From Cristatella mucedo (Eukaryota > Bryozoa > Phylactolaemata > Cristatellidae): 64,000 nucleotides of DNA. The stretch is from the NCBI GenBank assembly GCA_009760855.2, contig WPIO01000072.1:790501-854500 (forward strand). The letters run 5' to 3'. Below the pieces are notes generated by a model. It saw nothing but the letters and a program-made list of their open reading frames with translations, searched no databases and was not told the DNA's origin. The translations under genes were made by a program, and so were the position numbers. Positions 1 to 64,000 of the stretch are shown one piece after another; the first letter of the stretch is position 1; each line of letters opens with the position of its first letter.

Positions 1-199
1 CTGCTGGTTTATCAGCCGTTGTGATTTATTTCAGTGATTTTAAAGTGACGGGCTGCAGAGGCCTGCCCTACCGTTTCTTAGAGGGCGCCGCGAAGGACAG
101 TGGTGTACTGGCCCCCTGAGGCGTCCGTGCGAATAAACGTCTGTGAGCCCGCTTCGGTGTTCTGCGTTGCGTCGCGTAGATTCAATTGGGGAGAATGTC

Positions 200-303
200 A
201 AACTACATTACCGGCTATCACCACCGCTCGCAGTTGGCAATAAAAGATCGCCCACTGCAGGATTCGAACCTACGACCTCGGTAGAGAAAAACGAGCACCT
301 TAT
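200..303 (-). mobile_element. SINE fragment, tRNA-headed family 1
   Basis: Minus-strand copy of the family seen intact at 12794 and 32877. The stretch holds the complement of a B-box-like GGTTCGAATCC and the 'cggctatcaccaccgct' body. The A-box end is worn and the 3' tail is missing. Confidence 0.6.
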
Positions 304-803
304 GTGTTTAGAGTACCTGCTGTTCGACGTGTAGTAGCCACCACTAGCTCACTGTTAGGTCAAGCTGTGCTGGCTGCGGCGGGCTCTCAGCAGCAGGAGA
401 TACGCGCTCTGGCCGGCGTTCATTTCGGCGAGGAATTCGGTGCCTTCGGTAGTTTCGTCGGCTGGTTTCACCGCTGCGAGAGACTATACCGGCCGAACCG
501 AGTTGACCTGGCCACGTGGCACGCGTATTTTTCGCCACGGCTGCGGGCGGGACTAAGTCGGCCGCCGATGGTTCCTGAACGCCTAAAGTCTAAGAACAAA
601 ATTCGCAACGGCGCCGGAGAACAGGATCCTTTGTCCAGTCACTCGAGCAAGGTGATTTAAGCTGACTTTGCTGGGATTGCAGAGGATTGCAGGCCCATAC
701 TGCCTCGGATTTGATTGTTCCAAAAGATGCTAACCCACAAGGCTTATGACTTTAGCAAACCTCAAGGACTGCATTTAGCTGAGTGCCTCTCAGCAGGCCG
801 ACA

Positions 804-805
<2 letters not shown>

Positions 806-894
<89 letters not shown>
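806..894. repeat. (AT)n microsatellite
   Basis: About 89 bp of uninterrupted AT dinucleotides. The open frame across it is an artefact of the repeat. Confidence 0.95.
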
Positions 895-897
<3 letters not shown>

Positions 898-1084
898 CAC
901 TGATACTCTCAATCTGTTCAGAACAAACCTTTTAGCATTCTGATAACCGCAGCATTTCTAGGTAAATTTCCAGCATATCAGAGCTTTCCGTGCAAATACA
1001 ACAAATTAGGCAGTTTTTACGTCGGCACCTGTCTAGTTTAATCACCGTCTGAGACTTGCACATTACTCCCTGAACGTACCCCTA

Positions 1085-1665
1085 AGTTGGTCACTTCTCG
1101 CCGACCTGCACTGGCTACCAGTCAAGCAACGGATCGACTTCAAAGTTTTGTCGCTCACTTTTAGGTCACTTCATTTTTTGGCTCCAGCCTATCTCTCAGA
1201 TCTACTCCCCCACTAGGCCAAGCGTCGTACCACCCGCTTCGGTGTTCAACAATTTACCTCTACCTCGCACAAACCTCAAATCCTTTGGAGACCGTGCATT
1301 TAATTCGTATGCTCCCAAAACCTGGAACTCCCTCCTGACTTGCGTCAGAACATCCCCTGACTTGAACACATTTAAAAAGAACTTAAAAACACACTTATTT
1401 AGGACAGCATTTAGTGGGTCCCTGTGATTCATCCTTGATGTGCTTATGCGTGCTGACACTGTGCATGCTGCCACTAACCACATTTGCATGCTGACCCTGT
1501 GCACGTCATCCCTAACCACGTTGTTCATGTTTCTTATCAAAAGCATGATATCACTCACGATTTAATTGCGTTTCCCTTTGCAGCAAATGTAAAGCGCCTA
1601 GGAAGAGATTGAGTTCTCTGAGGGCGCTTTATCAAGTGCATTATTATTATTATATTATTATTATT
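1085..1665 (+). mobile_element. Non-LTR retrotransposon 3' end (truncated LINE)
   Basis: The translation shows the C-terminal tail typical of a CR1/L2-like reverse transcriptase ORF, with a 'FGDRAFNSYAPKTWNSL' motif followed by SPDLNTFKKNLKTHLF. The copy ends in a shared 3' tail (GCAAATGTAAAGCGCC..., GGGCGCTTTATCAAGTGC) and (ATT)n. It is 5'-truncated and non-coding. At least ten more copies in this window share the same tail. Confidence 0.85.
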
Positions 1666-2261
1666 TGTCGTTGCTGATTAATAACAATTTATTTGAAAGG
1701 AAATTATGTAAAGAAGACGTTAATCAGGCTAAAATATACATATGCCATTAGCTGAATAAAAAATACCGCTAGGTAACCAAAGAAACGGGTAGACATTTAG
1801 TAATGACTTTCGTGGCGTTAAGCTTGAAGGCTGGATTTTAAGAAACAATTAATGAGCCTATTATCAATATAATATAATACTGCCGTCTTGCATACAGCGC
1901 CATGAGAGAATCAAATCTCTATCCCGAAAGCTGTAAAGCTCACTACAAGATAAAAATAGCTCATACTTAATGATTAGTGAGGTATCGCGCTTAAACAAGC
2001 ATGCGAAAGCACACAAAAAGACACTCGGAATGAATGGTCAACGTGACCTCTGGAAAGTAGCATACGCTGAATCATGGGCAGAGAGGCGCGTAAATTGCTC
2101 AGCAGCATACGAAACCGGTCTGCGGGTAATAATAATAATAATAATAATAATAATGATACATTTTATAGCGCAGTAAGAAAAATGAATCTCTTTCTAGGCA
2201 CTTAACAGATGCTGTATAGAAAGCATGACGATGCTGTATAGCTAAGTCATTAAGCTTCCCA

Positions 2262-2345
2262 GAGCATTAAGCTCAGTCGGTTGAGCACCGGACTTTTAGC
2301 CTGAGGGTCCGGAGAGTTGAGTCCCCTTCGGGTGAAGCTAAATGT
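2262..2345 (+). mobile_element. tRNA-like sequence, degenerate
   Basis: Contains a D-arm-like AGCTCAGTCGGTTGAGCA, a putative anticodon arm with an ACTTTTAG loop, and a T-arm-like GAGTTGAGTCCCC. The acceptor stem does not close and the B box is imperfect, so this is more likely a SINE head or tRNA relic than a working tRNA-Lys. Confidence 0.4.
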
Positions 2346-2439
2346 TTTACCACATCAGCTCCGCAATCAAGTCTGCCTACTCTCAGTTACATAGCGTGGC
2401 CAGAATTCGGGCTTGTATAGAAAAGGATAACACGTGTAC

Positions 2440-3110
2440 CCAGGCTGGGTTCGGTTGGCTGGGACCGGACGGCTATAGCGAGGGTTAGGGTCACCGGCTA
2501 GGCCGGGGTCGGACCCTACGGCACGGCCGGATGTATGCCGTGACGTAAGGTCACCGGGGCTCTTGGGTACGGAAGTTGGCCAAGTAAGTCGTGGTGTTGG
2601 AGGCTCCCGGTCTCGCCGAGTTATGCACCTGGATTCGTGCAGGCGTGCTCCGGCGATGCTGCCACGCACGCAAGGGAACGAGTACCCAAGGCCCGAGCGG
2701 AGCTGGATAGCTCGCTCGTTGTTGACTTGTTTTTATTCCGCTTTCCCCGTATAGCGTGTTCGTGACCCCCCCCCGTGTGTTGGCGTCTTTCGGTGGAAGC
2801 TCACGACTGTGGTAGTTGTCGACTCAGACTAGCCAGCAGTTACTCAGCCAGCCGGGTTTTGGACGGCGTACGCTCGTACTGTTGGATTCGGAGTCGGTAC
2901 AACGACAGGACTGCAAAAGCCGACTGACCCCAACCAACACGTTTGTTCGCGCTTGCTGCGTCGTCTTGCGCCCCCGTAGTGTACTGTGTATAGGACCCTC
3001 CCTGTAGACTTGTTTAGTTGCTCTGTTGTTGTTGGCGCATGCGTTAATATAAAGAGGTTTAACCGGACGGCCGCTCGTCTTACCCTAGCTCGGCGGCATG
3101 GCGAGCGGCA
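2440..3110 (+). repeat. Interspersed GC-rich repeat, arm 1
   Basis: About 600 bp matches, in inverted orientation, a block at 21590-22260 inside CERS intron 3. Shared stretches include the 'ggtcaccgg' region, the 'aaggcccgagc' region and the 'taatataaagagg' region. It has a TATA-like motif and no coding capacity. A solo LTR or a large non-autonomous element are both possible; I found no clear termini. Confidence 0.6.
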
Positions 3111-3185
3111 GCGTGGCGGTGTATGGCGTGGTTTGGCGGGAATTAGCCTCTGACCCCTGGAACCCGGTTACACACATATAAGTTG

Positions 3186-3925
3186 GGCCATGCATTTGTG
3201 ACATCCCGTCTTGATGTCTGTAACTCACTGCTTGCTGGTCTACCGGCCTGTGCAATCAGGCACTTACAGACGGTGCAAAACTCTGTACCTAAGCCTGTCT
3301 GTCATGAGCGTCGCAATTGCCACCTCACACCACCTCTCGCCGACCTGCACTAGCTACCAGTCAAGCAACGCACTGACTTCAAGGTTTTGTCCCTCACTTT
3401 CATGTCCCTTCATTGCTTGGCTCTAGCCTACCTATCAGATCTACTGCTCCAACAGGCTAAGCATCATACCACCCTCTTGGGTGGTTTTCCCCTTGGTTCC
3501 CCAGGATTCCCCTTGAAATCTATCCGTTTACCTATAGCTCGTTCAAAACTCAAGTCTTTTGGAGATCGTGCATTTAATTCGTATGCTCTCAAAGCCTGGA
3601 ACTCACTTCCGACTTCCGTCACGACATCCCCTGACTTGTTCACAATTAAAAAGAAATTAAAAACGCACTTATCTATCACAGCATTTAATGGGTCCCCGTG
3701 ATTCGCCCTGTGTGTGCTTGTGCGTGCTGACCCTGCATGCTGCCACTAACCGCACTTGCATGCTGACCTGTGCAGGTCACCCCTAACCATGTTATTCTTG
3801 TTGTTTATCGAGCATGCTACCACTAACCATTTAATCGCGTTCTCTTTGCAGCAAATGTAAGGCGTCTAGAAAAAGATTGAGTCCTAAGAGGGCACTCTAT
3901 CAGGTGCGTTATTATTATTATTTCC
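3186..3925 (+). mobile_element. Non-LTR retrotransposon 3' end (truncated LINE)
   Basis: Same family as at 1085, but longer at its 5' side. It covers the region encoding 'SLTFMSLHCLALAYLSDLL', then KLKSFGDRAFNSYALKAWNS, the AGCAAATGTAAGGCG tail and (ATT)n. Frames are broken. Confidence 0.85.
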
Positions 3926-4487
3926 AAATGATTAGTGTAACATCCGCAAGCAGGAGGTACAGTCTAAGCAGGCACATGCACACGAAAGACGAATCGCAAA
4001 GACCCACCAAATACTGTAATAAGCAGGTGCGTTTTAAGCTTTTCTTTAAATGAAGTCATGGCAGGGGACGTTGTGACGTGCTCGGTAGTGAGTTCTGAGC
4101 ACATAACCACTGTCATCAGCCCAAATTAAAGCCAGAGTCTATGTGCCCGTACTTCCTGAACACACTTCTATAATATCCAGACGGCATCAAAATTACTAGT
4201 GTGCTTAGGCTGCTAGTAAAGTTATATCCTTCAAAAACCGCGAAATGCCCAAAGGTCACTTAACCATTTTGTTCGACTCTTAGGAAGAATGTTTGTCGGA
4301 GGTATACGGCGGGTTGAACCGCAGATAATGAACACGTTGCTGGGCTTCTTACAAGGATGGCCAGATGAAGAACGAGCTCCTCATTCTTTGTTATCGCTAA
4401 TCTACTCATGGCATGCTATTGTTGATGTTTCAGGTGCTTGAAGCTTCCTTTTAAATGGCTGCAAATGTGCATGGTTTAAAACAAATA

Positions 4488-4668
4488 AATAAATCCTAGC
4501 TGATTCAACAGCCTCTTTTTGTATAGCGACAGAAGAGCCTTTACGGCTATCACAACCGCTTGTAGTAGTGATAAAGGATTGTCCACCGCAGGAATCGAAC
4601 CCTCGACCTTTGGACCGAGATCATGAAAGCAACCGCCTTACATAGTGTGCCATCACGGCTCAAGTAGT
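4488..4668 (-). mobile_element. SINE, tRNA-headed family 1
   Basis: Nearly full-length minus-strand copy. On the minus strand it reads: GAGCCGTGATGGCACAC (A-box region), a B-box-like GGTTCGATTCC, the 'gataaag...gtagcgacagaagagcc' body, and 'ctgaatcagctagg' before an A/T-rich end. Confidence 0.8.
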
Positions 4669-4734
4669 CTTTACCATGCTTGCTGCATAACTTTACATTA
4701 CTTTAGGACAAACAGTTAATGACCTAATATTGCA

Positions 4735-5010
4735 GTTGCCACATCTCTTTACCTCTTGCCGACCTGCACTGACTCCCAGTCATGCAGTGCATCGACTTCA
4801 TGGTATCGTCATTGGCTTTTAAATCCCATCATTCTCAGGTTCGAGCCTACCTATCACAATTACTCCCCGCCAGGCCAGGCACTGCGCCACCAGCTTTTTT
4901 TAATCAAATCGTATAGCTACACCGTTTACGAGCCTCAAATCCCTTGGAGACCGTGCCTTAAGCTCTATGGTTCCAAAGCCTGGAACTCACTCCACTTCAA
5001 TTTCTAATGT
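4735..5010 (+). mobile_element. Non-LTR retrotransposon fragment, degenerate
   Basis: Recognisable by 'ctcttgccgacctgcactg' and by the 'LKSLGDRALSSMVPKPGTH'-type remnant of the LINE C-terminal ORF. No 3' tail. Confidence 0.6.
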
Positions 5011-6254
5011 CTCTAGTGTGTTTCCTTGGACAAGGCAGTTCCCGTGGTCCTAAAAACTTAATGTACAATGACACATACAATAAGTGGTTTTATAGTCCTT
5101 TCCTTAGTTAATGATAGTTTATGCTAGGCCGTTTATTACAAGCACTTCTTCAGTAAATCTTTGTCAATACGCCAGAGTGGGCCTACACAAATAATGCTAA
5201 ACGTATACTTGAATTATTGCTGGCACGCACGACACATGACTCATTGTTTGCATCGCGGCATGGCACATTGGCTAACAATTATGTGTGAGTGACTGAATGG
5301 GTTCAGCTGAATTACCGGCGAGAATTCTAAAACCATGTGTCGGAAGCGCACGGGGCGGGGACTGGTAAGGTGGAGAAGCTTCCATAAAGTGCTGGAAGAT
5401 TCTAGGTTTCCAAAAATCTACAAGTTTCCATTGGTAAAAATTTCTGTACGGTTCTACAGGCTCTCGCAAAAGCAAAGGCTATTGTTCGAGTAACAGGGGA
5501 GTTTTCCAAAATCGCGAAAGCAGTTTTCAAAGAAAAGCAATTAGCTGTAGACAAAGTCTTTTACGTCGGCTACGAGGTCAATCTACCTCGCTTCTTGCTC
5601 GCAGGGTATTTAACGATGCTGTGCTCACACTTTAGCAAGCACTGCGAGACTCTCTAGCTAAGGGGCGCCGGGTCATCGCTTGCCAGCCAAAACGTGCTTA
5701 TATTTATTGCAGATGGATGTGGGTCAGGAAGTAACCGTTTAAGCACAAATATGCCATGACATTCAGCCGGTCTTAATCTATTCTGGAGCAGATGATCCAC
5801 GATAACTAAGCGGTAGATGCGCTCGTGAATTTTCCACACGCAGGCGCACGCTTCCCTGCTTACTCGGTAGCCAATGGCCTTCATTTTATACATCAGAAGC
5901 GCTAGACAAATTTCGAAGTTATGAGGGTAGTTGAGCAAGCAAATAGCACACGGTGTGTGTAGAAGCAGCAGCACCAGAGGAGTAAAAAAATATAAAGCTT
6001 TAAATTCGGCAGAAGGAGGAAGATGTCAACGAAGGATCAGAAAAGCAAATCCCACAGCTCCAGTGAACAGGGACTTGCTTAACATACTGACGAGGCATGC
6101 AATTTCGACAGAGCCTTTTTACAGGTGTTACGTAATTATCAATAGTACTTAGTCTTGGTTATTCAAGAACGACGGGTCCTAGTAGGACGTGCTCCTTTTT
6201 AGCTACATTTTAACCGCAATGATTTCAAGACTTCCTTGGGACTTTTCATTGTAA
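5011..6254. other. Intergenic, nothing recognised
   Basis: Only short open frames. I see no family match, tandem structure or repeat with other parts of the window. Confidence 0.5.
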
Positions 6255-6400
6255 TAAAGTAAAGTAACGGTATCGTAAGAAGAGCCCGAGCGGCAAAAAA
6301 CCAGATTTACGACGGGCGTAGATAATAGCTTGCTGCAGGACTTGAACTCGCGACCTCGCTCGTGACGCATGGGAACTTGACCACTGGGGCTACGATGCAG
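6255..6400 (-). mobile_element. SINE, tRNA-headed family 2
   Basis: On the minus strand, a tRNA-like head (GTAGCCCCAGTGGTCAAGTT A-box region, GCGAGTTCAAGTCCTGC B box) is followed by a body that differs from family 1 and ends near 'tactttattacaatg'. Likely a second SINE type. Confidence 0.6.
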
Positions 6401-7461
6401 TTTCATTTGTGGACTTTTCTAGCAGGATTCAAATAAGGGTTTTCATGATAGCACCAACAACTTACGAAAAGTAGCGACCCTCGGGTTTGAAAAAGCAGTC
6501 GCTCAGGATTGTCTGGGCTGTCTGCTCTTCTCGCTTCGGCGGCGCTCGCTTAGCGGCTGGTGCAAAAAAGGATCTCTCGTCTGCTCATCGAGCGCTGCGA
6601 GAGCGGCAATTCAGGCCATTGCGATTTCATCGCTGGCTGTCGCAGAAGGCGTGTAATGCCAAGACGACGTTCAAAGGGTTCGATGACGGGACGGACTCGG
6701 CCGTGGCCGTGGGGCGGTCACGATCCATCGAATCAAAATAAATTTGCTGACACTGCCATTTACAGTAAGTAAAGGTTGGGGTTCTGCTATGCCTATAGCT
6801 TAAATAGGACGTCCTATTAGTCGCTGCTTAGCTACTTAGCAGTCTGCAGCCTTCAGTGGTGGTCCAGTGATGTCGGTAGTCCAATGACTGCCTGCACAAC
6901 TCCGTTTTCAGTTGGAACACAATCCGAGTGTTTTTTTACGGTTTGTCGTGTGTTTATGGATTATTGAGTTGTAGTTTATTGATGATTATAGTTTATGAGT
7001 TTATGGTGGGATTAAGGGTGTGCTACTGACTGAAGAGAAGTGGGAGTGAGAACGCGGGCGCAGGAGAGGACGGTCATGACCCGTCGCGCTTCGAGCCCAA
7101 AACACACCTGTTCTCGGACACGAAGGTGTTTTGTATTGTCGCTTACTTTCAGTCAGGGCGTCAAACCACACCGAGCACTCGAGACCTCATTGTGGATGAG
7201 ACATAATGCTCATTTGCACCGCGTTCAAGGGAGGTCTTTACCAAGAGTATCCCAAGATTAGTCCATGTTCCGATGGGTACTTTCATGCATCAGTGCAGTA
7301 AAAATGATTTCAAGCGCCGCTCAGCCTGTGAGATTAAGGAATGCTGCTGAAGACAGCATGCAGCAAGCAAAAAAGGGATTTCAAAATTTACCTCACTAAG
7401 CTTCATTTCTTAACCCGGAGAGTGGTTTGACATTGCTATTTAAAAATAAAAAATACTGATT
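6401..7461. other. Intergenic, nothing recognised
   Basis: Short open frames at 6487-6772 and 7040-7261 show no domain I recognise and no splice context that would make them exons. Confidence 0.5.
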
Positions 7462-7620
7462 CTGATTCAACAGCCTCTTTTGTATAGCGACAGAAGAGCC
7501 TTTACGGCTATCACCGCCGCTTGCAACGGCAAAAAAGGATCGCCCAACGCAGGATTCGAACACCGTCACGACCTCGGGGCCGAGGTCGTGAAAAGCAACC
7601 AACCTACCCATTGAGCCATG
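7462..7620 (-). mobile_element. SINE, tRNA-headed family 1
   Basis: Minus-strand copy with a 'gattcaacagcctctttt' tail, the 'gtatagcgacagaagagcc' body and a B box at 7548-7558. A small duplication disturbs the B-box side. Confidence 0.8.
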
Positions 7621-7904
7621 GTCTTTGGTGTAAGAGATCGTAAATTCAACTGCAGAGTCACTTTCTATTTCTTCTTTTGAGCTAGATATCCCATGCAGGA
7701 TTGTGGTAATTCTGAGCTAGATATTCCAAGCAGGGCTGTGGAAGTTTGGTATAGACCCAGCTGCATCAGAGCCCTTTCCTTCTTTCTCTTCCGTTCTGCT
7801 CATGAACTCCCATCTATTCAAGTACCGTGGCACTCGTAAAGATTCCACCGATGCGCTGTCTAGGCACTTTCAGTGCGCTGAAGAGCATGCCCTTGGTTTG
7901 TGGT

Positions 7905-8600
7905 TACATGTACAATGTCAACAAGCATAACACGGTTAGAGGTGACATGCACAGTATCAACAGTAAAATATGGTTAGTGGTAACATGAACAGTATCAGCA
8001 CGCACAAAAACATAAAGGACAAATCACAAGGACCCACTAGATGCTGTCAAAACAGGTGCATTTTAGCATCTTATTTTAAATGTCGCCAAGTCTGGGGTGA
8101 AGTGACTCGTGACGTCAGTAGGGTGTGAGTTCCAATCTTTGGGAGCGTGAGAACTAAAGGCACGTTCTCTCAAGGATTTGAGGTTCGTATCAGCCATTGC
8201 TAAACGATTTGATTCGGAAAAATGGGTGTCATAATGCTTTGGCTGGTTGGGGAGTAGCTTCGATAAGTAGGCTGGAGCCAGAGAAGGAATGAACCGATAA
8301 GTGAGTGACAGAGCCTTAAATTCGATGCGCCGCTGGATTTGGAGCCAGTGCAGGTCGGGCTAAAGTAGTGTGATGGACAACTGCGACGTTCAGGACAGAC
8401 ACGCCGAGCTCAGAGTTGTGCCTAACCGCACTATCCACTAACTGTAGGCACCTGTTTGCGTAGGCTGGTGCTGTGTGCAGTGAGTGACAGAAGTCGACAC
8501 GGGATGTCACAAATGCATGGACCGACTTGTACTCCTGCATAATCAGGCCATTTTCATGCAATATTACGTAGCTGAAAGTAAGCAGACTTGCCTGTGCAGC
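7905..8600 (-). mobile_element. Non-LTR retrotransposon 3' part, inverted
   Basis: Minus-strand LINE copy. The 'AKHYDTHFSESNRLAMADTN' and RALPLNSKGS-type remnants of the C-terminal ORF are present, and the upstream side reaches the 'LLTARTSAYANRCLQLV'-like segment. Frames are broken. Confidence 0.7.
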
Positions 8601-8989
8601 TGATGTGGTTGTCTAGTAAAAGCTTTGTTTGGAACAGGACACCCAGATTTGGTACACGTCATACAGGAGATATGTTGTCAGCCAATTTTGAGGGATAGGC
8701 TTCTGATTTTCAAGTAGCTAGGTTTTATAATAACTAGTCTGGTTTTCTCGCTATGAAATTCGAGAAATTGTGTAGCAATTGAAGTGCGATTGTCATCAAT
8801 AGATCCAAATTGTATGTGGCTAACATTTTAGCCAATAATTGAAAGAGTTATCTTACTCGTTTAAACTCAGTTTTACTCTTAAAGCGCGTCAGAGAGCTGA
8901 GACAGCCTATTTGATATGCTGAAAGGATGTGTAAGCCCTCATTTTGAGAGCCTGAAGCTGCTCGCCGTAATACACTGCTTGGCAGGCCT

Positions 8990-10578
8990 TTAAAAAATGT
9001 CTACTCACAACTTCCGCTTTGATTCTGCCTTCAAAAATATGACCTTCCACAAGGTAGCATCCCTATTGGACTCTTCAGCCTCTGTTCTTGGATCTTCATC
9101 AACGTCTACCCTCAAACCTGCCCCTAATGACCTCATCTCGAAGTTCACCTCCCAGTCTAAGAGGATTATTAACCCACCGAATATCTACTTATCTCATTCT
9201 AAGATGCCGAGATTTTCTGCTACCCTGTAAAAATAATGTCAATAATTTCAATAATAACAATAATGTCCCTAACCTCAGATCTCGTCCCTGCATCTTTCAT
9301 GGAGGCTTTTGTTTGGCAATTCATTAAGAAATCGAAACTAGACAGGAGAACTTGAGCAACTTTTTTTTTCGTCCAGTCTCCTTAAGGCCGCTCCTATCAA
9401 ATACACTTGGAAAGATAAGTTGCAGTCCGTCTAAAATCTTCTGTCAATACTTCAAACATAACACGTTCTAATTAGGTCAAATAGATAATTACTCCAAAGT
9501 CGCGGCACCACTGCAACGAGTTTTTTTAAAATTACCCTCTCACGCTCTACCGACCTACAGCATTCGTTTTGCACGTGCATCGCTTGCACTGCACTACAAT
9601 GGTTGAGGTCAGTTGGATATTTCACAGAGTATGTGTAAATGGCCAACGGTATTATGATAAACCTTGAAATTACGGGGTACTCCTCTGATTTGTCCCAGGT
9701 ACACTTCATTTCGCAGTTTATGCCCTCCCTCTTGCCATTGTAATCGCCAAAGACAATCTAAGCTTTCATTTTTGTGCAGATCGCATGCAGCGATACTGTG
9801 CTCTGATCTTCCTTCCCATCTAGCACGGCGAACTCTCAACTCTCTTGCTGTGTGTATTGTTGACATTCGCACGTGGATGGCAGAAAACTCTCTCAGATTG
9901 ATAAAGATAAAACCAATTTACTGGTCATGGGCAAGTCTAGCGTTACTCAGAAATTTAAAAGCCTAGCGATCAAAATGGGCTCAGCTACCATGTCTTGAGT
10001 GCCATCTGCAAGCAATCCGGGTTTCCTTTTCGAAAATTACCTTTTTCTAGATGACAACATCTGATCCACTGTCTAGTCTGCCTACTTTCAGCTCGGTGAC
10101 ACCTCAAGAATTTGGCTTTCTTAGATAAGGATACCACAAGCACGTTGATATCCTTATCTGAGCGTATCTGACATTCCCGCTAGATTCTTCCTGCCTGCAC
10201 ACTCAGATGTATATAGATAGTGCAAAACTCTTCACTAGGCTTGTCGGTCGTGGACATCGCAATTGCCACATTACATCATTTCTCTCGTAATTGCCCTGGC
10301 TTTCCGTCAAGCACTATATCGACTTCAAGGTTACGTCACTCACCTTTTGAGTCCCTTCGTTCTCTTGCTCCGATCAACTAATCCGAAATGCTTTCTTTTC
10401 AGGCCTCGCACTGAGCTATCCGCTCTTCCGACTCAAGACGTTTCTCTAACCTCTTACCTATAGCCTCTAACCTAAGACAAATCCAAAGGAGATCGGGTTT
10501 GCAGGTCGTATGCCCCCAAAGCGTGCAATTCATTCACGACTGACATCGAGATGTCTCCTGACTTAACGCCTTTCAAAA
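8990..10578 (+). mobile_element. Non-LTR retrotransposon, longer internal fragment
   Basis: Pieces of one LINE ORF2 lie in the right order. An endonuclease/RT linker (FHKVASLLDSSASVLGS at about 9050) comes first. An RT C-lobe region follows (LNSLAVCIVDIRTWMAENSL at about 9833-9892). The conserved C-terminal 'CNSFTTDIEMSPDL' region lies near 10530. Several deletions and frameshifts make it non-functional. It is the most complete LINE copy in the window and shows that the many short tails come from a CR1/L2-like element. Confidence 0.7.
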
Positions 10579-10589
10579 ATAATAATAAT

Positions 10590-10910
10590 AATATTAATAA
10601 TGCACTTGATAAAGCGCCCTCAGAGAACTTAATCTCTCTCTCTAGGCGCTTTACATTTGCTGCAAAGGGAAATGCAATTGAAAGGTGAGTAATATCATGC
10701 TTGATAAGATGCTGTACACTCAATTGTTTCTCGCAGCATTCGCTCCGTCCGAGTGCACTGCCCTTTGTATGCTGCATTGAGCTTTGTATGCCTCCTAATG
10801 CGTGTCATCACCAGCTAATTTACGTGCCCCTCTCTGCAGCGAATGCAAAATGCCCAGAAAGAGATTTGGTTCTCTTGAGCGGCTTAGCCAAAGTTTTACC
10901 TTTATGCTTA
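10590..10910. mobile_element. Two LINE 3' tails, head to head
   Basis: An inverted tail (AGCGCCCTCAGAGAACTTAATC... to TTTGCTGCAAAGGG, 10600-10672, minus) is followed by a forward tail (TGCAGCGAATGCAAAATGCCC..., about 10836-10905, plus). Together with the LINE ending at 10578 this makes a nested cluster. Confidence 0.65.
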
Positions 10911-11021
10911 TTATGTCTTCACTAAATGTTTGTTGTCTATGGAAACCGACACTTTTACGTCTACGCGGAATACCGGCCGGTCTCCGTGCCTTTAAAGGCC
11001 CCTCCTAAAAAGAAAGAAACA

Positions 11022-11160
11022 AAAACATGGTTGGCTGATTAAGCAGCCTCCTTTACGTAGTAGCTACAGAGGAGCCTCGACGGCTAGCGCGAGCGCTCGC
11101 CGGCTAAGGAACTAAAGAATCTACGATTGGAGGACTCAAACCCACGACTCAGGTCGTGAA
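11022..11160 (-). mobile_element. SINE, tRNA-headed family 1, worn
   Basis: Minus-strand fragment with 'gattaagcagcctcctttacg' and a degenerate B box. More diverged than the other copies. Confidence 0.55.
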
Positions 11161-11222
11161 CAGATTTTACATTGCATTTAGAGAGACTTAGCGCTGCATT
11201 TTCACGGTCTAAGTTTTGTATG

Positions 11223-11224
<2 letters not shown>

Positions 11225-11303
<79 letters not shown>
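11225..11303. repeat. (CT)n microsatellite upstream of CERS1-like gene
   Basis: About 79 bp of uninterrupted CT/GA, some 580 bp before the chosen CERS start codon. GA/CT tracts can act as promoter elements in animals, but nothing else here shows that. Confidence 0.9.
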
Positions 11304-11305
<2 letters not shown>

Positions 11306-11881
11306 ACTTCCGAACTCTTTGGCTGAACTGTGTTCGTTGGCAACCGGTGCTGCGAGCTAGTGTTCCGTCGCCTGTTCGACAATTATTAGACAAGCTCTCG
11401 ACGGCAGGCACCGCCATGGCGCTTCGACCTTCGAGACCTACGGACTCGCCCGTCGGACGTATCGCCTCTGCCAATCCATGTGTGGCCAGTTCAACTGTCG
11501 GCCTGAACAAGCTTTACTACTTTTGGTTCCTACGCACTCCTCGAGCGAAGAGCCCCCCCCCCCACCCGCTCAGCGGTGGGAGCGAGAAGGCCGGAGGAGA
11601 TATGGCAGCGTTGCCGAGGATACGTCCAGCGAAACTGGGCTGGGTTACGGCTAGCGCAGCAGCTGGGCGGGGTCGCTGCCGGACGGCTGTGCGGGTTCAT
11701 TGCCTCCAAGCTAGCTCAGATATAGTATTATCATTGATCCGTGTAATTAAATTTCTAACGGAATTTATTGAATTACCACAGTCTGCCGCTGAAGAACACC
11801 CTGTCGCTCTTAGCCCAGATCATTTATTACGCGCTGACACTTCGGCGGCGCGGGCATCGGTCGCCCGCAGTCGGTCGCCGA
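11304..11881 (+). promoter_or_regulatory. Putative promoter / 5' UTR of the ceramide synthase gene
   Basis: GC-rich block, in clear contrast to the flanking AT-richer repeats, running directly into coding exon 1. An upstream ATG at 11416 opens a different frame that overlaps exon 1 and closes at 11901, so a uORF is possible if transcription starts upstream of it. No TATA box is evident. Promoter assignment rests on position only. Confidence 0.35.
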
Positions 11882-28605
<16,724 letters not shown>

Positions 28606-29079
28606 AAAGAGCTTGAAGAGCTGAAGAGAAAGGCTCGTTGCGTTTCTTGCTTTGCCGAAAAAAGCTCGGGGCTCCATGTATACGCCCGCTCGGTGCCACA
28701 GGCACACAGCAACCGCGGTCGTCTTTCCATCGCTGGCCCTCTGCCGGATGCCCGGTATGCATCCACCCAGCACATAGCTGTTACCTCTACATCTCGCCGG
28801 GCCCACCAGCGACAGCCGGTGCTGCCAGTGGTTGATGGCCTTGATCCATCTGTGTCGCACACGTGTCTGGTCGCGTTTTCAGCACTTCTGCTTAGCTCAG
28901 CTCCGTCGTCTGCAACGGTTCAACTACAATAGATCGATTCGTCATCATCTATGCTGGATCTCTGCCCTCAGAGTGATCCCCCGAAAAGACTTTGCTCCTT
29001 TGCTCTTCTGCAGCGCTAACTTCTTACTCGTCCGGAGAGTCGAGGGCCACGGTGCTTTGCAGATATAAATGCAAATAAA
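28606..29079 (+). other. CERS1: Putative CERS 3' UTR with poly(A) signal
   Basis: An AATAAA lies at 29074-29079, about 470 nt past the stop, just before a SINE. The first 108 codons after the TAG are open in the coding frame and start with a charged K-E-L-E-E-L-K-R-K stretch. Confidence 0.6.
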
Positions 29080-29094
29080 CATAATTCATTAGCG

Positions 29095-29216
29095 TAGAGC
29101 CTTAAGAGAACTTAACCTCTATTCAGGCGCTTCACATACGCCTCGGAGCTCGAGCCAACGACCTCAGCCAGGCCTCGGTCGGGGCGAGCACCTTTACCAC
29201 TGGACCAAACCAGCTC
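29095..29216 (-). mobile_element. SINE with a LINE-like 3' tail (family 3)
   Basis: Starts AGAGAACTTAACCTCTATTC, AGGCGCTTCACATACG, then CTCGAGCCAACGACC (B-box side) and TTTACCACTGGACCAA (A-box side) on the complement. The (CT)n at 29222 lies just beyond the tRNA-like end. Confidence 0.65.
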
Positions 29217-29219
29217 AGA

Positions 29220-29221
<2 letters not shown>

Positions 29222-29300
<79 letters not shown>

Positions 29301-29314
29301 CGCTCTCTCTCTCT
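29222..29314. repeat. (CT)n microsatellite
   Basis: About 93 bp of CT repeats with one GCTCG interruption near its end. Confidence 0.95.
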
Positions 29315-30679
29315 CCCTCACTGTCTTCGAGATCTCGCCTCTGAATTTACATCACACTCGCTCACTAGCCAGGCATCGCACGTGCTGCAAGTGCAGGCAG
29401 ATGTACATCCTCGAAGTTATCACTGTCTCGCTTAGCCGGAGCCACCTCGAAGCCGCATCAGAGCCCTCGCTGTGCGATTGCTGTTAGCCCTCGTTCTCGG
29501 GAGTGTCGATGCATCGTCGGCCGGCTACATTCGCTGCACTGCTCTGCTCTGTATTACTATCGGACGCTCTTCTTTCTTTAGCGAACCAGACCGACTGCAG
29601 TCGCAGCCACCTGACACACTTTGGAGCTTGGCTTATTTCTTGCTGTTTTCTCTCGGCGGCAGATTTGGACTAAACCATAGTTCGCATGAGACACATGGCT
29701 AGACCCAGCTTTGAGCCACGACTGGCCTCAGCATGTTAACCAAGCTGGCGACTGTGGTACGGAGCTCTAAGCCCTCAGTGGATTCCGGATATTAGCCAGG
29801 TGATGACTTAGGCGTTTTCTCATCTGGTGCTGATTAGACGCTTATCATTGTTGCTTCTTTTGCCTTACGACAGCTGGTATCTAGCCAGCTCGCTTCGGCG
29901 CCTCCTTTTCGCGCATCCTTCTTCCTCCCTCTTCCAACTTCCATCCGCTTTGACGTTGATGATGAGTGAGCACTCGCCGTCGTGAGTTTCTGCTGCTTCG
30001 GTCGTGGATGCATCATGCTCGCGATGTCCCTGCTGTGCCTATAACTCAAATCGTCTTTCAATAGAGCTCGATATCGATCGCTTTCACTTCAATGCAGCAG
30101 CCGCAATGCTCACCCTCTTCACTACGTATGCCTAGCGGGGCGTTGCACATTCGGGCATGCTCCCAAGCACGCTAGTTCGTGCTTGACCTTGCCTTCTCCT
30201 GGAGGGTTACTAGGCTTGAATGGGTTCAGCGCACGATGCCAATAAATAACATTTTCCACAAAATCGTTGGCTTTTCTTACGACTCGTGGCTGCAGCAACA
30301 GCTCTACACCATTCAATATTCCATAAAGCAGAATACTGAGCCTCTCACAGCCAGTGCACTTTTGGCTTTCTCGATGAACGCGTCATACACTAAAAATGTT
30401 GATGCTAGCTGAGTGTACCCAACCTCGACTTTGGTGATGCAGCTTGGCAAGTCAGTGCTTCTTGTGGCGTCAGATTGGCAACTGTCGTAGAACCACTAGA
30501 ATTATCGTGGATGTCGCTACGGGCGATGCTGCTTGTCGAAAGCCTTTTACTCTGACGCTGACTTGCTGCTAAACGCTTAGCCCAGATGTCAGTAAACTCC
30601 GGTTCTTAGGCCAGATATGCCTAGCTAGTGCTCCAGTCCCGCATAGCGTCCCTAGTTATATAATATAATATATATAATA
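29315..30679. other. Intergenic, nothing recognised
   Basis: GC content is higher than in the neighbouring repeats, and only short open frames are present. I could match none to a known protein. Confidence 0.5.
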
Positions 30680-31375
30680 ATAAGAATACATTTGATAAAT
30701 CGCCCTCAGATAACTTAATCTCTTTCTAGGCGCTTCACATTTGCTGTAAAGAAAGCACGGTCGAATGGTTAGTGATAGCATGCTCAATAAGCAATAATAA
30801 TAACATAGTTAGGGGTGCCGTGCACAAGGTCAGCATGAAAGTTTGGTTAGTGTTAGAGACAGCATGCACAGTGTCAGCAAGCATAATCGCATAAAGAGAA
30901 GGAATCGCGGGGATCTAGTAAATGCAGTGATAAATAGATGCGATTTAGTTTCCTTTTAGATGTGGACAAGTCAGGAGATGTTGTTACACAAGCTGGGAGT
31001 GAGATCCAGGCTTTGGGAGCATACGAACTAAAGGCGCGGTCTCCAACGGATTTGAGACTTGTGCGAAGTATAGGTAAACGGTTAGAAAGATTCCGAGAAG
31101 CTCGTGGTACGATGCTTAGCCTGGTGGGGACTAGATCTGATACGTAGGCTGGAGCCAAAGAGTGAAGGGACCTAAAAGTGAGCGACAGAACCTTGAAGTC
31201 GATGCGTTGCTTGACTGGGAGCCAGTGCTGGTCGGCGAGAAGTGGTGTGATGTGGCAACTTCGACGCTCACGACAGACATGCCTAGCTGCAGAGTTTTGC
31301 ACCAGCTGTGAGCACGTGAGTGCACAGGCCGGTAGACCGGCAAGCAGTGAGTTGCAGAAGTCAAGACGGAATTCA
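30680..31375 (-). mobile_element. Non-LTR retrotransposon 3' part, well preserved
   Basis: The clearest copy of the LINE C-terminus. On the minus strand a 142-codon open frame includes QNSAARHVCRERRSCHITPL, the 'KQRIDFKVLSLTFRSLHSLA' motif, then 'SVGDRAFSSYAPKAWISLP' and TSPDLSTSKRKL. The AAAGCGCCT-type 3' tail lies at 30700-30750. Confidence 0.88.
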
Positions 31376-31919
31376 TATATCGTTTGATCCGGACTACTAA
31401 TTGAATTATCGTGGTTTTGTTCCCCTTCATTACTGCCGGTTGCAGCTCAAGCTGCGGCCCGTGTTTATTTTTAGAACTAATATCAGGCGTTTGTAAAAAA
31501 AAAGTGCCTAACTGGGGAGGGGTGATAAATGTCTGCCCCTTATAATTGCCGAGGGCACCTTAGCGACTGTTTGTTTGCTCATCCGACCACACCCACTCCA
31601 CGGGTTTGATGGAGTGAGCGCGGTTTCTTTGGGCCTAGTGTGCCTTCTTGAGGTGTAGATGCCCGAAAAGTTGCCCGCCCTTTGGCTTAGCCCATTAGGT
31701 TGGCATAGAAAAGACTCGTGAGGCGATACGTAGAGCTGCCCTGTCGCAAGCCCCGCCTCGTGCGGCATGCCGGGTGTGCCGCTGAGGTGGGTCGATAGTG
31801 ACTTGCCAAGTACAAGTGTTTTTTATTCTGTCTACACGCAGCGAGACGAATTTGCCGAGAGCCAGGCTGTGCTGGCTATACTAACAGCCACCAATGATGT
31901 CTCGTTTTAGCGTATCAAT

Positions 31920-32190
31920 GTTAATAATAATAAACTTAGATAAAGCGCCCTCAGATAACTCAATCTCTTTCTTGGCGTTGTACATTTGCTGCAAAGGGAA
32001 ATGCTATTGAACGGTGTGGTATTGTGCTCGATAAACAACATGAATAACATGATTTGGAGTGACATGCACAGGGTCACCATGCAAGTGTGGTTAGTAGCAG
32101 CATGAACAGTGTCAGCACGCACGCATAAGTACATAAAGGACGAATCACAGGGACCCACTAAATTCTGTCCTAAATAGGTGCGTTTTTAAG
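31920..32190 (-). mobile_element. LINE 3' tail, inverted
   Basis: Starts with ATAATAATAAA, GCGCCCTCAGATAACTCAAT and TTTGCTGCAAAGGGAAATGC, then the non-coding 'gcatgcaagtgtggttag' block of the family. Confidence 0.75.
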
Positions 32191-32384
32191 CGTAAAAAGG
32201 AATAATGCATCAGAGGTCTTCTAGTAAAAGAGAGGGGATCAACGCAGTATTGCAAAAATTCGAGCTCCTTAGACGAGGATTCCGAGGTTTAAGGCTCCAT
32301 TCTTACGTAAAGACGCTAACAATCGTTGGAAAACTTGATAGCTATTTTTTTCTATCGTGACCGTCGTAGCTGTAGCCTTTCGCT

Positions 32385-32790
32385 GAGTTCAACCGATGTG
32401 CCTTGGCTCCCCATCAAGTAGGCTATCGACTCCGAGGTTTTGTCACCCACCTTTAGGTCCGTGTATCCTCGTGCTTCGGCCTACATGTGCGAAATATTTT
32501 CCTATTAGGTTTCCCATTGCACTAGTCACACCTCTGTGCCTCTAGTCAACCTCAAACGTTTGAAAGCAGTGGCTTTAGCTCGTACACTCTAAAGTCCGAA
32601 ACTTGCTACCCACGAACTTAACGAAATCCCCTGACTTCCATGAAAATTGCCCTTCGTGTGCTCACAGGAGAAGAAATTGTGTGGGCATTGTGCAATCACC
32701 AAGCAGTTAATATGCTTTATTTCAAGCATATCTTAAGTGCCCTGAACAATATTTCTATTTGGGCGCTCTAAAGAATTTCTATTAATAATA
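32385..32790 (+). mobile_element. LINE fragment, degenerate
   Basis: 'cttggctccccatcaagtag...atcgactccgaggttttgtc' matches the LWLPVKQRIDFKVLS region, followed by an eroded 'SGFSSYTLKS' stretch and a worn tail (GGGCGCTCTAAAG). Confidence 0.55.
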
Positions 32791-32876
32791 CTATTGTTAG
32801 AAAAAAAATTAAATCCATGCACTACTGTAGCTTTATTGAGTTACCTATTTAGACTGACAAGAGGTTACCCCTCACA

Positions 32877-33058
32877 AGGTGAGCCGTGATGGCACACTAG
32901 GTAAGGCGGTTGCTTTCACGACCTCGGTCCCGAGGTCGTGGGTTCGATTCCTGCGGTGGGCGATTCTTTATCACCACTGCAAGCGGTGGTGATAGCCGTA
33001 AAGGCTCTTCTGTCGCTATACAAAAAGAGGCTGTTTAATCAGCTAGGATTTTTTTTTT
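32877..33058 (+). mobile_element. SINE, tRNA-headed family 1, intact copy
   Basis: Near-identical to 12794-12972: GTGAGCCGTGATGGCACACT, GGGTTCGATTCCTG, 'aatcagctagga' and a T-run. Confidence 0.88.
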
Positions 33059-33059
33059 G

Positions 33060-34190
33060 ATGCACTTTTTACTACTCCTCAAAAGCCTTATTTAGGTAGA
33101 GTCAGAAATGAATGCTGATCCCGCTTACAGTTGCTACAGAATTTCCCGCTTCTCCAGGACTCGAACCGACAACCATGAGAGGGGGTGGGTGCCACAGATG
33201 CCTTCTGTTTTATTCAAGTGCAGTCACGGAGTAGGCATTCACATTTTATTCTGGTTAGGTAAGTTTAGCCGTAGCAGATACAAAACAGCAAAGAGTTTGA
33301 GGAATTGTTAAACGCTTCGGTGACATTTGGACACGGAGTTTGATCTGAAAGTGCGAATAGCGTCGCGGAAAGCCACGTTTGATAAGTTCGTCGATTGCCG
33401 AAATCCAGGGCAAAAAATTTCGCGGGAAATTGCAACGAGGTCGAGCTAGGCCGCCACGAAACCCTCGGAGTCAACCGTCTGTTGGGCTCTCTCGCTCAAG
33501 CGCGAAATCTAGTCTTGCGTTCAGAGTGGCGACTTTCCGCAAGCAACGTGCAGTCCTTGCAAACAAAGTGGCCCTGTCAAAGTTGGGCTGCGATGTACGA
33601 AGCACTTCAGACCGGTGCATCGTGAACGCGTGGCACTCAGTTCAATGAGAAGCAGCCTCGTGAGCGACTTATCAGCCCCTGGCTCCTGCTGCATTCGAGG
33701 GAGAATCCAATTTTCCAGCCAAATTGTTCTTATTATTGTCTTTAATCTTATACTGCATTATATCTTATTATTATAGCAATGCATCTAGCAAAGTCATGAA
33801 CAAGTGAGCCAGCAGAAGCAACAGGTACTCGTGGCCGTTATAGAGCAGTGCAGCTTGGAGGCTCCTGAATGAGCTGCTACGAAGAGGTGTCAGTAACTGT
33901 GGTTATGCGATTCTTCCTCTCCGACAGTTGGGTCGCAGTGTTGCAAAGCAGAGTCCGTCATGATTGTTGAAGGGACCTTGGCGGCGCTTCTCTTATCGTC
34001 GAATTTTCGGCTGTCATCTTCAAAATTCAATTGCTTTAGTCTGGACGCCAAAAGCTCAGCATTCGACTATTTTTTGGACCATGATATTACGTAGATTTGT
34101 TAAGGTCTTTTCTATTTTTCTAGTATAGGCTTCTCTGCTAAGCTTTACCTTCGAAATTATCATTTGGATCTACATTCCTTCTGCCTCTCT
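33060..34190. other. Intergenic, nothing recognised
   Basis: Includes overlapping short frames at 33379-33648, in a GC-richer patch, with no family I know. No repeats to other parts of the window seen. Confidence 0.45.
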
Positions 34191-34193
34191 CTC

Positions 34194-34252
34194 TGTATAT
34201 ATATATGTATATATATATATATATATTTATTTATTTATTTATTTATTTATCC
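34194..34252. repeat. (TA)n and (TTTA)n microsatellite
   Basis: TATATA tract followed by six TTTA units. Confidence 0.9.
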
Positions 34253-34439
34253 TTCACTCTCTCTTTCTGTAACGTGCTTTCCCTTTCAGACGATTAGGTA
34301 AAGGGACTTCGAAGTTCGGTGGCACCGGAAAGTTCGGAAAAGGATTTCTTTGATAAGTGATAGCGTTCTTATACTTGCCAATTCTGAGCTTGCAATCGTG
34401 CACTATGCTGAAGTAGCAGTTTCTTTACCGGACAGTCTC

Positions 34440-34935
34440 AAATGAGACTGTTGCTAGGCTATCGATGCACAAGTCGAAACTAGGCAGGAGATAGTAAACA
34501 ACTTTTTCAAATGTACCCTACTGCTATTCCTATCGAAGACTCTTGAACTAAGATTGGAAAAGTACCTTCACACCTATATCAATCTTCAAAGCTAGCAAGT
34601 AAGTTCCAGTCAGGAGTAAGAGGTAGTTAGTCCACAGAGTCAGCTGTGGGTTTATAAGGACCTTCGCATTAATGCTGATTTAGAAACAGTCTCTCGGTCT
34701 CAGTCTTACGCCAAAGCTTTCGACAGCAATTATCATCGATCGTCAAGTCATAGTTCAACTTCTAGCATTTCGGCTCATTATCATTGGCACTACACTGCAT
34801 ATGTTTAATTCCTATCTTTATGCCTTTAAGCCTTTGAAGTGCAGAGCACCGCTAGGGTGTGTTCTAAGTTAAGCTCCTATAAATACTTAAAGTATTACGT
34901 TTCCAAGCACCACTTAGGCCTTTACTGTTGTGCTG
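34440..34935 (+). mobile_element. LINE reverse-transcriptase fragment
   Basis: 'aagtcgaaactaggcaggag' and following sequence match the 9330-9450 part of the longer LINE. Then come remnants of the RT 'LDLSAAFDTIDH' region (about 34705-34750). Confidence 0.55.
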
Positions 34936-34939
34936 ATTA

Positions 34940-35330
34940 ATAATATTAATAATAACTATAGTCATACATTTGTATAGTGGCCTCACAGAACTGAATCTCT
35001 TTCAAGGCACTTTACAGAGGCATTGTACAAAGCATTACTAAGTGATTGGTGGCAACATCGGCGAGCACCCAGCACGGTGTAAGTAAGTACATGCGAACGA
35101 ATAGAAAGTCACAAAGACTCACAAAACGCTGCAACAAACAGGTTTCTTTTAACTCTTTTAACGTTTTTGAAATGTCATCATGCCATGGAACGTAGTGGCG
35201 TGCTTCGGTACTCAGCTCCAGGCTTTGAGAGAGTGGGAACTAAAGGCCACTAACGGTTTTGAAGTCGTACTAGGTGTGACTAAAGTATTCGAGTGAGAAC
35301 GGTACGATTCTTCGCCTGGTAGCTGAGCAG
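34940..35330 (-). mobile_element. LINE 3' part, inverted, nested
   Basis: ATTAATAATATTAATAATAA tail, 'gcctcacagaactgaatctc' and the downstream family block in reverse orientation, inserted between two + strand pieces of another LINE. Confidence 0.6.
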
Positions 35331-35344
35331 TTTAGTACTAGAAG

Positions 35345-35800
35345 ATTAGAACTCCTCCGTGACTATAATACCAGCTGGTCGAAATATATCTATCAACTCC
35401 ATTGCACTAGGCAGTGCTTCGGTCGCATTGATGGTATCAAGCCTTCTCGACAGGAATGGTAGTAAAATTAACCTAATGTTTAAGCGAAGATCTATTTTCA
35501 CTCAGAAATTAGAAAGCCTAACCATCCAAAAGGTTAATGAAGCAATCTCCCTTTAGCCTCTGGACGAGATATGGGTTAATTGTTCCAAAAGTACTTCCTT
35601 TTAGATAACTTCGTCAATTCAACGTTGAGCTAGCCTACTTTCAGCCTAATGAAAGTGCGAAAACACTCGGAATAGCTTGGATTGGACCCCTCACTTATTC
35701 TGGTCCGTGCAATGATGACGTCCTGCCTAAGCTGCTGTGACTAGCTACCTGCAAGTCTTCTTGCCTGTGCAGTAACATCATTTCAGTTGGCGAGCAACTC
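35345..35800 (+). mobile_element. LINE reverse-transcriptase C-lobe fragment
   Basis: Remnants of the 'LNDDKTEFM' region are followed by FTQKLESLTIQKVNEAIS, which aligns with the same part of the 8990 copy. Confidence 0.55.
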
Positions 35801-36128
35801 TGCTATCGAGCTTTTTTCGTTAACGTCAAAATTGGCACATAAGACGAGTGCTCACCGACATGAAGTAGCCCCGCATGATGCAGCATATCTCCTTCGAGTT
35901 TTGGTCAGTCAGTTGTAGCTCCTTTCACTCGTATGAAATCTAATTTCCCTTCCGCCTGCAGCAAATCTATAATCAAACTCAACTCCAGCGGAGACAGTGC
36001 CGGCAATTCGTGCGTTGCCTAAGCGCACTTCCGGTAAAAACTTTCTTTTAAATGCTCATTCATACTGCAATTGTGAGCATTACCACTAACCGATTGGCCT
36101 TATGTAACAGCGTTACCTGGTAAATACT

Positions 36129-36332
36129 TTAGTTCTGGGAACCCTTATGCAGGTTGTTGCAAAATAATGACAAGTTTCTAACGCGACAAGAAGCCTTACG
36201 TGACGAAGTTTCAAAGTGACGAACTTGGTCGTGCGACACGCTGCTAAAGTAAACTTTTAGCCGCAAGTTTAAATTCGGGCTACGCCCTCGATGCACGTTG
36301 GGTAAGTTTTCTCTGGCTTTCAGTACCTTCAT
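36129..36332 (-). pseudogene. Possible remnant of a third Argonaute copy, first N-domain exon
   Basis: On the minus strand 'gaatttaaacttgcggctaa' aligns base by base with the unit A exon that begins 50150 (E-V-K-L-Y-A-N there, E-F-K-L-A-A-K here). A stop follows after a few codons. It lies 2.7 kb downstream of the unit A gene, where another tandem copy would begin. Weak evidence. Confidence 0.3.
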
Positions 36333-36479
36333 TACCGATGTCAGGACCTTGATACCCTGAAATCATGTGGACCCATGCATCTTCAATTGAACTATCGTAA
36401 TAAGCCGCAAAATACAATTTTAGTGACAATTATTTTCTACAGTTAAATTTATACTTATAATTTTATTTATTATCATTTA

Positions 36480-37130
36480 GAAACTCTGCAGCTAGGCCTG
36501 TCTGTCGTGAGCGTCGCCCTTGCCCCCATCGCACCACATGTCGTCAACCTGCACTGGCTCCCAGTCTTGCAAACGCATCGACTTCCAGGTTTGGTCAGTC
36601 ACTTTTAGGTCCCTTCAGTCTTTGTTTCAAGCCTACCTATCAGATCAAGTGCCCCACCAGGCTAAGCATCGTAATGCTCGCTTTTCGGAATCTAATCGTT
36701 TACCTTTACCTCGTACCAACCTCAAAACATATTGAGACCGTGCATTTGGTTCGTATGCTTATCAAGCCAGCAACTCACTCCCGACTTGGGACTTGCATCA
36801 CGAGATCCCCTGACTTGACCACATTTTAAAAGGATTTAAAAAACACCTACGTTGAACAGCATTTAGTGTGTCACTGCGATTCGTGCTTCATGTGCTTATG
36901 AGTACTGACCCTGTGCATGTCACCCCTAACCATGTTAATCATGTCGTTTATCAAGCATGCTCTCTATTCAATTGTGATTAAAAAAAGTATTCAATTTTCA
37001 AATTTCAATTATTAAGTATTTAATTTTCAATTCACTCACAATTTAGTTGTTTCCCTTTGCAGCAAATGTCAAGTGCCTAGAAAGAGATTGAGTTCTATGA
37101 AGGCACTTTATCAAGTGCATTATCATAATT
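36480..37130 (+). mobile_element. Non-LTR retrotransposon 3' end
   Basis: The 'RIDFQVWSVTFRSLQSLFQA' region, a broken 'RTNLKTY*DRAFGSYAY' stretch, the AGCAAATGTCAAGTGCC tail and (ATT)n. Confidence 0.8.
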
Positions 37131-37311
37131 ATTGTTACCCCATCTTTCCCAAAGTGACCTATAGTAGTGCTGTCCGTCCGAAAGTTTAGAATTCCTATGA
37201 AAATATTCCACTGGTACTACACCGATCAACGTGACCAAGGAAAGTTTAGGTAACAATTGTAGGCACTACTTTGGTAATGCTTAATCTATCAAGGCGCTGG
37301 ACACCATTCAG

Positions 37312-37716
37312 TTAAGCAATGCTACTTGTGAGATCGTGAACACCTATAAGAGAGGCGTTGTTTTTTAATCCTACAGGTGCGAACTCACAGATGCCCTGCT
37401 GTGGTCGTAACTGACTCACCAGTTTGGTCGCGACTGGTTCGAGGGCGCTCCATACAACCGATCCGCCGTTATTCGCCGTTTGAAGCGTCTGAAGAAGGCT
37501 ATTCAGCCGCATGGGGTATCGGCTTTACTTGTACGGCAACAAGCATCTGTGAGCGCAATTCAAACGACCAAAAGCATTTGCAGCTGTGAATAAACCGAAC
37601 GACAGCGGCACAATAGAAAACTCCACACCTACACCGATTCCATCCCTGCTGAGGCTTTGTTGCCCAGCCTGTCTCGTCGTAGCCATTTTGAACCACTCTT
37701 CGACTGCCACTGTCAT
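37312..37716 (-). other. Conserved block downstream of Argonaute unit A, possible first exon
   Basis: On the minus strand ATGGCTACGACGA (start at 37686) opens a 54-codon frame. The homologous block in unit B (58170-58500) keeps the same ATGGCTACGACGA at 58486, and a V-E-F-S-I / L-E-F-A-I segment can be matched. It could be a 5' exon belonging to a neighbouring Argonaute copy or an unrelated small gene. Function not recognised. Confidence 0.3.
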
Positions 37717-38244
37717 AGCGACTCTAGCATTTATTGAAAAATTGAAAAATTATTGAAAAAGAATTTCGTTTGCTGAGATTGTTTCACTGTATGCAATAAT
37801 GGATCACCTGCTGTACGTATCCCCAAGACCGTAGTGAGTGAGCTCTGTGTTACTCAAACGGTATAGCTGAGCCTTAAATCTAGTTTTATGCAAGGGCTCC
37901 TTCAAAAACTTGTATCTCTTAGTTAATCGGAGAGTAATCTGGTCTCATGTGAATACGCCAGTGAGCCGTTTAAAGTATATTAGCGACGATGTGATCGAAA
38001 CACTTGAACTTCATCACAGCCTAAATTCGACTTGTCAACTTACCAATTGCTTGTTCGCTCTTGGAACGGCTGCATAGCTACCGATATAATCCAGTCACAT
38101 GTAAGTCCCACGCACTTTCCAGAAAATGCTTCACACGTTTCATTGTTATTTCAACTGTTAGTAAATCAACCATATTACATTTTTATTTCTAAAAAGTCAG
38201 CTTTAAGCTCGATATTATCAACAGTACAAAAAGCAAGCTGACTT

Positions 38245-38390
38245 AAACGCGCCATTTTGTATAGCGACAGAAGAGCCTTAACAGCCGTCCTCGTTGCTTG
38301 CAGTGGAAATTACAGGATCGCCTACTGCAGGGCTTAAGCCCCAGTTCGAGGTTGTAAGTTGGGGAGAACCTAACAATATGGGCTAAGCTC
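38245..38390 (-). mobile_element. SINE, tRNA-headed family 1, worn
   Basis: 'tgtatagcgacagaagagcc' body, then 'ctactgcagggcttaagccc', a degenerate B box. A homologous SINE lies in unit B at 59525, so this insertion predates the duplication. Confidence 0.6.
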
Positions 38391-38948
38391 CAAAGTCAAA
38401 AGCCGAATCAGAGCCAGTGGCCATGGCCTGATTTAACTACTTGTGACCGAGATGGTAGAGAGCAAACACTTTTTAATGCATGAAGTTGCCTGAGCGACTG
38501 GCTGGGTAGCTATAACTTTCATCTTTCCTCTCTGACGATGGAAATCGATGATTAGTCTTATTTTCACACCAACGACATCCCAGTCGTCCTCAAAGTGATG
38601 TGCCATGACAATCTTGCAATACTTTGACGACTGACTCGGTATTTTCCAAGTGTCATCAGTTCATTTCCTAAAGGCCCTTAGTTGCAGCTACAACAGACAT
38701 CCGAGCTGAGCTTCAGAACTCTAATCATTTTTCGTGGCATGTCAATAGCTGAGGAAAACTGGGGCCACGACCATGCTTTGTGATCACGACATGCATACGT
38801 GTAAGATCTTGCCAAGCTGCAATAAGAATGCCAACACTGATGAGTATTTTAGGCAGTTTAACCGTTGTTATGAATTATGACGGAGATTTTTAGTCTCGAT
38901 GGTGTTTATGTATTCGCTAAGGACTAAATAATTTGCAAAGCGATCAAA

Positions 38949-38954
38949 TTTATT
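38949..38954 (-). terminator. Poly(A) signal of Argonaute unit A
   Basis: AATAAA on the minus strand, 44 nt past the family-end stop codon. Unit B keeps an AATAAA at the matching place. Confidence 0.6.
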
Positions 38955-38997
38955 TTCACCGAAGGTGATTTCAGTGACGTACGATGACGCGTCAAAA

Positions 38998-39079
38998 CTA
39001 CGAATAATACATGCCCGGTGCATCTGGGTGTACAGTCGGTGCATCCTCTGTATCCTCTTCATTTTGTCGCTCACTCAGG
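38998..39079 (-). pseudogene. AGO unit A exon 13 (C-terminus)
   Basis: Acceptor CTTTTTAG|C; acidic stretch ERQNEEDTEDAPTVHPD, then G-M-Y-Y-S and TAG at 39000-38998, with TGA two codons further. Matches the M-Y-F-A end of animal AGOs. Confidence 0.88.
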
Positions 39080-39230
39080 CTAAAAAGAAAGCGTCAATCC
39101 AACAACTGCTGGGCGAAAGCTATGCCAGCCATCGGGCAATTGTCATTGGAATCTAGAGAGCTTCAACTTTAACTGCACGCCTATGTGTGGGCGCATGCAA
39201 AAGTGCGACATCGTGGCAAGCTTTGCTTAC

Positions 39231-39420
39231 CCGCTTCCAAGGTAGTTACGACACATAGAAGCTGCTAGTTGGGCATAGTAGCAAGGCGCTGTTATCGAGA
39301 TGCTTCTCAAGCTTCTGGTGACTCCATAGCACAGACAGTTGGACAGCTGCTCCCAGACGTTCAAATCAAACCGACTGTCATCGTGCATCACCGTGTATTG
39401 TGTCGGTCGGGCTCTGTCCC
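39231..39420 (-). pseudogene. AGO unit A exon 12 (PIWI end, catalytic His lost, frameshift)
   Basis: Acceptor TTTTAAG|GGG, donor GCGG|GTAAGC. Starts G-T-E in the spliced frame; two extra C (near 39411-39409) shift to the frame that reads RPTQYTVMHDDSRF, LSNCLCYGVTRSLRSISITA and CYYAQLAA. The length (190) is 2 nt over what the two neighbouring phases require. The family His of Y-Y-A-H-L is Gln. Confidence 0.9.
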
Positions 39421-40341
39421 CTTAAAAGTAACGAATACATTTACAAACTAATGCATCCTTAGTCGTACCAACTGGTATCAACGGAGCTCCACTGCGACGA
39501 ATAGTTAATAACTCTCATAACTATGTATGCTTGTATCGAGGAGTTTCAAGTGCAGCGAGCACGCAAACGACAGCAATGCACCGTGAGTAGCCATGCACGT
39601 AAGAAGCCTAAGAAGATCGTGAGACGAATGGAGGAGCCAGGAGAGCACCGGTACAGCTGGGAAGCGACATTGACCGCCCTCTGTTCCTATGCCCGGCCGT
39701 CTCCAACGAAGCAATTATGTCTCGATTCCACTCGATGAACAACTGCTGAGTTTGTGTCCAATAAACAGTGTGATTTTGTGGGCTACTTTCCATTACTTAG
39801 CGGCTCTGGCCAAGCCTAAACAAAAACTTTGCAGGTCCTGCCCCTATATGAAAATGTTGGCTCCCACACTGCATTTAGGCATGATGACAGGACCCGTGAC
39901 AACCACCGAGATGCTACACAGATTTATGAAGGTTGAAATTAGCACCGTGAATAATAAAAGCTCTTTATTTAGAATATTATGTAGTACCGAAGCTATGGTA
40001 TGGATTTTTCCTTAGCCTACCGCTCACAGCCTTAGACACGACAGCTCAAAATGTGAAATTGACTTTGCATAAGTATGCCACTTCATAGAAAGCCTATCCA
40101 GTGAGCTTCTAGCTTATCGTACGATGTAACGCTTTCTATCTAACATCAAAATCCTGCAAAACATAGGCTGCCTGAAACGCGCCAAAGCAATCGAATGCTT
40201 GAAGCGAGAGAGTAAGCGGGCTGGTTCGAGCTTAAGCTATAGTGACCTAGGTCGCAACGCTAGTACGACGTATTCAGGCTTGAAAGTAGGTAGACTCGGT
40301 ACGCAGGATCTGACAGACACGTGAGTCACAGAAAGACTTAC

Positions 40342-40581
40342 TTGAGCGCCTCCGTGGCTGCAGAGGTAGAAACTCGGCAATCCTCGTTTTACCATTGTGT
40401 TGTCCACCACAGTTCCCGCTGCTACGTTGACAAAGCCGTCCTTTTTCTTGTGAGTGGGCGGCGAACGAAATAGCCGGACGTGGTGCCGTTTCCGGACGAC
40501 GATGTAAGTGATGGCTGGCTTGTAAGTTGACTCGAGAGAAGTGCAGGCACTTCGAATTGCTAGCAGCTCCTTCACGAACAC
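40342..40581 (-). pseudogene. AGO unit A exon 11 (PIWI core)
   Basis: Acceptor GTACAG|GTG, donor CTCAA|GTAAGT, 80 codons, no stop. ELLAIRSACTSLE, YKPAITYIVVRKRHHVRLF, AAGTVVD and FYLCSHGGAQ are diagnostic for the AGO clade. Confidence 0.96.
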
Positions 40582-42683
40582 CTGTACGAGCCCGGAGGAT
40601 GGGCGAGAGCTCAGCAGGTGGTTAGCATGGCTTGATAGAGGGTGCGAGAGAGAGAGAGAGAGAGACGGTAAGATCTATAATCAAGCTGGAGCGTTGTATT
40701 GACGATGCTTTACAAAACCTGAAGCACGTAGTTTTTTCGAGTCGCAAGTGGCCGTTCCAGCCTAGGGTAAGCAGTGGTAACCGTCATAAAGACCATTGTG
40801 CCGCTATATAAATGAAGCTGTAAACGGAGTAAGTCTTTTCCAGAATACGTCTAAATGAGTTAGTTAGTATTATCAGTTAGCATCATCAGTTTTTATTGAG
40901 AGCATGCATGACAGTCGGCTTTAGCCTTCAATTTCATGTACCTTATAAATTAGCCTTCGTGCTTATCTCGTCTACCCACTTTGGAGCACACGTGATGGGT
41001 GACCAATTAGTCTTGATACTCAGACTATCAAAATCTCTACGGTCACCTTGTATCAGTTTGGCGTAATATTACTGGTCACTCGTCAGTAGAAAATACTATA
41101 TATAAGCAACATATTCAAAATTTCCAGCCTTTGACATGACGCATTCATTTCAAAATTATTAATAGCACAAGCTGTTTTCAATATTGCACGCTTATCTAAG
41201 GCGATACATAACAAGGCATGTTAATCTATAGCCAAGTGTTGGTGAATGCTTCCTACCTCATCAAGTTTCCTTTCTGGAGGTTCGTAGCGATAGAAAACGA
41301 TTCGGACTGGTTTTAATTTCGAGCACTTGTAGAATTGTAAAAGTCTTTCACGAACCATGGCTGCTAAATCCACAATATGCTCTTCCCCTTTCTCTTGAAG
41401 TCGTATTCCCGACGAACCATAAACAGGGTGATGACAGGCGGTTCCTACGACCTAGAAAAGAAGGTAGTGCTTGAACCACACTTTTCGTCATCAGATGCTG
41501 TTTCATTTTGATTGAGACCTTCAGCAACATGGATGGCACAGAAACGTACAACGGTTGACGGCAGCCGTCAGACTAACATGTGTACACATTACCAACGTAA
41601 AAATACATCGTAAATTCTTGATATTACCTATAAACAGCACAGCAGCAACAGCTGGTACACTTCCTTGTATTTTCCTTGAGACTATTCTTTCGCCCACTTG
41701 CCATCGGAAGGCGTTAACGATTAACATCGCCTGACTAAAGCATAGTAAATCTTTCTTAACACTAATCGCCTTTTAGCAACCTCAGAATGGACTTTCGCTA
41801 AAATAGCGATTGACCGAGTAAATCACCTGGTCGTACAAGAATTCTGATATTGATTACAAATTTTATATCCGTTCAGCGCCCTAATCGATACAAATTTCTT
41901 TCTAGGCTGACGTCACATATTGAAAAACCATTGCTCGCCATTGGACTGATAGCATTCAAAGTGATTTTACGTGGCTTCCCACGATCAGTCTGGCTTGTAG
42001 CTTTCTCTAAAGCTCGTTTGAAATTGGCGCAAAGCTCTGCAGCTCGTCTGGTCGGTCGTCTACGAACTAGCAGCTAGGTCATACGTCTGCCTCAGCTCGA
42101 CCTGGTTGCCTGAAGCTCGGTGATCTTTCTTCAAGATCCTCTGTTTGGCTAGCACGTCGCCCCACTCTTTCCGATGCGCGAACACGATGTATGCGAACGT
42201 AGATTCTTTTAATCAATCATTTCATCAGTTTAAATTGTTGATGAAATAGAAGAAGGTGTTGGACTATTTTATGTTTGTACATTTTAGATGCAGGCTAGCG
42301 TCTTCGTCGTTTCCGGGCATTCGTCTAATTGCTTTAGTTACATTATCACTTTAGCTTGGGTCATATCAGGGAGATTGTGGTCAAACTTGGTCACTGACTT
42401 TGAGCTAGACACCAACTTGTAATTGAACCATAGTCAGCCGCATTTTAAACCAAGATATTTAATTAGAAACAGGATGCGTGCGGATGACTACCAAAGTATT
42501 AGTAAGGAGTAAACCTGCCAGAAGAGGTCTTTTTCGGTGAGGCTGAAGCTGGCTAGTAGTAACCAGACAAATGAGCTTTCTCTCAAGCGAATCACTTACT
42601 TTTTCTATTAATCTACTCTATACTATTCACCTCTTCAATGATATATTCTATTAATTCCGATTTACATTAATATTAATACAAAC

Positions 42684-42833
42684 CTGAGCTTCAGATGACA
42701 AAAATTTGGGCTGGCTCAAGTAAACAAGAACTGGCACGATTGGTGGTATGTCAGTAAGGTAGGCTGCCAAGGATTTCAACAGTGGCGACGACATGAAGAC
42801 GGTCACAAATGATGTCATGCATTTTGCCCTTTT
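42684..42833 (-). pseudogene. AGO unit A exon 10 (PIWI, Glu finger and second Asp lost)
   Basis: Acceptor ATTCCTAG|AAA, donor GCTCAG|GTTTGT, 50 codons, no stop. Aligns by position and by LKSLAAYLTD / VLVYLSQ to Q-D-L-A-A-M and I-I-F-Y-R-D. The Glu and Asp positions are not conserved. This is the most diverged exon. Confidence 0.6.
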
Positions 42834-43001
42834 CTAGGAATTAGAGCAAAATTTCACGAAATTACAGCTTCCGCTTCTATCTTGGTGACTTTGAAGGGAA
42901 CAAAGCCGCATTTCTAGTGCAGGCAAACAAGTGATCATCTAGAGAACGGCGGCACTGGTTGCACGAGAGAGAAACTCTCTGCCACCCTGTGGAATACTCA
43001 C

Positions 43002-43243
43002 AGCCGCTATGGACGGCTTTGCCGTTTTTCCCGGCCGCGACTGGCTGAGAACGGCGCCGATGACGATGATGGGCAACGTGAAGGCCAGACTCGGATAGCT
43101 CGATGGGTCAATGGCGCAATTTATGCCACCCGCTTTGACGTTGATTTTCTGAGCTATATTCATCAACTTTTCCGGAGTTGACGTCAGGACATGCTTTCGC
43201 AGAACGCACTGAGTGGCCAGGCCCAAGACTCGCTTCACTTCAC
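43002..43243 (-). pseudogene. AGO unit A exon 9 (MID/PIWI, first catalytic Asp lost)
   Basis: Acceptor GCTGTAG|GT, donor GCGGCT|GTGAGT (phase 0). [18 protein letters not shown], then [10 protein letters not shown], then [16 protein letters not shown] where slicing AGOs have GADVTHP or GADVSHP. K-P-S-I-A-A follows as expected. Confidence 0.93.
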
Positions 43244-43395
43244 CTACAGCGTGCCATCCGCCACGTGCCGAATACTGAGAGGCATCAGCTGGCCGAGCGT
43301 TGCCTTCCAGGGCGGCAGCACTGGACAAGTAACGTCGGGCAGGTAAAACTGAAGGCAGACACGAGCGGACGCTCTCTCGGCCTTGTCGCTCTCAC

Positions 43396-43601
43396 CATAC
43401 AGCTTCGTTCTCCCATCGAACACGACGAGCACCAGCTGCAGGTCGCCCTTAGATGCTTGGAGACGTGCCAGCATCTCTTTTGGAGATGAGGGCTTGCCGC
43501 TCCAGTTGAAGATGCCCGAGGCTTTCTGCATTTGCATGCCGGCGGTGATGCACACGCGGCACAGATCCTTAGCGAAGTCAGTGCAGCAGCAAAGGTAAGC
43601 A
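43396..43601 (-). pseudogene. AGO unit A exon 8 (MID)
   Basis: Acceptor CTCTCAG|T, donor TATG|GTGAGA (phase 1). DFAKDLCRVCITAGMQMQ and GDLQLVLVVFDGRTKLYG match the MID consensus; no stop. Confidence 0.9.
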
Positions 43602-43737
43602 CTGAGAGCTGGTAAACATGCTTCGATGCCCGACTGAGCGGCCGGCACAGCGATGGATCTCGATCGGTGGCACCAGCCACCAGGCAGCGCTCCGTCGTAT
43701 TCGAACCGAGCAATGCTTCGGCGGCGAGAGAGCTAAC

Positions 43738-43859
43738 CTTAGAGCAGCATTACTCAGATGTTCCTAAGAAACGAAGCTGACGACAACCCAGCTGCTGACC
43801 GAGGCGCTCTTAAAAAACCTTATGTCGTGCATCTTCCACACTCCATCTAACGGCTTCAC
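43738..43859 (-). pseudogene. AGO unit A exon 7 (MID)
   Basis: Acceptor TTCGTAG|GTG, donor CTAAG|GTTAGC (phase 2). VKPLDGVWKMHDIRFF, then SSWVVVSFVS and TAG (43766-43764), then EHLSNAAL before the donor. Confidence 0.8.
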
Positions 43860-43975
43860 CTACGAAAAAGAGGGGCGGTCAAGTGAAGCCGGAAGTACAG
43901 GAGCTAGCAGGCAAGTTCGATTCATTCTGTGAAATATGGCAACCGCACAGACGTGAGAGTCAGCTGCTTACGCAC

Positions 43976-44104
43976 TTGTTTTCCTGTGCCATAGAGAATA
44001 TTGGGAACTGAAAGTATGCGCCCGCTCACTACCACCATGGTCTTGTTCACAGAGACACCGAGTGCCTTCAGATTGGGATCTTCATTAAAGACTTTCACGT
44101 CGTG
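43976..44104 (-). pseudogene. AGO unit A exon 6 (linker 2 / MID start)
   Basis: Acceptor CAACTTTAG|CAC, donor CAA|GTGCGT. VFNEDPNLKALGVSVN and SGRILSVPNILYG match the F-N-x-D-P and G-R-x-L-x-x-P-x-I-x-Y-G signatures. Confidence 0.92.
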
Positions 44105-44783
44105 CTAAAGTTGGAAATAAAGTTATTTTATTGGTCACCACTTGCATCATGTCTGCCAGATATCCTACCTATGTAATAACATTAATAAATCTTTTCCTAC
44201 AGCTGCGTTAAAAAAAGAATCGGTCTGTATCCAGGTGCTTTCTAACTCTCCGTAAGGGAAACTACAAGCAAGGATTAATGGCATGGAAGGCGTCATGCTC
44301 AAACAAGCATGCAATAGCACTAAAGTAGAAGCATTAAGTCAACTCTTAATAGTAACTATAAGGCTCTCGGATAGTCTGGATTGTGCTCAAAGGGGGACAT
44401 GCTCTCAAACGCGATACAAGATTGGTAACAACCAAATTAATTAGCATCAAGGTATGCTGCCCGTGCTAGACAAGTGTGCACAAGCACAATCTGAGGATGG
44501 CTAGTTAATAGGACTCTCTGTCGATAACACTCACTCAATCGTGCACTGGTGAGCAAAGGACATTGGAAAGTATGCACAGTGTGACGCGATGCAAAGATAT
44601 GCAAACTGTGGTGCTATACAGAAGTATCTCGCCATCGCCGTTTATCAAGACGTACACGGCTTAAAAAGTGCCAACCCATATGACAGTGACTCAAACAAAG
44701 CATAATTAAACCTTTGCTTTAACGTCTTAAAATCAGCTGATTATACCATGTTATTCGAAAGTACAAAAATCCATGGGAATCCA

Positions 44784-45010
44784 CTAACTTATGGTACGGT
44801 CTCTGAGGAACGTGAAGTAAGTAGAGGGCACAGGTAATCGACCAAATTCAGTAGAGCGCACGGTGCAACGTAAGGCGTGAAGTGACACTAACTCAGATAA
44901 GTAAGCCAGAAGAAGAGGATGTAAATACCCAAATTTTATGACAGCACAGCACCTTGACGTCGAAAAACAACTTGATAGACAGACGGTGCAGAGCACGCAG
45001 CACTAGCCAA
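44784..45010 (-). mobile_element. LINE fragment in AGO unit A intron
   Basis: Degenerate LINE C-terminal region on the minus strand: 'LLLAYLSELVSLHALR' and GRLPVPSTYFTFLRDRTIS. Confidence 0.6.
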
Positions 45011-45646
45011 CTCGGAAGTTGTGACGTTTACGACAAATGAGCCTGATTGTCAATTTTTGCAATGATCTCAGCTTTTTAGTGCATTAGCAGGAAGGCCTTT
45101 AATTGGAGAGTTTTTCTACTCGGCATGTCGCGAATGCATGGCCTGCTTTAACGTGGTATCCGCATCCAAGCATGCACTAATGTTTGCAATACCTTAGATG
45201 ACAGTAGGCCGACTTGAGGATGGAGCTAGTGTGCTCATTTAGAAATTGATCGTTTTTCGAATATGGCAGTACATAATTAGGTGCGGCCGATTAGGAGAAG
45301 TGGGTTTTTGGAAATCCTAGTTTCCGAATACAACTTAATTTTCCAATATCTGTAATTTGGTTTTGTCGTCATTCAATATGAGAAAATTTGTTACCGTCCC
45401 ACTGGGAGGTCAGAGAGTTTGAGATTCCAGACGATAGGGACGTATCAAGGCAAGTAGAGCTGTCTGTTAGACTCTTAAAAATGAAAGCCTGTTACACATT
45501 GTCTATTGCATTGAGTTGAGGGCACGTATGAACTGTCAAAGGAATTAGACCTAAAACAAGTCCTTGAGGCATCCTACTCATTTTGCCAACCACCCTTCGA
45601 AAGTTAATAATAGGACAGACAGTTTGGCTAAGGCTTGTTTTACTAC

Positions 45647-45724
45647 GTTAGTTATTCGGGGTTTTGGTAAATCTCTGCATCTACGAAGACGAGCAGTAGG
45701 CAGGAAGGAGTCAAGAGGGCTAGC
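45647..45724 (-). other. Candidate missing AGO exon (PAZ-MID linker)
   Basis: 26 open codons with TARLRRCRDLPKPRITN, vaguely like the T-A-R-x-A-P-D-R linker that must lie between exons 5 and 6, in phase 0 at both ends (AGGAAG|GCT, AAC|GTAGTA). Both splice sites are poor. Low confidence. Confidence 0.2.
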
Positions 45725-46383
45725 CTTCCTGGACCGCCTCAGTAAATTCAAGATCACGGTAGCAGGGACAGACTTGAAGATGGACAGTCATGAAGAGCAT
45801 GCAACCCAAATTACCACACGTTTCAAAGCACACATGATTACACTTTGCTCTTATAGAAGTTGGACTTGGCTTTGGCTATGATGCATGACCTACAATAGTC
45901 CTTATATGCCAGTAGACGGACATTGTGCCCTGAAGAGTAACACGTACTGAAGCATGCTCAGATGAGCACTCAGTGATCACGGCAACAAAAACAAAAACAA
46001 AGACAAGCTGACTCGAGCACAGCAAGTAATGTTCCTCAGGAACACCTTATTCGGTCTTATGAGATTCCCCGAGTGTTCTTAGCTGCATTGTATAGCAGAG
46101 GTCTAACCTGGGCCTCTCTCCCAGCTTTGGCTGAGAAAATCTGGCTGACGAGTGCTAGCAAGCACATTATACATTGGATGACACGGCAAAGCACACTGCC
46201 CATCAGGCATTATCCCACTTTGTGCGTAATGAGAATACACGTACCGAATCCTCAATCATTCTCTTTCTGGTATTAGCATCAAACATGGTTCTCTGCAATA
46301 CATGGTTGGTATGTTAGTAAGTACAACATATTCGCACTAAATGTCAACAGCAAATCAACGATGATGGAGATCCCGATATTCAC

Positions 46384-46603
46384 CTGTATGATTTCCGAAG
46401 ATTGGGCCTCAGTGACCTTGTTTTTGCAGTGCTGTCCCTTCGCAATTGAACATACTTCCAATGGTAAGTAGGTGTGCCTGTGCTCTGGGTACATCTGGAG
46501 GCAGGGCAAATTTGGATATTTCAGAATGAAGTTATGCTGCTGAAGGAAATACTACTCAACAGTGATTGAAGTCGACGTTCCGTCAGCCTTATTCCACGTG
46601 AAC
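46384..46603 (-). pseudogene. AGO unit A exon 5 (PAZ, second part)
   Basis: Acceptor TCGTTCAG|G, donor ATACAG|GTGAAT (phase 0). FTWNKADGTSTSITVE, then TAG (46554-46552), then YFLQQHNFILKYPNLPCLQ and HTYLPLEVCSIAKGQHC. The reading frame is otherwise perfect on both sides of the TAG; the site could derive from GAG by one change. Confidence 0.92.
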
Positions 46604-46914
46604 CTGAACGACAGCCGAGAGTCATCTTAGCAACCGTGTTGGCTTGTAAGAAAGCCTAACCGGGCACAGAAGCCAAGCAAGGACTAGAGCGCCGGAGTTG
46701 CACAGGGGGGCTGTGGGTATCCTGTAGCCTGGCCATGCACCAAGGTGCCAGCCGCCGCTAAAGCTCGCCACTGGCCGCCCGAACGGGTGTGTGCCTCGGC
46801 TCCCCCCTAACAGGCCAGACCAAGGGTGGCAGCTGCCATCCCTGCCACCCCATGGCTTCGCCTCTGACCAGGCAGAAGGCTTTAAGAGATATGGCGAGCT
46901 CTTCGCTTTCTGAC
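46604..46914. other. GC-rich intron 4 of AGO unit A
   Basis: 310 bp, far more GC-rich than the neighbouring introns, with poly-G and poly-C runs. Not matched elsewhere in the window. Confidence 0.5.
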
Positions 46915-47137
46915 CTGTGCCTGCTGGCCGGCTGACTGGTTATTCCGAAAACTCTTCGCCTGAAGTTACGAATACTGGCATAATTGATATCCACCTTAAG
47001 TTCTTTGATCTCATGCAGCAGCGTTTCTCTTTTAGTTTGACTGAGATTTTTTCTTTCAAGATCAAAATCATTGATACGCAGGAGCTCCTTCAAGACGTTG
47101 ATTATTGGTTGTGGTTTATGGAAGACAGCAGATGTCA
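46915..47137 (-). pseudogene. AGO unit A exon 4 (PAZ, first part)
   Basis: Acceptor ACGTTGCAG|TG, donor CACAG|GTCAGA (phase 2). TSAVFHKPQPIINVLKELL, HEIKELKVDINY and FGITSQPASRH match the PAZ domain. Confidence 0.93.
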
Positions 47138-47346
47138 CTGCAACGTAACGTCAATGGCTTTACGATACAAAGCACGAACTTCTCACCTAAAGTTGCTGTT
47201 GCTTTCTAATAACCTAATGATACTAATAATAAGTCGCTTTGGCGCAGTCCAAACATCAATAAATATATAATCAGATCTTTGCATGTGTCATCAGGCAAAG
47301 CGATAGGCTAGCATTATTTACCCACGTTATATCAAGATTAAACAAG

Positions 47347-47412
47347 CCAATGTAAAGCACCTAGAAAGAGGTTGAGTTATCTGAGGGCGCTTTAAAAATA
47401 ACTTATTATTAT
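47347..47412 (+). mobile_element. LINE 3' tail in AGO unit A intron
   Basis: 'caatgtaaagcacctagaaa', GAGTTATCTGAGGGCGC and (TTA)n only. Confidence 0.7.
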
Positions 47413-47519
47413 TACTATAAGCAGGCAAGCACAAAAGGGAATAAGAATCGAGTCAGGCTACCACATAATTGGAGGTCTGGTTTATTGCATGCACTGAATC
47501 ACTCACAGATAAGTACAGG

Positions 47520-47770
47520 CAATTGCCATGAACTAAAATTTAAGCAGGTGCATCTCTATGAGAATTAAATGATGTAACCTCATTGCAGGTGGTGACCAAC
47601 CCAAAAAGCAAAGTCCAGATTTCAGAGGATAAAAACAGAAGGTCTCATTACCAATTGAATTCAGTCTAATGCTACGAAGGGCGAGACGTTCACAATCAGA
47701 GAAGTGAGTGGTACAACAACACAACGGAGAAGTGAGGAGATCAAATAGGTAGGCCGATGCTAGCAAGTCG
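47520..47770 (-). mobile_element. LINE fragment in AGO unit A intron
   Basis: Minus-strand remnant: 'LASAYLFDLL', RLNSIGNETFCFYPLKSG, EMHLLKF; a worn version of the family C-terminus. Confidence 0.6.
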
Positions 47771-48089
47771 AGCGACCATTAAACCATATAGAAGATTTTC
47801 CTGTCTGTGTGACGCTTCGTAGAAAAGGAGCAAGTGAAGTTCAGAAAATGGTCGTACATGAACGGTCGACAATAGACCACGCGAGTAGCCGATTTCGTCA
47901 TTAGCTGCATACAAGGAAGTGGTCAGGCCAAGAATACCGAATACAATCAATTGGAACCAGTTTTAACAGGGTTGATTTCAAATTCAAATTAGCAGCTTTA
48001 TACCGCACGCCTTTATTCCGTTATCCAAAACGTTTGGGACGATATCTGAAATTCCGAGGCTTCTGCCCAAATAAAATCCCTGAGCCACA

Positions 48090-48100
48090 ATATATACCAG

Positions 48101-48191
<91 letters not shown>

Positions 48192-48265
48192 TTATAGATA
48201 TATATATATATGTGTGTGTCGTGTATATATATATATATATCATATATTTATATATTTTGTGTATA
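48090..48265. repeat. (TA)n microsatellite in AGO unit A intron
   Basis: About 170 bp of TA repeats with a few CATA and GTGTGTG interruptions, in the intron downstream of exon 3. Confidence 0.95.
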
Positions 48266-48452
48266 TATAATATATCTATGTGTGTACATGCGTTCGGTTA
48301 GTGCCGCGTATTGGCTCATTATAAATCTCACATTCGCACAAAATTTTCATAATTTACCGACACAAGGAAAAAACTCAAGCTTACACTTAGCCCTAATAAC
48401 CAACTTCAAACATGGCCTTATCACAAATCATCAATCCGGGCATTTTACTTAC

Positions 48453-48768
48453 GGTCTCTGTTTAACAAAGGCAATGGGTTCCACGTTGTTGAAATCAACT
48501 CTTGGTAAAGTCCGGGCCACAGCTCTCGACCGCTGCCCAGGTCGTGAGGACTAACAAAAAATACAGATCGGCCAATCGAAACGCCGTTTGCTGATGCAAG
48601 GTGACGTAAAATTGCGTCCAATGCAGGGGTGGCTTCGGATGAAATCTTTTTCTCTCTTCTTTCGCCAGCTCCAACACTTGTAAAGTTTATTTCTGCCACC
48701 ATTTTGACGAGAATCTGATAAGTTTCGACTCGTTGCTTTACGCACCAACTTATAGTTTTCTCCTCATT
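48453..48768 (-). pseudogene. AGO unit A exon 3 (L1 region)
   Basis: Acceptor CTGTTGTAG|AAT, donor GACC|GTAAGT (phase 1). No stop in 105 codons. Contains PALDAILRHLASANG, SIGRSVFF and LGSGRELWPGLYQ, which match the AGO linker 1 consensus. Confidence 0.92.
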
Positions 48769-48956
48769 CTACAACAGAAATGTGCTTCAGACAGCTAGGC
48801 ACTGACACCTTCAGAAGACTGGTTAGTTGAAGAGGCCACTTCGACGGCTACGTGAATCATGGATAATCTGTCTTCTGAACGTCGATGCAAGTACAACTAT
48901 ATTGAATACTAAATTATATAACCTTCTAGAACAATATTTTTAGTTTAAGACAAATT

Positions 48957-49105
48957 CTGACTACTAAAGAGCGTTGCACAACCAATGAACGATTAGCGAA
49001 TGTTCCTTCGAACTTCTAACTAAAGAGGCGACAGTGGTATGTTGGGCTGTGAAACGATAACGTGGCAGTTTCATGCATGCATGCAGTCTGAAAGCATTAA
49101 AAAAG
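48957..49105. repeat. 148-bp direct repeat, copy 1
   Basis: Starts CTGACTACTAAAGAGCGTTG and ends at 'gaaagcattaaaaa'. Repeats with few differences at 49634-49782, both within intron 2 of AGO unit A. Confidence 0.9.
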
Positions 49106-49633
49106 TTCTTAACGGTCGAGGACCCGAGCGCTTGAATAATTCAATGTAACAATCAGAGGAAAATTCCGGTTCTATGCGCATGGTAGTCTTCAATGCGTGA
49201 CTCAGTTAGTGCCCAGGTCTTGAAAAAGCATAAACTTGCTTATATGCAGACCAATACATCTTGTAGCGAATATGCAACATCATTATATACTTACTTTCAT
49301 GGCGTAGCAAGGAATAAGCAAAGAACTTGACCCAAAAAGTATGCCAACCAGTAACGAGGAATTGTTTTGAAAGAAGCGCTGAACCTCCACTTTCAGTGAA
49401 CGTAACCGGACTCCGGAAGAAGAGTGTTTTCAGACAATATATAGTGGTCATTCCTAGTAGGTTTGCACGCATATAGTCTACGCGCCGTTTTCAAATGAGC
49501 TGAACACATAAAGATGTAAGTGAGCAAGAGGCTTATAAAGTAAAATGAAATAAAATGCAAATAAAATATATTAAATAAATATAATATAACATATATAATA
49601 TAATATAAAATATTATAATAAATAATGATAATG

Positions 49634-49782
49634 CTGACTACTAAAGAGCGTTGCACAACCAATGAACGAATAGCGAATCTTCCTTCGAACTTCTAGCTAA
49701 AGAGGCGACTGAAGTACGTAGGGCTGTGAAACGATAACGTGGCAGTTTTATGCATGCATGCAGTCTGAAAGCATTAAAAATC
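49634..49782. repeat. 148-bp direct repeat, copy 2
   Basis: Second copy, 677 bp from the first; it ends about 40 bp from AGO exon 2. The 530 bp between the two is AT-rich (TATAA-type) in its second half. Confidence 0.9.
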
Positions 49783-49823
49783 CAACCAAATATAGCGAAT
49801 CTCCGAATGCCACCAATCCTTAC

Positions 49824-49935
49824 CAATTTGTCGAGATCACGGAAAGGTGTGCGGCTCTATATGTTGCTCATCCCGTCGTAAATGGCGAACGGGAGAAATT
49901 GAGCATTATGCTTCATCCAAGCATTGACAATGGCC
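49824..49935 (-). pseudogene. AGO unit A exon 2
   Basis: Acceptor CTTTTTAAG|G, donor TTG|GTAAGG. Reads AIVNAWMKHNAQFLPFAIYD then G-M-S-N-I-TAG, where the family has a Tyr (N-L-Y). Confidence 0.88.
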
Positions 49936-50010
49936 CTTAAAAAGAAGAATTTTCCGAAGATACTATTTTGTTCGTGCAGATGGTAGCTTGAAAAAGGAGC
50001 TAACTGTTAC

Positions 50011-50159
50011 CGGTTCATATTGGATATAATAGGAGCAGGTGAAACTTTGATGCTGTAATTATACACTTTGTCGAGGAAACCGTCTCTGCTGCGAATTACT
50101 TTAAAAAAGTTAGCATAGAGCTTGACTTCGTCAGGTCTGCTTTTAGAATCCTATTCCAT
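50011..50159 (-). pseudogene. AGO unit A exon 1 (N domain start)
   Basis: ATG GAA TAG at 50159-50151, then RPDEVKLYANFF and DGFLDKVYNYSIKV; donor AACCG|GTAACA (phase 2). If translation starts at this ATG, TAG is codon 3. Otherwise the TAG supplies the splice-acceptor AG and an upstream exon exists. Unit B keeps ATG GAA at the same place. Confidence 0.8.
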
Positions 50160-50520
50160 TGCTGTGAACAGCTAGAAAAAGAATATTACCAAAATGAAAG
50201 TCACTGCCCCGGAAATATTGTGGAACCAAATCGTTGGTAATTCTGTACAGGATCAAGCGTGTGGGCACTGTTGTGCATTTCTTACTAGCAAAGACAATCG
50301 CCACAATTACCAATGTGTGATTTATTTTAAAATGACCTTTCTGGACTATTTGCAAATCATTTATAATCTGTTTAAGCAATGTAGACAATTATCAATAATT
50401 CATAACCGTAATCTAATGCAAAGTATCTCCAACTGTAACTCCAAGTCTTATTCGAATATGATACATTTATTATTCATTGGTGATTGAACTAGATCCTTAC
50501 TTACGGTGTCTAAATGGAGA
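50160..50520. repeat. 5' flank of AGO unit A, homologous to 63500-63800
   Basis: 'atgaaagtcactgccccgga', then 'aatgacctttctggactatt' and 'gacaattatcaataattcat' align with unit B upstream sequence. This makes it part of the duplicated segment and a likely promoter-side region. Confidence 0.65.
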
Positions 50521-53500
50521 TTAGGAGTAAATACAATCACAGTTAACAGCTGAACTAACAAACCAGGGATTAGCAACCGATTTTAAAATCAACTGGAGAG
50601 CTAGCATTTACCCGGTCTCATTGTGCCCTGACATTCCCCACATGACCGATACAATTTATTATTATTAGCTAAACATTTGGTACATTTCGACCAAGGACAC
50701 GAAGTGAGGAACAGGTGAGTTGTCAGTTTAATCATTTCAGCATCGTAATTCAGAATAATTTACAATGTCAGTATGTATATTCTGCCGGTTGGAGATGCTT
50801 TGGAAATTAACGAACTCTGCACGCAGTATTAGACGAGCGTTAGAGGCACTCTAAAACGGTCTGAGTCAGAGACACGCTCGCTGACAAGGATGGGCATTTA
50901 AGTGATCAGCTCATTCGTTTGCGATCAGTGTATGCAGAAAAGAACGCCTGGGGACTGCTAAGTGGGCTTGGCTCTTCCATCCGCCAACTGACAGGGCAGA
51001 TTGCATGCTCTTCAGCAAAGGGGCGCGTATATGCATTTCCTCAATCCAAAGACTAACATTGCCTACTCATGCATAACCGATGTGGGGCGCTTACTAGCTT
51101 TCCTTATCAAAGGTAGCAACAGAGACTAGGGCATTCCGAGAGCGGCTTAAACCTTAAGAGCTGCAGAAAACCCACGGCATAACATCCATTGAGTCGCTGT
51201 GGGTTTACCGAATTCCACACAGAGATGCAATGCTTAGCGGTAGTCCAAAGACAAGTCTAGCACGAGCTCGCAATACAGAAGATTGTATAGCCGACCTAAG
51301 AACACGACATCATCACGGGGGCGCGGTCATTGAGGCACCAGGGAATAATCAACTCTGCCGAGTGTCACTCAGAAGTAGCACCAGGTTGAGCGACCAAAAG
51401 AGAAATGTGCCTAAAACTTTGCCAGGCCAGCATATGCAGCAATCGCCTGCCTGTTATTGCCACTATTATTGAACTAAGAGGGTCTAGAAGCAGCAGCCAC
51501 TGAACAGTTAAAGCAAGGTCGAATGCCCACATGCACACTTGTACGTGCATACACACCTGCGTAATGTGCAGGGACCGCAGATACTCTTACAGGTATGTAG
51601 GTATATAAGCACGCTGGCGTCTGTATAAAGGTACATGCAAGCACACCAATAAACTGATAAAAAAATACGTGTACATGCGGCCAGGTGGCCCCCACCCGCA
51701 CACCATTTGCAATCTGACTTACCGGATATTAGTCAGTTCCGCTTCTGTGTTAGACCAGCTGCAGCTCGCGAAGACTGCTGGCCGCTATATGAAGCATCTC
51801 TTATAATTACTAAATGCTTAGCTTCAAAGACACATTTATTAAGATTTATGGTTCCCACAACGTACGATTATGAACCATGCCGTTCAGATTACTTATAATC
51901 CACCAGTTAGGAATAATCTGCTTTATCCGGCTCGTTATTAAAGCCTAACCCTGATTACCATAAGCCTGCTATCCTTATCCACCTCACTCACACACTTCAA
52001 CAAGAGCGCTCCCGTGCGAGTGGCCTTCTCCTGATATCCCAGTAACTGAAGAGGTTGCACACACAATGCAAGCAAACTAGCCACGATCGACTACGGAAAG
52101 AAAGTTGAAAATAGCTATTGAGGCGCAATTGAAAAGTATACAGCTACAGATCTTGTAAAGGCCCTGATTGATTTACTCATCATCATTCCTATCTTATATT
52201 GCGTATTGAAATTTCATAATCATTGTTGCGTCTTGAATACGTATTAACCGCATATGGCGGGAGCCATCGCTTTTTCAATCTAGGACTCTCCTTCTCGTTT
52301 ACGCCAGGATCTGATCGCTAAACATGGAGCAATCGGCACAGTACCACGGGGTGATCGTCCGAGTGTACAAGACTAGAAGAAAGATGCAAGTTTTAAACAG
52401 GGGGTCTAGATGAAACGAAATGCTGCAAAACGATATGGAGCGAGAGATGATGCCACACGCGAGCATAAGCATGTCACAGGATCAATCGTCTCATCGGCTC
52501 AGCTTGAAGATTACAAGTGTACGTCGTCAAAGTTCCTGCTACCCCCGTAAATGCTTTGACAGATAGAGGGCACTCTATGCTCGTCGAGAGGCTCCGCCAA
52601 AAGAAACCGCCGGTGGCACCAGTTCTGGTCCTCAACATCCGGTTGCCGACCATGGCCTTTGTTCTTCCGGTGGCGGCCTCAAGGCTAGACAACTCCCAGC
52701 TCAGTGTATTGAAAGGCAGTAGCTACTTCTAGAATAGCCTACATATGTTCCCTTCCGGCAGAAGAATCGCCCTTGCATCTGCAACTTTCTGTGGACGTGT
52801 CGTCCAACTGCCACAGAGGCTGTACATAGATAGTGGTGGCTCATGAACCAGATGTCCAATAAATGCGCCTACAAAAGATTTTACCACGCTGCCCTATAAA
52901 ATGGCTGGTCTAAAAAGTTCTCGAAGCGGTTTTATAAAGTCCGGGCCAAGGAGCACAGTCACGCCTAGCAAGCTGGAGGGTCCCTGTCCTCTCTTTGGGC
53001 ATCGTCCTCGTGCGGTGCGATAGAATAGTGATTTCCAATCTAAAAGTTATAAACGATCTATGATGCACGCTTATCAAGGTCGAGATGGTAACACTCTACA
53101 ATCACAAAAAGGACTAGCAAACTGTTGGCTTACCATTTCGCCTGCAGATGCTCCCCGTAAGAATTTAGGTAGAAAGTCCGTGAAACGGGATTAAGACTTT
53201 CTCTTGTGCTTGCTTTGTCGTAAGCCCACTGGGGCATCATCCTGATTGTTTGACAATGTATTAGTTAGTCCCAACTCCCAGCGTTGGGTCGTGGTTGAGT
53301 ACGCGTTTCTCCGTCGGTTTTGGTGGATCCTCGTCGGCGTGATGTGCAGGAGCTGGCGGCTCATCCTCGTTCGTAGTCCGTCCTTGGCTTGAATCTGGCG
53401 ATTTTTGCATCTGGCGATTTTCTCGATAGTTTCCCTCCGTACGCCTCATCCAAGATAGTTGGTGCTGAAACTTTGTCCCGAGTCAGCATTTAGCAATGCT

Positions 53501-54834
53501 GGAGCCACGTGCCAAACTGGCTCACAGTGGTTGATTTATGTCATGCTCGGCAAACCTTCAGCTTCGTCTTCGCCTACAATGCAGGTGTTCATATCAGAAT
53601 GGTCCACAAAAAGCAGTGGCCCGTGACACGTGTGTTGCAACTTTAAGGAAAGAACTCTTCACGGCCCGGGCGTAGAAACATAAACGTAGTCACTCATCCC
53701 TACATTGGATTCTGTGGCACTACAGCCGTACTGCAGAGGCATGGTGAGACATTTCGGCGCCCCGAAACAGAGCTACTGATGACTATCCGTGCCCTCGTGG
53801 AAAATATTTGTAAATAGCTCAACCACGGAAGAAAAGCCAAAAACACACTGTAGCAGGCATATAGAGCCAAGACCGTTATACTGACTGTAGTAAAAGTACA
53901 AGGTAGCTATCAGTGCTTTAACTTAGGTGAATTTTTCCAGCCTTGAACCTGGCAGAATGATTCATTACATCAATATCTGCCAGTGTTTCTTTCTTTATGC
54001 TTAACGACCAAATCAGAGAGTAGATGTTGCGCCATTGATGATCTCAGATAAGGCAGAATTGCCTTTCACTTGCTAAGGAACGTACACAACAGGCAACTGG
54101 GACAGCTATAATGAGAAGGCACCCTTCATATTGGGAAACACATGTTTTTACTAAATGGCAATTAAAGACATGAGTTCGAGTGGTGTGGTTTGTGCCGAGT
54201 CGTGACGTGTGGCAAGAAGCATTTTAAAGTCGCATACTTCGTCGTGCAGCTCTATTCCAACAATTTCTGAAAAATAGAAGACTCCAATGCCTAGACGTTG
54301 CCGTCAGAGTTTTGTTTGGTCAATCGCATTAAAAAGCTGCTCAATAATCTAACAACAAACTAATTTTGGCATCGAGATCTGTGAGTGTGTAAAACCTAGT
54401 TCTAATTTATAATCGGAGATAAGCTACCATTTCCTTCGTTATTCTTGAAATCTTCTCCCCTGCGGAGAGATCAACATATTGAAAGACTTCTCAAAGCGTG
54501 TGTATCTTTCCGTGAATCTTTCATTGAACTGCAAGTCCCCACAATTCACATGTCTTTTGGCATCTAGAGGTGATTCTTGTCACCAGTCTTGACGACGTTG
54601 TGACAAATCAATCTTGATAGTGGACGTCACAAGATGCATCTTCAATGTTCATCTTTTTATCATGCAGTCTTTTCTGGACGTCTTCAATATTTTTTTGTAT
54701 GCAGTACCAAAATGGCAACAGAACGAAAAAGGTAAAGTTACAAATACGACGTATGACACTGCCAGCTTTACCTCCTGTTTCGAGAGTTCTGCTCATGGCC
54801 TTAAACAGTTGCTTGCATATATGGTTGGTGGAGG
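50521..54834. other. Spacer between AGO units, nothing firmly recognised
   Basis: No domain, tRNA or element identified. Two frames stand out slightly without support: 52517-52732 (+), followed by an AATAAA near 52857, and a Pro/Glu/Asp-rich frame at 53261-53449 (-). Confidence 0.4.
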
Positions 54835-55120
54835 CCTGAACAGTATCAGCATCTGTAGGCAAACAAAGTACGAATTACAGGGATACACTAAATGCTGTTA
54901 TTTATAGATGTTATAGCTTTGTTAAAAAAATCTGTTAAAGTCAGGAGATGTCGTGACGCCAGTCGGAAGCGGATTCCAGGTTTTGGGAACGTACAAACTC
55001 AAGACGCAGTCTCTAAAAAATTTGAGATTCCTACGATGTACAGGTAAACGACTAGATTTTGAAAAGCGAGTGGTGCCGTGCTTAGCCCGATTGTGAAGCA
55101 GGTCTAGTACTTAAGCTCGT
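54835..55120 (-). mobile_element. LINE 3' part, inverted
   Basis: 'gcctgaacagtatcagcatc', 'gggatacactaaatgctgtt', then 'gtcaggagatgtcgtgacgc' and 'agtgagctccaggctttggg'-like sequence, all in the order of the family's reverse complement. Confidence 0.7.
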
Positions 55121-55199
55121 CCACTAGCCTGAACCGCCCAACTCTCACTAGCTCGGATAGTGGCACAACTCGTGCTATGTCTAGAGACCTGAAGCTAAC

Positions 55200-55660
55200 A
55201 TTGTAGTTTCGTATGTACGTATGTATGTATATATTGTATGCCGGCTCCTGACTTGTGACCTTAATGTCAAGGGGGCGTGTTGTTCGTATGTACGTGTGTA
55301 CGTATGTATTGTATGCCGGCTCCTCTGATAAGCCTGTGATGTGGCGTGGACACAGGCCAGTAACCCGCTGGTGGCCAGATGGTGGATTCACCCTCAGGGT
55401 CGGCCGGTGCACAGCTGTGGTCCGCCTGTGATGTGGCATGGACACAGACCGGTAACCCGCTGGTGGCGAGATGGTGGACTGGAGCAGTGGAGGAGGGGGA
55501 GTCGAGTGGGAGTAGGGGCCGAAGGGAGCCGTGCGCTCTTCGGCTCCGTGCGTTGGTAATAAAATGTCGCTGTTGGGCATCGGCTGGCTCTCTGCTGTGC
55601 GACCAAACGACAAATATTACGCCCAAAATAAAAACGCAGCGCTCGATATTTAGTGCTCAG
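55200..55660. repeat. GC-rich repeat with internal duplications, possibly a solo LTR
   Basis: A 'cgtatgtacgt...attgtatgccggctcct' unit occurs twice (about 55208-55247 and 55279-55324). A 'cctgtgatgtggc.tggacaca...aacccgctggtggc.agatggtgga' unit occurs twice (55333-55386 and 55427-55477). An AATAAA follows at 55558. No protein-coding frame I trust. An LTR is possible but I see no firm termini or target-site duplication. Confidence 0.5.
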
Positions 55661-55669
55661 CCCTAGCTA

Positions 55670-56700
55670 TGAAACCAGGTTAGTAAGAGCACAACAATAG
55701 CCAGTATTTGACTGCTGACACACACGTGACTTCCAGCCGACTCGCTTTCAGGCTGACAACACCTGGCGGTCAGTGCTACACTCGCCGGCCAGCAGAACAG
55801 TGCTCCAAAAGAGAGACTGTGGTAAGGACAAGCCTTATATAGTATATAGCCAGGCCATAGGTCACACAATAATCAGTAGTGTACGTAATCGTACAAAATG
55901 TTGCTCGTAAGTGTTCGATCGTCGGGGATGTCTCCTAAGCTTATGCCGTGATGCCATCAAAGCTCACAGCGTTACACCATACAGCCGTTCTCCCCTCTGT
56001 CCTGTTGCCCACTGCCAGCTACTGCCCAGGCAGTGACTCACGCTTGTAAAACATCGACTCAATGAACAATAATCACATATAACCAATAAACAGATAAAGC
56101 CGTAAGCCCGAAATAAACGATAAAACCACATGCCTTCGATCTCCAGAACAAAATACTCTCAGCAGTAATACACTTAGGATCAAACCACCGTGCAAGGCAT
56201 CCACACAAGGAAACAAAAATTTTCCAACACTACAATTCGATCACAGACCAGTAACCACCAACGCAAGAACGTAAACGAAATCACTTCACTCCTGATCTAT
56301 AGATCACATTACCAGCAATAGCAATAAACTATGTCCGAGCAGGCGGGCTACCTCACAGCCGCTCGAAGGATACAAGCTGGAGCACGGCCTTTAGAAACCA
56401 TCAGGCTGACATAGCCACCTGCATCTTAGCTCTGCTGGGGCATTGCTTCTCGTCTTTCTTAATAGTCAGGGGTTAGGTCCATGTCTCCCTCCTCCGCTAC
56501 ACGCCGCTTGGCAAGTGTCTCGCCCGCCTCCATCGGCGCCGACTCGCTGGCCACAGGCACTGGCATGCTCTCCAACGGTGCCTCCCCAGCCGCAGCTGCT
56601 TCTCTGGTGTACGCTGGCGTTTCTCTGATATGAGCCGCCTCATCCGTAGGGGACGCCGCCGCAACTCTGTTGGTCGCAGCCACCTCTCTGTCGGTCGCTA
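55670..56700. other. Intergenic, nothing recognised
   Basis: A minus-strand frame at 56459-56737 is Ala/Glu/Thr-rich with repeated T-R-E-A-A units; it runs into a LINE and looks like low-complexity sequence rather than a gene. Confidence 0.45.
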
Positions 56701-56704
56701 CCAC

Positions 56705-57290
56705 CTCTATCGTAAATGACGAATCGCATGGACTCACTAAATGTTAACATAAATAGGTGCGTTTTAAGTTTCTTTTGGAAGTTGATCCAGTCAGGGGATG
56801 TCGTGACACTAGTCGAAAGTGAGCTCCGGTCTTTGGGAGCATACAAACTAAAGGCACGGTCTGCAAAGGATGTGAGATTACGAGGTATGGTAAACGATTA
56901 TATTCCGAATAGTGGATGGCACGATTCTTAGCTTGATGGGAGAGTGCATCTGATACGTAAGCTGAAGCCAAATAATGAAGAGACCTAAACGTGATTGACG
57001 GGACCTGGACGTGGAACCGTTGCTTCACTAGGAGCCGGTGCAGGTAGGCGAGAAGTACCTGAGATGTGGCACCTGTGACGCTCACGACAGACAAGCCCAC
57101 CTGCTGAGTTTTGCACCAGCCGTAAGCGCCTGATTGCAAAGGCCGGTAGACCAGCAAGCAGTGAGTTACAGAAGTTAATACTGGATGTCACAAATGCATG
57201 AACCAATGTAGTTGCTGTATCCCTGCCTAAATAAGCAAGCCCGAATTTTAAGCACATTATTTAGCTGAAAGTCTTTACCAGACTGTGGAG
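56705..57290 (-). mobile_element. Non-LTR retrotransposon 3' part, inverted
   Basis: Minus-strand LINE: 'FHVQVPSITFRSLHYLASAY', 'SEYNRLP', 'WINFQKKLKTHLFM' and, upstream, 'SSINFCNSLLAGLPAFAI'. Broken frames. Confidence 0.82.
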
Positions 57291-57519
57291 CTGATGCGTT
57301 CGTCCAATGAATGGTCATTTTATAGCAGGACACCTACTGTTTACAGTACCGATTGTGAGAGCGTTAACCTTTCCGTTTTCTTAATCGAACTTGGCTTACC
57401 ATTAGCACTTAGTTGGTTGCATCATCATTTAATTTGAGAGAGCTCGCTGCCACGCATATGGAAACGAATCATCACACTGAGCAGCGTACCCAACACCCTT
57501 TTGACACAAATTCTGCAGC

Positions 57520-59075
57520 CTTGCCAATAAGCTATCTCAACCGCTTTGAACAAAGCCTCGAAAATACGCCTGAATGACGTTCACGATATCCGTCGACGTC
57601 CAGATCTTAACAATAAAAATAAAAATCATCTATTCTTCATAGAATCCTCTCACTTTCCGTAAAAAGTCCTTCAATGGCTTATTTGTGCTGCATTTGTGGG
57701 CCTTACCACTAGCCGATTTTTCTGTTATGAGGTCGAACACCGTGACGTGGTAAAGACTTCAGTTGTTGAGCCGCTACATGGGTTAGTAAGAGACGGACAA
57801 TTTCGAAGGGATGCGCTGCCTTATGTGAAGGCATCTATAATAGCGATCTTGACCTTGCAAAAAGCCTTGAAGGTCCAAGTTTTAAGCCCCAATTTTAAAT
57901 CCCCTCTCTCTCCGTCTTTTTTTCTTTACTCTCTGGCTCGGCGTACACGATGGCTTCGACCACCAGTATGTATTCTTGTCCACCTGCCTATTACTACAGC
58001 CCGACTATATTGACGACCAAGGTGACCCTTCAACCCTGATGCTGGATTCTCCTCCTCCCTGTCCGTTGGATGCATGAAGGTACGAGGAGAGGCACATGCA
58101 GACATCAAGCACTTGAAACATATATGAATGCTTAAATCTATCATTCAGACGTTGAGCGCGAGTCGTGCTGGTGCGACTAGTGCAAACCCGCCAATGCCCT
58201 GTCGTAATCAGAAGCACACCGTTCACTAGTACTTTGAGAGCACTACAGAAGATTCTTCATTGTCGGCCATCTGGAGCTTCTGAGGAGGACTTTTTCAGTC
58301 CTGTGTGCAGCAGCATCGGCTTCATTTTTTGGTGAAGAACCACCGCCAGAATCCTTCACAACCATTACTAAAGTGAACGCCCAGCTCGCAATAGCAAACT
58401 CCAGCCTATACCCACACAATCTCGTCTCTTCAGTTGCTATGTAGCCTAATTTCTCTTTCGTAACCAATTTTTTTCGTCGTAGCCATTTTTCATAATTCTT
58501 ACATTATTATCATCACAGCGTCTCTAGCTTTCATTGCATAGCATTGAAATAGAATTCCCGAGGGCGTTTCGCAGGATAAAACTATGGATGACCTGCTCCA
58601 CCTTTCCCAAAGATAGCGGCTCCTCAGCTTTGTGTTACTCAGTTGCGATTGAGACTCAACCTTTTAAATAAATAGAATGCTTAAATGCATCAACCTTAGA
58701 ATTGCACAAAACTATGTAAGTTAATATTGACAGACTGCCCCCTTAATTTAACAATGAAATTGGATTAGCGAATAAATGTCAAAGCAAGTTTTCCTCTCTA
58801 ATTTTACAAAGAAGGTTCCGCAACTGAAACCGATTTCAATAACCCAATTTGATCAATATCAATTTAATTTATTAAATTTCTTACTAATAAAGTTTACATA
58901 AATATATTTATCAAAAATTTAATTTAATGACAAAACGTTTGCATTCTTATGGCTATGTTATAGGATGATGGTCTGAAACATTTGAAATTCATCCGAGATT
59001 TTTTATTTGCTATTTTCATCAATCACTTCTGCACTGTCGAAACGGATGCCTTGCTAGCGACATGAGAATAATAAT
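57520..59075. repeat. Downstream flank of AGO unit B, homologous to about 36.0-38.0 kb
   Basis: Colinear matches to unit A: 'ccttaccactagccga' (57701), 'gccaatgccctgtcgtaatc' (58190), 'caaactccagcctatacc' (58390), the ATGGCTACGACGA start (58486, minus) and 'gatggtctgaaacatttgaa' (58967). Part of the tandem duplication. Confidence 0.65.
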
Positions 59076-59079
59076 AACA

Positions 59080-59395
59080 CTCTTGATAGGGCGCCCTCGA
59101 AGAACTCAATGTCTTGCTAGATGGTTTACATTTGCTGCAATGAAAACACGATCGAATGGTTAGCGTTCGCATGCTCGATAAACAACAAGAATAACAAACA
59201 AGAATAATAATATGGTTAGGGGGTTAAATGCACATGGTCAGCATGCAAGTGCGGTTAGTGGCAGCATGCACAAAGTCAGCAAGCATTAAAACATAAAGGA
59301 CGAATCACAGGGACCCACTACATGCTGTTCATAAAAGGTGCGTTCTTAATTTCTTTTTACTTGCGTTCAAGTCAGGGAATGTAGGAATAATCAAG
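59080..59395 (-). mobile_element. LINE 3' part, inverted
   Basis: 'gatagggcgccctcgaagaa', 'tttgctgcaatgaaaacacg', then 'gcatgcaagtgcggttagtg' and 'gggacccactacatgctgtt'. Absent at the matching place in unit A, so inserted after duplication. Confidence 0.75.
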
Positions 59396-59524
59396 TCGCA
59401 AATAGGTTCCTTGCCGATTACTTAAAACTCTTCACATGTTTCAAACTTATTTTTTGGAATATCCTCCATATCCAAGAGGTGAGAATTCAGCTTAATGTTG
59501 CCCATAGAACTAGGAGGCTAGCTA

Positions 59525-59660
59525 TTTAACAGCTTCCTTTTGTATTGCGGCAGAAGAGCCTTAAGAGTTATCTTGCATTGAAAAATTCGGGATCACCTAC
59601 TGCAGGGCTGGAACCCACGATCCGGTTAAAGAAAAGTCAAGCACCTAACCTTCGTTAAGA
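59525..59660 (-). mobile_element. SINE, tRNA-headed family 1, worn
   Basis: 'ttgcggcagaagagccttaa' and 'ctactgcagggctggaaccc'. Same position in the duplicated unit as 38245-38390. Confidence 0.6.
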
Positions 59661-60240
59661 CCCAGGTCCAAAAAATTGTCAGAACCAGTTCTTTTGCCTG
59701 TATCAGCTCATTTCCACAATTACGGGTACACAAACACTTGTCAAAGCGTCATATCGCCTTAAGAGACTGGCTGGCTGGCTGTCGCTTCTATCTCTGCTCT
59801 CTGACTATTTGAAGTCTACGCTTTCTTTAGTTTTCACACAGACGATTCGACGCAGTCACTGAAACGTTATTTTCAAAGTGCCAATAGTTCGTTTTTACTT
59901 TGTCTTGTCTTGAAATGTCTTGACTTTGTCTTGAAGCCCTCATTTGCAGCTAATACGGACATCCGAGCTGAGCATAAGCACTCCAATTATTTGTTCGTGG
60001 TATATCAATAGCGGAAGAAAACTGCGGCCATAACCATGCTTTGTAAGTAACACTGGCTTACGTGGACGAGCGTGCCCAACTGCAACAAGAATGCGAACAT
60101 AATGAATATCTTAAGAAGTGTAAAAATCTAGACGATTTAGGACTGAGCCTCCTAGTCATACTGTTTATTTGTCAGCTAGAGACTAAATAATTCAAAAAAC
60201 GATTAAATTTATTTCCAAAAACATTAATTGATTTCAGTAG

Positions 60241-60431
60241 CATATTCTACCAAATAAAAAAGAAGAAGAATGCATTGCTGGTGTTCCTGGGTCGGTGTAC
60301 GCTCTGGTGCCGACCCACTCGAATGCATTGCTCACTCGCTGTCCTAGGACAGAAATGTTTACACAACTGATAGGCGAAAGCTCTGCTATGTTAGCCATCG
60401 GCGGCCGATTTCTATCAAGTATCAAGTGCAT
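60241..60431 (-). pseudogene. AGO unit B C-terminal exon region
   Basis: The minus strand aligns with the end of unit A intron 12 and exon 13 (GQRVSNAFEWVGTRAYTDPG against SERQNEEDTEDAPTVHPDAP). Not a sensible C-terminus any more. Confidence 0.55.
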
Positions 60432-60559
60432 TATTATTATTATCTGGGGAGTGTCAACTTTAATAACCTATGCATGTGTGGGCGCTTGCAAAATCGCGAA
60501 GTCATGGCAACCATTGCTTACCTGCTTAGAAGGTAGAAATCTAAGCTTATTGAATTATT

Positions 60560-60770
60560 TAGCTTATGTAAGCTAATTCTTATATAGCTAATATCTTATA
60601 TATTTTATATTTTATAATATTTTATTTTATTTATTTTATAATATTTTATATTTTTATAGCTAATTTTAATATTTAGCTTATTTATTTATTTAAGCTTATT
60701 TAATTATTATTTATGCTTATTTAGTGAGATATATTTTAGCTTATTCAGTATATAAAGCTCTCTAAAAAAT
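60560..60770. repeat. AT-rich tandem-like block (TTTTATA / TTTAGCTTA units)
   Basis: About 200 bp, almost pure A+T, built of TTTATTTTATAATA and TTAGCTTATTTA-like units. It lies where the PIWI-end exon of unit B should be, and may have replaced it. Confidence 0.75.
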
Positions 60771-60969
60771 TAAAAATCTGCAAAATGCATCTTGCAAAGA
60801 ATGTGCAGAAGTAATTGAGTGCTTGAGGGAATACAGTTAGCGATTGGTGATGCCTTAAACTTAGAGTGACCTATCAATATAGCAAATCCTAGTAAGAAAT
60901 ATTCTGACTTGAAATTCGGTGAACTCTGGAGGCACGGTCTGACACATGCATCGTAGTAAGACTTAGTTA

Positions 60970-61199
60970 ATGGCCTCCGCGGTTGCAGAGGTAGAAACTC
61001 TCCTCTCCACGTGTTATCGAGTTGTCTGCTAAAGCTATCGCAGCTACGTTGACAAAGCCTTCCTGGTTTTATTAGAGGGCGCCGAAAGAAATAGCCGGAC
61101 GTTTTGCCGTTTCCGGACGACAATGAAAGTCATGGCTGGCTTTTAGTTCGGAAGCTTTATGCAAGCTTTTTGGATTGCAAGCAGCTCTGTCACGAACAC
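60970..61199 (-). pseudogene. AGO unit B PIWI exon
   Basis: VFVTELLAIQKACIKL, a TAA where unit A has TAC, then KPAMTFIVVRKRQNVRLF. A 1-nt loss follows before AFVNVAA, then FYLCNRGG. The acceptor AG is AA and the donor GT is lost. Confidence 0.9.
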
Positions 61200-61674
61200 T
61201 TGTGCGAGCACGGATGGACTAGAGCTGATCAGCGGTGCTTCATGACACCTTGTTAGCAAGGTTTGGAATGTTTCTTAAGTGCAAACGACGTCAAGAAACT
61301 ACACAACTAGTTATTTATGAGCCGATTCCACGGCAGAGCACTGCACTGAAAAACTAGAAAGCTCAGGGCCCCCTACATATATATACATTGTGGACAGGAA
61401 TCCTCCAACTCGTGCTGCTACTTAGTCGTCCCTTGAAAGAAAAAGTGGAGTCGCTGAAAATGTTCTGTCATTTCATTTCACACTCAATCTCATAGCGACC
61501 AAGACCAGATGTGATGCGATTACGAACACTGAACTAGCATATAGCTACTTTGTTCAAAAACTATGTATCACGACAGCTGTTTACACTTGCTGATTGACAA
61601 ACGAATCTGATCGTGGCTAAGGAGCAGTTTTTGAGTTTGCTGCCAGCATGTGTCGGAATGGTTTTTTCTGAACA

Positions 61675-61755
61675 CTTTTTACCTGTTTTTTGTTGAAGCA
61701 GCCAGCGGGCAAGATCGATTTGTTCCACGAAATATTCCAAGCGCATAGACGTGCG
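61675..61755 (-). pseudogene. AGO unit B second MID exon, remnant
   Basis: LEYFVEQIDLARWLLQ before a GTAAAA, weakly alignable with unit A exon 7. Placement mainly by order. Confidence 0.4.
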
Positions 61756-61773
61756 AACCCGCTACTTGTGCAC

Positions 61774-61900
61774 CTGGTTTCTTTGGCCATAGACAGTGCT
61801 AGGAGTTACAAGTAGACGCCCTGCCACTTCCATAGTAATCTTGGCCGCACAGACAGCGAGCTCCTTAAGATTAGGATCTGTATTTAATTTGCGTGCACCG
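61774..61900 (-). pseudogene. AGO unit B MID exon
   Basis: NTDPNLKELAVCAAKITMEV and AGRLLVTPSTVYGQRNQ before donor CAG|GTGCAC, in line with unit A exon 6. The acceptor AG expected upstream is missing. Confidence 0.8.
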
Positions 61901-62654
61901 TGGAATCAAGCCTCTATCCTGATGCCTGATAAATCCCTGCAAGGGAAACTACCATCAAGGGTTATTGGTGTGCAATGTATCATGTTCAAACAAGCATGCT
62001 ATAGCCCTAAGGTAGACGCTTAAAGTCACCTTTCAATAACAATTATAAGACTTCTTCGGTAGTTTATATAATGCCTAGAGGGTACGTAATCATTCAAATT
62101 GCCACTAGGTTTTTCCGTCTGACGATCTTGATTCCAAATTTGGTTTATTTTTGAAAGTTTCTTAGCTTTTTAAGATACTTTAAGATATAAGATACTAGAT
62201 TTAAGATACTTTACCAGACCAAACTTTGCCAGCAATTTCTAGATCTTTGAGTCTTCTATTGTTCAGACGTTGAATGAACAAAGATATAGAACAAAATAGC
62301 TTACTGTAAAATGTTTTTCTTATTCTCACCGTAGCTGTATCGATCGCCAGTTTTGGAAGTTTCTTTAGCAAACTGAAGAAAATCCTTTATTATCCGAGAG
62401 CATCAATTGGGCAAGATCGACTCTCTGATTAGGCCTTGTTAAGCATAGAGAAAAAACACTGGAAAATATTGACTTTAAAATTCTTAATAGACCAGTTGGA
62501 CACGTTCGAGGCCACGAAAACTCCCATGAGTTAAAGCTGCTTTAGCTACCTTGTACTTGTACTACAACTAATAAAAATTTCTCGACTTGATATGCCTGCT
62601 AGCTTGTGTTTTTTGCATATCTTCTGTCGTGGAGTTATTTTGAAGTAATTTTTA

Positions 62655-62817
62655 CAAGGGTAGGGGCGCCATTTGTAGCTTTGTCTCTGGACGCCCGAAA
62701 GGTCTCACTGCATTTATGTCTGGTCAGAACAAGTTGAAAGAAGTTAGCGTCGAGCTTGACATGATAACGTACGTATTTCAGCTTTAGAAGTTGTCTGTCT
62801 GAGTATGCTCCTTCCAT
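62655..62817 (-). pseudogene. AGO unit B first exon
   Basis: ATG at 62817 opens MEGAYSDRQLLKLK, then YHVKLDANFFQLV, aligned to RPDEVKLYANFFKV of unit A; then the similarity fades. Possible donor CTT|GTAAAA. Confidence 0.7.
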
Positions 62818-62843
62818 CGCTATAGACTGTTAGAAACAGTCCA

Positions 62844-63495
62844 CAGTCGTACCTCGTTTATCGCGATTAATCAGTTCCAGACTCAACCGCGATAAGTGAA
62901 TTTCCGCGAAGTAGAATTCTGTATTCATAAATTAAATATTTTCGGATTAGAGAATAGAAAACCAGTTCATGACCCTCTAAATACGGTTTTTTAAATTATT
63001 AGAGCCTTCTGGAAATGTAATAACAAGCCTTTATTTACCATTACACTCTCATTACCCAATATATTTGACAAATACGAGAAAATAAGACACGTTAGACGTT
63101 AGAAATGTGAGAGAAATTAACTTGAGCGACGCTGAGCCAATGAGTGGCCAGGATAAGAAGAGGATAGGATAGCCAATCGGTGAACAGCACGCTCTGATAG
63201 GCTTGGTTTCACCACTGCAGATTTTCTGGAAAACATTTCTTGCCCACACACAAGGAGCGGTCGAGCGGCTGCATCTGGCGTTGAAGCTTGTCGGGGGTGC
63301 TCGATTACATAGGCCTGCAGTCCCTACGTACAGTAATTTTACTTTTAATTGTAATACAGGGGTGTATGGTTGACTCAGACAACCGAGAGCGAGCTATATC
63401 ATTTTCACTATCTCGATTGCCTTTTTAATGAATATGAAAAACCGTAATAGCGTGAAGCCGCTAAATTCGAAGTGCAAAGTGGCGAGGGACGACTG
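62844..63495. mobile_element. Non-autonomous DNA transposon, 652 bp
   Basis: Terminal inverted repeats CAGTCGTACCTCG (62844) and CGAGGGACGACTG (ending 63495), 12 of 13 matching. Left subterminal part 'tatcgcgattaatcag', 'cgcgataagtgaat'. No transposase. It separates the unit B start from its homologous upstream flank, which is directly adjacent in unit A. Superfamily not decided; I saw no clear target-site duplication. Confidence 0.75.
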
Positions 63496-63499
63496 TATT

Positions 63500-63960
63500 T
63501 CAAATATTAAAGTCACCGCACCAAAATTTACTGATACGAAGCCGTTCGTATTTTAGCACAGGATCCAACATGCGGGCACAGTGCTGCATCTCTACATAGC
63601 AAAGAAAAACTACCGCAATTACCACCGTAATATTTGCAAATGACCTTGCTACACTGTTTGTAAAACATTTAAATTATATTTATGTAACTTAGACAATCAT
63701 TAATAATCTATAATTTTATAATATAGAACAATTGTATAATAGAAGATGATTCGTGATTTTTAAAACAAGAGCGTACTTATAAATAGAAAAAATTACCAGT
63801 GCCTACTAACTTGAATATCTTGTGCAGCATCAAACTTTCGGTACGTCCAAGCTTACCTTTATGCTGTTCAGACATTCCCCAACATCCTTTGCATGAGCTA
63901 TTGTCTAACATAGCCCTTGTGAGCCCACTAATTTCTTATGTAGGTGGTGTACAGAATTAT
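63500..63960. repeat. 5' flank of AGO unit B, homologous to 50190-50640
   Basis: 'aaagtcaccgcaccaaaatt', 'aatgaccttgctacactgtt', 'agacaatcattaataatcta' and 'cagacattccccaacatcc' follow unit A in the same order. The window ends within this block. Confidence 0.65.
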
Positions 63961-64000
63961 GCAAGGACGATTGCACATATTCTTTTTGCTTAGACGTGAT

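Follow-up and report, generated by a model that had tools for sequence, protein, structure and literature searches.

A thirteen-exon Argonaute gene interrupted by three in-frame TAG codons is probably a young, tandemly duplicated pseudogene

An Argonaute gene in which the exon chain is nearly intact and the sure internal stops are all TAG raises the question of whether the gene has recently been lost or whether TAG is at times read there as a sense codon. We addressed this question for a locus (unit A, positions 50138-38998, minus strand) in the window, the whole 64,000-nucleotide stretch of DNA that was analyzed. We located unit A by aligning the sequence, both in translation and with splicing allowed for, to Argonautes of solved structure, and some exon borders were shifted by eye to better splice sites before joining. 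Judged from these alignments, it is a genuine AGO-clade Argonaute with 13 exons and the following parts:

50011..50138, minus strand: exon 1 (start of the N domain; 5' limit not fixed), from the splice-aware AGO2 alignment and the joined model
49824..49935, minus strand: exon 2 (N domain) with an in-frame TAG at 49859-49857 (Tyr in AGO2), from the AGO2 alignment and the joined model
48453..48768, minus strand: exon 3 (N domain and linker 1), from the translated and splice-aware alignments and the joined model
46915..47137, minus strand: exon 4 (first part of PAZ), from the translated and splice-aware alignments and the joined model
46384..46603, minus strand: exon 5 (second part of PAZ) with an in-frame TAG at 46554-46552 (Gln in AGO2), from the alignment and the joined model
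44266..44319, minus strand: uncertain candidate for the roughly 18 residues that are missing between PAZ and linker 2, inside a block conserved between units A and B
43949..44104, minus strand: exon 6 (linker 2), from the alignment and the joined model
43738..43859, minus strand: exon 7 (start of Mid) with a TAG at 43766-43764 (Gln of FAPQ in AGO2) if the better donor is used, from the alignment and the joined model
43396..43601, minus strand: exon 8 (Mid), from the alignment and the joined model
43002..43243, minus strand: exon 9 (Mid and PIWI), first slicer Asp changed to Val, from the alignment
41257..41451, minus strand: exon 10 (PIWI), Tyr at the position of the second slicer Asp, from the alignment
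40342..40581, minus strand: exon 11 (PIWI), from the alignment and the joined model
39231..39420, minus strand: exon 12 (end of PIWI), with the frame broken by a net 2 nt close to the exon start and slicer His changed to Gln, from the alignment and the joined model
38998..39079, minus strand: exon 13 (C-terminal tail), with TAG at 39000-38998 as its last codon, from the joined model

When joined, exons 1-11 give 720 codons with no remainder and with all phases kept, much as the initial annotation had described for the 13-exon chain, and all 12 introns in the model are GT...AG. The whole chain has 807 codons, 804 of them sense, and four clear defects. The C-terminus is family-like and ends, as had been proposed, on a TAG at the end expected for the family, with a TGA two codons further on. 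Intron 2 contains a 151-nt direct repeat (49103-48953 and 49780-49630, 93% identical).

Unit A has the same six-domain order as human AGO1-4 (the Pfam families ArgoN, ArgoL1, PAZ, ArgoL2, ArgoMid and Piwi, with the ArgoL1 and ArgoL2 matches falling slightly below the curated cut-offs), and among PDB entries it matches AGO2 and AGO1 best (E 1e-128 to 1e-123). With phmmer, the reading of exons 1-11 gives one continuous alignment to residues 5-720 of human AGO2, a distant reference for this gene (best chain, E 8.9e-128); exons 12 and 13, if read beyond the frame break, finish Piwi and the C-terminal tail. The guide 5'-phosphate pocket in Mid, the residues of which we take to be Tyr, Lys, Gln and Lys, is retained, with LYGEVKR, ATQC and KINVK of unit A aligning to AGO2. 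In contrast, three of the four positions that we take to be those of the slicer tetrad D-E-D-H are changed, the aligned residues being Val, Glu, Tyr and Gln, and unit A further differs from human AGO1-4 in its three in-frame TAG codons, its one frame break and its lack of a clean exon for about 18 residues. The tetrad is absent from some functional AGOs.

Exons 1-11 contain three internal stops, each of them TAG (49859, 46554 and 43766), which agrees with the initial annotation. As had also been reported, the TAG at 49859 is opposite a Tyr of AGO2 in the phmmer alignment; the one at 46554 is opposite a Gln rather than the Glu thought probable, and the one at 43766, for which the residue had been called unclear, is opposite the Gln of FAPQ. 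This third TAG is exonic only if exon 7 ends at the better donor, AAG/GTTAGC (43738); the splice-aware alignment picked the donor TTC/GTTTCT just before the TAG, thus avoiding it, and the fit of that donor to the consensus is very bad. Another TAG, at 50153, lies near the unfixed 5' limit of exon 1, where there are several AG acceptors including that TAG itself, and may be part of a splice acceptor. The three bases that follow the sure stops are AGC, TAT and GAA, respectively. Exon skipping around the stops was set aside because the stop-bearing exons 2, 5 and 7 (112, 220 and 122 nt) are not divisible by three and skipping any one of them singly leads to a frameshift, as was RNA editing of UAG to UGG (Trp), because the AGO2 residues facing the stops are Tyr and Gln.

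The remaining clear defect is in exon 12, where the 2-nt insertion reported initially is seen as a net shift of the frame by 2 nt close to the exon start; as spliced, the exon is read for ten codons and then reaches TGA, and there is no long homopolymer at the site. Between PAZ and linker 2, we saw no clean exon in unit A for about 18 residues. The candidate at 44319-44266 has the right length (54 nt). In the phase needed to connect exon 5 with exon 6 it contains TGA, TGA and TAA, and it is free of stops only in a frame incompatible with that join. This segment may be no exon; it proves nothing, and it casts doubt on the claim that the gene has only TAG stops, which holds for the three sure ones.

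How surprising three TAG codons are depends on how often each stop lies one step away. When all single-step changes to a stop were counted over the unit A model (804 sense codons), TAG accounted for 0.29-0.40 of them, depending on the weights given to transitions and CpG. The probability that three of three stops are TAG is 0.023-0.064, and the probability of three identical stops of any kind is 0.114-0.154, which is the fairer figure because the pattern was noticed after the fact. The initial annotation had expected random decay to give TAA and TGA as well; at these probabilities the all-TAG pattern is compatible with chance and weak as a signal.

Unit A has a tandem partner on the same strand and in the same orientation:

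59538..63713, minus strand: unit B, decayed tandem copy, recognized by blastn and tblastn against unit A in both flanks and in segments near exon 6, exon 11, the end of exon 12 and, weakly, exon 13

Unit B is much more decayed than unit A, having in its two recognizable exons the TAA noted initially and also a TAG, together with indels. Comparison of the two regions by blastn gave 12 pieces, eight of which are collinear with unit A: one lies upstream of exon 1, one each in intron 5, exon 6 and exon 11, one covers the end of exon 12 together with intron 12, and three follow the stop. A weak additional match around exon 13 was given by tblastn, and neither tblastn nor blastn detected exons 1-5 or 7-10 in unit B. 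Beyond the stop of unit A, a block at 38958-38674 is kept in unit B at 60217-59936 (74-76%) and could be a 3' UTR or an unrecognized exon. One of the three collinear pieces after the stop is a shared SINE-like repeat, the core of which, GTATAGCGACAGAAGAGCC, occurs in six copies in the window (4521, 7482, 12918 on the minus strand, 33003 on the minus strand, 38259 and 59542), five of them exact (mean of 0.01 expected). Since the copies after units A and B are at the same relative place, this insertion probably predates the duplication. A 19-base piece of a SINE-like repeat had no exact counterpart among viral contigs or GTDB genomes, and pieces of 18 and 17 bases had none in the literature library; a pattern from exon 11 hit two stretches of viral contigs, neither of which encoded a relative.

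For counts of identity between the units we used seven of the 12 blastn pieces, leaving out the SINE-like piece and four minus-strand repeat pieces. Identity in exons (303/397 sites) did not differ from that outside exons (745/997, P=0.58), a comparison limited by the small sample and by the fact that non-coding DNA could be aligned only where it is best conserved. Likewise, codon positions 1 and 2 (203/266) did not differ from position 3 (100/131, P=1.0), although this test has low power, as nearly all of its 397 exon sites come from two exons. The result was unchanged without the intron 5 piece or with the exon 6 and exon 11 pieces alone, and so no coding constraint is visible on the path between the two units. 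The number of stops points in a different direction: neutral decay since the split of the units predicts about 14.5 stops in unit A, compared with the three observed (P=0.0003), a number consistent with a neutral period of about 0.03 substitutions per site. Jointly, the absence of visible constraint and the scarcity of stops suggest a fast-changing protein whose frame stayed open until recently.

A second gene in the window that was checked for stops is a ceramide synthase-like gene at 20699-24153 (plus strand), in which a TLC domain (PF03798) extends over three open stretches. The Pfam-matched stretches have no stops in 192 codons, some edges of which may be non-coding. The first stretch starts within a TC repeat, and the last, read unspliced, reaches a TGA at 24259, although a further exon may follow; the claim that this gene, like unit A, ends on TAG was therefore not confirmed. 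An inverted duplicate (13630-13865 and 23962-24194, 92-93% complementary in two pieces) spans the last TLC stretch and amounts to a partial copy of the ceramide synthase on the other strand. A Tc1/mariner-type transposase remnant that matches the Sleeping Beauty structure is present at 15044-15493 (plus strand) in two frames with stops. The window gave no match to Rfam at gathering scores.

Sense reading of TAG, as Gln or Tyr, through recoding, a suppressor tRNA or programmed readthrough, with a protein still made, would account for all three sure stops being TAG and for two of them facing Gln in AGO2. We consider it extremely improbable, as the pattern has a chance probability of 0.02-0.06 for TAG or 0.11-0.15 for any one stop, and passage through all three sites would still leave a protein terminated by the exon 12 frame break; it was the one-step calculation and this frame break that led us to reject recoding as the main reading. 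The known animal readthrough context has CTA after the stop, and none of the three sites has it. A tRNA gene search of the 64-kb window found none, unit A itself ends on TAG where the family is expected to end, and the neighboring ceramide synthase is free of stops, its 192 codons, with edges that may be partly non-coding, being too few to decide. One variant, in which TAG would be decoded now and then as Gln in a rapidly evolving Argonaute and the exon 12 break would be separate, later or allele-specific, deserves just as little credence. Among titles and abstract openings listed by a literature search on nuclear reassignment and metazoa there was no case of stop reassignment in an animal nucleus; those listed dealt with ciliates, Amoebophrya, Blastocrithidia, algal mitochondria, bacteria, theory and engineering. 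Genuine sense decoding of TAG in a nuclear gene of an animal would, if true, be of wide importance, and both the statistics and the frame break speak against it.

The long open chain, with its other phases kept, implies either that the loss was recent or that the defects are allele-specific or errors. A gene that is functional in most individuals, with the assembly representing a null haplotype or with the stops and frame break being sequencing or assembly errors, would fit the mere four clear defects in 807 codons and the preservation of the other phases and splice sites. We regard this as unlikely, though less so than any code change, because four independent defects would be a large number to put down to error, the exon 12 break is not at a long homopolymer and the slicer tetrad has changed at three positions too. 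Alternatively, the locus might make no protein and still be transcribed, its RNA or small RNAs regulating a working Argonaute paralog. Pseudogene transcripts are a known source of siRNAs, according to a passage of PMC11114477. Units A and B are in the same orientation, however, and so would not form a hairpin, and tblastn with the unit A reading frames found no working Argonaute paralog in the 64-kb window; this role for the locus is very unlikely.

We therefore return to the pair of readings with which the locus was first presented. That initial annotation was largely right in what it observed, namely the chain and its three TAG codons, with the residue facing 46554 and the end of the ceramide synthase as exceptions; of its two readings, sense decoding of TAG finds no support, and recent pseudogenization is supported by the chance-compatible stops, the frame break and the decayed sister copy. 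Unit A is very probably a recently broken, tandemly duplicated Argonaute, that is, an ordinary young pseudogene for which no change in the code is needed. Like other duplicated (unprocessed) pseudogenes, it has kept its introns, adjoins a tandem copy and carries nonsense and frame defects, the coincidence of all-TAG stops being the sole difference. That coincidence, somewhat unlikely by chance (0.02-0.06), is a point against the pseudogene reading.

In the proposed sequence of events, a fast-evolving AGO-clade paralog in an animal genome, as gene structure and Argonaute type indicate, would have been duplicated in tandem to give units A and B, and unit B would have decayed early. Unit A, to judge from its few stops, would have remained protein-coding for most of the time since, losing three of the four slicer residues while changing fast, and would then have lost its function recently through three nonsense changes and the exon 12 frame break. 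The three stops would all be TAG by chance, aided by the fact that, if CpG is not specially mutable, TAG is the stop most often reached in one step from unit A codons. Two of the three sites are Gln in AGO2, and CAG to TAG needs one C-to-T step. We infer this order of events, and the loss of function in unit A, from features that are directly seen (the gene model, the stops, the frame break and the tandem copy).

No report of such an Argonaute pseudogene was evident among titles and abstract openings in the limited library searched. As context, passages of PMC8191739 describe the flatworm FLAgo genes, which are in tandem and have high substitution rates, a layout and rapid protein change that unit A shares. 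They carry the motifs TSKPxH and YSLHAA or YALHAA, whereas unit A has ARPTQY and YAQLAA, which do not match, although ARPTQY sits at the frame break and decay might have changed both positions. Argonautes of the siRNA class are patchily distributed, as stated in passages of PMC11114477. Units A and B would represent a familiar course of events, in which a pair of fast-evolving Argonautes turns over through duplication and loss.
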